A stretch of DNA of 64,000 nt from an uncultured delta proteobacterium (GTDB lineage Bacteria > Desulfobacterota > Desulfovibrionia > Desulfovibrionales > Desulfovibrionaceae), in contig LT599018.1 of assembly GCA_900079685.1 (NCBI GenBank), positions 2,085,486 through 2,149,485 on the forward strand, in the 5' to 3' direction. Of this stretch, positions 1 to 64,000 are shown in pieces; within the stretch, counting starts at the first letter, position 1; each line of letters opens with the position of its first letter. A model generated the notes under the pieces. It ran no database searches. It was not told the DNA's origin and saw only the letters and a program-made list of their open reading frames with translations. The position numbers and the translations under genes are program-made.

Positions 1-123
1 GTCATAGATGAATCTGAAGTCGATAGCCTTGTCGATTTTACGAAGAAGATGTTCTTTAGGCACGAGTTGCTCGATATATACCAGTTCCATCATGCCTTGC
101 TGTTCGGTTTTGCGCTTTATCAT
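1..123 (-). CDS. IS1182-family transposase, N-terminal fragment cut by window edge
   Basis: The first 41 codons are the same as those of the complete transposase at 6349-7806: MIKRKTEQQ at the start, then VPKEHLLRKIDKAIDF. The ATG lies at 121-123 on the minus strand. The rest of the gene runs off the left edge, so it cannot be judged whether this copy is intact. Confidence 0.85.
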   Translation of the reverse strand, partial: MIKRKTEQQGMMELVYIEQLVPKEHLLRKIDKAIDFRFIYD

Positions 124-177
124 GGAGATATAAAAACAAAATCCCGGCTAAAAGGCCAGGACTTTGTCAAGGGTCTG
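1..177. mobile_element. Right end of an IS1182-type element (partial, copy 1)
   Basis: Bases 1-177 match bases 7684-7860, the right end of the complete element further along, at a constant offset of 7683. The stretch holds the first codons of the transposase, its upstream region and the terminal inverted repeat ending in AAGGGTCTG at 177. The rest of this copy lies outside the window. The first base beyond the element is the first base of a terminator-like hairpin, as also seen for the second copy. Confidence 0.9.
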
Positions 178-207
178 AGAATCGCCGGCCCTCAGGCCGG
201 CGATTCT
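178..207 (-). terminator. GC-rich hairpin directly abutting the IS end
   Basis: The arms AGAATCGCCGGCC (178-190) and GGCCGGCGATTCT (195-207) pair perfectly over 13 bp around the loop CTCA. The hairpin lies just after the stop codon (229) of the minus-strand transporter operon, so it is probably that operon's terminator. Its left base touches the IS, so any U-tract that followed on the minus strand has been displaced. Confidence 0.7.
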
Positions 208-228
208 GTTTCCAGTCACCGAAAAATC

Positions 229-1038
229 TTAATCCCCTCCCGCCGGCCGCACCAACGGCCTGCCGTCCACGGCGCAGACCTCGATATCCGTCCCGTACAG
301 CATGCGCAAGAGCGCCGCCGTCAGGGTTTCCCGGCTTTTACCGGCGGCCGCGACGCGCCCCTGGTGCAGCACCGCCACTTCGTCGCAAAACCATAAAATA
401 TGGTTGGGATCGTGGCAGCAGACCAGGACCGTGACCCCCTGCCCGGCGATGCGCCGCAATGCCTGCCACACCACCATCTGGTTGCTGAAATCCAGGGCGG
501 AGGTCGGCTCGTCCAGCAGCATGAGCGGCGCCTCCTGGGCCAGCGCCCGCGCGAGGCTTACCAGCTGCCGCTGCCCGCCGGAAAGGGCCGTGCACGGCTC
601 ATTGGCGAGCTCCGTTATGCCCACGAGGTCCAGGGCCTTTTCCACAATGGCCATATCCTTTTTGCTCAGGCGGAAAAACCCGCTCATGTGCGGCGTTCTG
701 CCCATGGCCACCACTTCGCGGACCAGAAAGGGAAAACCCGTTTTATGCTCCTGCGGCACATACGCCATGTGCCGGGCCAGGTGCGCGATGCCCAGGCGCG
801 CGACGTCGTGCCCTTCCAGCAGAATGGTGCCGCTCTGCGGCGCAAGAAGACCGAGGCAGCAGCGGAACAGCGTGGTCTTGCCCGACCCGTTGGGGCCGAA
901 CAGGCCGCAGATGTTCCCGCGCGGCACGGCAAAGGATATGTCCCGCAACACGTCCTTCACGCCGTAGCGGAACCGGACGTTTTCCACGGAAAGGGCGTAA
1001 GGGCCGCTGTGCGGCGTGACGGAGTGGTCAGTTCCCAT
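229..1038 (-). CDS. Iron-chelate/cobalamin-type ABC transporter ATP-binding protein
   Basis: This 269-residue protein is the cytoplasmic ATPase of a FecCDE/BtuCD-type importer. The sequence shows a Walker A motif (GPNGSGKTT), an ABC signature (LSGGQRQL) and a Walker B with D-loop (LMLLDEPTSALD). It is the last gene of a four-gene minus-strand operon, and its start overlaps the permease 3' end by 11 bases. Family knowledge suggests uptake of a siderophore, heme, cobalamin or similar metal chelate. The actual ligand cannot be read from the ATPase. Confidence 0.93.
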   Translation of the reverse strand: MGTDHSVTPHSGPYALSVENVRFRYGVKDVLRDISFAVPRGNICGLFGPNGSGKTTLFRCCLGLLAPQSGTILLEGHDVARLGIAHLARHMAYVPQEHKTGFPFLVREVVAMGRTPHMSGFFRLSKKDMAIVEKALDLVGITELANEPCTALSGGQRQLVSLARALAQEAPLMLLDEPTSALDFSNQMVVWQALRRIAGQGVTVLVCCHDPNHILWFCDEVAVLHQGRVAAAGKSRETLTAALLRMLYGTDIEVCAVDGRPLVRPAGGD

Positions 1039-2047
1039 ACAACTCCCTGCCTTTGACGCGCAGGAGCCAGAGCAGATACGGCGCGCCGAGGACGGCGGTG
1101 ATGATGCTGACCGGGATTTCCGCCTGGGTCAGGGTTCGCGCCAGGGTGTCGCACACCAGCAGATAGACCGCGCCCATGAGCGCGGACGCCGGGATGACCC
1201 AGCGGTTGTCCGGCCCGAACAGCATGCGCGCGGCATGCGGGGCCATGAGGCCCACCCAGCCGATGATCCCGGCGGAAGCCACGCAGGCGGCCGCGCACAC
1301 GGTGGCCAGAACGACCAGAAGGCGCCGCAGCCGCGCGGGATTCACGCCGAGGCTCCGCGCGTCCTCATCGCCGAGGGAGAGCACGTTGAGCCGCCAGCCG
1401 AGCAGCCAGATGCACCCGATGCCCGGCAAAACCAGGGCGGCGGTCAGTCTGGTATCCGGCCAGGAGGCGTAGTGGAACCCGCCCATCATCCAGAACGTGA
1501 TCTCGCGCAGTTGCGTATCCGCCGCCAGGTACTTCATGACGCCGACCCCGGCGGAAAACAGCGCGCCCACGATGATGCCGGCTAGCACCAGGGCCACGGG
1601 CGGCACCACGCCCCGGCTGGTGGCGAGAAGTCCCGTGATGCTCACGGCCAAAAGCGCGAAAATAAAGGCGGAAAGGGGCACGGGAGGCAACGCGGCCGGG
1701 AAAAGGATGGCCAGCGCAGCGCCGCAGGCCGCGCCCGACGACACGCCCAGGATGTAGGGCTCCACCAGCGGGTTGCGGAAACACCCCTGGTAGGCCGCGC
1801 CGGAAACAGCGAGCGCCATGCCGGAAACAGCGGCCAGCAACAGACGCGGCATGCGGATTTTCCAGACGATCACGTCGCGGACCTTGGGGATATCCGGCGC
1901 GTCATTGCCCGTAAGGTGCGCGGCCACGCTTTTCCATACTTCCGCAAGGCTTATGTCATAGGCCCCGGCCACCATGGCCACAGCCAGAGCCGTCAGCAGC
2001 AGCAGCCCCAAGAGAGCCATGCACACGGCGCGGAAGGGAATTCCCAT
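1028..2047 (-). CDS. FecCD-family metal-chelate ABC transporter permease
   Basis: The 339-residue protein is an inner-membrane permease of the FecCD/BtuC type with about ten hydrophobic segments. Family features include RMPRLLLAAVSGMALAVSGA near residue 50 and the EPYILGVSSGAACGAA stretch that follows. It begins four bases after the binding-protein stop and overlaps the ATPase gene, so translation is probably coupled. It should form the transmembrane pore for the ligand delivered by the product of 2051-3241. Confidence 0.93.
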   Translation of the reverse strand: MGIPFRAVCMALLGLLLLTALAVAMVAGAYDISLAEVWKSVAAHLTGNDAPDIPKVRDVIVWKIRMPRLLLAAVSGMALAVSGAAYQGCFRNPLVEPYILGVSSGAACGAALAILFPAALPPVPLSAFIFALLAVSITGLLATSRGVVPPVALVLAGIIVGALFSAGVGVMKYLAADTQLREITFWMMGGFHYASWPDTRLTAALVLPGIGCIWLLGWRLNVLSLGDEDARSLGVNPARLRRLLVVLATVCAAACVASAGIIGWVGLMAPHAARMLFGPDNRWVIPASALMGAVYLLVCDTLARTLTQAEIPVSIITAVLGAPYLLWLLRVKGRELYGN

Positions 2048-2050
2048 GCC

Positions 2051-3241
2051 TTAAAAACCGCCCTCGAGCATCCAGTCCAGAAGTTGCGTGGCAGCGAGGC
2101 CCCTTGCCGTTGCATCGTCCACGCCGTAAAGCTCCTTGTACAGGCGCAGGGCGGCGTCATGGACGTTGATGTCCGCGAACCTGTCCGGATAGGCGGCTTT
2201 CGCGATGATGAGCATATCCAGGGGATATTCCAGGCGGCGGGAGCAGTTCATGGGCGTCCAGGGCATGGCGTATACCCGCTTGGCCTTGACGGCCCCAAGT
2301 TCGGAAAGATTGGCGTAATACGGGGCTTCCATGAGCTCGCGCGGCGGATGGTACCCGTTGGACGTGGGCAGCACGATCACGTCGGGGTCCAGAGCGTATA
2401 TCTGCTCCGCGCTCATGGGAACGCCTTTGCCGTTGCCGGTGTAAGCGTTTTTCGCGTTGGCCACGCTCTCGACAATGTAGGATTCCGGGGAGTCCAGGCC
2501 CCAAACCGTGCCGCTGCCGCCCTCTTTCCGGGTCGCGGGGTTGAGGCCGAAATACAGGAGGCGCGTCTTTTTGTCCTCGGGGATATCCGCCGTGCGCTCG
2601 CGGATCAGCGTCTCGAACGCCGCCAGGGAGTCCGCCAGTTTCCCGGCCTTTTCCTTTTGCCCGAACACCTCGCCGAGGAGCTGCATCTCGGTTTTCATGG
2701 TGCTCATGTCCGTGCCCCCGAAACAGGTCGGGGAAAAGGTCGCCACCAGGGGAATGCCGAGCTCCTCAAGCGTCGCGAGGGTCTTTTCCGTGGCTTCCAT
2801 AGCATCAGCCCGCACGGTGCAGTCCCCGACGCGCACGATCACAAGGTCGGGTTCGGCTTTCGCCAGGGTTTCGAAATTGAGGACGTTCCCCTGGGGCGAG
2901 TTGACGCAGGGCAACGCATCCAGCCAGGGGTGCAGGAACTTCATGGTGTTCCAGCCTCTGTGCTCGTAAGTCGCGCCCGAGGCGGTCGCGAACTGGTACT
3001 TGTAATCGCGTTTCAACCCCCAGGACCCGATGCCGACGATGGTATCAACAACGCCGAGGTGCGTCATGACGGCTTCCACAAACCCGTCGCTGATCGTCAC
3101 AACCCGTTTGGGCGCGACGGGTACGGAAACGGCTTTCCCGCGCATGTCGGTGACGGTGCGCGTTGCCGCCGGTACCGGAGAAGGCGTTGCGCAAACGAAA
3201 AGCGGCAAAAGCAGGAGGCCTGCGAACAGGGAACGGAACAT
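2051..3241 (-). CDS. Periplasmic metal-chelate ABC transporter substrate-binding protein
   Basis: The 396-residue protein starts with a signal peptide (MFRSLFAGLLLLPLFVCATPSP). It continues with the class III binding-protein beginning RTVTDMRGKAVSVPVAPKRVV. Later segments such as LDPDVIVLPTSNGYHPP fit the second lobe of FecB/BtuF-like proteins. It follows the FmdE-like gene by 18 bases and precedes the permease by 3. The ligand is unknown. The neighbouring Cys-rich FmdE-like protein points to a metal or metal complex. Confidence 0.9.
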   Translation of the reverse strand: MFRSLFAGLLLLPLFVCATPSPVPAATRTVTDMRGKAVSVPVAPKRVVTISDGFVEAVMTHLGVVDTIVGIGSWGLKRDYKYQFATASGATYEHRGWNTMKFLHPWLDALPCVNSPQGNVLNFETLAKAEPDLVIVRVGDCTVRADAMEATEKTLATLEELGIPLVATFSPTCFGGTDMSTMKTEMQLLGEVFGQKEKAGKLADSLAAFETLIRERTADIPEDKKTRLLYFGLNPATRKEGGSGTVWGLDSPESYIVESVANAKNAYTGNGKGVPMSAEQIYALDPDVIVLPTSNGYHPPRELMEAPYYANLSELGAVKAKRVYAMPWTPMNCSRRLEYPLDMLIIAKAAYPDRFADINVHDAALRLYKELYGVDDATARGLAATQLLDWMLEGGF

Positions 3242-3259
3242 GCGGACCCTCTGGAATAG

Positions 3260-3808
3260 TTACACAATAATGTGCGGGTGCGGGTGGTGGCAATCCAGGC
3301 AGACGAACCGCTCCTCAAACAGGCGGACGCATGGCTCGGAGACATACTCCCCGCAAACGGCGCACGCAACGGGAGTATTGAGGCGGGCAAGCGGCGGCAC
3401 CGCGTACGAGGGTTCGGCAATGGAATATAACTCGTCCGCCGGGGCCGAGAGAAACCGCATAACCGTTTCCTCGCGGGACGCGTCGTGGATTCTTTCGTGC
3501 CAGTAAAACCGGGCGGCTGTTTTGCGGCCCCGCACGAAAAAGGAAAACGCGAACTTGCCCCGGAGGCGCAGGAGCATGTTGCCCTTGCCCATGGAGCAGC
3601 CGGTAATAGCCTGGATGGCGTCAACCGCGCAGGACTCGGTTTCCGCGACGCAGACCAGTTCCTCATCGACGCTGGGCGAGTGCACGAAATGGGCAAGGGC
3701 GTCCACCGCGATGCGGCAGCCCATGGCCAGCCCCGGACAAACATGGCCGTGAAACGCCTTTGCTTTTTCCCAGGCTTCGGCGTATTCCTGCGGCAGTGTT
3801 GCATTCAT
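3260..3808 (-). CDS. FmdE-family (formylmethanofuran dehydrogenase subunit E-like) zinc protein
   Basis: The 182-residue protein has the FmdE core HGHVCPGLAMGCRIAVDAL near residue 20, then CSMGKGNMLLRLRGKFAFSF. Its C-terminus has two Cys pairs (CAVCGEY and CLDCHH) typical of a zinc ribbon. Standalone FmdE-like proteins occur widely in anaerobes without formylmethanofuran dehydrogenase and often sit beside metal-chelate ABC transporters. It is the first gene of this operon, so a role in handling the imported metal or cofactor is plausible but unproven. A GGGTG ribosome binding site precedes the ATG. Confidence 0.88.
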   Translation of the reverse strand: MNATLPQEYAEAWEKAKAFHGHVCPGLAMGCRIAVDALAHFVHSPSVDEELVCVAETESCAVDAIQAITGCSMGKGNMLLRLRGKFAFSFFVRGRKTAARFYWHERIHDASREETVMRFLSAPADELYSIAEPSYAVPPLARLNTPVACAVCGEYVSEPCVRLFEERFVCLDCHHPHPHIIV

Positions 3809-3945
3809 GGCGCACCCTTGCGTTAAAGTAGCACGAAATCAATAAAGTGTATTACTACTACGAGCGGGGTGCCATGTCAAGGCGCAAACCCTGCATCCGC
3901 GCGGATATACTTGACTTTCAATACACCACGAGGCAGAGTACGACC

Positions 3946-4422
3946 ATGGATTATTGTATCCCGAAAAGCCCGGAAGAGATCGGGCGGATTCTTGAACCTC
4001 TTGATGATTTCTGGGACCACTGGGGCTTTGAAGCCTGGGAGATGGGGCCGTTCACGGGCGTTTCCCGTCTGCAGCGCTTCGTCAAGGACGGTTTCCTCGG
4101 CCCCATTGCCGAATATCAGGCCTGGGACTGCATCGTATGGGACTCCGGCACGGAGGAAGACAGGGAGAATCTCTGGAACACCATGCGGCCCATGGACGGC
4201 GTCATGACGCAGCGTTTCGTGTTCATTGTGCCGGAACCGTGGACGACGCGGCGCATCAAATCGTTTTACGCCGGGCTGAAAGGGTACGTCGAATTTTACG
4301 CGTACCTGCCTGACGACAACGGCGGCCTTGGCACAACGGAGGTTCAGGACTTGACGCGCCTGATCGACATGGGGATACGCCTGGGCCTGACAGGGCACGC
4401 CGCACTTCCCGGAGAAAAATAG
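3946..4422 (+). CDS. Conserved-looking hypothetical protein
   Basis: This 158-residue protein is rich in Trp, Asp and Glu (FWDHWGFEAWEMGPF near the start; QAWDCIVWDSGTEEDREN in the middle). I see no signal peptide, membrane segment or motif that I recognise. The ATG at 3946 is preferred because AGGCAG precedes it and the protein composition changes there. Upstream in-frame starts exist at 3847 and 3874. It lies between the divergent fmdE operon and cstA, and its function is unknown. Confidence 0.6.
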   Translation: MDYCIPKSPEEIGRILEPLDDFWDHWGFEAWEMGPFTGVSRLQRFVKDGFLGPIAEYQAWDCIVWDSGTEEDRENLWNTMRPMDGVMTQRFVFIVPEPWTTRRIKSFYAGLKGYVEFYAYLPDDNGGLGTTEVQDLTRLIDMGIRLGLTGHAALPGEK

Positions 4423-4597
4423 AAAATTCGGTACTTTTTTTTGCAAAAAACGCTGAAAAACGCTTCCAATAAAAGAGACAACGCTGTAACCCATGTGGTA
4501 TGGATTGTCTGACCGCACGGTATAGATTTTTCGGTGCAGAACGTACTAGGGGACAGGCCATGCCAGGCCTGCTGTTTGTAACAAGAGGAGGAAGCTT

Positions 4598-6235
4598 ATG
4601 CTTGCAGCACTGTTTATTTTTGCTTTTGTATTTTTCCTTGTGGCATACAAATTTTACGGCAATTTCCTTGTTCGTATGTTCGACCTGGACGACAGCAGAA
4701 AAACCCCCGCCGAATGCCTGTATGACGGCATGGATTACTGCCCCACGCACCCCGCCGTGCTGATGGGCCACCACTTTTCCTCCATCGCCGGCGCCGGCCC
4801 CATCGTGGGCCCGATCACGGCCGCGGCCTGGTTCGGCTGGCTGCCCGCGTATATCTGGTGCCTTTTCGGGTCCGCGTTTTTCGGCGGCCCGCATGACATG
4901 GGCGCCCTGGTTGCGTCCATCCGGCATGACGGCAAATCCATGGGCGAAGTCGTCCGCCGCTGGATCGGCGAACGCGGCCGGTTCCTCTTCCTTTGCTTCA
5001 CCATTCTGACCCTGTTCCTGATCGTTGCCGTGTTCCTGCAACTGGCCGCCAACACCATGGCCAACGACCAGGCGGTCGCCTTCGCGGCCGTGGTGTACAT
5101 GGGCGCGGCCATTCTTTTCGGCATGATGGTTTACCGTTTCAACATCTCCCTGAAAATCGCCACCATCGTCATGCTGCCCATCGTTTTCGGCTCCTGCTGG
5201 CTCGCGCACGCCGTGCCCGCCATCGGCGCCGTGTTCGCCCTGTCCATGCCGGTCTGGCGCTGGATCCTGGTAGGCTATATCATCATCGCCTCCCTCCTGC
5301 CCGTGTGGCTCCTGCTCCAGCCCCGCGACTACCTGGCTTCTTACTTCCTGTATTTCGCGGTCATCATCGGCGGCATCGGCATGATCTTCGGTTCCGGCTT
5401 TGACGTGACGCTGCCCGCGTTCAAGGGCTTCACCGTCTCCGTCGGCGGCTCCGAACAGTTCATTTGGCCCATCCTCTTCGTGACCGTGGCCTGCGGCGCC
5501 ATCTCCGGCTTCCACTCCATGGTGGGTTCCGGCACCAGCTCCAAGCAGCTCCGCCATGAAAAAGACAGCCTGGTCGTCGGGTACGGCTCCATGCTGCTCG
5601 AAGGGCTGGTGGCGGTTATCGCCATCGGCACCATCATGATCGCCGGCGGCCAGATCGCCCAGGGCGGCCCGGTCATCACCTACGCCCAGGGCTTCGGCAA
5701 ATTCGGCGCCCTTGTTGGCATCGACGTCGCCCTCGGCACCTCTCTCGGCGCCCTGGCCATCAACTCGTTCATCCTGACCACCCTGGATACGGCCACCCGT
5801 CTGACCCGCTACCAGATCCAGGAATTCTCCGGCGGCAAGCTTGACCGCTACACCTCCACCCTGATCGCCGTTGCCGGGGCTCTCGCCCTGCTGCTCTTCG
5901 AAACCGGCGGCAAGCCCACCTGGGCGGTTATCTGGCCCGTGTTCGGCGCCGCCAACCAGCTCGTGGCCGCTCTCGCCTTCCTCGGCATCGGCGCCTGGTT
6001 GTACAAGGGCCTGAAGCGCCAGATCACCTTCATCATGGTTCCCATGTGGTTCATGCTGATAACCACCCTCGCCGCCCTCGGCTTCCTGATCCGCGACCAG
6101 TTCGTCGGCCCGGCCGTCAACTGGATCATCGTGGTCGTGTGCGCGCTGCTCGCCGTGCTCGGGATACTCATGCTCAAGGAGGCCCTGGCCGCCCTGAAGC
6201 CTTCCGGTTCCGTTTCCGCGAACGCCGCGGATTAA
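4598..6235 (+). CDS. cstA: CstA-family carbon starvation carrier (peptide or pyruvate uptake)
   Basis: The 545-residue integral membrane protein has the hallmark CstA motifs HHFSSIAGAGPIVGP (around residue 67), FFGGPHDMGALVASIRHDGK and FHSMVGSGTSSKQL. E. coli CstA and BtsT are about 700 residues. This shorter form resembles the compact CstA proteins of many anaerobes. Members take up peptides or pyruvate. A strong GAGGAGG site ends seven bases before the ATG. The gene was followed by a hairpin terminator into which an IS has inserted. Confidence 0.9.
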   Translation: MLAALFIFAFVFFLVAYKFYGNFLVRMFDLDDSRKTPAECLYDGMDYCPTHPAVLMGHHFSSIAGAGPIVGPITAAAWFGWLPAYIWCLFGSAFFGGPHDMGALVASIRHDGKSMGEVVRRWIGERGRFLFLCFTILTLFLIVAVFLQLAANTMANDQAVAFAAVVYMGAAILFGMMVYRFNISLKIATIVMLPIVFGSCWLAHAVPAIGAVFALSMPVWRWILVGYIIIASLLPVWLLLQPRDYLASYFLYFAVIIGGIGMIFGSGFDVTLPAFKGFTVSVGGSEQFIWPILFVTVACGAISGFHSMVGSGTSSKQLRHEKDSLVVGYGSMLLEGLVAVIAIGTIMIAGGQIAQGGPVITYAQGFGKFGALVGIDVALGTSLGALAINSFILTTLDTATRLTRYQIQEFSGGKLDRYTSTLIAVAGALALLLFETGGKPTWAVIWPVFGAANQLVAALAFLGIGAWLYKGLKRQITFIMVPMWFMLITTLAALGFLIRDQFVGPAVNWIIVVVCALLAVLGILMLKEALAALKPSGSVSANAAD

Positions 6236-6257
6236 TTCCCCGGCCCGGCCCATATAC

Positions 6258-6289
6258 GAAGAGCCTCCACCCTGCGGTGGAGGCTCTTC
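6258..6289 (+). terminator. cstA terminator hairpin, left copy of the IS target palindrome
   Basis: The perfect 14-bp stem GAAGAGCCTCCACC / GGTGGAGGCTCTTC surrounds the loop CTGC. The same 32 bases recur at 7861-7892 on the other side of the IS. Here the hairpin is followed directly by the IS end instead of the T-containing sequence AGTTTT, which now lies beyond the right copy. Confidence 0.8.
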
Positions 6290-6301
6290 CAGACCTCTGA
6301 C

Positions 6302-6335
6302 AAACCCCCGTTTTTTTGAGCGGGGGTTTGTTTTA
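6302..6335. terminator. Terminator inside the left end of the IS
   Basis: AAACCCCCG (6302-6310) pairs with CGGGGGTTT (6321-6329) and is followed by GTTTTATT on the plus strand. It could stop rightward read-through from cstA into the antisense strand of the transposase. Transcripts leaving the transposase gene on the minus strand would meet the same hairpin. Confidence 0.65.
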
Positions 6336-6348
6336 TTGCAGCGTTTAG

Positions 6349-7806
6349 TTATGCGGGCACTGCGGATTTTGGAGCGGAGCAAATTCTCCAAAGATGGGAA
6401 AACAAGCGGGAAAGTGTCGTTTGGGAGCGGGAAAAGCCTGGGCCGCAAGGGCCGTTTGACCGCTCCCAGATGCGCAGGGCTATTTTCTTCATGTTCTGGC
6501 AGGCGGCGGACAAGAGGCATTGCATCTGGACCTTCGCAAGGCCTCGGAAGCGGGCGTAGCGATGCCCATGTAATTCCTTGCCGTCGGCAAAGCTCCGCTC
6601 CACTGTCTCCTTACGGCGTTTGTAGATGGCTTTGCCTTTGTCCTCGTAGCGATATTCGTTGATTATATCTTTATATTCCTGCCAGATATGGCGCGTTACT
6701 GCTTTGGTATGGTTGCGACTGGCGGTGCATTGCCCGAGAAGGGAGCAGTTGCGGCAAACGGACGGGTCCGAGACATATTCACGGTAACCGTCCCGGGTCG
6801 TTGTCCTATAGCGCAGGACTCGGTTTTGCGGGCAGAGCTGGCAGTCACAAGTCTCATCATAGACAAAATCCCTTTTGCGCAGGTAACCCGCGCGGTGTGT
6901 GGGGCGGCTGTACCCGATGACTCCATAAATATCTCTTTCCACAAGGCCTTTGCAGATATGGGGAGTGAAGTAGGCTGCATCAAGGCCTGCGGACTCGACG
7001 TTGAAACCAAAACGCTTCCGTTGGCGATCAAGGCGGGAGAGGTAGGGCTGAGAGTCATGCACATTGCCGGGGGTAACGAAACTGTCGGTTATGATGCCGC
7101 AGATTCCGTCCACGGTACGGTGATCCAGATAGAAAAAACCCTTGGGTTTGCCCTCGCGCACCATATACCCGCTGTCCGGGTCCGTGGTGCTGACCTTGAT
7201 TTCCTTGGTTTCCGGAGTCTCATCGCGGGGCGGCAAAGGCTTTTTGCCATGCTTGCGGCGGTCTTCATCAATGTCCCGGTCAAGTTCCTCCACATAATCG
7301 CGTACGGATTTGAGCACCTGGGCCTTGTCATATTTTCCCTTGTTGGCACTGGCTTTCAGGTGGGTTGAATCGGTGTACAGCGTTTTGCCGTCCACCATCT
7401 TGCGCTTTATGGCCTGGAGCACAATCTCGTCAAAAATTTCCTGGTAAACCGGGCTGTCATTGAAACGCCTGCGGCGGTTTTGGCTGAAGGTGCTGGCGTG
7501 GGGGATTTTGTCGGTGAGAGTAAAGCCGAGAAACCAACGATATGCGACATTGACTTCGATTTCGCGAATCAACTGTTGCTCGCTGCGAATGCCGAACAAA
7601 TACCCAATAAAAAGCATCTTGAATAGCACAACCGGATCAACTGCCGGCCTGCCGTTATCGGGACAGTATCTATCTTTGACCTTGTCATAGATGAATCTGA
7701 AGTCGATAGCCTTGTCGATTTTACGAAGAAGATGTTCTTTAGGCACGAGTTGCTCGATATATACCAGTTCCATCATGCCTTGCTGTTCGGTTTTGCGCTT
7801 TATCAT
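6349..7806 (-). CDS. IS1182-family DDE transposase
   Basis: The 485-residue transposase starts MIKRKTEQQGMMELVYIEQL. It contains the family N-terminal segment LVPKEHLLRKIDKAIDF, the middle DSTHLKASANKGKYDK region, the Cys-rich segment CDCQLCPQNRVL and the C-terminal YKRRKETVERSFADGKELHG with the DDE glutamate. The frame is intact, so the copy may be active. The product would catalyse cut-and-paste or copy transposition of the element. The gene fills almost the whole 1571-bp IS. Confidence 0.93.
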   Translation of the reverse strand: MIKRKTEQQGMMELVYIEQLVPKEHLLRKIDKAIDFRFIYDKVKDRYCPDNGRPAVDPVVLFKMLFIGYLFGIRSEQQLIREIEVNVAYRWFLGFTLTDKIPHASTFSQNRRRRFNDSPVYQEIFDEIVLQAIKRKMVDGKTLYTDSTHLKASANKGKYDKAQVLKSVRDYVEELDRDIDEDRRKHGKKPLPPRDETPETKEIKVSTTDPDSGYMVREGKPKGFFYLDHRTVDGICGIITDSFVTPGNVHDSQPYLSRLDRQRKRFGFNVESAGLDAAYFTPHICKGLVERDIYGVIGYSRPTHRAGYLRKRDFVYDETCDCQLCPQNRVLRYRTTTRDGYREYVSDPSVCRNCSLLGQCTASRNHTKAVTRHIWQEYKDIINEYRYEDKGKAIYKRRKETVERSFADGKELHGHRYARFRGLAKVQMQCLLSAACQNMKKIALRIWERSNGPCGPGFSRSQTTLSRLFSHLWRICSAPKSAVPA

Positions 7807-7860
7807 GGAGATATAAAAACAAAATCCCGGCTAAAAGGCCAGGACTTTGTCAAGGGTCTG

Positions 7861-7892
7861 GAAGAGCCTCCACCCTGCGGTGGAGGCTCTTC
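7861..7892 (+). repeat. Right copy of the 32-bp palindromic target duplication
   Basis: The 32 bases are identical to 6258-6289 and form the same 14-bp stem. AGTTTTCC follows, which looks like the original U-tract of the cstA terminator. On the minus strand it also lies just past the stop codon (7949) of the DUF523 gene, so the uninterrupted hairpin probably served both convergent units. Confidence 0.85.
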
Positions 7893-7948
7893 AGTTTTCC
7901 GTGAGGCTGGGCATGGAGGCTAGGCCGCTTTAGCGTTTCTTCCGGGCC

Positions 7949-8410
7949 TCACAGGGAAAAGCTCTCCTCGGAAACAACGGCAAGGCCGTTTTCCCGCAGA
8001 AGCGCCGTTGTCACACCCTGCCCCGGAATGCGGCGGGAGGAAAAGGTTCCGTCGTACACGACGCACACGCCGCAGGAAGGGCTTCTTTCCTTGAGCACCG
8101 CGCGGGTGATGCCCTTCTCCCTGGCGATCGCGAGAACCATGTCCGCGCCCCGGACAAAAGCCTCGGTCACGTCCCGGCCCGTTCTGTCCACGACCCTGGA
8201 GCCGCGTTTCTCGCACGGCTCGCGCGGGATGGAAAGCCCGCCCAGCACTTCCGGGCAGACCGGGACGACGAGCCCCCGCCTGTGCAGCTCCATGAGCAGC
8301 GGATGCGGCGTGCTTTGCCCGTCGTACCGGCATTTTTCGCCGCACAGGCAGGCGCTGGCCAGGATAAGACCTTCGGGCGCCGTTTTGGGGAACGCACAGG
8401 GGGCCGTCAT
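7949..8410 (-). CDS. DUF523-family protein
   Basis: The 153-residue protein carries the DUF523 features LASACLCGEKCRYDGQST near the start, VPVCPEVLGGLSIPREPCE in the middle and a SPSCG motif (KERSPSCGVCVVYDGTF). The conserved cysteines suggest metal or redox chemistry. The molecular function of the family is not established. It begins inside the last codons of holB (ATGA overlap) and is the last gene of the purA-holB group. Confidence 0.85.
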   Translation of the reverse strand: MTAPCAFPKTAPEGLILASACLCGEKCRYDGQSTPHPLLMELHRRGLVVPVCPEVLGGLSIPREPCEKRGSRVVDRTGRDVTEAFVRGADMVLAIAREKGITRAVLKERSPSCGVCVVYDGTFSSRRIPGQGVTTALLRENGLAVVSEESFSL

Positions 8411-9422
8411 GAGCGGCCCTTGGGGCGAAGCAGGTACAGCCGCGTCATGACCCAGTCCGCGACAAGCGCGGGGTTGACCTGCGCGGTGACGCTTTCCTGC
8501 CCTTCGGCCAGGACGGCGCCGGCTATGGCAAGGCGGTTTTCCGGCAGGGAGGCGAAGAACCGGGCCAGATCCGCTTCCGGGGACGCGCCGGGCGCGATGC
8601 CCTCGCCCGTCATGCCGGAAAAGACCTGGGCCATGGCGCGCTGGCAGACAAGAATGAGGGCCAGCGCCCCGGCCGCGTCAACGCCACCGCGCGCGCCGGT
8701 GCGGTCGAACAGGCCCGAGCCGGTGGCCAGAAATTTTGCCGCCGTGGCGGCCCAGCCGCGCGCGGTTTCCGGGTCCGCTCCGTCCTCTTTGGCGACGAGC
8801 GGGTCGGGCCAGGCCAGCGTCAGCACCCAGGACCGCGAGACCAGCGTGGGAAGAAGCCGCTCGCGCTGCGGGGCCGTGAGGACGAAAACCGTCGCGGGCA
8901 GCGCTTCTTCCAGAGACTTCAGCATGGCGTTGGCCGCCGCTTCGGTCAGGCTCTGGGCTTCGGAAAGGATCACCACGCGGTACTTCGACTCCCGCGCGGC
9001 TTCGCCGAGGGTCGCCCGGACGGCCCGCACCTCGTCGATGGTGATGCTGCCCGCCGTCCCGTCCAGGAAAAACAGGTCGCGGTGCAGCCGGGCCAGGAAC
9101 TTCAGGCAGACGGGGCAGGCGAGGCAAGGTTCCGCGCCGTCTTCACCATCAGAAAGAGGCGCTTCGCAATTGAGGGCCATGCCCCAGTAAAGGGCGAAAT
9201 CCGCCCGCTCCTTCGCCGAGCCGCCTTCCAGCAAAATCACGCGGGGCGGGGAGGCAGCGAGCGACCGGAGAAAGGAAAAGGCCCGGCCGTGGCGGCCGGA
9301 ACCGGCAAGGGAACGCAAACCCGCCGCCAGGGACGCCATGTCCCCGGCAGCGGGCAGGCTATCGGCCTCCGCTTCGCGCGGCGGGCGCTTTTTCGCGCCC
9401 GCTGTGGCGGTATCGTCAGTCA

Positions 9423-9423
<1 letters not shown>
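8407..9423 (-). CDS. holB: DNA polymerase III delta-prime-like clamp loader subunit
   Basis: The 338-residue AAA+ protein has the clamp-loader zinc module (CLACPVCLKF) and the region ITIDEVRAVRATLGEAARES. These are followed by YRVVILSEAQSLTEAAANAMLKSLEE, the classic delta-prime/gamma stretch. A canonical Walker A is absent (LLEGGSAKERADF), as expected for the ATP-independent delta-prime subunit. The start overlaps the purA stop by one base (TAATG) and the stop overlaps the DUF523 start, so the three genes are probably translated in series. Confidence 0.88.
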
Positions 9424-12491
<3,068 letters not shown>

Positions 12492-13002
12492 CTTTTCTCC
12501 GGCCCCGCTCCCGGCCTTTTTGCTGTTCTGCTCGAACCAGGCCTTGGTTTTATCCATTCCGGCAAGGGGAGCCTCGCTGTGCGCGGCCGCAACCCCGGCG
12601 GCGAGATGCTGGTTGAACAGCTGGTTCTTCAGCCGCACGGCCTGGATCAGGCTGAACACGATGGCCGCCTCTTCCCACCGTTTCGTCGGTTCGAAGCGCT
12701 CCACGATCGTGGCGTATTTATCCCACAGCGCTATGAGTGACGCCTCGTCATATGCGTTCAATTGACCGGCCATTTTCTGCAGCATGCGTTCCATATGGTT
12801 TCCTTTCACAAAAACAGGCACGCTCAGGTTCCTTCTCTCGGGCGCGCGGGGCCAGAATACTGGAAAGCGCGATGGGCCGCAAATGGAAATTGCCCGTTGC
12901 CGCCGTCTATGCTAGTAATCCTTCCGGCCGGACTTTTTCCCGCGCCCCTTGCCCGGCGCGGCATTGCCGCAACGACGCCCCACCGTTTTTCCCGGAGGTT
13001 TT

Positions 13003-14274
13003 ATGAGTTCCCTGAAAGCCATGTACACCACCATTTCCGACGACCCGTTCCCGCCCGACCTTACCATCACGCTCGGCGGTCAGAAACTTGTGTATACAAA
13101 ACGCGTCTGGTCCATTGACGGGGAACAGCGGGGCCTGCGCTACGGCGAAAACCCGGACCAGCCCGCCGCCGTGTACGAACTGGCGGAAGGTTCCCTCACC
13201 ATCGGCGGCAAGGACTACCGCGCGCCCGGGGAAAGTGTCGTTTCCGCCCTGAACGAGGCCCAGATGATCCAGGCCGGGAAACATCCGGGGAAAACCAACC
13301 TCACGGACGTGGACAACGCCGTCAATATTCTGCAATACCTGACGGCCAAGCCCGCCGCCCTGATCCTCAAGCACAACAACCCCTGCGGGGCGGCCTGGTC
13401 GGAAAAGGGCGTGGGCGACGCATTGGAAAAAGCCTTCTGGTGCGACCGCATCGCCGCCTTCGGCGGGGCCGTGGTCGTCAACCGCCCCATGGACATGGCC
13501 GCCGCCGCCATCGTCGACGGCGCCTACTTTGAAGTGGTTGCCGCGCCCTCCTTTGAGCCGGGCGTTCTGGACATCCTCAAAAAGCGCAAAAACCTGCGTA
13601 TCATGGAACTGCCCGCCCTCGCGGACCTTACCGCCATGGCGGCCAGGCCCTTCCTGGATATCAAATCCCTCTCCGACGGCGGGCTTGTCCTCCAGCAGTC
13701 CTTCATGAACCGCATCCGCACGGCGGCGGACTTTTTGCCTGCGTCCGTCACCACCAAGGAAGGCACCACCCTCGTCGCCAGAAAGCCCAACCCCGCCGAA
13801 GCGGACGATTTGCTCTTCGCCTGGGCCGTCGAAGCCGGGGTTACCTCCAACTCAGTCATTTTCGTGAAGGACGGGGCCACCGTCGCCATCGGCACCGGCG
13901 AGCAGGACCGCGTCGGCTGCGTGGAACTGGCCATCTACAAGGCCTATACCAAGTACACGGACAAGCTCGTGTTCCAAAAAACCGGCCAGTCCCTGTACGA
14001 ATTGACCCTCAAAGCCCAAACCGACGCGGCAGCCGCCAACATCCTCGAGGAATGCAAACAGCTTGCGGAACAAGCCAAAGGGGGCCTGGCGGGGTCAAGC
14101 GTGGTTTCCGACGGGTTCTTCCCCTTCCGCGACGGGGTGGACGCGGCCATGGTCCATAACATCAGGGCCATCGCCCAGCCCGGCGGCTCGCTCCGCGACG
14201 CCGAGGTCATCGGCGCGGTCAATGAGCGGGATGTCGCCATGGTGTTCACCGGGCAGCGGTCGTTCAAGCATTAA
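13003..14274 (+). CDS. Stand-alone AICAR transformylase (PurH C-terminal domain)
   Basis: The 423-residue protein carries the AICAR formyltransferase motifs RYGENPDQ (residues 46-53) and KHNNPCG (123-129) and ends in VFTGQRSFKH. It lacks the roughly 200-residue N-terminal IMP cyclohydrolase domain found in bifunctional PurH. It would therefore only formylate AICAR to FAICAR, and ring closure must be encoded elsewhere. GGAGG precedes the ATG by four bases. It heads a run of plus-strand housekeeping genes. Confidence 0.88.
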   Translation: MSSLKAMYTTISDDPFPPDLTITLGGQKLVYTKRVWSIDGEQRGLRYGENPDQPAAVYELAEGSLTIGGKDYRAPGESVVSALNEAQMIQAGKHPGKTNLTDVDNAVNILQYLTAKPAALILKHNNPCGAAWSEKGVGDALEKAFWCDRIAAFGGAVVVNRPMDMAAAAIVDGAYFEVVAAPSFEPGVLDILKKRKNLRIMELPALADLTAMAARPFLDIKSLSDGGLVLQQSFMNRIRTAADFLPASVTTKEGTTLVARKPNPAEADDLLFAWAVEAGVTSNSVIFVKDGATVAIGTGEQDRVGCVELAIYKAYTKYTDKLVFQKTGQSLYELTLKAQTDAAAANILEECKQLAEQAKGGLAGSSVVSDGFFPFRDGVDAAMVHNIRAIAQPGGSLRDAEVIGAVNERDVAMVFTGQRSFKH

Positions 14275-14308
14275 GAGTATATGCAACAGTTTAACTAAAG
14301 TAGTTTTC

Positions 14309-16435
14309 ATGTCTGATTCGCGCGTCGCCTTCCCCACCCCCGGCTGTCTTGTTGAATGCATGCAGGGGAACAAACCCGTTCTGTATTGGGTGCTGGAATC
14401 CGGGAACGATACTGTCCGCATCCTGGCTCTTGGCGGGAAGGAAAGCAAACTGGCCGTGTCGCGTCTTCTGCCATGGTACGGGCCGGTTTTTCCGGCGGAC
14501 AAAACCCGCGAGGCCATCGGGAAAATTCTGGAAGAGCACGCGCGACGGCGGGAAGATGCCGCAAACGGCATCAATATCCTGGAAATCTGGGACCTGGCCC
14601 AGGGCGAGGTGCCGCACGCCTCGGCTTTCTGGCTGGCGGAACTGGCCTGGGAAAACCCGGACATCGACCAGGTGGCGGCCATGGGGCATGCGGCGCTGGC
14701 CTGTAAAACCCACTTCAAATTTTCCCCGCCGGACTTTGAAATCTATGACGCCGCCACCGTGGAGAAAAAAACCGCCGAGCAGGACGCCATGCGGGAACGC
14801 GAAGCCCTGGCGAGCATCGGCGGCGAATTTTTCCGCAACCTGTGGGCGGTTACTGACAGAAAACGCACGCCCCTGACGGCCGAAGAATTCCCGGCGGCGG
14901 AACACACCGTTGTATTTGAACGGCTGCTCCGGGACAGGCTGGCCGACCCGGAAACCCAAAACGATGCGGAAACCTGGAAACTGCTGACCAAAAGCCTGCC
15001 GGACGACCCGCACCTGCCGCTGCTTCTGGCCGTTGCCTGGGGCCTGGTGCCGGAACACCACAACTTCTGGCTGGACCGGGCCGGGTACGAACCGGACGAA
15101 GCCTGGACCGTCCCGCTCGCGGACGAAGTCGCGACGCTGCGCGCATCCGTCGCCGCCGCTTCGGACGCAGAGCCGGAGACCGCTTCCGGACCGGGCGGCG
15201 CGCCGTTCATCAGTATTGACCCCGCCTCCACGGCGGATTTTGACGACGCGTTTTCCCTGGCCAAAAACGAAGACGGCACCTTTTCCCTGTCCCTGGCGTT
15301 TGCTTGCCCGGCCAGATTCTGGCCTTTCGGCGGCGCCCTGGACAAGGCGGTCTGCCGCCGCGCGAGCAGTTTGTACCTGCCGGAATCCGATCTGCACATG
15401 ATGCCCCAGGAACTGGTCATCGCGTTCAGCCTGCTGGAAAACGAGCGCCGTCCCGTGGGCCTTTTGGAGATGACCCTTTCAGCCGGGGGGGAACTGCTCT
15501 CCCTTGCTCCCAGGCTCGCCTGGGTCACGGTGGCCGCCAACTTGACTCTTCCCGGCTGCCAGGCTGTCATGGACGGGCCGAACGCCACCGTGCCGGTCAC
15601 GGCCAGGCAGATCACCGCCGCCGCCCCTTACGCGGCCATGCTCGGCCACGGGCTGGAACTGGCCCGGATACTCCAGGAACGCCGCGTCGCGGCCGGGGCC
15701 GTCATCACCGAACGGCCGGACCCGGACGTGACCCTGGAACATGAAGACGGCAAGACCACGGTCTCCGTCTGCCACGCGCCGAGCACGCCTTCCGCCCAGA
15801 TGGTCGTCGGGGAGTTCATGATCCTGGCCAACAACGCGTGGGCTTCCTGGGCCGCCGAGCGCGGCATCCCCCTTATTTTCCGCACCCAGGACGTTACCCT
15901 GCCCAAGGAGTTTTCCGGCATCTGGACCGAGCCGGAGGACATCGCGCGCATCGTCAAGCACTTGCCGCCCTCAAGCCTGGAGTTGGACCACCGCCCGCAT
16001 ACGGGCCTGGGCGTTGCCATTTACGCCCCTTTGACCTCATCCATAAGACGGTATACTGATCTGGTTAACACGGCGCAGATCGCAACCTACCTGCAAACGG
16101 GCGCACCGCGCCTCGACCGGCAGCAGCTCGCGTCTTTGCAGCCCGCCATGTCCTCCTTCGCGGAAATGACCGGGCGTATCCAGCGCTACCGGCCGCGCTA
16201 CTGGAAGCTCTTGTTCTACAAACAGATGGGCGACAGGATGTGGTGGGATGCCGTGGTGGTTGAGGAAAACGACGCCTTTGCCGTGCTGTGGCTGCCGCTG
16301 ACCCAGATCGCGGTGCGCGCGCGGCGCAAGACCATGGGCGAAAAAGTCTATCCCGGCGAAAGGGTGAAAGTGCGGATCGGCAAGGTCGATCCGTTGCGGA
16401 ACGAAATCCGCGTCATGGCCGTTTCAGAACAGTGA
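14309..16435 (+). CDS. RNase II/RNB-family exoribonuclease
   Basis: The 708-residue protein contains the RNB catalytic loop [16 protein letters not shown] near residue 300 with the cluster of metal-binding aspartates. The distal motif [22 protein letters not shown] follows, and the C-terminus (from about 640) is an S1/OB-like RNA-binding domain. It should degrade RNA 3' to 5' in the cytoplasm. The start [17 protein letters not shown] has no strong ribosome binding site. It follows the AICAR transformylase by 34 bases. Confidence 0.85.
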
Positions 16436-16442
16436 GGTAGTT

Positions 16443-17045
16443 ATGCTTGGTTGGTTGTGGCTGCCCGTTGCGTACGTGCTGGGGTCCATCCCCTTCGGCC
16501 TTATTGTCGCCACGAAGTTTTGCGGGCTTGACCCGCGAGCCGGCGGGAGCGGCAATACCGGCGCGACCAACGTCGCCCGGCTCTGCGGCCCCAAGTGGGG
16601 CGTTGTCGTGCTCGTCTGCGACGCGCTGAAAGGCCTTGTGGCCGTGGCCGTGGCCATGCATCTGGCGCCGGATTCCGCTTTTCTGCACTCCCTCGCCGCC
16701 ATGGCGGCCATTATCGGCCACCGCTATTCCCTGTTCATGGGATTCAAGGGCGGCAAGGCCGTGGCCACCACCGTGGGCGTATTCATCCCCCTGGCCTTCT
16801 GGCAGCTTGTCGTGGCCGGAGCCGTCTGCATCCTGGTCATCTGGCGCTCGGGCTTCGTGTCCCTGGGGTCCTTGACTCTGGTTACGCTCCTGCCCGTGCT
16901 GCTGCTCGTTTCCGGTTCCTGGGGGCCGCTCCCCCTCGCCATCCTCGTCATGGCTCTGGTGTATTACGCGCACCGGGAAAACATCCGCCGCCTCATGCGC
17001 GGCGAGGAAAAGCCCTGGCTGAAGCCGAAAGAAAAAACGGAATAA
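16443..17045 (+). CDS. plsY: Acyl-phosphate glycerol-3-phosphate acyltransferase
   Basis: The 200-residue inner-membrane enzyme transfers an acyl group from acyl-phosphate to glycerol 3-phosphate, the first step of phospholipid synthesis. The PlsY motifs are visible: GSGNTGATN after the first membrane helix and [18 protein letters not shown] in the middle, with about five hydrophobic segments. It starts seven bases after the RNB gene stop (GAGGTAGTT as ribosome binding site) and is followed closely by thrC. Confidence 0.95.
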
Positions 17046-17056
17046 AAGGAAGATCC

Positions 17057-18517
17057 ATGAGCTCACCCCGCGCCGCCGACACGTTCCCCTCCTACCGGGG
17101 GACAATGCAATACCACTGCCTTTCCTGCGATGCCCGCCACGGCATTGACGAGCTTCTCTACACCTGCCCCTCCTGCGGCGAGGTTCTCCTGCTTGAGGAT
17201 ACGGGCTTTGACCGCTTGAAAAAAACGTCCGGCCGGGAATGGCGCGACATTTTCGATACCCGCGCGTCCACCCGCAACCCTTCCTTGCGCGGGATATTCC
17301 GGTTCTACGAACTCATGGCCCCGGTGGTGGAGGAAAAAGACGTCCTCTACCTCGGCGAGGGCAACACGCCCATAGTGGCCGCGTCAGGCGCTCTCGCCGG
17401 GGAAGTCGGGGTGCCCTTCGCCTACAAGAACGACGGGCAAAACCCCAGCGCCTCCTTCAAGGACCGGGGCATGGCCTGCGCGTTCAGTTATTTGCAGTCC
17501 CTGGTGCGCAAGCACAACTGGGATTCCGTGCTGACCATCTGCGCCTCCACCGGGGATACATCCGCGGCCGCCGCGCTGTACGCCTCGTACCTCGGCGGCC
17601 CGATCAAATCCGTGGTGCTCCTGCCCCAGGGAAAGGTTACCCCGCAGCAGCTCTCCCAGCCGCTCGGCAGCGGGGCCACGGTGCTGGAAATTCCCGGCGT
17701 GTTCGACGACTGCATGAAAGTGGTGGAACAATTGGCGGATACCTACCGCGTGGCGCTGCTCAACTCCAAGAACAGCTGGCGCATCCTCGGGCAGGAATCC
17801 TTCTCCTTCGAGGTGGCGCAGTGGTACGGCTGGGATGTGTCCAACCTCGCGATTTTCGTGCCCATCGGCAACGCGGGTAACGTCACGGCCATCATGTCCG
17901 GGTTCCTCAAGCTGCATGCGCTCGGCATCATTGAAAAACTGCCGCGCCTGTTCGGCGTGCAGTCCGAACACGCGGACCCTGTCTACCGTTACTACGCCGT
18001 GCCGGACGCGTCCAAACGGCATTACGCGCCCGTTACCGTCACGCCCAGTGTGGCCCAGGCCGCCATGATCGGCAACCCCGTGTCCTTCCCCCGGGTGAAA
18101 CACCTGGCGGAAAAATACACGGCCATCGGCGGCGAGCAGGCCTTCCAGGTCATGCAGGTGACGGAGCAGTCCATCATGGATTCCATGATCCAGGCCAACC
18201 GCCACGGGCATATCGCCTGCACCCAGGGCGGGGAAACCCTGGCGGGATTGAAGGCCGCGCTGCATCACGGCCTCATGCGGAAAGGGGAGACGGCCGTGCT
18301 CGATTCCACGGCGCACGCGTTGAAGTTCATGGATTTCCAGAACATGTATTTCACGGATTCGTTCCCGGCGGAATACGGCGTAACGCCCGACCCGGCGCTG
18401 GCCAACGCGCCGAAGCTGGTTATCGGCGGCGACAAAAAGGCCGCCCTGCCCGAAAAGGAGTTTACCCTGGCGGCGGCGGCGGCCGTGGCGGAGACATTGG
18501 GGTTGCAAAAGCGGTAA
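17057..18517 (+). CDS. thrC: Threonine synthase with N-terminal zinc ribbon
   Basis: The 486-residue PLP enzyme converts O-phosphohomoserine to threonine. The N-terminus carries a zinc ribbon (C21, C24, C37, C40). The PLP lysine is K135 in NPSASFKDRGM, and the phosphate-binding segment IPIGNAGN-like (FVPIGNAGNV) lies near residue 275. The start at 17057 follows AAAAGGA and lies 12 bases after the plsY stop. A long perfect hairpin follows the stop codon. Confidence 0.93.
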   Translation: MSSPRAADTFPSYRGTMQYHCLSCDARHGIDELLYTCPSCGEVLLLEDTGFDRLKKTSGREWRDIFDTRASTRNPSLRGIFRFYELMAPVVEEKDVLYLGEGNTPIVAASGALAGEVGVPFAYKNDGQNPSASFKDRGMACAFSYLQSLVRKHNWDSVLTICASTGDTSAAAALYASYLGGPIKSVVLLPQGKVTPQQLSQPLGSGATVLEIPGVFDDCMKVVEQLADTYRVALLNSKNSWRILGQESFSFEVAQWYGWDVSNLAIFVPIGNAGNVTAIMSGFLKLHALGIIEKLPRLFGVQSEHADPVYRYYAVPDASKRHYAPVTVTPSVAQAAMIGNPVSFPRVKHLAEKYTAIGGEQAFQVMQVTEQSIMDSMIQANRHGHIACTQGGETLAGLKAALHHGLMRKGETAVLDSTAHALKFMDFQNMYFTDSFPAEYGVTPDPALANAPKLVIGGDKKAALPEKEFTLAAAAAVAETLGLQKR

Positions 18518-18530
18518 GAGCGGAAAAACA

Positions 18531-18574
18531 GAACGCATGAAAGCCCGCCGGAAACAGCGGGCTTTCATGCGTTC
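18531..18574. terminator. Bidirectional hairpin between thrC and the lipoprotein gene
   Basis: An 18-bp perfect stem (GAACGCATGAAAGCCCGC with its complement) surrounds an 8-base loop. The GGAAAAACA on its left side gives a U-rich run for minus-strand transcripts, so it ends the lipoprotein unit efficiently. On the plus strand there is no U-tract. Confidence 0.8.
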
Positions 18575-18590
18575 TCACGCTATTGACACT

Positions 18591-19346
18591 CTAAAACGAC
18601 GATTTCATGGGCTGGGGCTTGGGCCCGCCTTCCACTTCAAACCGCGGGCCGTCCACGGGCTGCGCCCAGCGGCCTATGATGTTCCCCATGTCTTCCGCGA
18701 TCGTTCTGGCAAGCGCGAACATGGGGTCCGACGGCGCGCGCGTCTCCGTGGAGAACACGATATAGTCGTTGACCATGCGCGCGGGCATCAGCGCGGACTG
18801 GGCCATGGACCAGATGAGCTGCCCCGAGGCGGTATCGTAAATTTCCACTTGCAGGGCCACCTGGCTGTCGGCCTCGGACCCGCCCGCGTAATAATATGTC
18901 ACAAACCCGCCGATAACGACGTCCGCGCCCCTGGCTCTCGCGGCCGCTATGGCGCGGTCGCGGCGGAACGGCCCCTGATTCGCGTCAAATTCCATGACTG
19001 AGAACAGCCGCTTGGCAAGCCAGGTCTGCCAGACGACCCGGGCCTGGGTGTAACCGATTATTTCCGGGTCGGTTATGGGCTGGGTTACCCGGAAGGGGAC
19101 GAACAGCGCCGTCAGTTGGGAGTCCGCGACCTCGGCGGGCTGCACGTAGACCGAAGGCGGATCGCGCCGCGCCCATTGGTCGCGGTAGACGACGGTCTGG
19201 CCGGTAAGGTCGAAGTTGACCCTGTCGTCCACATACGCGCACCCGGAAACGAACGCCGGGAGCACCAGGGCAAGGCAAAGCAGAAAACATGAAAAAAAAC
19301 GGCGCGCTGTATGCGATCTGTTGTGATGCACGGAATGGATAAGCAT
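18591..19346 (-). CDS. Outer-membrane-type lipoprotein of unknown function
   Basis: The 251-residue protein has a lipoprotein signal ending in LPAFVSGC, so the lipidated cysteine is near residue 36. The middle (RARGADVVIGGFVTYYYAGGSEADSQVALQVEIYDT) resembles lipoproteins with a GNA1162/curli-assembly-like fold that assemble on envelope complexes. That resemblance is only an inference. The start at 19346 (AGGTCAGGT upstream) is chosen because a longer upstream start would bury the signal peptide. Confidence 0.7.
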   Translation of the reverse strand: MLIHSVHHNRSHTARRFFSCFLLCLALVLPAFVSGCAYVDDRVNFDLTGQTVVYRDQWARRDPPSVYVQPAEVADSQLTALFVPFRVTQPITDPEIIGYTQARVVWQTWLAKRLFSVMEFDANQGPFRRDRAIAAARARGADVVIGGFVTYYYAGGSEADSQVALQVEIYDTASGQLIWSMAQSALMPARMVNDYIVFSTETRAPSDPMFALARTIAEDMGNIIGRWAQPVDGPRFEVEGGPKPQPMKSSF

Positions 19347-19620
19347 ACCTGACCTCGTTCTGTAATGTGCGCGGGATCGCCCGCGCGAAACGCCGACGGC
19401 ATTTTGACGGCGCTTGTGTTGCACGGAAAGCAAAGCAAGAATGATGCCGAAGCGTTTATACCGGCAACGCCCTCCCCGCGGCGGCTGAAACCGCATTGTT
19501 TACACGACCGCGCAACCGCTTTCATTGATTCAGGATTCGTGGTATGTCTTTACTTCAGACTGCTCGACGGATCATAAAAAACGCGCGGCCTTCCGGCAGT
19601 GTGGAAAACCAGGCGTTGCC

Positions 19621-20196
19621 ATGAGCCAAAAAATGTACCGCATCGGCGAAGCCGCAACCAAACTGAACCTGAAAAGTTATGTGTTGCGCTTCTGGGAAAC
19701 GGAGTTCCCGCAGATCGCGCCCATCCGCACGGAAAAGGGCCAGCGGCTGTACAGGGAATCCGATCTCGCCGTTTTGGGGCGCATCCGCTATCTGTTGCAC
19801 GAGCGCGGGCTTACCATTGACGGCGCCCGCCGCCTCCTGCGCGAGGAAGCGGCAAAAGGCACCCTGTACACGGGCGCCGCCATGCTGTCCGACGAGAACA
19901 TCACGGACGAATTCCCTGACGAGCTCCCTGACGACGGCGCCGAATCCGCCGCCGACAGCGGGTTCGCGGACGGCGAGGACATCCCCGGCGAGGCCGCGGG
20001 CCCCTCGCCGAAGACGGAACACCACAGCCCGGTCCAGGCCAGCCTTTTCCCGGCGGCCGGAGCCGTCAGGCCGGACGGGCCAGGCGGAGCGGGCGGGCCG
20101 GACGGTGCCGTCACGGACGAATTGCGGGCCATTATAACCGAGCTTGCGGCCATCCGCCGGCTGCTCGTTGCCGATACACCCGGAGAAATGCCATGA
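19621..20196 (+). CDS. MerR-family transcriptional regulator
   Basis: The 191-residue protein begins MSQKMYRIGEAATKLNLKSYVLRFWETEFPQI, the winged-helix MerR DNA-binding domain (residues 5-75). A long acidic, low-complexity middle follows, and a short C-terminal helix (TDELRAIITELAAIRRLLVA) may dimerise or bind a partner. No metal-binding cysteines are seen. The stop overlaps the rpe start (ATGA), so the two are translationally coupled. The target genes are unknown. Confidence 0.85.
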   Translation: MSQKMYRIGEAATKLNLKSYVLRFWETEFPQIAPIRTEKGQRLYRESDLAVLGRIRYLLHERGLTIDGARRLLREEAAKGTLYTGAAMLSDENITDEFPDELPDDGAESAADSGFADGEDIPGEAAGPSPKTEHHSPVQASLFPAAGAVRPDGPGGAGGPDGAVTDELRAIITELAAIRRLLVADTPGEMP

Positions 20197-20843
20197 TACT
20201 CAGCCCTTCGATGCTTTCATCAGATTTTTCCCGCCTGGGCGAAGAGATAGCCGCTCTGGAAGAGGCCGGGCTTACGTGGGTGCACTGGGACGTCATGGAC
20301 GGTTCCTTTGTGCCGAACATCACCTTCGGCCCGCCCGTCATCAAAAACCTCCGCAAGAAAAGTAACTTGTTTTTCGACGTGCACCTGATGATCCGCGAGC
20401 CGGAAAAACACCTCGCGGCTTTCGCGGACGCCGGGGCGGACATGCTGGTCGTGCATGCGGAAGCCTGCACCCATCTGCACCGTACCCTCGGCGCCATCAG
20501 GGAACTGGGCATGAAGTCCGGGGTGGCCCTGAACCCGGCAACGCCCGTTCACGTGCTTGAACACGTCATGGACGTTACGGACATGGTGCTCGTCATGACG
20601 GTCAACCCCGGTTTTGGCGGGCAGAGCTTCATCCCTTCCGGCCTTGCGAAAATCCGCGCCGTGCGCACCATGTGCAACCGGCAGGAAAAGGAAATTCTCA
20701 TCCAGGCGGACGGCGGCATCAGCCCCGCCAACGCCGGGGAAATCGTCATGGCCGGCGCGTCCGTGCTGGTGGCGGGCTCCGCCTTTTTCAGCGCCGCCTC
20801 ATACCGGGAACGGCGTGAGGAATTTGAAAAGGCCGTGGCATAA
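20193..20843 (+). CDS. rpe: Ribulose-phosphate 3-epimerase
   Basis: The 216-residue TIM-barrel enzyme interconverts ribulose 5-phosphate and xylulose 5-phosphate. Conserved stretches are MILSPSMLSSDFSRLGEEI at the start, HWDVMDGSFVPNITFGPPVI with the metal-binding HxDxMDG, VHAEACTHLHRT, and VNPGFGGQSFI. The length is typical. It begins inside the stop region of the MerR gene. Confidence 0.96.
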   Translation: MILSPSMLSSDFSRLGEEIAALEEAGLTWVHWDVMDGSFVPNITFGPPVIKNLRKKSNLFFDVHLMIREPEKHLAAFADAGADMLVVHAEACTHLHRTLGAIRELGMKSGVALNPATPVHVLEHVMDVTDMVLVMTVNPGFGGQSFIPSGLAKIRAVRTMCNRQEKEILIQADGGISPANAGEIVMAGASVLVAGSAFFSAASYRERREEFEKAVA

Positions 20844-20904
20844 CGCCGCGTATTCCCGAAGGGCGAGACGTATTCACAACGCTGACCATTCCAGGAGAGA
20901 TATC

Positions 20905-21123
20905 ATGACGCTTGATCCCGCGCTGTTGCACATTCTGGCTTGTCCCGTCTGCCGGGGCGGCCTTGAAATTATGGGCGAGGCCGAAGGGCTTGCCTGCGCG
21001 CGGTGCGCCGTGGTCTATCCCATCCGGGACGAAATTCCCGTCATGCTGGCCGAGGAAGCGGTGGCTTTTCGCGAATGGTCCGCCGGGAAACGCGAGGCCG
21101 TCCCTCTGCCGCCAAAACCCTAG
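20905..21123 (+). CDS. Trm112/UPF0434-family small protein
   Basis: The 72-residue protein begins MTLDPALLHILACPVCRGGL and has a second, reduced metal site in LACARCAVVYPIRDEIPVML. This is the pattern of the YcaR/Trm112 family, in which homologues activate methyltransferases or act as zinc-binding adaptors. GGAGA precedes the ATG by six bases. It lies between rpe and two Hsp20 genes, and its partner is not evident. Confidence 0.85.
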   Translation: MTLDPALLHILACPVCRGGLEIMGEAEGLACARCAVVYPIRDEIPVMLAEEAVAFREWSAGKREAVPLPPKP

Positions 21124-21131
21124 GAGACGGT

Positions 21132-21569
21132 ATGCCTGCGAATCTTCCCCTGATTTACGGCTTTCCGACCCTTCTTGACCGGCTTATGGACCAAACGGAT
21201 TTTCTGCCCCTGCCCGCCCCGCAGGAGGTCAGCGCGCGGCACTTCCCGCCGCTCCAGATTTTCGAGGATGAAAATGCTCTGCACGTCCGGGCCAGCGTTC
21301 CCGGCATATCCCTGGAAAACCTCCAGCTGATCCTTGATTCCAAAACGCTTTCCTTACGGGGCGTCATTCCCTTTCTGCCCGGCCGCCACCTCCGGCGCGA
21401 CAGGCCCGCCGGCCCGTTCAAGCGCGACATCCGCCTGCCCTTTCCGGTACAGGCCGACGCGATCCGGGCCGCCGTCCGCAACGGCGTCCTGACCGTCACC
21501 CTGCCCAGAACCCCGCTTACGAAAAAACGCATCATCCCGGTAAGCGGCGCGACGCGGGTACCGTCATGA
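21132..21569 (+). CDS. Hsp20-family small heat-shock protein (first of tandem pair)
   Basis: The 145-residue protein has an alpha-crystallin domain from about residue 38 (PPLQIFEDENALHVRASVPGISLENLQLIL) to NGVLTVTLPRTP near the C-terminus. It should act as an ATP-independent holdase in the cytoplasm. It starts nine bases after the Trm112-like gene, and its stop overlaps the start of a second Hsp20 gene (ATGA). Tandem, diverged pairs of this kind often form mixed oligomers. Confidence 0.88.
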   Translation: MPANLPLIYGFPTLLDRLMDQTDFLPLPAPQEVSARHFPPLQIFEDENALHVRASVPGISLENLQLILDSKTLSLRGVIPFLPGRHLRRDRPAGPFKRDIRLPFPVQADAIRAAVRNGVLTVTLPRTPLTKKRIIPVSGATRVPS

Positions 21570-22033
21570 GCGGCAAATGGCACACCGTTTCGCTGTCGCC
21601 CCACGCCCGCGACAACCGGGAGAAGGAAAACCGGGAGGCTGCCGGCCAGGGCGAATCCCTGCTCACGCTATCGCCGCTCACGGACATGGTGGAATTGCCC
21701 GAAGGCGTTTGTGTTTACTGCAATCTTCCCGGCGTCGCGCCCGGCGACATTTCCCTGACGATCGACGCCAAATTTCTCCATATCCGCGCGGAATCGCGCC
21801 TTCCCGCCATCCGGGGGAAGATCCACGCCCTTGAGTTCAGCGATATCACCTATGAAGGCAAAGTCATACTCCCCGCCGTGGACGCGGAACGGATAGAAGC
21901 GTCCTGTTCCAACGGGCTGTTGCGCGTTATGATGCCTTTCCCGGCGGAAATCAAACCGGTCCGCATCCCCGTGACGACGGAATACCATGACGGGCTTGAC
22001 CTTCCGGCCGATATCATGAAGGAAGAACCATAG
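21566..22033 (+). CDS. Hsp20-family small heat-shock protein (second of tandem pair)
   Basis: The 155-residue protein has an alpha-crystallin-like core: VELPEGVCVYCNLPGVAPGD, then GKVILPAVDAERIEASCSNG, then LLRVMMPFPAE. It is poorly similar to its neighbour. The N-terminal 35 residues are charged and probably disordered. It overlaps the first hsp20 by four bases. A heat-shock promoter was not identified upstream of the pair, which appears to be read from the rpe transcript. Confidence 0.82.
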   Translation: MSGKWHTVSLSPHARDNREKENREAAGQGESLLTLSPLTDMVELPEGVCVYCNLPGVAPGDISLTIDAKFLHIRAESRLPAIRGKIHALEFSDITYEGKVILPAVDAERIEASCSNGLLRVMMPFPAEIKPVRIPVTTEYHDGLDLPADIMKEEP

Positions 22034-22069
22034 CGCTTTACAATGATCCCACCGTACCTGGAGGCTCCA

Positions 22070-23068
22070 ATGACCACCGTTTTCACTCCCATGCCCATTT
22101 TCAACAGGCCCGGCGAGCTGCTCGACCTTTTGAACAAGCGCGGGTTCGCGCAGGAATGGGTAAGCGTGCCCGGCGCGCCCAAAGGGGCGGGCACCAATGA
22201 GGAATCCATGCGGGCCATGATCGACCGGGCCCCGGAAATGGAATTTCTGATTACCAACACAACGCCGCTCGGCAAAGAATTTTTTACAGCCGCCAAAAAG
22301 CTCAAACTCGTGGCCATGTACGGGGTGGGGCTTAACCATATCAACATCCCCGAGGCCACAGCGGCGGGCGTATTGGTCACCAACGTGCCCGGCGGCAACA
22401 CGCGGTGCGTTTCCGAGCTGGCTTTTTCCTTCATGCTGAACCTCGCCCACAAGGTCGTGCAAATGCACACGGAGCTTACCGGCGGGTCCTGGCGGGGCCG
22501 CCGGGGCGGTGAAATCAGCGATAAAACGCTGGGGCTCATCGGGTTCGGCAACATTGCCCGGGATATGGCGCGGCTGGCGCAAGCCTTCGGCATGCGGGTC
22601 ATTTTCGCCAACCGCACTCCCCGCCCCGAGGCCGCCCGCGAACTCGGCGCCACCCAGTTGCCGTTCGACCAGGTTCTGGCGGAAGCGGACTATCTTTCCG
22701 TCCATGTTCCCAGCGGTCCCGGCTCCTGGCATTTCGGCAAGGAAGAGTTCGCGAAGATGAAAAAAGGCGCGTATTTCATCAACACCGCGAGGGGCGACCT
22801 GATGGACCTTGACGCCCTGACCCAGGCGCTGCAAAGCGACCACCTCGCCGGGGCGGGCCTGGATGTGTTCCCCAAGGAGCCGGTTGACCCCTCGCACCCC
22901 ATTCTCACTCTGCCCAATGTGGTGACAACCCCCCATGCGGGCGGGCTTTCCTCCGAGGCCATGGCCCGGGTGACCGTTTCCTGCCTCGACGAAATAGACC
23001 GTATTTTGAAGAAGGAGCGCTCGCCCAACGCGCGCAACCCCGAAGTTTATGAACGGTGGGGTTTCTGA
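22070..23068 (+). CDS. D-2-hydroxyacid dehydrogenase (phosphoglycerate dehydrogenase-like)
   Basis: The 332-residue NAD-dependent enzyme has the Rossmann motif TLGLIGFGNIARDMARLAQA. It also has the catalytic arginine region INTARGDLMDLDAL, the glutamate in LDVFPKEPVDPSHP and the histidine in NVVTTPHAGG. The substrate (3-phosphoglycerate, glyoxylate or another 2-oxoacid) cannot be assigned. The ATG at 22070 follows CTGGAGG. A hairpin follows the stop. Confidence 0.9.
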   Translation: MTTVFTPMPIFNRPGELLDLLNKRGFAQEWVSVPGAPKGAGTNEESMRAMIDRAPEMEFLITNTTPLGKEFFTAAKKLKLVAMYGVGLNHINIPEATAAGVLVTNVPGGNTRCVSELAFSFMLNLAHKVVQMHTELTGGSWRGRRGGEISDKTLGLIGFGNIARDMARLAQAFGMRVIFANRTPRPEAARELGATQLPFDQVLAEADYLSVHVPSGPGSWHFGKEEFAKMKKGAYFINTARGDLMDLDALTQALQSDHLAGAGLDVFPKEPVDPSHPILTLPNVVTTPHAGGLSSEAMARVTVSCLDEIDRILKKERSPNARNPEVYERWGF

Positions 23069-23080
23069 TAATTCCGGAAA

Positions 23081-23117
23081 CAGGCAACCGCGAGGGCGCG
23101 TCTCTTGCGGTTGCCTG
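23081..23117 (+). terminator. Hairpin after the hydroxyacid dehydrogenase gene
   Basis: CAGGCAACCGC (23081-23091) pairs perfectly with GCGGTTGCCTG (23107-23117) and is followed by TTCC. No long U-tract is present, so this may be a weak terminator or an mRNA stabiliser. Confidence 0.6.
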
Positions 23118-23167
23118 TTCCGGCATTGCCGCCCGTAACGGCGCGCGGCATCCCGCGAGGAGCGCAG

Positions 23168-23878
23168 ATGGGATTCTACGAAGAACTCAGCCGGTATTAT
23201 GACGAAATTTTCCCCGTGGACGCCGGTGAGATGCGGTTCGTCTCCGGTTTCCTCGCGGGCAAACGCGATGTCCTGGATATCGGCTGCGGCACGGGCAACA
23301 AGACCGTGCTCCTGAGCGACTCCGCCCGCATTACGGGCGTGGACGCCGATCCGGGCATGATCGCCCGGGCAAGGGCGGACAACGCCCGGCCCGGCATCAC
23401 CTACGAGATCCTGGACATGGCCGCCCTTGGTGAGCGGTTTTCCCCGGCCTCCTTTGACGGCGCGGTCTGCCTCGGCAACACGCTCGTCCACCTCACGGAC
23501 CCGGCCGCCATCCGGGGCCTCTGCGCGAGCGTGCGCCGCCTGCTTGCCCCCGGCGGCGTGTTCGTCTGCCAGATTCTCAACTACGGCCGCATCCTCGACA
23601 ACGCCGTGACAAAACTGCCTGTCATCGAGACGCCCAATACGCGTTTTTCCCGGTTTTACACGGCCAAGGGCGATCTGCTCCTGTTCCGGACGGAACTGTA
23701 CCTGAAAGCAAACGGGCAAAGCCTGAAAAACGAAACGCCCCTCTACCCCCTGCGCCCGGAAAGCCTGGAAGCCATGCTCGCGGCAACCGGCTTCTCCGGC
23801 CTTGAGCAATACGGCTCCTACCAGGGCGATCCTTTTAGAAAAGACTCTTTTGTTATTATTGTGGCGGCGACCGCCTGA
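23168..23878 (+). CDS. Class I SAM-dependent methyltransferase
   Basis: The 236-residue protein starts MGFYEELSRYYDEIFPVD, followed by the SAM-binding motif VLDIGCGTGNKTVLL near residue 35 and the acidic residue in ITGVDADPGMI. The rest (FDGAVCLGNTLVHL) fits the methyltransferase type 11/25 families. The substrate is unknown. GAGGAGCG precedes the ATG. Confidence 0.88.
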   Translation: MGFYEELSRYYDEIFPVDAGEMRFVSGFLAGKRDVLDIGCGTGNKTVLLSDSARITGVDADPGMIARARADNARPGITYEILDMAALGERFSPASFDGAVCLGNTLVHLTDPAAIRGLCASVRRLLAPGGVFVCQILNYGRILDNAVTKLPVIETPNTRFSRFYTAKGDLLLFRTELYLKANGQSLKNETPLYPLRPESLEAMLAATGFSGLEQYGSYQGDPFRKDSFVIIVAATA

Positions 23879-23900
23879 CAGCTATACGGGAGACAGAGCC

Positions 23901-23978
23901 ATGACAACGGGCGTCATGACCGACGAGGAGTTGGCCCTGCTGGAAAAGCAAATGGAAACGGTCACCCCCGGACCGTAG
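23901..23978 (+). CDS. Possible 25-residue peptide or gene remnant
   Basis: A short frame reads MTTGVMTDEELALLEKQMET and ends at 23978. It lies 22 bases after the methyltransferase stop, with GGGAGACAG upstream. It could be a true small protein, or the start of a decayed gene, since a helical TDEEL-type beginning is common in longer proteins. No similar continuation is seen in the other frames to 24039. Confidence 0.25.
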   Translation: MTTGVMTDEELALLEKQMETVTPGP

Positions 23979-24039
23979 AAGGCATACCCGGAAGGGCGCG
24001 ACCAATCAGGCCATCGTCCTCTCCCCTTCCCCCGGCGCG

Positions 24040-27000
24040 TCACAGCAACTTCAACTGCTGTTCCTCGCGTTTTTGCTTGGCGACCAGGGCCGAGCGGCTG
24101 AGGCCTTCGAGGGGGAGATCCGCCAGGAAACGGGACGGTTTTAAGTGCAGTTCCCTGCCGTAAAGCTTCCGGTGCGCGGCGTGGGACAGGAACAGATTTT
24201 CCTTGGCGCGGGTCAGCCCCACGTAGAACAACCGCCGTTCCTCGTCGATGTCCGCCGGGGGCGCGGCACGGTCCACCTGGCCCGTCAGCATGCCGGGACC
24301 GGCGAACGGCAAGAGCCCGTCCTCCAGGGCCGGGAGGAACACGGCCTTGAATTCCAGGCCCTTGGCCGCGTGCAAGCTCATGATCTGCACGCGCTCGCTC
24401 TTGCTTTTCACCTGTTCCAGCTCGGTCTGCAAATGCACCCAGTTGATAAGGCCCTGCCAGCCGCCGTATTCCCGGTATGCCCGGTCAAGGGCCTTGAAGG
24501 CCGTGGATTGCCAGAACATGGGGTCGAAAAATTCCAGCCCCTCGAAATAGGCGGCAATACCCGCCGGGCCCCGCGTTATGACCGCGTCCGAGCAGGGCAG
24601 GCGGTCTTCTTCCTGCCCGCCGGAAATGCCGATCATACGGCCTGCTTCCCGGATGATGCGGGCCACGCGCTCGTCCATCCAGAACCCTTCGTCCTCGGGC
24701 ACCGCGGCGAGAAGCCCTACGCGCGTGAGGGCTTTTTGCAACAGCGGGGCCAGGGACCGCATGCGGACCAAAATGGCTATGTCCGACGGGCTGTACTCGC
24801 CGGCTTCCGGCAGGGCGAGCCCGGCTTCGCGGACCTGGTTGCGCAGGGTCAGGCTGCTGCCGCCCACCAGGGCGCGGACTTGGGCCGCAACCCAGGACGC
24901 CTCGGCATCCGCGCTCGGCGCTTCGAAAAGATGCATGCGCGCGGCGTTTTCCGCTCCCGGCGCCTCTTCACGGGCAGCCACCAGCTTGCCGCAGGCGGAT
25001 TTTTCGCCCAGCAGGCTTGAGGCCGCGTTCAGGATGGCCGGGGCGGAACGGTAGTTCTCCCGCAACGTGATGACCGCGATGGAGGGCCAGGCGGCCTTGA
25101 AAAAGGCCTGGGCTTCCCCGTGCGCGCCGCGAAAGCCGTAAATGCTCTGGTCCGGGTCGCCGATGCCGAAAAAGCCGCGCCCGTCGGCGGGCAGAATGGC
25201 TTTCAAGAGGGTAAGCTGCAAATGGGAGAGGTCCTGGATTTCATCCACCAGGATTTCCGCCCAGGGCGTGGTGTAAAGGCCCGTCTGGATCTGCTCGAGC
25301 CAGAACTCCAGAAGATCCGTGTAATCCGCCAGGTTCCAGCCGCCCTTCTGCCGCGAATACCGCGCGTACATGCCGGCGAGATCGTCGTCCAGCGCCTCGC
25401 GCTTCTCGCGGGCGAGGGATATGGCGTCCCAGGCCTCGCGCAGGCGGGCTTTGGACACGTCTCCGTTGGCTTCGGCAAACACGCGGCGGGCCGCTTCCTC
25501 GCTGAGGAGGGTGGGCGCTTCGTCATGGGTTTTGTGCCACAGCTCAAAGGCCAGGGCGTGGAGGGTATCCGAGCGCGGCATGGGCGCGTCCTTGCCCGTC
25601 TTGCCTTCCAACGCGGCGGCGATGCGCTCGTCCATTTCCCCGGCGGCGCGCCGGGTGAAGGTCACGGCCAGGATGTGGCGCGCGCTGACGCCCTTCTCCA
25701 GAAGATGGAGGACCCGTTCAACCAGGGTGCGGGTTTTGCCCGTGCCGGGACCGGCAATGACCAGCACCGGGCCGGGACCGGCGGCCACGGCCTTGGCCTG
25801 CGCTTCGTTTTTGCGGAGCGGCGCTTCGGCGGGGGCGTTCCCGCCCGGTGCGCCCGGTGCGCCCGGTGCGGCGGTTACGTCCGGCCCGTCTTGCGGCAAC
25901 GGTTCCGGCGAAAAGGCTTCCGGCCGCGGCGCTTCCGGTGCGGGCGCGGCTGGGGCCGCATCCGCCGGAGCCGTCCCGGTGCCTTCCTCGCGTTTTTTTG
26001 CCCGGCGGCGTTTGGGGGCTTCCGTCTCCTTGCCGTCGAGCGTCAGGCCCACGGCCGCGGGGGTGAACCCGGTGAGCAGCGCGCCTTTGGTGAACTCGCG
26101 CCGCTCCTGCTCCGAAAACACGGTCACCACGCCGTATTCGCCGTCATAGCCGCCCTCGCGCGTGACAAGCCCCTTGCGCATGCGGTCCACGCCTTCCCCG
26201 AGCGGGGGCATAAACCGGGCAAGGTCGTCAACGGGCACGGTTTGCAGTATTTCCAGCTCCGAGCCGAATTTGGCCACGACCTTGGCATACAGGGCCGCGA
26301 CTTTCTTGGATTTTGACCCGTTGCCCAGGATTTCCGCCAGGATTTCCGGCAACGGGATGAGGGAGGCGAAGTTTTTGCCGCCCGCCCCGTTTTCCCCGCC
26401 TGGCCCTTGTGGCCCTTGTGGATAAACGGGTTCGTCCCGGTCCGCCAGCTCCATGACCCGGTACAGCACGCCCACGGTCAGCGGCTTGCCGCAGACCGGG
26501 CAGATGCCGCCAAGCTCGCGGGTCTCTTTCGGGGTGAGCACCACGTTGCACTTGCGGTGCCCGTCCAGGTGGTACTTGCCTTCCTCGGGGTAAAATTCCA
26601 GGGTGCCGTCAAAAACCGTTTCCGTGGGCAGCCCCTTGAGGGCGCGGTACATGCCGTCATAGGTCGCCGGGCCGGTGAAGAGGTTGGCCTCGCGCCCCAG
26701 GTTTTCGCCGGAGTGGGCGTCGGAGTTCGAGATCAGCTTGAAGCGGTCCAGGGCGCTCCAGAGCCGGTTCATTTCCGGGTCCGAGGAAAGGCCGGTTTCC
26801 AGGGCGAACACTTCGTTCGAAAGATCGCCGAAGCACTCGGTGATATCGTTGAACCCGGATTTGGAGCCGAACAGCGCGAACCAGGGCGTCCAGATATGCG
26901 CTGGAACGAGGAAGGCGTTCGGCGCCGTTTCCAGCACCATTTCCAGGAGGTCTCGCGAATCCAGCCCCAGGATGGGGCGGCCGTCGGATTCCAGGTTGCC

Positions 27001-27396
27001 GACGACGGCGAGTTTTTTGCAGAGGTTGTCCGCCGCCGCGAAATCGGGCACGAATACCAGGTTGTGCACCTTGCGCACCGCGCCGCCGCGTTTGTAGATG
27101 GAGCTGATCTCCGCCTGGAGCATGAAAAGCGGCGATTTGCCCTCCCCGCCGGTGTATTCCGGCAACTCGGCGTCAACGGCCTTTGTCTCGCGCACGCGGT
27201 AAAGGCCGGTATCCTCGTCGAAGGTCAGGGCGTCCTTCAGTTCCTTGCGCCAGCCGGAATGGGTGAAGTCCCCGCTCCCCAGCACGTGCAGCCCTTTCAC
27301 CTGGGCCCAGGCCGCCAGGTTGGCCGGGGTAAGCCGCCGGCTCGTGGCCCGGGAATACCGCGAATGAATATGCAAATCCGCCCGAAACTGTTTCAT
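24040..27396 (-). CDS. PHP-domain protein fused to UvrD/Rep-type helicase
   Basis: The 1118-residue fusion begins with a PHP-type metallohydrolase region (residues 1-430). This has DLHIHSRYS with H9 and H11, later NSDAHSG, and a zinc-ribbon-like CPVCGKP near 300. An Ala/Pro-rich linker (about 455-525) follows, then a superfamily 1A helicase: Walker A AGPGTGKT near 550, DEIQDLSHLQ, GDPDQSIYGFRG, QIMSLHAAKGLEF and RRLFYVGLTRA. The start at 27396 follows AAGGGCG. It presumably unwinds DNA and may also cleave or sense ends. Confidence 0.9.
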   Translation of the reverse strand: MKQFRADLHIHSRYSRATSRRLTPANLAAWAQVKGLHVLGSGDFTHSGWRKELKDALTFDEDTGLYRVRETKAVDAELPEYTGGEGKSPLFMLQAEISSIYKRGGAVRKVHNLVFVPDFAAADNLCKKLAVVGNLESDGRPILGLDSRDLLEMVLETAPNAFLVPAHIWTPWFALFGSKSGFNDITECFGDLSNEVFALETGLSSDPEMNRLWSALDRFKLISNSDAHSGENLGREANLFTGPATYDGMYRALKGLPTETVFDGTLEFYPEEGKYHLDGHRKCNVVLTPKETRELGGICPVCGKPLTVGVLYRVMELADRDEPVYPQGPQGPGGENGAGGKNFASLIPLPEILAEILGNGSKSKKVAALYAKVVAKFGSELEILQTVPVDDLARFMPPLGEGVDRMRKGLVTREGGYDGEYGVVTVFSEQERREFTKGALLTGFTPAAVGLTLDGKETEAPKRRRAKKREEGTGTAPADAAPAAPAPEAPRPEAFSPEPLPQDGPDVTAAPGAPGAPGGNAPAEAPLRKNEAQAKAVAAGPGPVLVIAGPGTGKTRTLVERVLHLLEKGVSARHILAVTFTRRAAGEMDERIAAALEGKTGKDAPMPRSDTLHALAFELWHKTHDEAPTLLSEEAARRVFAEANGDVSKARLREAWDAISLAREKREALDDDLAGMYARYSRQKGGWNLADYTDLLEFWLEQIQTGLYTTPWAEILVDEIQDLSHLQLTLLKAILPADGRGFFGIGDPDQSIYGFRGAHGEAQAFFKAAWPSIAVITLRENYRSAPAILNAASSLLGEKSACGKLVAAREEAPGAENAARMHLFEAPSADAEASWVAAQVRALVGGSSLTLRNQVREAGLALPEAGEYSPSDIAILVRMRSLAPLLQKALTRVGLLAAVPEDEGFWMDERVARIIREAGRMIGISGGQEEDRLPCSDAVITRGPAGIAAYFEGLEFFDPMFWQSTAFKALDRAYREYGGWQGLINWVHLQTELEQVKSKSERVQIMSLHAAKGLEFKAVFLPALEDGLLPFAGPGMLTGQVDRAAPPADIDEERRLFYVGLTRAKENLFLSHAAHRKLYGRELHLKPSRFLADLPLEGLSRSALVAKQKREEQQLKLL

Positions 27397-27529
27397 GAAC
27401 ACGCCCTTAACGGCTTTTCGCCCCTGTTCCCGGCCTAGGCAGCGGCCGGGCGCCGTGGCGATGCTTTCCGTATACGGCGGGAGCTTATCAAAAACTTTCC
27501 GGTTCGCCAATCGGAGCATTTAAGGGCAG

Positions 27530-27729
27530 CAGGGCGAGCGCATCGTAGTTTCTGACTCTGCCATAGAGTATGGTTGCACAAATCTTGTGCCGCCTGGATC
27601 CCCGCCTTCGCGGGGATGACGTTCTGCTTCACCGGAAGTAGTATTTTTTTCACGTCATTCCCGCGCAGGCGGGAATCCAGTCTCTTGCAATGTCTTGCGC
27701 CAGATAAAAATTGCTATGCGCTCGCCCTG
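27530..27729. repeat. 200-bp MITE-like element with 14-bp terminal inverted repeats
   Basis: The element is bounded by CAGGGCGAGCGCAT (27530-27543) and its exact complement (27716-27729). Nested inside are two opposed copies of the widespread repeat CTGGATCCCCGCCTTCGCGG / CCGCGCAGGCGGGAATCCAG (27594-27621 and 27653-27680). Translated, that repeat gives the familiar VIPAKAGIQ peptide. It has no coding capacity of its own and no clear target duplication. It lies just upstream of the promoter for the TRAP operon leader. Confidence 0.7.
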
Positions 27730-27799
27730 GCTTCATGACAGTCACGCAATGAGACCTCGGACGGATACGGTGATGCGCCACGACCCCTTTGCTTTTTCA

Positions 27800-27828
27800 T
27801 TGACAGGCGCGCTTCCTTTGACTACATT
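27800..27828 (+). promoter_or_regulatory. Candidate sigma-70 promoter of the TRAP operon
   Basis: TTGACA at 27800-27805 is separated by 17 bases from TACATT at 27823-27828. Transcription would begin near 27835, only a few bases before the ATG of the leader peptide. The leader would then be nearly leaderless, unless a longer transcript from upstream is used. Confidence 0.5.
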
Positions 27829-27838
27829 TCGCCCTGTT

Positions 27839-27940
27839 ATGCATACTGTTGCCTGCTATCCCCTTTCCGCGTCCTTTACCGCCCGTTGCTGGTGGTGGCT
27901 TGTCGCGCATACGGAAACCGGGGCTTCTCGCGGGCGATAA
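27839..27940 (+). CDS. Trp-rich leader peptide (attenuator)
   Basis: The 33-codon frame reads MHTVACYPLSASFTARC, then WWW (residues 18-20, TGG codons at 27890-27898), then LVAHTETGASRGR. Runs of Trp codons of this kind are typical of trp leader peptides, such as the three-Trp leader of rhizobial trpE. The stop codon is 24 bases before an intrinsic terminator. No Shine-Dalgarno sequence precedes this ATG, so the exact start is uncertain. In-frame ATG codons also exist further upstream. Confidence 0.6.
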   Translation: MHTVACYPLSASFTARCWWWLVAHTETGASRGR

Positions 27941-27993
27941 CGCACGTCGTATACGCAACCACTGCCGCCGGTTTACACCGGCGGCTTTTTTTT
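27915..27993 (+). promoter_or_regulatory. trp-type transcription attenuator before the TRAP genes
   Basis: The intrinsic terminator pairs GCCGCCGG (27964-27971) with CCGGCGGC (27978-27985) and is followed by eight Ts. The competing antiterminator pairs AAACCGGGGC (27915-27924) with GCCGCCGGTTT (27964-27974), with one bulged base. A ribosome stalled at the Trp codons (27890-27898) would end just short of 27915 and leave the antiterminator free. A ribosome at the stop codon (27940) would cover it and let the terminator form. Confidence 0.7.
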
Positions 27994-28014
27994 GCGCAAC
28001 CGTCTGGAGGGACG

Positions 28015-29037
28015 ATGAACACAACACCCGGAACACGCATGCCCATCATGGCGCTTTTCTGCCTCGTTCTGCTGGCTTTTTTGCCGGAATACGCCGACGC
28101 CGCGCCCATACGGCTGCGCTACGCCAACTTCCCGGCGGCGGCCACGTTTCCCTGCGTCGCCATGGAACAGTGGGCAAAGGACATCACCGCGCGGACGAAC
28201 GGCGCGGTCGCGATCGAAACCTTCCCCGGCGGCACCCTGCTGGAAGCCAAGAACATGGTGCGGGGCGTCATGCAGGGGCAGGCCGACATCGGCTGCATCA
28301 GCATCGCCTACCACCCGGGCGCGTATCCCTTTCTCAGCGTATTCGAGCTTCCCCTGGGCTTCACGTCCGCCGAGGACGCGAGCCGGGTCATGTGGGACGT
28401 CTACAGCAAACACCAGCCCAAGGAACTCGCCAAGATCAAGGTCATCGCGCTGTATTCCAGTGCGCCGTCCCAGATCATGAGCGCGAAACCCGTCACAACG
28501 CCGGAGGACCTCAAGGGGCTGACGCTGCGCTCCTCCGGCATTCTGGCCGACGTTGCCGCCGCGTTCGGCGCGTCTCCGGTTTCCATGCCCCAGAGCGACA
28601 CGCCCGAAGCCCTGCAAAAGGGCGTGGTGCAGGGCGTGTTCTCCTCCTTCGACGTGCTGAAGGACTATAACTTCGCGGAAAGTTGCCGCTACGGCCTGAT
28701 TCTGGACGGCCCGGTCTACCCCTTCATGGTGTTCATGAACCTGAAAAAATGGGAATCCCTGCCCGAAAACGTGCAAAAGGCCATCATGGACCTGGCCCCG
28801 GAACATTCCGCGTGGACCGGCAAGTACGTGGACGCCCACGGCCTTGACGCGGTGCAATGGTCCGAGAAGACCCACAATTTCGCGCTGGCCCGCCTTGACG
28901 GCGCGCAAAAGCAGGCGCTGTTGCAAAAAGCCGGGCCGGTCATAGACGCCTGGGTCAAACGCGCGAACGACAAGGGCGTGGACGCCAAAGCCCTGCTGGA
29001 AGAAGTGACGCACGCAAAAGAGGCGTCAGGCAAGTAG
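28015..29037 (+). CDS. TRAP transporter substrate-binding protein (DctP family)
   Basis: The 340-residue periplasmic protein has a signal peptide ending near residue 29 (LPEYADA). It has a DctP fold with MVRGVMQGQADIGCISIAYHPG, LKGLTLRSSG (the conserved arginine that binds a substrate carboxylate) and VVQGVFSSFDVLKDYNF. CTGGAGGGA precedes the ATG. It is the first gene after the Trp-leader attenuator, so tryptophan, a related indole acid or an aromatic precursor is the leading guess for its ligand. Confidence 0.9.
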   Translation: MNTTPGTRMPIMALFCLVLLAFLPEYADAAPIRLRYANFPAAATFPCVAMEQWAKDITARTNGAVAIETFPGGTLLEAKNMVRGVMQGQADIGCISIAYHPGAYPFLSVFELPLGFTSAEDASRVMWDVYSKHQPKELAKIKVIALYSSAPSQIMSAKPVTTPEDLKGLTLRSSGILADVAAAFGASPVSMPQSDTPEALQKGVVQGVFSSFDVLKDYNFAESCRYGLILDGPVYPFMVFMNLKKWESLPENVQKAIMDLAPEHSAWTGKYVDAHGLDAVQWSEKTHNFALARLDGAQKQALLQKAGPVIDAWVKRANDKGVDAKALLEEVTHAKEASGK

Positions 29038-29062
29038 CGCCGCCGCGTCAAAAGGACATTCC

Positions 29063-29578
29063 ATGAACAGCTTTCTGGACATATCGGAAAAATGGCTGCG
29101 GTACGCGTCCCTCGCGGCGGCGACCCTCGGGGGGCTGGCCATGCTGGCCATGCTCGCCGTTGTCGCGGCGAACATCGCGTTGCGGCCTTTCGGCGAGTCC
29201 GTCAGAGGAACGGTGGAAATCAGCGGGTATCTCTGCGCGCTGGCCGTGGGGCTGTGCATGCCCGCGGCCCAGGCCGTGGGCAGCCATATCGCGGCGGGTG
29301 TCTGGGTTTCCTCGCTGCCGAGGCCGGTCCGTTTATTCCAGAAGGAAGTCAGCAGCCTGATCTGCGCCGCGCTCCTCGTGCTGGTCGCCCGCGAGCTGTT
29401 CGGCATTGCCGCGTACGCGCGCGACATGGGCGAATACATCGAGGGGTTTGACATCTCCTACTATCCCATGGCCGTGGGGTTTGCCTTCGGCGTTTGCCTG
29501 CACGCGGCGATCTTTGCGCACGGGGCGTTGCGGGCCGTGTTCCCGGCCCCGAAAACCGACCGGGGAGGCGCGGCATGA
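29063..29578 (+). CDS. TRAP transporter small membrane subunit (DctQ family)
   Basis: The 171-residue protein has four hydrophobic segments, with the DctQ-type features LRPFGESVRGTVEISGYLCALAVGL in the first half and a basic amphipathic loop. Together with DctM it forms the sodium-coupled membrane unit that accepts ligand from DctP. Its stop overlaps the dctM start (ATGA), so the stoichiometry is probably set by translational coupling. Confidence 0.88.
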   Translation: MNSFLDISEKWLRYASLAAATLGGLAMLAMLAVVAANIALRPFGESVRGTVEISGYLCALAVGLCMPAAQAVGSHIAAGVWVSSLPRPVRLFQKEVSSLICAALLVLVARELFGIAAYARDMGEYIEGFDISYYPMAVGFAFGVCLHAAIFAHGALRAVFPAPKTDRGGAA

Positions 29579-30876
29579 CCCCTTCTCTCCTTGTCCTCGC
29601 GAGCATTGTTCTGCTGCTCGCCTGCATCTGCTTTTTCCGCATTCCCATCGGCATGCTGCTGACGGCTCTCGGTTTTTTCGGCTACGCGCTGCTGGACGGC
29701 ACGGATACGGCGGTTGCCATGCTGGGGAACGAATTCTGGAGCACGTTCTCCAACGCGGGCCTGACCGTAGTGCCGCTTTTCGTGTTCATGGGGCAACTCT
29801 GCTTCCATTCCGGGCTGTCCGGGCGGCTGTACCAGGCCATCGCGTCCTGGATCGGCCATCTGCGCGGCGGGGTGGCCGCCGCGACCCTTGTCGCCTGCGG
29901 CGGGTTTTCCGCCATCTGCGGTTCCAATACCGCGACGGCCGCCACCATGAGCGTGGTCTCCCTGCCGGAAATGCAAAAACGCCACTACCATCCGGCCTTC
30001 GCCGCCGGGGTTGTGGCGACCGGCACAACCCTCGGCGCGGTCATCCCGCCCAGCGTCGTGGCCATCGTTTTGGGTATCCAGACAGGGCTGTCCATCCGCA
30101 AGCTTTTCGTCGGCGGCATCCTGCCCGGTCTTGTTCTGCTCGGGCTTTTCCTGCTCACCGTGGCCTGGGTGGGGAAAAACAAGCCGCTGCTCGCGCCCGC
30201 CGGGGAAAGGATGTCCATGGCCGAGCGCATCCGCACCCTGCCGGGGCTGTTCGAAGCCCTCTTTCTCTTCGCCCTGGTGGTGGGGGGGTTGTCCGCCGGG
30301 GCCTTTACCCCGACGGAAGCCGGGGCGGCCGGGTCCGTACTGGCGCTCGTCATCGGGATCGCGCGCCGGGGGCTTTCTTGCCGCAAACTGGCGAAAGCGG
30401 TGTTCGAGACCATGAACGTCTCGGCCATGATCTTTCTGCTGCTTGCGGGCGCGGGCTGTTACGGGAAGTTTCTGGCCGTCAGCCGCACGCCCTTCATGGT
30501 GGCGGAGTGGGTGCAGTCGTTGCAGGTGGCGCCCGCCGTTGTGCTGGCGCTTATCTTTTTCGTCTACCTTGTCGGCGGCATGATTATGGATGCGTTGGCG
30601 CTGCTGCTTATCACGCTGCCCATATTTTTCCCCCTGGTTGAACGGCTCGGGTACGACCCGCTCTGGTTCAGCCTGGTGTTGCTGGTCGTGACGACGCTGG
30701 GGGCCATAACGCCGCCGGTGGGCGCTTCGGCTTATGTGGTGGCGTCCATGGGGAAAATTTCGCTGGGGAGCGTGTTCCGGGGGACCTTGTTTTTTATCCC
30801 GGCGTTTTTTGTGTGCCTTGGGGTGATGACGGCGTTTCCGGGGCTTGTGATGCTGTTGCCGGATATGGTGCAATGA
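29575..30876 (+). CDS. TRAP transporter large membrane subunit (DctM family)
   Basis: The 433-residue protein has about twelve membrane segments and DctM hallmarks: FVFMGQLCFHSGLSGRLY, ICGSNTATAATMSVVSLPEM, TGTTLGAVIPPSVVAIVLGI and GAITPPVGASAYVV near the C-terminus. It is the sodium-driven transport channel. The start at 29575 follows GGGAGGCG. The operon ends here, facing a convergent gene ten bases further. Confidence 0.93.
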   Translation: MTPSLLVLASIVLLLACICFFRIPIGMLLTALGFFGYALLDGTDTAVAMLGNEFWSTFSNAGLTVVPLFVFMGQLCFHSGLSGRLYQAIASWIGHLRGGVAAATLVACGGFSAICGSNTATAATMSVVSLPEMQKRHYHPAFAAGVVATGTTLGAVIPPSVVAIVLGIQTGLSIRKLFVGGILPGLVLLGLFLLTVAWVGKNKPLLAPAGERMSMAERIRTLPGLFEALFLFALVVGGLSAGAFTPTEAGAAGSVLALVIGIARRGLSCRKLAKAVFETMNVSAMIFLLLAGAGCYGKFLAVSRTPFMVAEWVQSLQVAPAVVLALIFFVYLVGGMIMDALALLLITLPIFFPLVERLGYDPLWFSLVLLVVTTLGAITPPVGASAYVVASMGKISLGSVFRGTLFFIPAFFVCLGVMTAFPGLVMLLPDMVQ

Positions 30877-30885
30877 GGGCGCCCG

Positions 30886-33800
30886 TCACGCCCTGACAAA
30901 ATTCCCTTTGCGCAAAACATACCCGACCGTCTCCGGAGCGGCGTCCGCCAGCATGGCGGCGGTCTTCTCATGGCAGGTGAAGAACAGCACCTGGTGCTTT
31001 TCCGCGAAGGACGCCAAAACCGAGGCCGTATGCCGGGCCCGTTTGTCGTCGAAGTTGACCAGGATGTCGTCCATGACCACCGGCAACTTTTCCGCTTGCG
31101 CGCCGTGGTCCAACACATAGGCCAGCCGGAGCGCCAGGTACAGCTGCTCGCGCGTTCCCCGGCTGAGTTCGGCTTCCGGATTCTTCACGCTCCCGTCGCG
31201 GGCCACGGCCGCCACGGATTCGTCCGCGAGCGACACGGTAATGCCGCTGTAAGCCCCTTCGGTAATGGCGCTGAAAATTTCCCCGGCATAGCGCACCACG
31301 CCGCCCTGCCGCTCGGACTCGAACCGGCCCTTGGCATGCAGCAGCATTTCCCGCGCGACCGCGAGACGGGACCACTCGCGGGCGGCGGACTGCATATCAT
31401 TGGTCAAGCTTTCCCGCCGGGCGAGGAGTTCGGTCAGCCCTTTTTCGTTCATCAGCCCGGCCATTTCGGCTTCCAGCCCGCCCTTGCGCTCGGCAAGGGC
31501 ATGCTCGCGGGCCAGCGCTTCGCCAAGGTCCGCTTCCCGCGCGGCAAGGGCGTCCGCCGTGTCTTCCGGGCCGGTGGCGGCGAAGGAGGCCAGGGTTTCC
31601 TCAAGGGCAATGCCGTGCTCGGCGGCCTCGCGCTCAAGGGCCGCGCTGATGGTGCGCTTCGCGGCGAGCGCCCCTTCGCGCTGTTCCCAGACGGCATGCG
31701 CGCCACGGTAGCGCTCAAGGGTATCGCACCCGGCCAGCCGGAGCATTTCCGCCATTTCAGCCTCTGTCGCGGCGGCATGCTCTTTCGCCAGGGCAACACC
31801 GTCGCGTAAAACGGGCAATTCCTTTTCCGCCGCGCGGACGACGGCCGCCTTTTCCCCGGCACTCCGGGCGAGGGCCGCGAGATCGTCCAGAAACGACAGA
31901 ACGGACGCCATGACGGCCGGGTCAACGGAAGCCGGGGCCTCGCCGCCTGCCACAAGAGCCAGCTGCGCTCTGGCGGGATGGTCCGGCGCATGGATAGCCA
32001 AAAGGGCCAGTTCGCGGCAAAACGCCACTGTCTCCCGGTCAAGGGCCTCGATGCGGGCCGCTATCCTGCGCGCGGCATCCAGGGCGGCCCTGGCTTTGCC
32101 CGCTGTTTCCAAGGCCCGGCGGGCTGTCTCCGGCGACAGGGACGGCGAAAGATCGTGCGCTTCAAGCCAGGATCGCCAGGCAACCGCGGCTTCCCCGGCG
32201 GCGGACTCCGCCGCTTCCAGGGCGGCTCCGGCGCGGGATTCCAGGCCCGTGAGTTCGTCGAGCCGGGCGCGCCGCATGGCCGTAAGCTCGCGGAGGCGAA
32301 TGCGCTCCCGCCCCGCGTGGCGCTCACGGGCGAGGTAGTCGCGCACCAGAGCGAGCCAGGGGCCGGGAGCCGGGGCCAGATGCGAACCCGGTTCCGGCAG
32401 GGAGGCGAACATGTCCGCGAGTTCCGGCAGGGAACGGGCGAAGCGCAAACATTCGGCAAGGGCATTCTCAGCCGCTTGCTGTTCCGCGAGCCGGGCCCGC
32501 AGGCTCGCGCGGCAGGCGGCGGCCGCATCCAGCCGCTCGAGCAATGACCGGGCTTCCGTAACCGGCGTCGCGGCGGGCAGGCATGATGCCGCGAGAGCAG
32601 CCTCCCAGGCGGCCCGGGCTTCCTCGCACCGCGCGCGCGCGGCGTGCAGGGCGCTGCTCGCGTGATCCAACCGTTTTTTCGCCGCGCCGAGGGCGGCGTT
32701 TTCCCGCTCCAGGTCCTTGGCGTCCCGTTCCAGGATAACGTACTGCTCACGCCGGCGGGCGAGCGTCTGCTCGGCTTCGGCCAGGCTCTCCGCGTCTATC
32801 GCGTAGCCGGGCATACCGCCGGGGAACAAATCCGGCGCCTCTTCCGGCAGGGATTCCAGGACGGCCTCGGCCTCAAGCCTGGCATCCTGGGCCGCGATGC
32901 GCGTGCGGATAAGCCGTTGCTCAATGGCGGACCAGTTGCGCTCCATGGCTTCCGAAGCGGCATCCGCGCCGCCGCGCGCCGCGAGCGCCAGCCAGGCGGC
33001 GCCAAGCGCGACCCCGGCGGCAAGCGCACCGGAACCGGCCCGGACAAATCCTTCCTGCCCGCCCGCCAGGCCGAAATACAAAACACCCCCGCCGCAGACG
33101 AGGCAGAGCACCGCCAGGAACAGGATGGCCGTGGCCCAGGGGAACGCGCTTTTGGGCCGCGCGCCGCGCATCAGGCTGACGATGTCGCCGAGCTGCTCGT
33201 TGGCGGTATCATAGGCCGTTCTGGCCGTTTCCAACGATTTCCGGGCGGCTTGGGCGCGGCGCAACGTCCGTCGGGCCCGGTCGAGAGACGACGCGGCTTC
33301 CTCAAGAAGCCGCTCCGTCACGGGCGCATCGGTTTCCCGGCCTGCCGCACCCGTCCTGACCGCCGGATCAACCGTACCGGAAAGCCGCGCGGCCCGCTCG
33401 GCCACGGCGTGTTCCAGCATGGCCGCGCGTTCCGCGATATCGTCAAACAACAATTCCGCGGCCTTTGTTTCCCGTTCCCGTTCACTTTCGCGGCTCGCGG
33501 CGTCCTCGGCGGACCGGGCGAGGCCGAGCAGCCGCTCGCGGTCCGTCGGCGTAAGAGAGACGCGCTCCGCATCCTCGCGGGACCAGGAAGGGTCAATGGC
33601 GGCAACGGCGCCGTCCAGGGCCTGTTCCGCGTTGCGCGCGGCGAGCGCGAGCGCCGTTGTTTTCTCGTCCGCATCCTCCGCCCGCACCAGAAGTTGGGAG
33701 AGACGCTCCAAAGCGGCGTCATCGGGGAAGCCGCTTCGTTCCTCGACCGGCGGCCCGGCAACGGGATTTTCCCCACCGTCGCCGCTGCCTTCGCCACCGG

Positions 33801-35076
33801 CTTCCCGCAGGGAGACCACGGCCTCTTCCCACGATTCCCGCGCGGCCAGGCGCTCGCGTTCCAGCCTGCCCACCTCGGCCCGGGCGGACTGGCGCGCCGC
33901 TTCGGCCAGGGCAAGGGCTTTGCCCAACGTCTCGCACTTCTCATGCGCCGCAAGGGAAATATCCGCCGTTTCCAGCTTTCCGGCATTCCAGCCCGGCCCA
34001 AGGTCGGCGCATACGGCTGCCGCCTGGCGGGCAAGGGCGTCCTTTTCCGCGTTCAGGCTCTGGATTTCCGTGGCCGCCGCCCGCATGTTCTCCTTGCGTT
34101 CGGCGAGAGACTGCACCGCGCCGAGCGCCCCGGCCAGGGCCGGGTCAAAAGCCAGGGAAGCGCGTTCCTCTTCCGCCCGCTGCAAGGCGGCTGATGCCTG
34201 GGCAAGGACGTGCCGCCGCTCTTCAAGCCGGTCCGCCAGCCGGTCCAGCCGCTCCCGCCCGTCCGGCGTGAACACGCCGCTGCTTTCCGGGAAGGCGGCC
34301 AGGGCGTCTTCCGCCTCGCGTAGCGCCTCCCAACGGCGGCGCAGGGCAATAACACGCTCCAGGCGGCGGCGTTCCGTTTCCATGGCCGCGCGCGCGGTTT
34401 TGGATGCTTCCAGCTCCCGCGTTGCCGTTTCAAGGTCCGCGCGGAGCGAGGCATAGCGGTCCACCTCATTGCCCCGGTCCCTGATGGTCGCGTTGACCTC
34501 TTCCAGCTCGCGGAGCAGGCCGTGGATCGCGGAACTGGTCGCGCGCGGCGCGTAAATCTGGCGCATGGCGTCGTCAAGCTGCTTGAGCACCTGCCCCGGC
34601 GAGCGCAACCCCGTGCCGAAAGCCGCCCCGTGCAGGGCGTGGCGGATGTTGTCGTCCGTCAGTGAACTGAACTGCATCAGTTCTCCGAGGCTGAAGGCGA
34701 ACACCTTGTCAAAAAGATCCGGGGTGCAGCCCCGCAGCAGCACGGCCAGATCGGACTCGGGCCGGGGGGAGCCGTCCGGGCCGGTCAGCGCGGCCTTGCC
34801 GCCGTGCGGGCCGGGGACGCGCGCGAGACGCACCGGCCCCAAGGAATCGCTGTCTATCAGGAGGCTCCCGCCGGAAACGCCCTTGGCGTCCGTCAGGTAA
34901 TCGATGCTGCGGCGGTTGCGGGCGTAGCCGAACAGCATGGCCCGGAAAAAGTTGAGGCAGGTGCTTTTCCCGGCCTCGTTTTCCCCGAAAAACACCGTGA
35001 TGCCGGGCGAAAGGTCGGGTACGCGCTGCGATGCGAGCATGCCGAAGCGGTCTATGGAAAATTCGCGGATACGCAC
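30886..35076 (-). CDS. YhaN-like SMC/SbcC-type AAA ATPase
   Basis: The 1396-residue protein begins MRIREFSIDRFGMLASQRV with the Walker A GENEAGKST at 31-39. The Q-loop region FAFSLGELMQFSS follows, then very long Ala/Glu/Arg-rich coiled coils. Two hydrophobic segments near residues 670-725 interrupt the coil. The C-terminal half-ATPase has LSRGTREQLYLALRLA and Walker B VVMDDILVNFDD. The start is GTG, overlapping the stop of the nuclease gene (TAGTG). With its partner it should form an SbcCD-like DNA-processing complex. Confidence 0.88.
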   Translation of the reverse strand: MRIREFSIDRFGMLASQRVPDLSPGITVFFGENEAGKSTCLNFFRAMLFGYARNRRSIDYLTDAKGVSGGSLLIDSDSLGPVRLARVPGPHGGKAALTGPDGSPRPESDLAVLLRGCTPDLFDKVFAFSLGELMQFSSLTDDNIRHALHGAAFGTGLRSPGQVLKQLDDAMRQIYAPRATSSAIHGLLRELEEVNATIRDRGNEVDRYASLRADLETATRELEASKTARAAMETERRRLERVIALRRRWEALREAEDALAAFPESSGVFTPDGRERLDRLADRLEERRHVLAQASAALQRAEEERASLAFDPALAGALGAVQSLAERKENMRAAATEIQSLNAEKDALARQAAAVCADLGPGWNAGKLETADISLAAHEKCETLGKALALAEAARQSARAEVGRLERERLAARESWEEAVVSLREAGGEGSGDGGENPVAGPPVEERSGFPDDAALERLSQLLVRAEDADEKTTALALAARNAEQALDGAVAAIDPSWSREDAERVSLTPTDRERLLGLARSAEDAASRESERERETKAAELLFDDIAERAAMLEHAVAERAARLSGTVDPAVRTGAAGRETDAPVTERLLEEAASSLDRARRTLRRAQAARKSLETARTAYDTANEQLGDIVSLMRGARPKSAFPWATAILFLAVLCLVCGGGVLYFGLAGGQEGFVRAGSGALAAGVALGAAWLALAARGGADAASEAMERNWSAIEQRLIRTRIAAQDARLEAEAVLESLPEEAPDLFPGGMPGYAIDAESLAEAEQTLARRREQYVILERDAKDLERENAALGAAKKRLDHASSALHAARARCEEARAAWEAALAASCLPAATPVTEARSLLERLDAAAACRASLRARLAEQQAAENALAECLRFARSLPELADMFASLPEPGSHLAPAPGPWLALVRDYLARERHAGRERIRLRELTAMRRARLDELTGLESRAGAALEAAESAAGEAAVAWRSWLEAHDLSPSLSPETARRALETAGKARAALDAARRIAARIEALDRETVAFCRELALLAIHAPDHPARAQLALVAGGEAPASVDPAVMASVLSFLDDLAALARSAGEKAAVVRAAEKELPVLRDGVALAKEHAAATEAEMAEMLRLAGCDTLERYRGAHAVWEQREGALAAKRTISAALEREAAEHGIALEETLASFAATGPEDTADALAAREADLGEALAREHALAERKGGLEAEMAGLMNEKGLTELLARRESLTNDMQSAAREWSRLAVAREMLLHAKGRFESERQGGVVRYAGEIFSAITEGAYSGITVSLADESVAAVARDGSVKNPEAELSRGTREQLYLALRLAYVLDHGAQAEKLPVVMDDILVNFDDKRARHTASVLASFAEKHQVLFFTCHEKTAAMLADAAPETVGYVLRKGNFVRA

Positions 35077-36524
35077 TATTCGTCGCCTTCCAGAAGGGAA
35101 CAGAGAAGGGCTTTGGCTTCGTCGGCCAGATCCGGCGCGGACAAGGCCGTATCAACTGCCCCGTCCATCCCCCCTATCCCGTGGGCCTCGCCGCCAAGGG
35201 CCAGTATTTTTTTCAATTTTGCATTGCCGCGCAGTGCCGAGAGCGCCCTGTCCGCCACCTCTTCCGCCCGGGCGGGGTCGTCCCGCATGGCTGAGGCCAG
35301 GCGCACCACCTCGCCCACCAGGTCGTCGCGGCCGGCCAGGGCGGCAAAATCCCTGTCAGGGGACGTGGCAAGGCGGATATCCTTGAGCCAGACCCGCGCC
35401 GGGCCGTCGTGCGCGGCCAGTTCCTTGCGCAGCCGTTCCAGGAGCGTCTCCAGGCTGCCGGGCCGCCGCAGTTCCGCATCCAGTTCCGTCGCGCCTTCCA
35501 GGATGACCCGGCAAAAGACCGCTTCGGCCCCGTTCCGCTCCCCGGCACGCGTTTGCAGGGCTTCAAGCAGGGCTTCCTCAAGGGCGTCGATCGTTGCGAC
35601 CGGCGTTGCCGTGCCCTCGGTCACGGTGAACACCATCTTTTCCCAGACGACCGGGGCCAGCGGCAACTGCTCCACGGCGCAGGATCTGCCGTCCACCCGG
35701 ACGACGGCGCAGCCGTGCGCGCCGGTCTCGTTAATGTGCAGGCCCTGGATGCTGCCGGGGTACACCACGTACGGCGCATCGCACACAATGCCGCCCTGGT
35801 GCACGTGGCCCAAGGCCCAGTAGTCGAAGCCCGCGCCCGTCAGGTCGGACAAGGCGCACGGCGCATACGGCGCGTGCCCGTCGGCCGCGCCGCCCACGGC
35901 GCAGTGCAGGACCGCGATCTGAAAAATATCGGCGGGAAGCCCTTCCGGGAGCGAGCCGGACAAGGCGTTGCCATCCTCTTTGCCCGGCGCATACCGCGTG
36001 AAACGCAGCGCCAAATTCTCCGTCTCGCGCGCGGCAGTATGGCTGATGCCCTGCACCAGCGCCAGGGGAACGCCGTCTTGCATCACGCACTCACGGGAAA
36101 CCTCGGGGCCGAAGACCGTCACATTGTCCGGCCAGGCCACGGGCAGCGGACCGGGCCGCAGGGGGTCGTGGTTGCCGTGCGCGATGAAGACCCGGACGTC
36201 GGCGTCTTTCAGGCGCAGGAACATGTCGCGCAGGGCGAAGCGGGCGCGCAGCACGCCGTCTTTGTCGTCGTAAATATCGCCGGACAGGATCAAAAAGGCG
36301 GCACCCTGGTCCAGGCAGGCTTTTTCCAGCCGGTCCAGGGCGATAAAGCTCGCTTCGGCCAGGAAGTTGCCCTTCTTTCTGGATGAAGGGCTGGATGAAG
36401 GGCTGGATAAAGGGCTCGATGAAGGGCCGGACGAGGGAAACGCGGCCGACGCGGCGCCGTCAAGGCCTCTGAACGGCGCGCCCAAATGCAGGTCGGCGGC
36501 ATGGATGAAGGTAAATCGCGGCAT
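35076..36524 (-). CDS. YhaO/SbcD-like metallophosphoesterase (DNA nuclease)
   Basis: The 482-residue protein starts MPRFTFIHAADLHLGAPF and has the calcineurin-type metal motifs D11/H13, SGDIYDD, AHGNHDP and LGHVHQGG. The C-terminal half is a capping domain. A Ser/Pro-rich insert after residue 26 is encoded by a 12-bp tandem repeat. Its stop overlaps the GTG start of the YhaN-like ATPase. The pair resembles SbcD-SbcC and B. subtilis YhaO-YhaN. It is divergent from the ABC-F gene. Confidence 0.88.
   Translation of the reverse strand: MPRFTFIHAADLHLGAPFRGLDGAASAAFPSSGPSSSPLSSPSSSPSSRKKGNFLAEASFIALDRLEKACLDQGAAFLILSGDIYDDKDGVLRARFALRDMFLRLKDADVRVFIAHGNHDPLRPGPLPVAWPDNVTVFGPEVSRECVMQDGVPLALVQGISHTAARETENLALRFTRYAPGKEDGNALSGSLPEGLPADIFQIAVLHCAVGGAADGHAPYAPCALSDLTGAGFDYWALGHVHQGGIVCDAPYVVYPGSIQGLHINETGAHGCAVVRVDGRSCAVEQLPLAPVVWEKMVFTVTEGTATPVATIDALEEALLEALQTRAGERNGAEAVFCRVILEGATELDAELRRPGSLETLLERLRKELAAHDGPARVWLKDIRLATSPDRDFAALAGRDDLVGEVVRLASAMRDDPARAEEVADRALSALRGNAKLKKILALGGEAHGIGGMDGAVDTALSAPDLADEAKALLCSLLEGDE
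36381..36434. repeat. 12-bp tandem repeat inside the metallophosphoesterase gene
   Basis: Four imperfect copies of GATGAAGGGCTG run in tandem. They encode a Ser/Pro repeat (SSP, SSSP) between the first catalytic motif and the rest of the enzyme. The unit is a multiple of three, so slippage changes linker length without breaking the frame. Confidence 0.75.
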
Positions 36525-36636
36525 GGACAGGGTGTAGCATTTGGGGAAGGGGATCACAAGGGGGGTGCCCCCCGGGGTCCTTTCCCCCTCTCCGGCTCTT
36601 TGCACCGCGCTCTTTTTACGATACAGTGCGCGGGCT

Positions 36637-38643
36637 ATGCGGGTATCCATACAAAATGTGAGCAAAACCTTTGGCGGCCGCGACATTCTGGCCGACTTCT
36701 CCCTGGAGATACAATCCGGCGTGCGGCTTTGCGTCTGCGGGGCCAACGGCACGGGCAAATCGACGCTCCTGCGCATCCTGGCCGGGGTGGAAACGACGGA
36801 CGCCGGGCGCATCGTGCTGCCCAAGGGCTGCCGCCTGGGGTACGTGGAACAGGAACTGGACGAATCCACCCTTGAGCGGGAACTGCTTGATTACGTGGTG
36901 GACGTGCTGCCGGACTGGAACGAATTTTGGGCCGCCTGGCACGAGGCGGCGGAAAAGGCCGATGAAACGGCCCTCGCGCGGCTTGCCGTGCGCCAGGCCG
37001 AGCTGGAGCAGACATACGGGTACAACCCGGAACACACGGCCAAAGCTGTGCTCACGGGCCTGGGGTTCGCGGAAAGCAAATGGCACAGACCCCTGCGGGA
37101 ACTTTCCGGCGGCTGGCGCGAGCGGGCCAAACTCGCCCGCATCCTGACGGCCGGGGCGGACGTGCTGCTGCTCGACGAACCGACCAACCACCTGGACCTG
37201 GACGCTGTGGAATGGCTGGAATCCTTCCTCATGGACTACCAGGGGGTGCTCGTGTTCGTGGCCCACGACCGGGTGTTCATGGACAAGATCAGCACGCACA
37301 TCCTGTACCTCGGGATCGGCAAACCCATGTTCCGCCGGGGGAACTTCACCCAGTTCATCGCCCTCCAGGAAGAGATGGAAGGGCAGAAGGAACGCGAAGC
37401 CGCGCGCATCCAGGACGAAATCGACAAGAAAATGGCCTTTGTGCGCCGGTTCAAATACAAGGCCACCAAGGCCCGGCAGGCCGGGTCCAAGCAGAAGATG
37501 GCCCGCAGGCTGGAAAAGGAGCTGGAGGGCCTCGCACCCACCCAGAAGCGCAAGGAACTCAATTTTGCCTGGCCCGCGCCGCCCCAGTCCGACAGGACGG
37601 TCCTGGCCGTTTCCGACCTGTCCTTCCATTTCCCGGACGGGAAAAAGATGTGGGACAAGCTCTCCTTCACCATCTACCGGGGGCAGAAAATCGCGCTGGT
37701 CGGCCATAACGGCTGCGGCAAAACAACCCTGCTGCGGTTGCTCACCGCGCGGCTGGAAAAGACCGGCGGCACGGTCCAGATGGGCCAGCTCGTGAAAATG
37801 GGCTATTTCAGCCAGCACCAGCTGGAAACGCTGAACCCGTCCGGTACGGTGCTGGGGGAAATCAGGCGGCTCTCGGACCCGCGCACCACGGAAGAGGAAC
37901 TGATGAGCGTCCTCGGCCTGTTCCTGCTCGGGCAGAACTTTTTCGACCGGACCGTGGGCACCCTTTCAGGCGGGGAAAAGAGCCGCCTTATCCTGGCTTC
38001 CCTCTTTCTCGCGCGGTGCAACTTCCTCATCCTGGACGAACCGACCAACCACCTGGACCTGGAAAGCCGCGAAGCCCTGGTGGAGGCGCTGGATACCTTC
38101 CCCGGCACGGTTCTGATGGTGGCGCACGACCGACACCTGCTCTCGGAAGTGGCGGATGAAGTCTGGATGCTGGATGAAGGCGCCTTCACGGTGTATGATA
38201 GAGGGTACGATCAGTATGCGGATGCCAGGAAAGCCGCCCAGACCGGCGGCGGCCCGTCCCTGAAGCCGGAACCGGGCGAGACGGAGGCGGAATCCGCCCA
38301 GGCCGGGGCCAAGCCCTCCCTCTCGCGCGAGGAGCAAAAACGCATCAAACGCGAGCAGGCGGAACTGCGCAACACCGTGTATAAAACCATGAAACCGCTG
38401 CAGGACCGTTACGCGGCCATGGAAAAAGAACTGGAGTCCGTTCTCGCGAAGCTCGACCAAACCCAGGCCCTGCTGGCGGACCCCGAAGTGTACGCCGATT
38501 CCGCGCGGACCACGGAGCTTTTGAAGGAATTTCACGCGCTGCAATCTTCGTCCGAGACGGTCATGGAAGACATGGCGGATCTGGAATCGCGCCTTGCAGC
38601 TCTGGAGGAGAAGCGGCAGGCCCTCGCGGACGACGATGCCTGA
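36637..38643 (+). CDS. ABC-F family ATPase (Uup/YheS type)
   Basis: The 668-residue protein has two ABC cassettes without membrane segments: Walker A CGANGTGKST and GHNGCGKTT, signatures LSGGWRERA and LSGGEKSRL, and Walker B LLLDEPTNHLD and LILDEPTNHLD. A charged interdomain linker lies near 240-310. A C-terminal coiled coil (about 570-660) points to the Uup/YheS side of the family. Members act on ribosomes or on DNA-linked processes. The start is chosen at MRVSIQNVSKTFGG, and the ribosome binding site is weak. Confidence 0.9.
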   Translation: MRVSIQNVSKTFGGRDILADFSLEIQSGVRLCVCGANGTGKSTLLRILAGVETTDAGRIVLPKGCRLGYVEQELDESTLERELLDYVVDVLPDWNEFWAAWHEAAEKADETALARLAVRQAELEQTYGYNPEHTAKAVLTGLGFAESKWHRPLRELSGGWRERAKLARILTAGADVLLLDEPTNHLDLDAVEWLESFLMDYQGVLVFVAHDRVFMDKISTHILYLGIGKPMFRRGNFTQFIALQEEMEGQKEREAARIQDEIDKKMAFVRRFKYKATKARQAGSKQKMARRLEKELEGLAPTQKRKELNFAWPAPPQSDRTVLAVSDLSFHFPDGKKMWDKLSFTIYRGQKIALVGHNGCGKTTLLRLLTARLEKTGGTVQMGQLVKMGYFSQHQLETLNPSGTVLGEIRRLSDPRTTEEELMSVLGLFLLGQNFFDRTVGTLSGGEKSRLILASLFLARCNFLILDEPTNHLDLESREALVEALDTFPGTVLMVAHDRHLLSEVADEVWMLDEGAFTVYDRGYDQYADARKAAQTGGGPSLKPEPGETEAESAQAGAKPSLSREEQKRIKREQAELRNTVYKTMKPLQDRYAAMEKELESVLAKLDQTQALLADPEVYADSARTTELLKEFHALQSSSETVMEDMADLESRLAALEEKRQALADDDA

Positions 38644-38666
38644 CCAAGAGACATGAAGGAATACCC

Positions 38667-39107
38667 ATGACAACGAACCCGTATTTGCAGGCGATGACCT
38701 GCGAAATCCAGAGCGTCAACCCCCTGTTCAACCTTCTCGGGGCGCGGCTGGTTTCCGCCGCCAAGGGCGAGGCCAGGATAGAACTGCCCATATCCCCCTG
38801 CCTGACCCAGGGCGAGGGCGCGGTTGCGGGCGGCATTCTGGCGACGCTGGCGGACGAAGCCATGGCCCACGCGGTTATCAGCCTGCTGGACCACGACAAG
38901 CACACCGTCACCACGGAAATGAACATCCGGTTTCTGCGGGCCACGGACCCCAACAGGCCGGGCACGCTCATCGGCACGGCGGAAGTGGTAAAAGCCGGAC
39001 GCAGCATCCTGAGCGTCGAAGCCCGGGTGACTGACGATACCGGGAAACTGCTCGCCACGGCAGGCGGCTCCTTTTTCGTGGTGGATGCGAAAAGAGCGGC
39101 GTCGTGA
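38667..39107 (+). CDS. Hotdog-fold thioesterase (PaaI type)
   Basis: The 146-residue protein has the PaaI-like stretch GEGAVAGGILATLADEAMAHAV, where the aspartate of TLADEA sits in the acyl-CoA hydrolase active site. Conserved strands TTEMNIRFLRAT and SVEARVTDDTGKLLATAGGSFFV follow. It probably hydrolyses acyl-CoA thioesters of unknown chain type. The stop overlaps the next gene (GTGA). Confidence 0.85.
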   Translation: MTTNPYLQAMTCEIQSVNPLFNLLGARLVSAAKGEARIELPISPCLTQGEGAVAGGILATLADEAMAHAVISLLDHDKHTVTTEMNIRFLRATDPNRPGTLIGTAEVVKAGRSILSVEARVTDDTGKLLATAGGSFFVVDAKRAAS

Positions 39108-39490
39108 AGGAAATAACCGCTGTCGCGGGGGTCCTGCGACGGGAGGGCACCTTTCTGGCCGTGCGGCGCCCGGAGGGCAAGGTCATGGCCGGGTACTGGG
39201 AATTTCCCGGCGGCAAGATCGAAGCGGGCGAAACGCCCCTTGAGGCTTTGCGCCGCGAACTGGAGGAAGAACTCGGCATAACGGACGTGGCCGCCGGGTT
39301 CTGGCAGACCATGACCCACACCTATGACCACGGCACGGTCACGCTGCACGTCTTCCTCGTGGACGGTTTCAGGGGCGAACCGGCATCCCTCGAAAACCAG
39401 GAACTTGCCTGGACCACCCCCACGGACGCCGCGCGGCTCAACTTTCTGCCCGCGGACCTGCCTCTGGTGCGGCAACTCGCCGAGCGGTAA
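39104..39490 (+). CDS. Nudix hydrolase, MutT type
   Basis: The 128-residue protein carries a full Nudix box: GGKIEAGETPLEALRRELEE, then ELGI, beginning at residue 37. EFPGGK before it and a tryptophan (WTTP) near the C-terminus match MutT-like 8-oxo-dGTP pyrophosphatases. The start is GTG within the thioesterase stop. A strong hairpin follows. Confidence 0.9.
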   Translation: MKEITAVAGVLRREGTFLAVRRPEGKVMAGYWEFPGGKIEAGETPLEALRRELEEELGITDVAAGFWQTMTHTYDHGTVTLHVFLVDGFRGEPASLENQELAWTTPTDAARLNFLPADLPLVRQLAER

Positions 39491-39496
39491 CAGCAA

Positions 39497-39534
39497 AACC
39501 AACACGGCCCGCCGAACGGCGGGCCGTGTTGGTT
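39497..39534. terminator. Bidirectional terminator between mutT-like and permease genes
   Basis: A 17-bp perfect stem (AACCAACACGGCCCGCC with its complement) surrounds the loop GAAC. The bases CAGCAAAA on its left give a short U-run for minus-strand transcripts. Confidence 0.8.
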
Positions 39535-39550
39535 GCAGCGGGCGGAAACG

Positions 39551-40819
39551 CTATGCCGTCTGTCGCTTTCTAAAAATACCATGCTCCAGAATGATGACCG
39601 CCAAGGTCCCCATGACAAACCCGTTGCCGATCACGGGGCGGAGCATTTCCGGAAACGCATTGAAAATGCTTGCCGGAGCGAAGGAAATGATGATCCCCAC
39701 CATGAGCGGCAGCCCCACCGTCATGCCGGAGGTGAAATCCGTAACGCCTTTTCCCGCCGCCAGCATTATCAGGCCGCTGGCGAGTTGGGCCGCCATCAAA
39801 TACAGCAAGAGCGCGCCCATGACCGGGCCGGGGATGGCCCCGAGGATCATGACGAATTTCGGGAAAAAAGCGCACAGCGCGAGGCCCGCGCCCGCCGGGA
39901 TAAGGGCGAAGCGCGACGCGCAGCCCGTGGCCGTTATCAGCCCGGCGCTGAGGGAGAAATCCACCGGCCCGATAACCCCGAGCCCGCCGGAAACCGCGTT
40001 GGCAAGGCCCGCAAACCCCACACCCCGCCGGGTGCGGCTGTCCATGCCGTCGGCGTTCAGCATCTGCCCCACGGCCTCGATGGACCCGAGCTCGTTGACG
40101 GTCAGGGCCAGGAAACAGAACACAAAGGCCAGCAGCGTGCCGGGGTGGAATTCCGGTGAAATGGTCCAGGAAAAGGCGGCTGTCGACCCGAGGGGGGCGG
40201 AAAAACCGGCCGGAACACCCCGGAAAAAGCAAAACGCCAGCGTGCCGCCGATCAGGCCGATGAGCACGGTCAGCGACTTGAACACGCCTTTCAGGATATC
40301 GTTGATGCACAGAAGCGCGAAAACCGTCACAAACGCGAAGCAGAAGGGAAAGATGCCGCCGCCCGCCCCCTCGCCGATGAGCCGCAGGATCGTGGGGCTG
40401 AGGGTGAAGGCGATGAGCACAAGCACCACGGCCACAATGCGCGGGGTGAAAAAAACGCGCACATACGCGAGCATGCCCGAGAACCCGGCAACGGCGAGGA
40501 GGATGCCGCCCAGGAAAATAGCGGTGTAGAGCGCGTCAACCCCCACGGCGATGGAAGCGAGAATGCCCACAAGGAGCGTGGAAGCCGGGCCGATGACCAG
40601 CGGCAGCCGGTGGCCGATCAGCACCTGGACCACGGTGGCCGTGCCGAGAACCGCGAGGAGCTTTTGCAGATACCAGACCTGGGCCGCCACGTCCGTAAAA
40701 TGAAGCCGCGTGACCACGGCCCCCAGTATCACCACGCTGGGCAGCGTCACAATCCACCATTGCACCCCGTAGAGAAAAAACGCCAACGGCGGGGGGAAGT
40801 CGTTCAGTCCGTATCGCAT
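39551..40819 (-). CDS. NCS2-family xanthine/uracil permease
   Basis: The 422-residue protein has about twelve hydrophobic segments and NCS2 motifs such as LVIGPASTLLVGILAS, TVNELGSIEAVGQML and the stretch GFAGLANAVSGGLGVIGPVDFSLSAG cut across the fifth to eighth helices. The canonical QNxGxxxxT region is altered, so the base specificity is uncertain. The start at 40819 (MRYGLNDFPPP, with GGAAAA upstream) is preferred over one 22 codons earlier. It is divergent from fur. Confidence 0.85.
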   Translation of the reverse strand: MRYGLNDFPPPLAFFLYGVQWWIVTLPSVVILGAVVTRLHFTDVAAQVWYLQKLLAVLGTATVVQVLIGHRLPLVIGPASTLLVGILASIAVGVDALYTAIFLGGILLAVAGFSGMLAYVRVFFTPRIVAVVLVLIAFTLSPTILRLIGEGAGGGIFPFCFAFVTVFALLCINDILKGVFKSLTVLIGLIGGTLAFCFFRGVPAGFSAPLGSTAAFSWTISPEFHPGTLLAFVFCFLALTVNELGSIEAVGQMLNADGMDSRTRRGVGFAGLANAVSGGLGVIGPVDFSLSAGLITATGCASRFALIPAGAGLALCAFFPKFVMILGAIPGPVMGALLLYLMAAQLASGLIMLAAGKGVTDFTSGMTVGLPLMVGIIISFAPASIFNAFPEMLRPVIGNGFVMGTLAVIILEHGIFRKRQTA

Positions 40820-40906
40820 TGCATTTTTCCGGATAGTATGTGATGGCGGGTATGCCGGGGTCTTCCGTCCCACAACCGTTTTCAATAAACAGGCGGCTAT
40901 CCGCCC

Positions 40907-40950
40907 TAGGCAAAAGGGACAATTTCATATATAATTGATAATGATTGAAA
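40907..40950 (+). promoter_or_regulatory. fur promoter with overlapping Fur-box-like operator
   Basis: TAGGCA (40907-40912), 17 bases and a perfect TATAAT (40930-40935) form the core promoter. The overlapping AT-rich stretch ATTGATAATGATTGAAA (to 40950) resembles a Fur box (GATAATGAT core). This would give autorepression of fur. It also lies upstream of the divergent permease gene. Confidence 0.6.
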
Positions 40951-41001
40951 GCGCGAGAGCGTTTACGCTACAACCAACGACAAGGATTATCAAGGCCACC
41001 C

Positions 41002-41433
41002 ATGAAACAGGCATTGAAGCAGTTCTCTGATTACGTCACCGCCAACGGGCTCAAATTTACGCCCCAGCGCCGTCTGATCGCGGACGTGTTTCTGCGGCAG
41101 ACCGGGCACTTGAGCACCGAGGAGTTGTACGACAGGGTCCGCAAGGAAGATCCTTCCATCGGGCAGGCCACGGTCTACCGCACGCTCAAGCTTTTCTGCG
41201 ATTCCGGCCTCGCCAAGGAAGTCCATTTCGGCGACGGCATGGCGCGCTATGAAAGCACTTCCAATTCCGTGCACCACGACCACCTCATCTGCATCGGCTG
41301 CGGCAAACAGGTGGAGTTCATGGACGCGGAAATCGAAAAATTGCAGGAAAAGCTGGCCGAGAAAAACGGCTTTCTCCTGACCTCCCACCATATGTATCTG
41401 TACGGCGTGTGCCCTGCCTGCCGGAAAAAATAG
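41002..41433 (+). CDS. fur: Fur-family metalloregulator
   Basis: The 143-residue protein has the winged helix LKFTPQRRLIADVFLRQTGHLSTEEL, then the recognition helix ATVYRTLKLF. The metal-binding SVHHDHLICIGCGKQVEF follows, and a second CxxC (CPACRKK) ends the protein, giving the structural zinc site of Fur proteins. It should repress iron-responsive genes. The start at 41002 gives standard length. Zur or PerR cannot be fully excluded. Confidence 0.85.
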   Translation: MKQALKQFSDYVTANGLKFTPQRRLIADVFLRQTGHLSTEELYDRVRKEDPSIGQATVYRTLKLFCDSGLAKEVHFGDGMARYESTSNSVHHDHLICIGCGKQVEFMDAEIEKLQEKLAEKNGFLLTSHHMYLYGVCPACRKK

Positions 41434-41529
41434 CCGCCCTTCCCTAAAAACGTTCCAGAAAGCGCCGTCCGCGAAAAACGGGCGGCGCTTGTCGCTGCGG
41501 CCCGCTTTCCCGATCGGGGCGCCGGGCGC

Positions 41530-41558
41530 AAAAAAACCGGGGGCCATGCGGCCCCCGG
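41530..41558 (-). terminator. Terminator of the silent porin copy
   Basis: On the minus strand a 9-bp stem (CCGGGGGCC with its complement, 41537-41558) is followed by seven Ts. The same hairpin follows the expressed porin at 46385-46413, so the duplication includes the terminator. Confidence 0.85.
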
Positions 41559-41582
41559 CGAAACGTCTGTGCTGAAAGACTT

Positions 41583-43011
41583 TTAGAACATGTACTGCAC
41601 ACCGACGCCGGTGAGGAAGTTGCCCTTGGTGTCGTCTTTGTCAGTCCAGGAATCACCCAGTTCGAGCTGGATGTAGCCAACGTCAAAGCGGAAGCTCAGG
41701 TTTTCGTTAACCTTGTATTCGTTGACCAGGTTGACTTCCCAAGCGTGGTCGGAGGTGGTAAGCTGGCGTTCGCCGAAGGTGTTGTTGGCACCAGCGCGCA
41801 CGCTTCTCTTGTTGTCGACGGAATCACCCTTGTTGGTGCCGCCGTACCACATACCGGTGAGGGTGTGCTTCAGGTTGTCCACGAAGGACACGTCGGCGAT
41901 CTTGATGCCCATGCCCCACATGCCCTGGCCGGTGTTGCTCAGGTAGCCGTCCCAACGACGCCAGCTGGCGCCGGCAAGGCCGTAGAGGGCGTTGCTCATG
42001 TTGAAGGCGCCGTCGGCGCTGATGATGGGCAGCTGGCCGAAGTCGTCGTCGTCGTCGTTGCCGGAGGAGTAGAAGCCGATGGCGGACAGGGAGCCAAAGG
42101 AGAACTTGTAGCCGATGTCGCCGGCGACCATCCAGCCGGACATGTCGTAATCGCTGTCGCCGGTATCGACACGGCCGTACATGCCGTCGAGTTTCACGAA
42201 GAAGGGATCGAGAACGGGCAGTTCAAAGGTCGTGCCGATCCACCAACCGTAGGCCTGGTCGTCGCGGTCGCCTTTGGCGGCGATGGCGGCTTTGCCAGCT
42301 TTGGTGACGGCGGTGCCGGCGGGGTTCCAGGTGGGCTGGGTCGCGGCAACGGAGTTAATCGACGCGCCGTTGTAGTTCAGCTTGTTGCTGAAGAAATCGC
42401 TGTCTTTGCCGATAACGGCGGCAATGGCCCAGGGGCTGAAGCGCACGACATCGGTTTTGATGGGCAGGATGACGCCGAACACGTCCATGTCGTCCAGTTC
42501 GTTTTTGCCGTCGGCCTGGGTGGTGTCGTCATAGTAGTTGCGGTCGTAAGGACGCGCCCAGAACGCGGTCAGGCCGAATTCCGGCGTGAACTGGTTGGAC
42601 ACGGACACGCCGGCCACGTCAGCGTTCAGCACCGGGTTCCAGATGGAGGCGCCGGGCAGGTTGATGCCCTGCACGCCCATGCGGGTCTTGACCTGGGTGT
42701 TGGGAATGGTCCAATCCAGGTGAGCGCGCTTGATAACAAAGGTGCTGTTGTCGGCGTTGATCGCGCCGTAGGAGTTAGCCGGGCCGGTGCCTTTGCCGCT
42801 GTCGCCCCAGTGGATGTTGTTTTCCAGGTTCAACAGGGCGCTGAGGTTTTCGTCAGCGATGAACTGGATCTGCACGCGGGTACGCTGGCGGGCGCGGACG
42901 CGGTCGGCATGTTTGCCGGTGTCGTCTTTTTTAACCAGGAGGGGGTTGGTGGCGTAGCTGTACCAGAACCACCACTGACCATTAACCTTCACGTCGATGG
43001 CGGAGGCGGCG
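41583..43011 (-). pseudogene. Silent porin copy lacking start, signal peptide and promoter
   Basis: From codon 20 or so to the stop, this copy encodes the same protein as the porin at 44875-46359, with no indel. Its 5' end is cut at 43011. Upstream the frame reads FQAAASAIDVK and meets two TAA stops at once, so no ATG, ribosome binding site or signal peptide is present. A GTG at 42992 could start a 469-residue protein, but it could not be exported. The frame remains open, which suggests recent origin or upkeep by gene conversion. Confidence 0.85.
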
Positions 43012-43099
43012 GCTTGAAAGATCTCTTATTATAGCACCGATTTATCAGAATTAAGACAATTGGTACAATTATATATACCAAGAAGAATACCAACGTTTG
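43012..43099. other. AT-rich junction upstream of the silent porin
   Basis: The stretch between the truncated porin and the integrase stop is AT-rich. On the minus strand it holds a perfect TATAAT about 20 bases before the porin junction and an inverted repeat TTGGTA / TACCAA (about 43060-43082). A TTGACA lies further upstream. It looks like regulatory or attachment-site DNA brought in from elsewhere. No reading frame is evident. Confidence 0.5.
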
Positions 43100-44341
43100 T
43101 CAACGCTGCGTGCGCGGTTGCGGATAGCGCCAAAGGCCGGTCGCGGCCGCGTCCGCTCGGCCTTGGCGCAAAGCGTCAAGGTAGTCAGCCCATTCCTGCA
43201 TCATCCGGCGTCTCTCCGGCAGGTATTCCGCATAGTTATAGGCTGCCCTGATACTGTTGCGCTCGCCGTGGGCGAGTTGCCGTTCTATCCAATCCCTGTT
43301 GTACCCCTGCTCGTTCAAAAGGGTGCTCGCCATGCTCCGGAAGCCGTGCATCGTCATGGCGACCTTGTCGTACCCCATCCGCCGCAACCCGGCCAACAGG
43401 GTCATATCGCTTATGGGCGCGTTGTTTGCCCGCATGCTGGGAAACAAAAAACGGGATTTGCCGGTAAATTTATAAAGATCTTCAAGAATCTCACGAACCT
43501 GCCGGGCAAGCGGGACAATATGCTGGATGCGCATTTTCATCCGGGATGCCGGGATGCGCCATTCCCCATCCGCGAGGTTGAATTCCGCCCATTCCGCCCG
43601 CCGGAGCTCCCCGGGGCGGACGAAAACATACGGGGCCATCCGGAGGGACGCCCTGACCACGGCATTTCCCGAGTAGGCATCTATGTCCCGGAGAAGAATC
43701 CCGATCGCGTGCGGGTCCGTAATGGTGGCAAAACTTGTGCTTCTGAAGGGAGAGAGCGCGCCCTTGAGGTCCGCCGCGGGGTCTCTTTCCGAACGGCCCG
43801 TGCTGATGGCGTAACGGAAAATCTGGCTGCAATTCTGCAAGGCCCTATGCGCCGCATCAACCGCGCCGGAAGCCTCGATGCGCCGCAAGGCCTGTAAAAG
43901 TTCCGGCGCGCTTATGCGGTTAACGGGCGATGATCCTATTGGCGGAAAAATATGTTTTTCAAGGCGGTTAATAACATTCTCAGCATGGGCTGCGGCCCAG
44001 GATCCCTTGCGGAGCGAATACCATTCCCTGGCGACCACTTCGAAACTGTTGGCCGCTTCCGCCCAGGCCGCCGCCTTGAGAGCCTTTTTGTGCTCTCCGG
44101 GGTCAATGCCCGCCGCGAGCAGCTCCTTGGTTTCCTCCCGGCGCCTGCGGGCGGCTTTCAAGCTTACAGCGGGGTAAGTCCCGAAGCTCAGTGTCTTCTG
44201 CTTGCCGCCGAAACGGTATCCCATACGCCACAGCCTGCCGCCGATGCCGGAGACATGGATGTACAAGCCGCCGCCGTCGGAAAATTTCCGGACAGTGCCG
44301 TTTCCTTTCAAACCGCGCAGAAATGAATCCGTCAATTTCAT
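43100..44341 (-). CDS. P4-type tyrosine recombinase/integrase
   Basis: The 413-residue protein starts MKLTDSFLRGLKGNGTVRKF with the DUF4102 arm-binding domain (to about residue 95). A core-binding domain follows, then the catalytic domain with the first Arg in FVRPGELRRAEW, HxxR in TMHGFRSMASTLL, a second His in QLAHGERN and the tyrosine in AAYNYAEYL. Such enzymes normally integrate genomic islands. Here it stands alone between two inverted porin copies, with no other phage or island gene. AAGGGG precedes the ATG. Confidence 0.9.
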   Translation of the reverse strand: MKLTDSFLRGLKGNGTVRKFSDGGGLYIHVSGIGGRLWRMGYRFGGKQKTLSFGTYPAVSLKAARRRREETKELLAAGIDPGEHKKALKAAAWAEAANSFEVVAREWYSLRKGSWAAAHAENVINRLEKHIFPPIGSSPVNRISAPELLQALRRIEASGAVDAAHRALQNCSQIFRYAISTGRSERDPAADLKGALSPFRSTSFATITDPHAIGILLRDIDAYSGNAVVRASLRMAPYVFVRPGELRRAEWAEFNLADGEWRIPASRMKMRIQHIVPLARQVREILEDLYKFTGKSRFLFPSMRANNAPISDMTLLAGLRRMGYDKVAMTMHGFRSMASTLLNEQGYNRDWIERQLAHGERNSIRAAYNYAEYLPERRRMMQEWADYLDALRQGRADAAATGLWRYPQPRTQR

Positions 44342-44482
44342 GCCTACCCCTTGATCGCCGGAAAGCATTATAGGACAATATATATCGTGTATGCCGCTGG
44401 TATCTTTTTCCACAAAAAATACAATACCAGCAAATATACCACCACTTTTACAGCTTGTTACGATAAAAAAAATACAGACCAA

Positions 44483-44874
44483 CCGGATGCCGGCTTGACA
44501 ATACGAAAAATAGTTATCCGTCAGTTGATATTTATATATGATAGTGAATGTTTATGACAGTTTATTCGCAACCCACAAGAAAAAAAATTTTTCTGCGGTG
44601 AAATTTCCATCAAAAAGCGGCGGAAGGAAGGGTTTAAAATTTTATACCGGAGTGTTGCGGGAAAAGAGTGCTTCGTTTTCGGTATAAAAAATTTTACCAA
44701 TAAAAATCAAATTGTTATATATAAAACATATCTCAACCTACTGAAAAAAATTTGAACTCTGATTGACATATTTTTCCCACACCCGTAATCCTGCAACTAC
44801 GCGTGGAATCACGCGGAAGAAACGTCTGGCTAAGGTTGATTCATCAATTTTTTTTGCAAAAGAAGGAAGCAACA
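44483..44874 (+). promoter_or_regulatory. Long AT-rich control region of the expressed porin
   Basis: About 390 bases without a gene. It contains an imperfect inverted repeat with 19-base arms (GGTTTAAAATTTTATACCG and the complement of GGTAAAATTTTTTATACCG, about 44633-44697). It also contains TTGACA at 44763-44768 with a poor -10 (TAATCC) 17 bases on, and a small hairpin CGCGTG-GAAT-CACGCG (44800-44815) in the probable 5' untranslated region. The ribosome binding site AAGAAGGAAG is at 44860-44869. The arms may bind a regulator or the neighbouring recombinase. Confidence 0.5.
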
Positions 44875-46359
44875 ATGAAAAAACTTCTCACTCTCGTAGT
44901 GGCTCTGGGTGTGGTTCTGGGTTCGCTCGGCGCCGCCTCCGCCATCGACGTGAAGGTTAATGGTCAGTGGTGGTTCTGGTACAGCTACGCCACCAACCCC
45001 CTCCTGGTTAAAAAAGACGACACCGGCAAACATGCCGACCGCGTCCGCGCCCGCCAGCGTACCCGCGTGCAGATCCAGTTCATCGCTGACGAAAACCTCA
45101 GCGCCCTGTTGAACCTGGAAAACAACATCCACTGGGGCGACAGCGGCAAAGGCACCGGCCCGGCTAACTCCTACGGCGCGATCAACGCCGACAACAGCAC
45201 CTTTGTTATCAAGCGCGCTCACCTGGATTGGACCATTCCCAACACCCAGGTCAAGACCCGCATGGGCGTGCAGGGCATCAACCTGCCCGGCGCCTCCATC
45301 TGGAACCCGGTGCTGAACGCTGACGTGGCCGGCGTGTCCGTGTCCAACCAGTTCACGCCGGAATTCGGCCTGACCGCGTTCTGGGCGCGTCCTTACGACC
45401 GCAACTACTATGACGACACCACCCAGGCCGACGGCAAAAACGAACTGGACGACATGGACGTGTTCGGCGTCATCCTGCCCATCAAAACCGATGTCGTGCG
45501 CTTCAGCCCCTGGGCCATTGCCGCCGTTATCGGCAAAGACAGCGATTTCTTCAGCAACAAGCTGAACTACAACGGCGCGTCGATTAACTCCGTTGCCGCG
45601 ACCCAGCCCACCTGGAACCCCGCCGGCACCGCCGTCACCAAAGCTGGCAAAGCCGCCATCGCCGCCAAAGGCGACCGCGACGACCAGGCCTACGGTTGGT
45701 GGATCGGCACGACCTTTGAACTGCCCGTTCTCGATCCCTTCTTCGTGAAACTCGACGGCATGTACGGCCGTGTCGATACCGGCGACAGCGATTACGACAT
45801 GTCCGGCTGGATGGTCGCCGGCGACATCGGCTACAAGTTCTCCTTTGGCTCCCTGTCCGCCATCGGCTTCTACTCCTCCGGCAACGACGACGACGACGAC
45901 TTCGGCCAGCTGCCCATCATCAGCGCCGACGGCGCCTTCAACATGAGCAACGCCCTCTACGGCCTTGCCGGCGCCAGCTGGCGTCGTTGGGACGGCTACC
46001 TGAGCAACACCGGCCAGGGCATGTGGGGCATGGGCATCAAGATCGCCGACGTGTCCTTCGTGGACAACCTGAAGCACACCCTCACCGGTATGTGGTACGG
46101 CGGCACCAACAAGGGTGATTCCGTCGACAACAAGAGAAGCGTGCGCGCTGGTGCCAACAACACCTTCGGCGAACGCCAGCTTACCACCTCCGACCACGCT
46201 TGGGAAGTCAACCTGGTCAACGAATACAAGGTTAACGAAAACCTGAGCTTCCGCTTTGACGTTGGCTACATCCAGCTCGAACTGGGTGATTCCTGGACTG
46301 ACAAAGACGACACCAAGGGCAACTTCCTCACCGGCGTCGGTGTGCAGTACATGTTCTAA
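44875..46359 (+). CDS. Outer-membrane trimeric porin (Desulfovibrio type), expressed copy
   Basis: The 494-residue precursor starts MKKLLTLVVALGVVLGSLG with cleavage after AASA. The mature part is a 16-strand-like beta-barrel, rich in Trp, Tyr and Asp, with a DDDDDF loop near residue 345, and it ends in QYMF with the terminal aromatic residue needed for barrel assembly. It matches what I know of abundant homotrimeric porins of Desulfovibrio. The mature sequence is duplicated in inverted orientation at 41583-43011. Confidence 0.92.
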   Translation: MKKLLTLVVALGVVLGSLGAASAIDVKVNGQWWFWYSYATNPLLVKKDDTGKHADRVRARQRTRVQIQFIADENLSALLNLENNIHWGDSGKGTGPANSYGAINADNSTFVIKRAHLDWTIPNTQVKTRMGVQGINLPGASIWNPVLNADVAGVSVSNQFTPEFGLTAFWARPYDRNYYDDTTQADGKNELDDMDVFGVILPIKTDVVRFSPWAIAAVIGKDSDFFSNKLNYNGASINSVAATQPTWNPAGTAVTKAGKAAIAAKGDRDDQAYGWWIGTTFELPVLDPFFVKLDGMYGRVDTGDSDYDMSGWMVAGDIGYKFSFGSLSAIGFYSSGNDDDDDFGQLPIISADGAFNMSNALYGLAGASWRRWDGYLSNTGQGMWGMGIKIADVSFVDNLKHTLTGMWYGGTNKGDSVDNKRSVRAGANNTFGERQLTTSDHAWEVNLVNEYKVNENLSFRFDVGYIQLELGDSWTDKDDTKGNFLTGVGVQYMF

Positions 46360-46412
46360 AGGTCGTTCAGCACAGACGTTTCGACGGGGGCCGCATGGCC
46401 CCCGGTTTTTTT
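44931..46412 (+). repeat. Right arm of the 1.48-kb inverted repeat (porin locus)
   Basis: This is the inverted partner of 41530-43011. The homology begins inside the signal-peptide codons (CGCCGCCTCC) and ends in the T-run of the terminator. Recombination between the arms would flip the 1.9-kb spacer and attach the promoter and signal peptide to the other copy. Confidence 0.88.
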
Positions 46413-46413
46413 T
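46385..46413 (+). terminator. Porin terminator
   Basis: The stem CGGGGGCC / GGCCCCCG with loop GCAT is followed by eight Ts (46406-46413). It lies 25 bases after the porin stop codon. Confidence 0.9.
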
Positions 46414-46527
46414 CGCCTGAAACGGAACGGGAGCCTTCGTTCACGGCTGTTTTTCCTCTGGAAGAAACGGCGGGACCGCCGTATGCTGCGGCAACGGAAA
46501 AAACCGCCCGGAACAGCGAGGATGCCG

Positions 46528-46899
46528 ATGAAAGACAGTATAGCCTGGCCGCGCCCCTACCTCTGGCTCCACGATTACGCCCGGGCGAAACCGGAGGCGG
46601 AAGTGGAGCACCGGGAAAGCTGGGACGCGATTCTCTACCGCCTGCACGGCAAAATATTCGCCCTGCTCGTCCGTAACAAGGTGGACGGCGTGCTGCTCAA
46701 CCTCAAGTGCGATCCCTATCTGTCCCTCCTCTTCCGCGAACGGTACGCAACCGTGATGCCGGGCTGGCACATGAACAAGCTCCACTGGATATCCCTCTCC
46801 TTGCGCGGCCGGACGCCGGAAGCGGTCTGCAAGGAGTTGGTGGACATCTCCTACGACCTTGTCCGGGCGGGCCTGCCCGCCTCGCTGCGGAACGGGTGA
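46528..46899 (+). CDS. MmcQ/YjbR-family protein
   Basis: The 123-residue protein starts MKDSIAWPRPYLWLHDY. It has the MmcQ/YjbR core RLHGKIFALLVRNKVDGVLL, CDPYLSLLFRERYATVMPGWHMNKLHWISL and a final helix (ELVDISYDLV). The family has a double-wing DNA-binding-like fold, and its role is unknown. The start at 46528 is chosen for its spacing from GCGAGG. A strong hairpin follows. Confidence 0.85.
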   Translation: MKDSIAWPRPYLWLHDYARAKPEAEVEHRESWDAILYRLHGKIFALLVRNKVDGVLLNLKCDPYLSLLFRERYATVMPGWHMNKLHWISLSLRGRTPEAVCKELVDISYDLVRAGLPASLRNG

Positions 46900-46910
46900 G
46901 AGGGGAGAAA

Positions 46911-46944
46911 CAAACGCCGCCCCGGTGGACCGGGGCGGCGTTTG
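46911..46944. terminator. Hairpin between mmcQ-like and small membrane gene
   Basis: A 15-bp perfect stem (CAAACGCCGCCCCGG with its complement) surrounds the loop TGGA. It lies between two convergent genes and could stop both. Confidence 0.75.
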
Positions 46945-46982
46945 TTATGGACAGCGGCCGCGCGGGCCGCGTCAGTGGTGAA

Positions 46983-47180
46983 CTACAGGGTAAAAAGATA
47001 CGCGCCCAAAAGAATCAGGCCGGAAACCGCGAGACCATACCAGAAGAACCGCCGGCCCAGTTGCGCCTCGGCCGGGTCCATGGGGTTGTGCACGCGAAGC
47101 GCTTCCGCGCGGGATTCCGCATACAGTTCCGTTCTTTCGACAGGCATGTCGAAAAGTCTCTGGTCATATACAGTTTGCAT
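46983..47180 (-). CDS. Small single-span membrane protein
   Basis: The 65-residue protein starts MQTVYDQRLFDMPVERTELY and ends in one membrane helix (FFWYGLAVSGLILLGAYLF), so it is probably anchored by its tail with the N-terminus in the cytoplasm. GGAGGAAAATGCA gives a strong ribosome binding site and fixes the start. The function is unknown. An operator-like inverted repeat lies just upstream. Confidence 0.7.
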   Translation of the reverse strand: MQTVYDQRLFDMPVERTELYAESRAEALRVHNPMDPAEAQLGRRFFWYGLAVSGLILLGAYLFTL

Positions 47181-47202
47181 TGCATTTTCCTCCGAAAGTG
47201 CG

Positions 47203-47345
47203 TTGTTCCACACATATTGCGGAACAACAGTATAGACGTAATATTTTTTTACAGTGAGTCAAGACCGTTTCTGTAAAAATGACCCACTGTTTCTATACGG
47301 ACAGCGGGTATGATCCCAATGAATTTATTTGTCAACAAATAAATT
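47203..47345. promoter_or_regulatory. Cluster of palindromes upstream of the small membrane gene
   Basis: Three inverted repeats are visible. GTTGTTCC / GGAACAAC occupies 47203-47210 and 47221-47228. ACAGTGAGTC / GACCCACTGT (one mismatch) occupies 47251-47260 and 47281-47290. A 24-bp palindrome at 47322-47345 has perfect 11-base arms (AATTTATTTGT). They look like operators rather than terminators. The rest of the 350-base gap up to 47511 shows no gene. Confidence 0.5.
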
Positions 47346-47511
47346 TATGAAAGCAGATTTTTATGGAAAACCTATTCTTATTGAATGTTTTTTTATTGAT
47401 TACGTATAGAAAACTCCCACCACTCCTACAGAAACAATATTTTTTAACGTAGCGCCTGCGCTCCCGGCGGGAGGGGCCGGGGTTGCCGCTTCGCCGGACG
47501 GCAGCCGCAAA

Positions 47512-47543
47512 AAAAGGGAGCCGGGCCGGACCCTCTCCCTTTT
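47512..47543 (-). terminator. Terminator of the histidine kinase gene
   Basis: On the minus strand AAAAGGGAG pairs with CTCCCTTTT (47512-47520 and 47535-47543) and is followed by further Ts. It lies 24 bases beyond the kinase stop codon. Confidence 0.75.
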
Positions 47544-47566
47544 CCCGCCGCAGAGCGGCCGCCCGC

Positions 47567-50500
47567 TCATGCGCCGCTTTGTGAAAAATACCGCCGCAGT
47601 TTCTCGCCCACCACGTCCATATCCAGGGGCTTGCCCAGGTGGTCGTTCATCCCGGCGGCCAGGCATTTTTCGATATCTTCCCTAAAAACGTTGGCCGTCA
47701 TGGCTATGATGGGAATAGTCAGCGCCTTTGGCGTACCGAGCGCCCGGATGCGGCGGGTCGCCTCCAGCCCGTCCATGACGGGCATCTGCACGTCCATCAG
47801 GATCATGTCGTACCGGTCCTGGTTTTCGCTGAACATGACGAACGCTTCCTTCCCATTCGTCGCGCAGTCGATTTCCAGTTGCGTCGGCTCCAGCAGGGCC
47901 AGGCAGATTTCGCGGTTGATCGCCACGTCTTCGGCCAAAAGCACATGGCGGCCGGGGAAGGAGTCCGTCACGCGGCACGGCGTCTCTTCCTCGGGGAGCG
48001 CGCCGAGCCCGAGACATTCGTTGATACAGTCGGCGATATCCGACCGGAACATGGGTTTGGGCAAGAAACGGTCCACCCCGGCGGCCTTGGCTTCCCCCGC
48101 GATGACGCCCCATTCCACCGAGGATATCATGGTGACCACGGCCTTGCCCCCGCTCAGTTCCCGTATTTTTCGCGACAGTTCGATGCCGTTCATGCCGGGC
48201 ATTTTCCAGTCTATGAAATAGATGTCGTAATGCACGCCCTTTTCAAGCAGCGCCAGAGCTTCCGCCCCGCCGGGAACGACGTCGCACGCGATGCCGAAGC
48301 CCGCCGCCGTTTCCGCGAAGTATTCCCGGGTCTCGGCATCGTCGTCCGCGGCCAGGACGCGGATATTTTTCCAGTTCACACCGGCATCCAGGCTGCTTTG
48401 CCGTTCCGCCCCGCCCCTGGCGATCCGGACCGTGAAGATGAACGTCGCGCCTTTCCCGAGTTCCGACTCGATCCAGATTTGCCCGCGCATCAGGTCCACG
48501 ATCCGTTTCGAAATCGCAAGGCCGAGCCCGGTCCCGCCGAAATCGCGGGAGGTGCTGCTGTCCGCCTGCTGAAACGCCTGGAACAGCCGCGCCTGTTGCT
48601 CGTGGCTTATGCCTATGCCGGTATCGGCCACCTCGAAGCGGATGACGCACTCGCCGTCCTTTTCCTCGACCAGGCTGGTGTCCAGCCGGATGGAGCCGTT
48701 TTCCGGCGTGAATTTCACCGCGTTGGAGAGCAGGTTCGTCAAAACCTGCGCCAGCCGCTGATCGTCCCCGGACAGCCTGCGCGGGATATTCTTGTCCACG
48801 GTCACGTGGAAATCCTGCTTTTTCTCGTCCACGCGGAAGTTGATGAAGTTGACGACCTTGCGCAGCATCCGCTCGAAGTCGAAGTCCATGACCGAAAGTT
48901 CGAGCTTGTTCGCCTCGATCTTGGACATATCCAGAATATCGTTGACGACCCCCAGAAGATGGGTGGAGGCGTCCTCAATCTTTTTAAAGGCGTAGTCTTT
49001 CTTTTTCATGTCGGGGGCGGCCTTCCCGATGGAGGTCATGCCGATGACCGCGTTGAGGGGCGTACGCATCTCATGGCTCATGTTGGAGAGGAAATCGCTC
49101 TTTGCCCGGCTCGATTCCTCCGCCTGTTCCTTGGCCGCGACGAGCATTTCGTTCAAGGTCTTCAGGTTGCGGTTTTTTTCCTCCAGCTCCCTGGCGTAAT
49201 TCTGCAATTTCGTGACGAGCTCGTTGATCCTCTCGGCCATGACCTTGAACGCCCCGGCCAGGACGCCGATTTCGCCGCCCCGGCTTTGGGGCACGTCGAT
49301 GTCAAACTGGCCCTCGCCGAGGGCCTTGGCGGTTTTCGCCAGCACGAGCACCGGCTTGGTGACGCTGCGCGCTATAAGATACAAGAGGGCGGCGATAAAG
49401 CAGATGGAGACGAGCGACACCGCCATGACGTAATTCCGGATGCTGTCGGCGGATTTGAGCACCTCGGTCATGGGCACGTTGACCGCCACGGACCAGGGGT
49501 TTGTCGCCGCGCTGAGCCGGACGGGCATGTAAACCGTGTAAAAGTCCTTGCCGCTGACGATGTGCAGTTTCCCGCCCTTGATGGCGCTTCTGGCCTCCGC
49601 GGCCTCACGCAGCGTTGCCGGGACGGCGGAAAGCATCTCCCCGGCCAGGTCCGGAGAAATGGCGGGCCAGGCCAGGGGCGCGGCTTTGGGGTCAGCGGCG
49701 TTGTCCCGCAGGTTTTTCATAAAGGCCGCAAGCGCGTCGCGATCTTTCACCCGGGCCTCGTCCGCCTGTTCCGCGAGCAGGTTTTTCTCCAGGTACATCT
49801 GGGCGTATTGCAGCACCGCGTCCCGTTTTTGCGGATCGTTAACGACCATATCGCGAAGTGCTGTTTCCCGGATGTCCCGCGCGAGATACTGCTTGTCCGG
49901 GTGCGCCACGATTGCGCCGGAGTTTGAAAAAATTTCCGTATATTCGCCCGTTCCGCGCGTGTCGACGCGCGACACCATTTCCTGGAGCTTGTCGAGGACG
50001 ATATCGGAAGAAATGATGCCGATGAACTCCCCTTTGTGCAGAATGGGAAAAATCATGCTGGCCAGCATGACGGTCCGGCCCTGCACCTCGTAGGGATACG
50101 GGTCGGTGAGGTATTCCTGCTTCGTCCGTTTGGGCACGATCCACCAGTCCGCAATATCAATATCGTACAGGGGCTGCACCTGGATGGTGTCGCCGGATTT
50201 GTTCCAGTACGGCGCATAGCGTCCCGTCTCGTCATACTCCGGTTTTTTCCCGGCGTACTCGGCGTCTTTTCCGTCAAGGGCGTTCGGTTCGTACCCGATG
50301 CAGAAGGCGGTTATGTATTCTTTTTGCAGCAGGGCGCGTTTCAGGATGTCGTTCATCAGCGTCCGGTCGGTAACCTCATGTTCCTTCAGCGTTTCAAACA
50401 CGACCGAGAGCGTTTCCGAGGTTACCCGCGCCCCTTGCAGTTCCGCCGTGATTTCGTTTTTGTACTTTTCCGCCGTTTCCTTGGCCAGGATGAACGCATC

Positions 50501-50620
50501 CGCCTTTGCCGCGCCGATGCTCCTGCTGGAAACGATCATGACGACGGACAGAAACGACACCACCACGACCGCGGTGACCAGGAAGAATATCTTTGTCTTG
50601 AGATTCAAACGAGTAAACAT
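47567..50620 (-). CDS. Hybrid sensor histidine kinase with Cache sensor and two receiver domains
   Basis: The 1017-residue membrane kinase has a first membrane helix (11-31), a large periplasmic double-Cache region (about 40-390, with YWNKSGDTIQVQPLYDIDIADWW) and a second helix (398-418). A HAMP domain follows (419-470), then HisKA with H516 in SNMSHEMRTP and HATPase with NLLSNAVKF and GGTGLGLAISKR. Two receiver domains (aspartates in YFIDWKMPG and ILMDVQMPV) follow, with no separate Hpt domain. It is divergent from the EAL gene. Confidence 0.92.
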   Translation of the reverse strand: MFTRLNLKTKIFFLVTAVVVVSFLSVVMIVSSRSIGAAKADAFILAKETAEKYKNEITAELQGARVTSETLSVVFETLKEHEVTDRTLMNDILKRALLQKEYITAFCIGYEPNALDGKDAEYAGKKPEYDETGRYAPYWNKSGDTIQVQPLYDIDIADWWIVPKRTKQEYLTDPYPYEVQGRTVMLASMIFPILHKGEFIGIISSDIVLDKLQEMVSRVDTRGTGEYTEIFSNSGAIVAHPDKQYLARDIRETALRDMVVNDPQKRDAVLQYAQMYLEKNLLAEQADEARVKDRDALAAFMKNLRDNAADPKAAPLAWPAISPDLAGEMLSAVPATLREAAEARSAIKGGKLHIVSGKDFYTVYMPVRLSAATNPWSVAVNVPMTEVLKSADSIRNYVMAVSLVSICFIAALLYLIARSVTKPVLVLAKTAKALGEGQFDIDVPQSRGGEIGVLAGAFKVMAERINELVTKLQNYARELEEKNRNLKTLNEMLVAAKEQAEESSRAKSDFLSNMSHEMRTPLNAVIGMTSIGKAAPDMKKKDYAFKKIEDASTHLLGVVNDILDMSKIEANKLELSVMDFDFERMLRKVVNFINFRVDEKKQDFHVTVDKNIPRRLSGDDQRLAQVLTNLLSNAVKFTPENGSIRLDTSLVEEKDGECVIRFEVADTGIGISHEQQARLFQAFQQADSSTSRDFGGTGLGLAISKRIVDLMRGQIWIESELGKGATFIFTVRIARGGAERQSSLDAGVNWKNIRVLAADDDAETREYFAETAAGFGIACDVVPGGAEALALLEKGVHYDIYFIDWKMPGMNGIELSRKIRELSGGKAVVTMISSVEWGVIAGEAKAAGVDRFLPKPMFRSDIADCINECLGLGALPEEETPCRVTDSFPGRHVLLAEDVAINREICLALLEPTQLEIDCATNGKEAFVMFSENQDRYDMILMDVQMPVMDGLEATRRIRALGTPKALTIPIIAMTANVFREDIEKCLAAGMNDHLGKPLDMDVVGEKLRRYFSQSGA

Positions 50621-50707
50621 ACTTCACCTTGCTGCCCCAGAGGTTCGCGGGACTCTTAGTTCTCCCAGAATATTCCTTTTTTACTATTCGTCAAAAGAAA
50701 ACAGCAC

Positions 50708-50744
50708 AAAAAACTCCCTCTCCGGCAAAAGGCCGGGAGAGGGA
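50708..50744 (-). promoter_or_regulatory. Intrinsic terminator in the leader of the kinase gene
   Basis: Reading the minus strand, an 11-bp stem with one bulge (TCCCTCTCCCGGC region, 50715-50744) is followed by six Ts, about 90 bases before the kinase ATG. A terminator in front of a gene implies either a short upstream transcript (roughly 50745-50870) or conditional read-through. No known riboswitch class was recognised. Confidence 0.6.
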
Positions 50745-50881
50745 CGCGGGGCGCGCGCCGGATGCACGCAAACGGTACGGAAACCCGCGTCGGCGCTCAC
50801 GTGTTTTCCCGGGGCGTCCTGCTTCTCCCGCAAAATTAGATCCTCTTAAAAAAGATATAACGCCCTTGTGCCCCGAACACG

Positions 50882-50910
50882 TTGACCCCGGATAAAACTC
50901 CACATACAAC
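50882..50910 (+). promoter_or_regulatory. Candidate promoter of the EAL-domain gene
   Basis: TTGACC at 50882-50887, a 17-base spacer and TACAAC at 50905-50910 lie about 40 bases upstream of the start codon. Confidence 0.55.
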
Positions 50911-50950
50911 TTACAATAGGATCTCTCCCTTTAACACGGAAGGTGGCGCC

Positions 50951-53425
50951 ATGATGAATGCTGAACGGTACTTTCTTTTCCAGTCGGATTTTTGGGAGCA
51001 GTTTTTTCCCTTTCTCCGCAGCGGAAAGAAAGCGGTCCGCCATGCCGGCGCCAGACCGAAATCATATGGGAACGCGACCCTCCTGGCTCCCTCCGAGGCT
51101 CTGGACATGAACCGCGTCTATCTTTTGGCCCTGGGAACCATCGTGGTTTTTATGGCCTTCAGCCTGCTGTTCATTTTCCATACCGCCCGGCTGAGCCGGG
51201 ATGACACCATCGGCCACATCCAGGCGGCGACCCGGCAAACCAAGCTCGCCATAGAAGAGCATGTTGCTGAAGAATTCGCGACGCTTATGGCGGCATCCGT
51301 CGTGGCGGAAAACCGGGACTTGCTGGCGGAGGATGATGCTTTGTACGGCCTGATGAAAGGCTTGTGCGCCTATAACGCCTATGTGGCCGTGGGCTTTGCG
51401 GACGCGGAAAGGCAGACGGTCTGGCTGGACCGGCATGGCCGGCAATACCGTTCCAGTCTTTTCAATGAAGATTTCATCCACCAGGCGCTGGCCAATAAAA
51501 AAACGGTCAGCAAATCACGCTGGGATGAAGCCAGCGACAGTATGGTCAATTTCTATGCTGTTCCTGTTTACGCCCCCGGGACCAATACGGTAAAGGGCGT
51601 GCTTTTCGCGGCCGACCCGGAAGAGGAACTGCTCAACTTTATCGACCGGTCTTTATACGCGGGCAAGGGTCTGGCCCATATTATCGACCGCAACGGCAAG
51701 TATATCCTCAAGTCCAAAAGCCCGCTGGTGCCGCCAACAGGCAGCAGCATTTTCTCCCCGTACACGCTGCCCGACGAAACCAAGCGGCAGCAGCTTCTTG
51801 CCAGCCTGGCGGCGGGCGAGAGCGGGCACCTGGAACAGCCCGTTAACGGGGAAAACCGGTTCGTCGCCTATACGCCGCTGAACATAAACGATTGGTATGT
51901 CTTTTACGCCGTGCCGGAAAACATGGTCAGCGCCGGGCTGAAGAGCGTCACCTCGGGAGCCACAACGATCATCGTCATCGCCATGGCTGTTTTCGCCTCG
52001 CTCATTCTGCTCATCCGCCACGTCAACAACAAAGCGCGGCGGACACTGGAGACCGCGGCCTTTGTCGATCCGGTCACCGGCGGGAGCAGCTACAGTAAAT
52101 TTCTGCTGGATGCGGCCGCCATCCTGCGCAAAGCCGGTAAAACAAACTACGCCCTTCTGTACGCCGATATTGAGGATTTCCGGTATATAAACGACCTGCT
52201 CGGGCGTGAGGCGGGCGACCGGCTGCTGCGCTACTGGGCAAAATTTATGCAGGAGGTTACGCAGGAAGGCGAGGCTTTCTGCCGGCTCAACGGCGATATT
52301 TTCGTGGCGTTGCGCCGGTATAAAAGCAGGCAGGAACTGGAGAAGCGCTTCATGAGCCTGGTGCACCACCTCGCCGTATACCCGGAAATCCTGTCCCGGG
52401 GCTACAAGGTGGAGGTAGCCTGCGGCGTCTATCTGACAGGGGAGACTGATGAACGGCTCAGCGTGCATGATATGCTGGACAGGGCCATCACGGCGCAAAA
52501 ATCGGTCAAGAGGAAAAATGGCGTAAGGAGGCTGTGTTACTATTCCCGCGAAATGCGCGAGCAAAAACTGTGGGAAGCGGAAGTGGAAGCCACGATGGAA
52601 GGCGCGCTGGAAAACGGGGAATTCCACCTCTACCTCCAGCCCAAGATAGCCATCCAGGACGGCGACCGCATCATGGGGGCGGAAGCGCTCGTGCGGTGGA
52701 TTTCGCCGGAAAAGGGCACCGTGCCGCCCGGCCGGTTCATTGAGCTTTTTGAACGGAACAACTTCATCGTCAAGCTGGACCGGTTCGTGTTCGAAGCCGC
52801 CTGCAGGCATTACCGGGAAACGGTGCTGGAAGGACCCGCCCCGCCGTACATACTCTCGGTCAACGTGTCCAGGCTGAGCCTCATGCAGCCCGATTTCAGC
52901 GGGACATACGCCCAGATCAAGGACCGTTTCAAGCTGCCCGACGGGTGCATGGAGTTGGAGTTCACGGAAAGCCTCGTCTTTGAGAACCACGCCCTCCTGC
53001 AATCCATTGTGGCGGATTGCAAGCGCAGGGGCTTTCTCTGCTCGCTGGACGACTTCGGCGCCGGGTACTCCTCGCTCAATCTGCTCAAGTCCCTCCACGT
53101 CGACATGCTGAAACTGGACAGGCAGTTTTTCCAGTACGACCACAACGCCGAGCGCGGGCGCGAGCTGGTACGGAACATCGTCGTCATGGCAAAGGCCCTG
53201 GACATGAAAACCGTGGCCGAGGGCATAGACGCGCCGGACCAGGTGGCGGAACTGCGGGATATGGGCTGCGACGCCATCCAGGGATATGTTTTCGCCAAGC
53301 CCATGCCGGTTGAGGATTTCCGGCACTTTTCCGTAACATGGCAGCGCGCCAGGGACGAAGAGAAATCTCTCCGGGACCCGGAAAGGTCGGAGAGCGAGGA
53401 GCTTGAGCTGGAATCAGCCGTGTAA
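50951..53425 (+). CDS. Cache-sensing GGDEF-EAL protein, probable c-di-GMP phosphodiesterase
   Basis: The 824-residue membrane protein has a helix near residue 55, a periplasmic Cache-like sensor (to about 345) and a second helix. A GGDEF domain follows whose signature is replaced by LNGDIF, so it is probably not a cyclase. The EAL domain (from about 560) is intact: GAEALVRW, ELEFTESLVF, LDDFGAGYSSLNLL, DRQFF and DAIQGYVFAKPM. It likely hydrolyses c-di-GMP in response to an extracellular ligand. The start at 50951 follows GGAAGGTGG. Confidence 0.9.
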   Translation: MMNAERYFLFQSDFWEQFFPFLRSGKKAVRHAGARPKSYGNATLLAPSEALDMNRVYLLALGTIVVFMAFSLLFIFHTARLSRDDTIGHIQAATRQTKLAIEEHVAEEFATLMAASVVAENRDLLAEDDALYGLMKGLCAYNAYVAVGFADAERQTVWLDRHGRQYRSSLFNEDFIHQALANKKTVSKSRWDEASDSMVNFYAVPVYAPGTNTVKGVLFAADPEEELLNFIDRSLYAGKGLAHIIDRNGKYILKSKSPLVPPTGSSIFSPYTLPDETKRQQLLASLAAGESGHLEQPVNGENRFVAYTPLNINDWYVFYAVPENMVSAGLKSVTSGATTIIVIAMAVFASLILLIRHVNNKARRTLETAAFVDPVTGGSSYSKFLLDAAAILRKAGKTNYALLYADIEDFRYINDLLGREAGDRLLRYWAKFMQEVTQEGEAFCRLNGDIFVALRRYKSRQELEKRFMSLVHHLAVYPEILSRGYKVEVACGVYLTGETDERLSVHDMLDRAITAQKSVKRKNGVRRLCYYSREMREQKLWEAEVEATMEGALENGEFHLYLQPKIAIQDGDRIMGAEALVRWISPEKGTVPPGRFIELFERNNFIVKLDRFVFEAACRHYRETVLEGPAPPYILSVNVSRLSLMQPDFSGTYAQIKDRFKLPDGCMELEFTESLVFENHALLQSIVADCKRRGFLCSLDDFGAGYSSLNLLKSLHVDMLKLDRQFFQYDHNAERGRELVRNIVVMAKALDMKTVAEGIDAPDQVAELRDMGCDAIQGYVFAKPMPVEDFRHFSVTWQRARDEEKSLRDPERSESEELELESAV

Positions 53426-53428
53426 CCG

Positions 53429-53487
53429 CCCCGTAAACGCTTCAAAGGCTCGCCGCATCGCGGCGAGCCTTTGAAGCGTTTACGGGG
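53429..53487. terminator. 28-bp perfect hairpin after the EAL gene
   Basis: The left arm begins CCCCGTAAACGCTTC at 53429 and pairs perfectly over 28 bases with the right arm ending at 53487. The loop is three bases (ATC). No U-tract follows on either strand. It is the longest perfect inverted repeat at any gene end in this window. Confidence 0.75.
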
Positions 53488-53649
53488 GATGATGTTTGCC
53501 GCGCGCCCGGCCGGGCCGCATTACGAAGATCTCCCGGATAATAATTTTAAAGGTTTTGGGGCTCGGCTATGGATTGTAAATCCCGTGAAAAACGGAGCCC
53601 GGCATGTAATGACTGTGAAAAAACACCACAATCGATAGAGGAGCGTGTC

Positions 53650-54093
53650 ATGAAACCAATCAAAAAAATTATCTGCCCAGTAGACGTGTACGACTTTCAG
53701 CCGGAAGCCGCGGAATATGCCCTGACCCTGGCCAACGCCCTGGAGGCGAAAATTCTTGTTGTCTATGTGCTGGAACCGGTGCCCCCCCGGTATATCGAAG
53801 GCTATGCCTTCCGGATAGAAGCCGAAGAAAAGAAGATGCTGCAGAACGCCGAGACGAAAATGGCGGAAGTCATGTCCCATTTTTGCAGCATCTGCCAGGA
53901 TAAGGGCGAGGTTGTCGTCGGCTACGCCGCCGATAAAATTCTCGAAATCGCGAAAGATCGCGACGGCGACATCATCGTCATGGCCAGCCACTGCCGCTCG
54001 CTTGTCTGCAGGGCCGTTCACGGCTCGGTCACGAACCAGGTGCTCGCCAACTCGAACATTCCCGTGCTGGTCGTGTACCCCGAAGAAAAGTAG
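53650..54093 (+). CDS. Universal stress protein (UspA family)
   Basis: The 147-residue protein starts MKPIKKIICPVDVYDFQPEA and has the UspA fold, with KILVVYVLEPV after the first helix. The C-terminal nucleotide-binding stretch is altered (ASHCRSLVCRAVHGSVTNQVL, then IPVLVVYP), keeping the GS of GSVT. GAGGAGCG precedes the ATG at 53650. It appears monocistronic, followed by a hairpin. Confidence 0.88.
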   Translation: MKPIKKIICPVDVYDFQPEAAEYALTLANALEAKILVVYVLEPVPPRYIEGYAFRIEAEEKKMLQNAETKMAEVMSHFCSICQDKGEVVVGYAADKILEIAKDRDGDIIVMASHCRSLVCRAVHGSVTNQVLANSNIPVLVVYPEEK

Positions 54094-54189
54094 CGGCGGT
54101 TCCCGCTATCATCGCCGCCCGCGCGGCAAGCATTTTTGCGTTGAGCGCCAACTGCGCCGCGAACCCGATCCCCCACAACGAGAGCCGGA

Positions 54190-54228
54190 AAATCCAAGGG
54201 CCTGCCGTCAAACAGCAGGCCCTTGGAT
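54190..54228 (+). terminator. Terminator after the universal stress gene
   Basis: A 15-bp perfect stem (AATCCAAGGGCCTGC with its complement) surrounds a 9-base loop. AT follows and no long U-run is present. Confidence 0.65.
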
Positions 54229-54337
54229 TATCTGGCCGTCATAATACAAAAATGGATACTTATTTTCGTATTAAAATACTATCTATCATGCGCCGTAAAA
54301 ACTAACCATTTTATATCTATTATATAATTAAATTACA

Positions 54338-54369
54338 AAAACTGCCTGCACGGAATTTCAGGCAGTTTT
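54338..54369 (+). promoter_or_regulatory. Terminator-like hairpin in front of the autotransporter gene
   Basis: AAAACTGCCTG (54338-54348) pairs perfectly with CAGGCAGTTTT (54359-54369), about 100 bases before the start codon. It follows a very AT-rich stretch (54240-54337) that probably contains the promoter. It may be an attenuator of the autotransporter transcript or the end of a short upstream RNA. Confidence 0.5.
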
Positions 54370-54466
54370 CAGCCTCATTTGCCGTTTTATGGAGACGTTC
54401 CGGCCATAGAAAAAACCGTATCGCCATCGCATTGAGACCGCGCGGCGCACTTTCGGAGAATGAACC

Positions 54467-56569
54467 ATGAAAATCTTCCCGGCTCTCGCTACTTGTTTAT
54501 CCCTCATGCTGGCGGCCGCTTCGCCGGCTTTGGCCGCGGACATCACCTACCCCGGCTACCCTTTGGGCCCCGACTTTGAAAACAAATCCGACTCTCTTTT
54601 TCCGCCCGCTTCCAGCCCCTCCGGCAATACAGTCACCATAACTGGCGGTTCCATCGCGGAGGCATACAGTTCCCAGGTTCTCAGCGGCGATGTGTCCGGC
54701 AACGCGCTGACCATCACCGGAGGCGTCGTCAATGGAAGCATTTGGGGCGCCGCCACCCATAACGGCACGGCTTTCAACAACACCGTGACCATGAGCGGCG
54801 GCAGCGTTGTGAGTGACGTGCACGGGGCGTATTCGCAAGGCGGCGACGCCACCAATAACCGGACCGTCATCACCGGCGGCCGTGTCGGCAGAATCGCTTA
54901 CGGCGCACAGGCGGACAGCGGCGGCAACGCCATCGGCAACGAAGTTTCGCTTTCCGGCGACGCCGTGGTGACCAGCGCAAGAGGAGGCTGGGCCAGCAGC
55001 GGCAATGCCCTGAACAACAGGGTATATCTGGACGGCAACGCCTCCGTGGGCTTCCTCACCGGCGGAGAATCAGGTGGCGTTGCGGGCTCGACCAGCGGGA
55101 ACCTGGCTTCCGGCAACGAAGTCCACGTGCTGGGCGGGTCCGTATCCACGCGCATACGGGGCGGCCACACTTACAACGGCGACGCGGTGAACAACCTGGT
55201 ACGCATCCATTCCCCGGCGTATCTGGCTCCCACCGTGGATATTCACGGCGGGGATACCACCGTTGCGGGCGGCGACGTGTTCACCGGCAACACCCTGGAC
55301 GTACTGGCTTTTCGCGGCACGGTGAACAGCGTGCAAAACTTTCAGTTCTACAACTTCTCCCTGCCCGGCTCACTCGGCAACGGGCAAACCCAGGTCGGCA
55401 TCGCCGGAGCCGCCGCCACGGATTTGACGAACGCCACGGTGACCCTCCTCGGCGTGGAGGGCGGCGGCATCATCTTGCAGCCGGGCGACAGCGTCACGCT
55501 CCTCGGCGAGGCCACCGGCATGGCGGATTTCACCACCAGCGTCCCCAAGGGGTCGCTGCTCACGTATGATTTTCTGGTCTCCACCGCCAGCGGCGCATTG
55601 ACGGCGAGCCTCAGCAAGGCGGAACTCGTCCCCGGGTCCGCCGCTCTGCCCGAGGGGCGCATAGCGGGTCTCGCCTTCGCCAACCAGGGGGCGGATCTGA
55701 TCGTCGGGCCCGGCATGGCCGGGGCTTTGGCCTGCGCCATGCCCGGCGAAGGCTGGAACACGTTTGGCGCGACGCAGGGCGGCTGGTCGCGCTACAAGAC
55801 GGGCTCGCACGTGGATGTGGGCGGCGTTTCCCTGCTGGCCGGGCTGGCCCGGAAAACCCCGCTGCCGGTGGGCAACCTCACGCTGGGCGGTTTTTTAGAA
55901 GCCGGATGGGGCGAGTATGACACGCACAACAGCTTCAACAACGCGGCGTCGGTGAACGGGGACGGCGACACCCGCTATTACGGCGGCGGCATCCTGGGCT
56001 GCCTTGAGTTGTCCAACGGCCTGTACATGCAGGCATCCGGCCGCGTGGGCCGGGCGGACACGCACTTCTCTTCCGGCGATATGCGCGACGGCATGGGCCA
56101 GGAGGCGCGGTACGATTACGGCGCGCTGTATTACGGCGCGCACGCGGGCATCGGGTATCTTTTCCGGTTCAACGAGCGGGCGCTGTTGGATGTTTCCTCA
56201 AAGTATCTCTGGACGCGCCTGGAGGACGATAACACGCATTTGAGCACGGGCGAGTCCGTGCATTTCAGCTCGTCCGAGTCCCAGCGCTGGCGCACCGGGG
56301 CGCGTTTTTCCCATGCCGTGACGGGCACGGTCACGCCCTATATCGGCGCGGCCTATGAATATGAGTTTGACGGCAAGGCCAGAGCAACGGCTGAAGGATA
56401 CAGGCTGCGTTCCGCCGATCTCAAAGGCGGCACGGGCATCGGCGAGGCGGGTATTTCCATAATGCCCGCCCACGGGGAAGGCGGCCTGACCCTGGACCTG
56501 GGCATACAGGGGTATGTGGGAACGCGCGAAGGCCTGACCGGCAGCGTGCAGCTCAAGTGGGAGTTCTAA
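54467..56569 (+). CDS. Autotransporter with repeat passenger
   Basis: The 700-residue protein has a signal peptide (MKIFPALATCLSLMLAAASPALA). The passenger (residues 25-300) is built of imperfect units around GNxVTITGG and GNALNN, expected to form a beta-solenoid. The C-terminal 12-strand autotransporter barrel (from about 440) ends in SVQLKWEF. It should reach the cell surface by type V secretion. CGGAG precedes the ATG. Adhesion is a plausible role but not shown. Confidence 0.88.
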   Translation: MKIFPALATCLSLMLAAASPALAADITYPGYPLGPDFENKSDSLFPPASSPSGNTVTITGGSIAEAYSSQVLSGDVSGNALTITGGVVNGSIWGAATHNGTAFNNTVTMSGGSVVSDVHGAYSQGGDATNNRTVITGGRVGRIAYGAQADSGGNAIGNEVSLSGDAVVTSARGGWASSGNALNNRVYLDGNASVGFLTGGESGGVAGSTSGNLASGNEVHVLGGSVSTRIRGGHTYNGDAVNNLVRIHSPAYLAPTVDIHGGDTTVAGGDVFTGNTLDVLAFRGTVNSVQNFQFYNFSLPGSLGNGQTQVGIAGAAATDLTNATVTLLGVEGGGIILQPGDSVTLLGEATGMADFTTSVPKGSLLTYDFLVSTASGALTASLSKAELVPGSAALPEGRIAGLAFANQGADLIVGPGMAGALACAMPGEGWNTFGATQGGWSRYKTGSHVDVGGVSLLAGLARKTPLPVGNLTLGGFLEAGWGEYDTHNSFNNAASVNGDGDTRYYGGGILGCLELSNGLYMQASGRVGRADTHFSSGDMRDGMGQEARYDYGALYYGAHAGIGYLFRFNERALLDVSSKYLWTRLEDDNTHLSTGESVHFSSSESQRWRTGARFSHAVTGTVTPYIGAAYEYEFDGKARATAEGYRLRSADLKGGTGIGEAGISIMPAHGEGGLTLDLGIQGYVGTREGLTGSVQLKWEF

Positions 56570-56807
56570 GCCGGAAGCGGCGGCGAGCGCGTGAAATTTC
56601 AAGGGGGCCCAGCCGCTGTGCGGGCCTGACCGGCCGGCCGCTCTCCAGGCCTTCTTTTCACGTGCAATCTATATAATATGCCGAGAAGAAATACGTGATA
56701 CTATACATCCTGCATGTGTTGTGCCGCAATACATGCGGGAATGCTCCCGCATGCCGGAATTTCGGGCGCGGCATAGTATGAAAAAATTGCGCGGACGGAG
56801 AACACAT

Positions 56808-57803
56808 ATGGTAAAACGCCTTTGCATTCTGTTCTTTTTCGTATTCGCCGCCGTCATACCGGCGAATGCCGCGGGCGTCGCGGAACCGGCGGCCATGCCT
56901 TCCTGGAACGATACGGCGGCCAAAGAGGCCATTCTCGCTTTCGTGCGCGGAGCGACCACCCCCGGCAGCGCGGACTTCGTCCCGCCGTCCGAACGGATAG
57001 CCGTGTTCGACAACGACGGAACGCTGTGGGCCGAGCAACCCATGTATGCCCAGGTCTTTTTCATGGTGGACAGGATCAGGGATCTGGCGCCCGGGCATCC
57101 GGAGTGGCGCAAGCAGGAACCGTTCGCCTCGGTGCTGCAAGGCGACCTCAAGAGCGCGCTGTCCGGCGGCGATAAAGCGGTCTTTGCGCTCGGCATGGCA
57201 GCCCACGCCGGCATGTCCACCGACGAGTTCGAACGCATTACCGCCGATTGGCTGGCAAAAGCCCGGAACCCCGCGACCGGAAGGCTTTTCACAAACATGG
57301 TCTACCAGCCCATGCTGGAACTTATGGACTATCTCCGTGCCCATGCATTCAAGGTGTATATCGTTTCCGGCGGGGGCGTGGACCTCATGCGCGGCTTTTC
57401 AGAAAGGGTATACGGCGTGCCGCCGGAAAATGTGATCGGCTCCAGCCTGAAAACAAAGTGGGACGACAGCACGGGAACGCCCCGCATCATGCGCCTGCCC
57501 GAGGTGGATTTCATAGACGACCGCGAAGGAAAGCCGCTGGCCATCCAGCGCGTCATCGGGCGCCGTCCGCTCATGGCGTTCGGCAATTCCGACGGCGACC
57601 TGCAAATGCTGCAATGGACAACGGCGGGACCGGGCAAACGGTTCGCCCTGATCGTCCACCACACCGACGCCGCGCGTGAATGGGCCTATGACCGGGAATC
57701 CCCGGTCGGAAAACTGGACAAGGCCCTGGACGAAGCCAACCGGAAAGGTTGGATCGTGCTCGATATGCGAAAAGACTGGAAAATAATCTACAAGGAGGAT
57801 TGA
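56808..57803 (+). CDS. Exported HAD-superfamily phosphatase
   Basis: The 331-residue protein starts with a signal peptide (MVKRLCILFFFVFAAVIPANA) and has HAD motif I IAVFDNDGTLW (D68, D70), motif II YIVSGGG and motif IV FGNSDGD. It should be a periplasmic phosphomonoesterase. The stop lies two bases before the sulfatase start region and shares its ribosome binding site, so the two are cotranslated. An upstream start at 56778 is possible but has no site. A 9-bp hairpin lies at 56732-56753. Confidence 0.87.
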   Translation: MVKRLCILFFFVFAAVIPANAAGVAEPAAMPSWNDTAAKEAILAFVRGATTPGSADFVPPSERIAVFDNDGTLWAEQPMYAQVFFMVDRIRDLAPGHPEWRKQEPFASVLQGDLKSALSGGDKAVFALGMAAHAGMSTDEFERITADWLAKARNPATGRLFTNMVYQPMLELMDYLRAHAFKVYIVSGGGVDLMRGFSERVYGVPPENVIGSSLKTKWDDSTGTPRIMRLPEVDFIDDREGKPLAIQRVIGRRPLMAFGNSDGDLQMLQWTTAGPGKRFALIVHHTDAAREWAYDRESPVGKLDKALDEANRKGWIVLDMRKDWKIIYKED

Positions 57804-57805
57804 GA

Positions 57806-59413
57806 ATGGAGAGTGTAAAACACGCGTTGCGCTGCGGCAAAGTGGCCGCCGTCGGCGCGGTATTGGCCGCCGGGCTGCTCTTTTCCCCGGCGGATGCCGC
57901 GGCCGCGGAGGCGCAGGAAAGCAAAGCCAAAAAACCCAACATTATCGTCATCATGACGGACGACGTGGGCTACGGCGACCTGGGCTGTTACGGCGGGGGC
58001 GTTATGCGCGGGGCTCCCACGCCCAACCTGGACCGTATGGCCAAGGAGGGTATGCGCTTTGCGGACTACTACGGCCAGGCCAGTTCCACGGCCGGGCGCG
58101 CATCCTTTGTCACCGGGCGCATTCCCATCCGCACCTCGCTTTCGTCCGTGCTGGCCCCCGGCGACCCGAACGGGATAAAGAAAGAGACGCCCACCATAGC
58201 CCAGGCCCTGAAAGGACTCGGCTACAAAACCGTGCAGTTGGGCAAGTGGCACCTTGGCGACAAGGAGGAAAACTTCCCCACAGCCGTCGGCTTTGACGAA
58301 ATGTACCATATGACCCCGTATTACGCCGGGGTGTATGCTTACGAAAACGCCGAACTGCATCCGAACTTCCCGCGCAACGATCCGAAATTCATGAAAGAAT
58401 GGCGCGAGTTGGCCGTGCTTTCAGAGTTCGAAGGCAAAGCGGGGGAAAAACCGAAAGTCGTCACCGAAGACTTCAATTACCAAAATTTGAAGACCGGCGA
58501 CGATAACATGCGGGCCAAGGCCGTTGAGTGGATCAAGCAAAACGCGAAAGGCGACCAGCCGTTCTTCATGTATCTTAACTTCCTGAAAGTGCATAACCCC
58601 AACAACCCCGTCGACCGCTGGAAAGGCAAAGCGCCCGGCGGCATGCCCTATCAGGACGCCCTGATGGAAATGGACGACAACAGCGGCCAGATCATCCAGG
58701 CGGTTCGCGATCTCAAGATAGATAAAGACACGCTCATTATCTGGACCACCGACAACGGCGCATGGCTCGACGCATGGCCCGACGCCGGGTACACTCCCTT
58801 TCGCGGCATGAAGGGCACGCCCTTTGAGGGCGGTTTCAGAGTACCGGCCATAGCATGGTGGCCCGGCCATATTCCCGCCGGGTCCGTGGCCACGGACATG
58901 ATGAGCCACATGGACTGGTGGCCCACCCTCGTGAAAGTCGCGGGCGGCACGCCTCCTCCGTACAAATGGAAGGACAATAACGGCAAACCCATTATCTTCG
59001 ACGGCATAGACAACAGCGAGATGCTGCTGGGCAAGGGCCCCGGCAAACGGGATTTCTTCGCCTATTTCAACGACCAGAAATTCGGGGCCATCCGCTACAC
59101 CAACCTCAAGATGGTCTTCACCGCCAAGGATACCTGGCTGGGACCGGAACTTGAGATCAACCCGCCGGCGATTTACGATTTGTGGCAGGATCCGGGCGAA
59201 AATTACGATTTGATTTTCAACGGCGCGGCTCCCACACGCGGCGAGTTTAAGACGTCGCCGGGCCGTTATGCGGGCCAGGACAACGGCTGGATGGCCATTA
59301 AAATGAATCCGCCGTTGATATCCTTCCTTGAAGAGTTCAAGGAGTTTCCAAATACTCCCTATAAACCATGGGGAATGGGCTTGACGAAGGTTATCCCGGC
59401 TGAGTTCAAATAA
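57806..59413 (+). CDS. Exported Ser-type sulfatase
   Basis: The 535-residue protein has a signal peptide (to about residue 35). It also has the alkaline phosphatase/sulfatase fold with metal residues D52-D53 (IMTDDVGYGD), the lysine-histidine pair in LGKWHLGD and TTDNG near residue 320. The formylglycine site reads S94-T-A-G-R instead of the usual Cys-x-Pro-Ser-Arg, so the serine must be oxidised by an anaerobic maturase, which is encoded two genes on. AAGGAGG precedes the ATG. The substrate sulfate ester is unknown. Confidence 0.9.
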   Translation: MESVKHALRCGKVAAVGAVLAAGLLFSPADAAAAEAQESKAKKPNIIVIMTDDVGYGDLGCYGGGVMRGAPTPNLDRMAKEGMRFADYYGQASSTAGRASFVTGRIPIRTSLSSVLAPGDPNGIKKETPTIAQALKGLGYKTVQLGKWHLGDKEENFPTAVGFDEMYHMTPYYAGVYAYENAELHPNFPRNDPKFMKEWRELAVLSEFEGKAGEKPKVVTEDFNYQNLKTGDDNMRAKAVEWIKQNAKGDQPFFMYLNFLKVHNPNNPVDRWKGKAPGGMPYQDALMEMDDNSGQIIQAVRDLKIDKDTLIIWTTDNGAWLDAWPDAGYTPFRGMKGTPFEGGFRVPAIAWWPGHIPAGSVATDMMSHMDWWPTLVKVAGGTPPPYKWKDNNGKPIIFDGIDNSEMLLGKGPGKRDFFAYFNDQKFGAIRYTNLKMVFTAKDTWLGPELEINPPAIYDLWQDPGENYDLIFNGAAPTRGEFKTSPGRYAGQDNGWMAIKMNPPLISFLEEFKEFPNTPYKPWGMGLTKVIPAEFK

Positions 59414-59430
59414 CCGTTTACCATATGCGC

Positions 59431-59481
59431 GGGAAGCGCCCTTACCGGCCATTACCGGCCATTACCGGAAGGGCGCTTCCC
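59431..59481 (+). terminator. Hairpin with tandem TACCGGCCAT repeats between sulfatase and maturase
   Basis: GGGAAGCGCCCTT (59431-59443) pairs perfectly with AAGGGCGCTTCCC (59469-59481). The loop holds nearly three copies of a 10-base unit. No U-tract follows, so it may stabilise the upstream mRNA or set the expression ratio rather than terminate. Confidence 0.55.
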
Positions 59482-59500
59482 GGCGCGGCGGGATTTCGCA

Positions 59501-60805
59501 ATGACCGAACCGTCCGGCGGCAGACAACGCATGTTCAGAGGCAAGCCCATGGTGCGCATGCACGCCATGATGAAGGCCGCGGGCCCCGTGTGCAACCTTG
59601 ACTGCGACTACTGCTATTACACCAGCAAAAAAGAGCTGCTTACAACGCAAAGCCGCTGGAAGACCACTCCGGAAACTTTGGAACGGTTCATCCGGCAGTA
59701 TGTGGAACAGCAAAACGCCCCTGAAATCGTGTTTTCCTGGCAAGGGGGCGAAGCATCCCTGCTCGGCCTTGATTTTTTCAAAACCATCGTGGCGTTGCAA
59801 AAAAAATATACGCCTCCTCATGTGCGCATCGAGAACGACCTGCAAACCAACGGCACGCTGCTGGACGACGCCTGGTGCGCCTTTTTGCGGGAGAACAATT
59901 TTTTGGTGGGGCTCAGCATGGACGGCCCCAAACACATGCACGACGTCTACAGAAAGGACGCCTCGGGCGCGGGGTCCTTCGACAGGGTCATGCGTTCCGC
60001 CCGTTTGTTGCATGAATATGGCGTCCGGTTCGCCACCCTGACCGTGGTCAATGCCGTCAATGCGAAGCATCCGGTTGACGTGTACACCTTTTTGCGGGAC
60101 GAGGTCGGCAGCTCTCAGATGCAGTTCATGCCCCTTGTGGAACACAAAGCGCACGCGGTCATCGCGCCGCAGCGCTGGAACGCGGCGGAACTGCCCGACG
60201 AACATTCCCCGCGCGTCAACCCCTCGCATCCCGATTCCGTCGTGGCTCCCTGGTGCGTGCCGCCGGACGCGTACGGCGATTTTCTGACCGGCGTTTTTGA
60301 CGAATACCTGAAGCGCGATCTCGGCGCCGTGTATGTTCCGTTTTTTGACAGCGCCGTGGAGCAATGGATGGGCAAACCGTCGCCGCTGTGCATCTTCGCG
60401 CCGATTTGCGGCAAGGGCGTGGCCGTGGAGCATAACGGCGACGTATACGCCTGCGATCATTACGTGTACCCGGAATACAGGCTCGGCAACATAGCCGAAA
60501 AAGCGCTGATCGACATGGTGCTTTCGCCGCGGCAGGAACGTTTCGGCTACGTGAAGGATTCCGCCCTGCCGCGCAAATGCAGGGAATGCCGCTATCTTTT
60601 CGCCTGTTCGGGAGAATGCCCTAAAAACAGACTCCTGAAGACGGCGGAGGGCGAAGCGGGGCTGAACTATTTGTGCGCGGGGCTGTACCGCTATTTCAGC
60701 CATATCGACCCGTATATCCGGAAAATTGTCCATGCCCTCGGCCATGAGGTCGCCGACGACGTGCCTCCCCTTCCCTTGGATAAGAAAGGAGCGCGCAGCA
60801 CATGA
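59501..60805 (+). CDS. Anaerobic sulfatase-maturating enzyme (anSME), radical SAM/SPASM
   Basis: The 434-residue enzyme has the radical-SAM cluster C31-x3-C35-x2-C38 (VCNLDCDYCYY), the stretch FSWQGGEASLLG, LQTNGTLL and SMDGPKHMHD. The SPASM domain supplies two more Fe-S clusters (CIFAPICGKG, YACDHYVYP, CRECRYLFACSGEC). It converts the active-site serine of the neighbouring sulfatase to formylglycine in the cytoplasm before export. Its stop overlaps the start of the chaperone-like gene (ATGA). Confidence 0.94.
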   Translation: MTEPSGGRQRMFRGKPMVRMHAMMKAAGPVCNLDCDYCYYTSKKELLTTQSRWKTTPETLERFIRQYVEQQNAPEIVFSWQGGEASLLGLDFFKTIVALQKKYTPPHVRIENDLQTNGTLLDDAWCAFLRENNFLVGLSMDGPKHMHDVYRKDASGAGSFDRVMRSARLLHEYGVRFATLTVVNAVNAKHPVDVYTFLRDEVGSSQMQFMPLVEHKAHAVIAPQRWNAAELPDEHSPRVNPSHPDSVVAPWCVPPDAYGDFLTGVFDEYLKRDLGAVYVPFFDSAVEQWMGKPSPLCIFAPICGKGVAVEHNGDVYACDHYVYPEYRLGNIAEKALIDMVLSPRQERFGYVKDSALPRKCRECRYLFACSGECPKNRLLKTAEGEAGLNYLCAGLYRYFSHIDPYIRKIVHALGHEVADDVPPLPLDKKGARST

Positions 60806-61554
60806 AAGTAGCCGTCCATGAGCATGAAAAAGGGGGAAAAGAACTGCGCGTCAGCGTACCCTGGTCCATGATCGAAGACGATTATGACGCCGTCGCGGGC
60901 GAGTACGCGAAAGTTCCGCTCAAAGGCTTTCGTCCCGGCAAAGCCCCGCCCGCCGAGATCTTTGCCCGCTTTGGGGCGGGGATAACCAACGGGCTCCTGA
61001 GCGCGGCGGGCACAAGACTCTGCCGGGCCGCTTTGAAGAAGGCGGGCCTGGCGGCAGGGTCGCCCGTGACCATCGCGGACGCCGTTCTCAAGAGAAACGA
61101 TGTTCTCGAATTCACGGCGACGTTCATAGAAATGCCGTGTTTCGAATTGCCGGACTACCTGCATCTTGACCTTCAGGCACAGGACGTGCCGGGCAGGATA
61201 GACGAAATATCCCTATGGTTATTGCACAACACAACGATAGCGCTGCCGGAATATTTTGTTGCAAAAGAACTGCTCTATACCGACGCCGGAACGTCCTCTT
61301 CGGGCAATGCGGCGCGAAAGGAAGCCGAAGACAGGGTAAAGCTCATGCTCATCCTGAAAAAGATCGCCGACCGGGACGGCCTTGAAGTCAGCCAGCAAGA
61401 AATCACCGAAAGAACGCGCGCGCTGGCCGACGAGCACGGCATGAGCCTTGAGTCGTTCAACGGATTATTGGCGGCGGGCAACGGGCTCGGCCGCCTGGCC
61501 GACTCTTTGCTGGCGGAAAAAGTTTTGGCGTATCTCAGCGACGCGGCGCACTGA
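60802..61554 (+). CDS. Trigger-factor-like chaperone without the PPIase domain
   Basis: The 250-residue protein has the trigger-factor N-terminal domain (KELRVSVPWSMIEDDYDAV) with the ribosome-docking motif LKGFRPGKAPPAEI. It then goes straight from FEMPCFELPDYLHL-like sequence (ATFIEMPCFELPDY) to the helical C-terminal chaperone arms (residues 125-250). The FKBP-type PPIase domain present in full trigger factor (about 430 residues) is absent. It overlaps the anSME stop by four bases, which suggests a dedicated role in keeping the sulfatase unfolded for maturation and export. Confidence 0.75.
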   Translation: MKVAVHEHEKGGKELRVSVPWSMIEDDYDAVAGEYAKVPLKGFRPGKAPPAEIFARFGAGITNGLLSAAGTRLCRAALKKAGLAAGSPVTIADAVLKRNDVLEFTATFIEMPCFELPDYLHLDLQAQDVPGRIDEISLWLLHNTTIALPEYFVAKELLYTDAGTSSSGNAARKEAEDRVKLMLILKKIADRDGLEVSQQEITERTRALADEHGMSLESFNGLLAAGNGLGRLADSLLAEKVLAYLSDAAH

Positions 61555-61603
61555 CGGCCTCGGCGATATTCAGGCCCTGTGCGGCCGCGCCTTTGACGCA
61601 CAG

Positions 61604-61637
61604 AAAAGTGGTTGCCGAATCATCGGTAACCACTTTT
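61604..61637. terminator. Bidirectional terminator between the chaperone and msrAB genes
   Basis: AAAAGTGGTTGCCGA pairs with TCGGTAACCACTTTT over 15 bp (one wobble) around ATCA. Ts flank the stem on both strands. Confidence 0.88.
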
Positions 61638-61668
61638 AATTTACTTGATGCAAGACAGAGACCGGCCC

Positions 61669-62766
61669 CTATTTTACATAGGCCTTCAAATCGCCATACC
61701 CCTGCTTTTCCATTTCCTCGTATGGGATAAAACGGATAGCCGCGCTGTTGATGCAATAGCGCAACCCGCCCTTATCCTTGGGGCCATCGGGAAAAACATG
61801 GCCCAGGTGTGAATCGCCCACGCGGCTTTTTACCTCGATACGCTTCATGCCGTAGCTGTTGTCCGCATGCTCGGTGATTACTGCCGGCTCAATGGGCTTC
61901 GAGAAACTCGGCCAGCCGCTGCCGGAGTCAAACTTGTCAGCGGAAGAAAACAGGGGCTCTCCCGTCACAATGTCCACATAGATTCCCGGTTTCTTGTGAT
62001 CCCAGAATTCGCCGGAAAAAGCCCGCTCCGTAGCGGCCTTCTGCGTGACGGCATATGATTCCTCTGAAAGCGTTTTTTTCAGGACAGCATCAGAGGGTTT
62101 GGAATATTTCCCCGGATTAACGATGGGGATCTTCTCGATCCGAACATCCTTGAGGCTGCTGAAATCAATATGACAGTAGCCGCCGGGATTCTTTTTCAAA
62201 TAGTCCTGATGATATTCCTCCGCAAGATAGTATTTTTCCAGGGGCACCAGTTCCACCGCCAGCGGTTTTGCATATTTTTTCTGCACTGCCGCCTTGACGG
62301 ACGCAAGAACCGGTTTGTCGTCTTCACGGACATAATATATGCCGGTGCGGTACTGGCTGCCCACGTCGTTGCCCTGCCGGTTACGGCTGACCGGGTCGAT
62401 GATTGCGAAAAACTGTTCCGCCAGAGTTTTCACGCTGATAACCTTGGGATCATACCGGACGTGCACCGTCTCGGCATGGCCCGTTTTGCCGGAACAGACT
62501 TCTTCATACGTCGGATTTTCCTTTGTACCGTTGGCGTAACCAACGGTGACGTCGTGCACGCCGGGCATCCGGGAAAAGTATTCTTCCACGCCCCAGAAAC
62601 ATCCTCCGGCAAAGTAAATATCCCGCAAGTTGGCGGTATCAATCTCGGGCATGTCCTTCATGGCCGCTGGTTTGGCGCCGTCGGAGGATGAGAGGCCCGC
62701 GGCCAGCGCACTTGCCGTTGCCCAAAAAATGCTCGCCGTCACCAGCAAAAAAAGTAATTTTTTCAT
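61669..62766 (-). CDS. msrAB: Exported methionine sulfoxide reductase MsrAB fusion
   Basis: The 365-residue protein has a signal peptide ([22 protein letters not shown]). An MsrA domain follows with the catalytic [11 protein letters not shown] near residue 55, then an MsrB domain (from about 215) with [21 protein letters not shown] and catalytic [11 protein letters not shown]. The zinc-binding CxxC pairs of many MsrB proteins are absent. It reduces oxidised methionines of envelope proteins. A thioredoxin-like domain as in PilB/MsrABT is missing, so a separate electron donor is needed. Confidence 0.93.
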
Positions 62767-62937
62767 TGGATGCTCACCTCCCTGGAAGGAACGCCTGTTG
62801 CATTGCCGGCGGCTGATGCGGGGCCGCGATGAGAGGAATTATTCCATGAGCGCATTGCTCAAGCCACGCCCTGAAAGAGTGCTTTTAAAAAGTGCGCACC
62901 GATGATCCTCTTCACAGACACTGATAAGGCGAATAAC

Positions 62938-63621
62938 TCACCACACAAGAGGCAACAATCGGTAGCGCACCTTTTCACAGTATTCCGCATAGCCGGGCAG
63001 ATTGGCCAGCAGATACCGCTCCTCGCGCAACAGGCGGACGATGATGGCCGCGGTTATCAGCGGCGCCGCAGCAAAACCCCAGACCGAAGCCAGGGCCGGC
63101 GGGGTGACCAGAAAGAAAAAAATGGCCCAGCTGTACATGGGGTGGCGGATGCAGGCATAGGGACCGGTGCTGATGACTGTCTGCCCCTTCTGAATTCTGA
63201 TGGTGGCTGCCGCGTAGCCGTTCTCCTTGAGCACCATGTACAGCGGGTACCCGCCCAGGCCGAAGGCGGCCACCGCCAGCACAGAAGCCATGGTGGAAAA
63301 GCGCGGCCCGTTGACGCCGTAATCCATACCGCACAGCGCGAGCAGGCCCATGAACAGCACGGCGCTGGCACACTGAATGACTTTCTGGACCGGGTCCGTC
63401 TCCGCCTGCGGACCGAAGGCCATTCTACTGGCCAGCAGATTCGGGTCATCCCGCAGCAGGATGAGGGAAACAATCAGGCCGAAGCCCAGAAACACCACGA
63501 TGTACAGCCAGCCATGCCAATAGGCCAGGGTGCCCGCCGGCCAGAACAGCAGCAGGCAGAAACTGAAAAAACTCGCAAGATAGGTAACCAGCAGCCTCGT
63601 GCGTAGGGACCGCGCGGCCAT
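62938..63621 (-). CDS. ICMT/PEMT-type membrane methyltransferase
   Basis: The 227-residue protein has about five membrane helices and the C-terminal signature STGPYACIRHPMYSWAIFFF followed by LLREERYLLANLPGYAEYCEKV. This is the pattern of isoprenylcysteine carboxyl methyltransferase-like and phospholipid N-methyltransferase-like proteins. The substrate is unknown in bacteria of this kind. It lies between msrAB and a second gene of the same family on the same strand. Confidence 0.82.
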   Translation of the reverse strand: MAARSLRTRLLVTYLASFFSFCLLLFWPAGTLAYWHGWLYIVVFLGFGLIVSLILLRDDPNLLASRMAFGPQAETDPVQKVIQCASAVLFMGLLALCGMDYGVNGPRFSTMASVLAVAAFGLGGYPLYMVLKENGYAAATIRIQKGQTVISTGPYACIRHPMYSWAIFFFLVTPPALASVWGFAAAPLITAAIIVRLLREERYLLANLPGYAEYCEKVRYRLLPLVW

Positions 63622-63688
63622 ATGCCCTCCTTCTTCGGTTCCAGATAACAGTCACTGAAATTTCTGTCTTGAACCCGACTGTTCCCCT

Positions 63689-64000
63689 TCACCAGAGGAA
63701 GGGGATCAGCGCCTTTGTCCGTTTTTTATACGCGGGAAAGGCATCCGGAAACTGCCGCGCCAGCAGCCTGTCTTCCGCACCCACGCGCCAGAGGAAAAGA
63801 GGCGTCAGTAAAAGCAGCAGGAAAACGAAGCAGCCCCCGGCAGCCAGGGCCGAACCCAGACAGGAGAGGATGCCGCTGGCGTACATGGGGTGGCGCACAT
63901 AGGCGTAGGGGCCGCGCGTCACCAGTTCATGCCCTTCCTTGGCTGAGACGGTCTGGCTCCAGTTACGTCCCAGCGTCTGGCGCGACCAGACGAAAAAGAC
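63689..64000 (-). CDS. ICMT-type membrane methyltransferase, C-terminal part (cut by window edge)
   Basis: The frame is open to base 64000 and reads VFFVWSRQTLGRNWSQTVSA, then KEGHELVTRGPYAYVRHPMY, the ICMT signature. It ends GAEDRLLARQFPDAFPAYKKRTKALIPFLW. The N-terminal membrane part lies outside the window. It may be a diverged tandem paralogue of the gene at 62938-63621, 67 bases further on. Confidence 0.8.
   Translation of the reverse strand, partial: VFFVWSRQTLGRNWSQTVSAKEGHELVTRGPYAYVRHPMYASGILSCLGSALAAGGCFVFLLLLLTPLFLWRVGAEDRLLARQFPDAFPAYKKRTKALIPFLW

Follow-up and report, generated by a model that had tools for sequence, protein, structure and literature searches.

The dctPQM operon considered here, which is situated in a window of 64,000 nucleotides (the whole stretch of DNA that was analysed) from an uncultured member of the Desulfovibrionaceae, is very probably controlled by a trp-type ribosome-mediated transcription attenuator. 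As judged from the DNA sequence, the operon would be switched on when tryptophan is short, its transporter would import tryptophan or an indole acid, and it would form part of a regulon for tryptophan salvage. The attenuator is well supported by the comparison of orthologous leaders, and the proposed uptake is supported by the genomic context.

The elements of the leader and the genes behind it are listed in Table 1. Translation confirms the 33-codon open reading frame (ORF) with three consecutive Trp codons to which the initial annotation had pointed; the peptide reads MHTVACYPLSASFTARCWWWLVAHTETGASRGR, and its stop codon is at 27938-27940. The intrinsic terminator proposed there is also present: a stem of nine pairs, eight of which are G-C, is followed by eight T. 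It is situated between the ORF and the first gene of the operon. The competing pairing, given earlier as 27915-27924 with 27964-27974, is the same as the duplex found here between about 27914-27925 and 27963-27975, which contains one bulged G and has an energy of -16.9 kcal/mol compared to -18.2 kcal/mol for the terminator hairpin. The minimum-energy fold of the leader holds a 1:2 hairpin (27860-27871 with 27904-27923) and the 3:4 hairpin. Because the energies and the predicted fold contain them, the 1:2, 2:3 and 3:4 pairings of the classical model are all possible. The classical spacing of arm 2 claimed for this leader holds as well, as 15 nt separate the arm from the last Trp codon, and its 3' end is 15 nt ahead of the end of the stop codon; such spacing rules are derived from the footprint of the ribosome. 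The short ORF, the translation of which is predicted, and its run of Trp codons recur in 16 leaders.

Table 1. Features of the leader and of the dctPQM operon, in positions of the window.
Feature	Positions	Strand	Basis or remark
Promoter TTGACA-17-TACATT, sigma-70-type (predicted)	27800..27828	+	Consensus scan, 10/12 matches
Leader region	27839-27993	+	Between promoter and dctP (28015)
Leader peptide ORF, 33 codons and stop, start ATG 27839	27839..27940	+	Translation; ORF type recurs in relatives
Three Trp codons in a row, proposed stall site	27890..27898	+	Sequence; Trp runs in 16/16 leaders compared
Arm 1, partner 27904-27923 overlapping arm 2	27860..27871	+	Minimum-energy fold; p 0.51 against shuffles
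Arm 2 (putative antiterminator)	27914..27925	+	Duplex with arm 3, -16.9 kcal/mol
Arm 3, common to antiterminator and terminator	27963..27975	+	Terminator scan and duplex energy
Intrinsic terminator (stem 27964-27985, T tract 27986-27993)	27964..27993	+	Hairpin of -18.2 kcal/mol
Shine-Dalgarno-like site of dctP, GGAGGG	28006..28011	+	Read from sequence
dctP, solute-binding protein, Dde_0634 group	28015..29037	+	Pfam DctP; 4n6d, 4pgn, 4nap best by sequence
dctQ, small membrane subunit	29063..29578	+	Pfam DctQ 4.5e-13
dctM, large membrane subunit	29575..30876	+	Pfam DctM 8.4e-89; TIGR00786 above cut-off

At the gathering threshold, no Rfam family, including any trp leader family, matches in the window; below this threshold, three weak matches fall within 27700-28100. 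Upstream of the promoter, at 27594-27680 of the window, there are two oppositely oriented, GC-rich hairpin repeats (CTGGATCCCCGCCTTCGCGGGGATGACG and GTCATTCCCGCGCAGGCGGGAATCCAG), which resemble the dispersed repeats of many genomes.

The leader is predicted to operate as follows. Transcription would begin on or beside the leader ATG, and ribosomes would therefore initiate on a leaderless message. When charged tRNA-Trp is ample, the ribosome would reach the stop codon and cover arm 2, and the 3:4 terminator would end transcription ahead of dctP. When tryptophan is short, the ribosome would stall at the three Trp codons, opening the 1:2 hairpin and freeing arm 2. The freed arm 2 would then pair with arm 3, and the transporter would be made. 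The transporter, in turn, would take up tryptophan itself or an indole acid from which the cell can make it. It would be joined by an orphan trpB and a gene for an aryl-CoA ligase, each behind a similar leader, in a tryptophan-salvage regulon of a genome where trpE and trpA were not found.

The folding of this one leader is no better than chance (z -1.32; 24 of 200 shuffles fold equally well), and its own 2:3 and 1:2 pairings give p = 0.29 and p = 0.51 against shuffles, respectively. The case therefore rests on comparison. Orthologues of DctP, defined by E <= 1e-60 and counting the source genome in each set, are present in 76 of 288 genomes of the family, 90 of 297 genomes of the order (Desulfovibrionales) and 65 of 297 genomes of the phylum. 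Upstream regions were read for all 76 orthologues of the family, for 17 distinct orthologues from other families of the order and for 29 of the 64 other genomes of the phylum. A Trp-rich leader ORF followed by a terminator precedes 12 of the 17 distinct orthologues from the other families, eleven of these leaders having adjacent Trp codons and one having WAWRFW. Within the family, the leader is borne by four of the 76 (the source genome, G170, G183 and G184); there is no such leader in the other 72, one of which (L006) has just 142 bases of upstream sequence. In the rest of the phylum, none of the 29 upstream regions read has a leader ORF with a terminator, and two of them (L165 and L171) contain a Trp-Trp ORF without a terminator. 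The expectation, set down in the initial annotation, that related leaders would align with conserved Trp codons and compensatory changes is thus borne out in the other families of the order; in the family itself, where the comparison had been proposed, most orthologues (72 of 76) have no such leader. A hairpin kept without Trp codons, which had been named as a sign against attenuation, occurs in one relative: L134 (G301) has kept a typical terminator hairpin, and the Trp ORF is absent. The leader is not visible in the upstream regions read of L130, L132, L135 and L137.

In the tree of the orthologues, L130 and L135 cluster with sequences of the phylum from outside the order, and these two dctP versions may therefore be foreign. 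Within the family, a single supported clade unites all four leader bearers with the leaderless L052. The leader label needs four changes on the tree, of which the starred branches force three. In L139 the leader ORF extends as far as the terminator without meeting a stop codon. This sequence is from a genome (G328) that is 43% complete, and the dctP match has an internal stop; L139 is perhaps decaying or an assembly fault.

The pairings were compared in 16 leaders by matching the region past the Trp cluster with the 5' arm and loop of the terminator, using 1000 dinucleotide shuffles for each. The Fisher combined p is 9e-13 for the 2:3 pairing and 6e-7 for the 1:2 pairing; taking the worst value in each of the nine genera, the corresponding numbers are 1.7e-6 and 0.002. 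A mutually exclusive antiterminator is therefore found for the set of leaders. The strong 2:3 signal stems from the other families of the order, since the four family leaders together give a 2:3 p of just 0.08. In the 12 leaders of the other families, both sides have changed at 13 of the 21 counted 2:3 columns, a count to be read with the caveat that the pairs were picked by energy, which favors paired letters. Arm 2 starts 0-20 nt past the Trp run in all 16 leaders. In 15 of them it also ends ahead of the last base of the stop codon; in L131 arm 2 is located beyond the stop.

The combination of a Trp-Trp ORF and a terminator is rare in the sequences scanned. The two strands of the window contain 12 terminator-like sites, a single one of which, the dctP leader, has an in-frame Trp-Trp ORF ahead of it. 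Under the same rule, the dctP loci of the family, which hold 68 terminator-like sites in 273,438 bases, yield the four dctP leaders and nothing else. This rule is limited in both precision and coverage: imperfect hairpins escape it, and it catches four of the 12 leaders from the other families and neither trpB leader (L123 and L124, see below). Among 30 loci of the source genome around matches to Trp-Trp codons plus a T tract, one other place (L091/L092) passes, where the 14-codon ORF is LSSLGLQKRGSLWW and no link to tryptophan is known; the combination can therefore arise by chance or for other reasons. The bare pattern TGGTGG-61..91-TTTTTT has 59 matches in the source genome versus 47 for the reversed control and by itself proves nothing. 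With an added -35 element, the pattern has 79 matches versus 27 for the control in 16 genomes; the 79 include repeats of one place, and those inspected are the dctP leaders and seven other places.

The second passing place in the source genome and the non-significant pairings of the single leader are what one would expect if a short ORF with a Trp run happened to stand ahead of an ordinary terminator and attenuation were absent. Such a coincidence is, nevertheless, highly improbable, because the same layout with pairing arms is found in 16 orthologous leaders from nine genera, because two more likely Trp-related genes of the same genome are positioned behind such leaders, and because the 29 orthologues read elsewhere in the phylum are free of it. 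Attenuation at the Trp codons is the reading adopted in what follows.

The best-scoring promoter of the leaders places the end of the -10 box 5-10 nt ahead of the ATG in 12 of the 16 (10 nt in the leader of the window), and shuffled upstream regions have this spacing in a mean of 1.6 of 16 and a maximum of 5 (60 rounds). The -10 scan used promoter weights of the commonly known kind. Exceptions are L009, with 51 nt between the promoter and the ATG, and L076, with 24 nt; a promoter with a lower score, read by eye, would fit too in L127 and L128. As an ATG 5-10 nt past the -10 box appears to be a conserved trait, the leader mRNA is probably leaderless, with transcription starting at or just before the ATG. 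The missing Shine-Dalgarno site and the promoter close to the ATG, which the initial annotation had counted as weak points, would both be explained by this arrangement and no longer look like weaknesses. There is a precedent in Sinorhizobium meliloti, where, according to excerpts of the report, the trpL transcript begins with the ATG of the leader ORF (PMC7298713). With the ORF probably at the very 5' end of the message, initiation on leaderless mRNA would become part of the sensing.

The downstream genes had been named as dctP, dctQ and dctM, and Pfam bears this out: the three subunits of a DctPQM transporter follow in a row, all above the Pfam cut-offs. The dctM start at 29575, which overlaps the dctQ stop, is a choice made here, the list of ORFs giving TTG 29494. 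The source genome (4.0 Mb) has 35 DctP-family matches; with seven of 38 candidates scored, the only orthologue at 1e-60 in this genome is the dctP itself. The best solved relatives of DctP by sequence are 4n6d, 4pgn/4pgp and 4nap (E 1.2e-106 for 4nap). The predicted model of DctP (mean pLDDT 94.6) superimposes on 4nap (Dde_0634) with a Z of 45.6 and an rmsd of 1.6 over 309 residues at 50% identity, and on 4n6d (Desal_3247) with a Z of 42.8 at 52% identity. The similarity of DctP to Dde_0634 is thus at the level of orthologues in both sequence and fold. We take 4pgn and 4pgp to be the same protein as 4nap, and the ligands of the Dde_0634 entries to be D-Trp, indole pyruvate and indole-3-acetate. 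R172 of DctP, presumably the carboxylate-binding arginine of the family, is invariant in 46 sequences. Excerpts of a review on TRAP transporters place indole acids among the newly found ligands (PMC5812351). Uptake of tryptophan, an indole acid or an aromatic precursor would fit the closest solved relatives and the tryptophan-salvage context.

The next matches of the model are entries whose titles read 'specific for aromatic acid ligands', with a Z of about 39, and proteins that bind coumarate. Beyond the Dde_0634 group, the nearest solved relatives bind, by their titles, coumarate, cinnamate and other aryl acids. The attenuator might thus be real and the substrate a general aromatic or other acid, the Trp codons being just a proxy for a shortage of aromatic amino acids. 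We consider this unlikely, as the Trp cluster is present in 16 of 16 leaders, trpB is among the genes behind similar leaders, and Dde_0634 and Desal_3247 are much closer to DctP, with 50-52% identity compared to 20-27% for the aryl-acid binders. If tryptophan or an indole acid is the substrate, the regulatory codons would hint at a physiological substrate class that is hard to tell by sequence among the 35 DctP matches.

The genes of tryptophan biosynthesis were searched for as trpE (N-terminal domain PF04715), trpA (PF00290) and trpB. The trpE domain is present in 13 of 16 genomes of a first set and 17 of 22 genomes of a second set, and trpA in 23 of 28 genomes. Both are absent from the matches in the source genome (95.4% complete), G170, G183 and G340, the last of which is a leader bearer with a 77% complete genome; hence, of the four genomes of the family with a dctP leader, three have no detectable trpE or trpA. 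There is also no trpE match in G314 and no trpA match in G346, both genomes being incomplete. The trpB of the source genome is at G000:C1:1571448-1572590, with no neighbor recognized as a trp gene, and the best trpB candidate of G183 (E 6e-4) is not convincing. The loss is not common to the whole genus, since the sister genome G117 has both trpE and trpA. Furthermore, both genes occur together with the leader in G184, the one remaining leader bearer of the family, and in most leader bearers outside the family. Leader and gene loss, therefore, do not correspond one-to-one.

The missing genes bear on the direction of the response. In a leader of the tnaC kind, the nascent peptide would sense free tryptophan and switch on catabolic uptake in times of plenty. 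The operon does encode a transporter and, as far as excerpts of the literature go, TnaC responds to tryptophan as well. Such induction is very unlikely here: a terminator and an antiterminator that starts just past the Trp run fit stalling on Trp codons, the 16 peptides, compared by eye, share little beyond the Trp cluster save between close relatives, and trpE and trpA were not found, so that import fits starvation.

A different ORF accompanies trpE itself. At 19 of 31 trpE-domain loci (L108-L120 and L141-L158, counted by eye), a conserved ORF of 50-70 residues similar to MLTEDAELFCGLMDANPFTQESVRAFRSMLNIAAGGDIELLAEKANWWWRE is positioned ahead of trpE. It has a Trp run near its end, and a terminator is found behind it in 10 of the 19. 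For two of its members, a Pfam search at E 1 found nothing, and no match to NCBIfam exceeded the cut-off. To our knowledge, leader peptides are rarely so conserved, and this ORF may have a function of its own.

Two more leaders of the dctP kind are present in the source genome. The orphan trpB (L123 10600-11000, C1) is preceded by TTGACG-17-TATATC, 6 nt and an ATG, from which MNMRDTSVTTFSWWRLW is read; the peptide contains WWRLW, and behind its ORF come a hairpin and then an imperfect terminator hairpin. A similar leader is found ahead of trpB in G117, G170, G292 and G290, where the trpB of G292 and G290 was called by eye from its N-terminus and the leader of G292 has no terminator under the rule of the script. 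The third leader, MNPRTNPTFEGLWWRLP (L217, G000:C2:404545-404721), is situated ahead of a gene for a PaaK-type aryl-CoA ligase of 434 residues (TIGR02155, 403 bits, below the cut-off of 646). In the sister genome G117, counterpart leaders precede both trpB and the ligase. Such a leader is present at two of the 19 loci of ligase orthologues, those of the source genome and of G290 (with WWW). It was not seen at the ligase loci of G170 and G183; at two loci (L237 and L238) the match starts within the coding sequence, so that these allow no call. In G001, 55 bases separate the end of the trpA match from the start of the ligase match. The source genome also encodes an indolepyruvate oxidoreductase alpha subunit (G000:C1:43794-45572; TIGR03336 above the cut-off) that has no leader of the Trp kind; seven of eight loci of this oxidoreductase are without a Trp-Trp ORF, and L256 shows two.

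The leaders and genes taken together suggest that indole and indole acids may be salvaged into tryptophan. It is conceivable, as a tentative extension, that the leaderless Trp attenuators of the Desulfovibrionales make up a dispersed regulon whose genes serve to regenerate tryptophan from indole compounds scavenged by the cell. In this scheme, indole-3-acetate or indolepyruvate would be imported by the TRAP transporter, the PaaK-type ligase would produce indoleacetyl-CoA, and an indolepyruvate oxidoreductase working in the reductive direction followed by a transaminase would yield tryptophan, with trpB acting on free indole. If true, this salvage route would be the main supply of tryptophan in lineages that have lost trpE and trpA. 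The leaders offer a testable tryptophan-salvage regulon in bacteria in which trpE and trpA are not detectable.

The mechanism itself is known; its target, the leaderless start that recurs among the leaders, and the regulon for salvage appear to be new. In literature searches on TRAP transporters with Trp attenuation, on leaders of Desulfovibrio or Deltaproteobacteria and on the binding protein, none of the matches listed described such a system by title or the start of its abstract, the main survey of proteobacterial attenuators being outside this scope; novelty is therefore likely, not proven. The attenuator of the enterobacterial trp operon, trpL, has a leader ORF with a Trp run and 1:2, 2:3 and 3:4 pairings, and precedes biosynthesis genes. 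The leader described here resembles it in the Trp-run ORF, in the three pairings and in the terminator before the first gene, and is unlike it in having a TRAP importer downstream, no Shine-Dalgarno site for the leader ORF and no Rfam match. The orthologous binding proteins Dde_0634 (4nap) and Desal_3247 (4n6d) have been solved as proteins only, and their regulation is not known to have been described. A precedent for salvage is the route from aryl acids to aromatic amino acids in Methanococcus maripaludis (PMC4162585, in excerpts). As in that route, an acyl-CoA ligase and an indolepyruvate oxidoreductase could rebuild tryptophan from indoleacetate; the excerpts name neither a Trp attenuator nor a TRAP importer (PMC4162585). 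A parallel in the start of the message is trpL/rnTrpL of S. meliloti, which, in the excerpts of its description, shares the stalling at Trp codons and an mRNA that can be leaderless (PMC7298713). The S. meliloti leader controls trpE(G), whereas the leader described here precedes an importer, with similar leaders at a lone trpB and at an aryl-CoA ligase gene.
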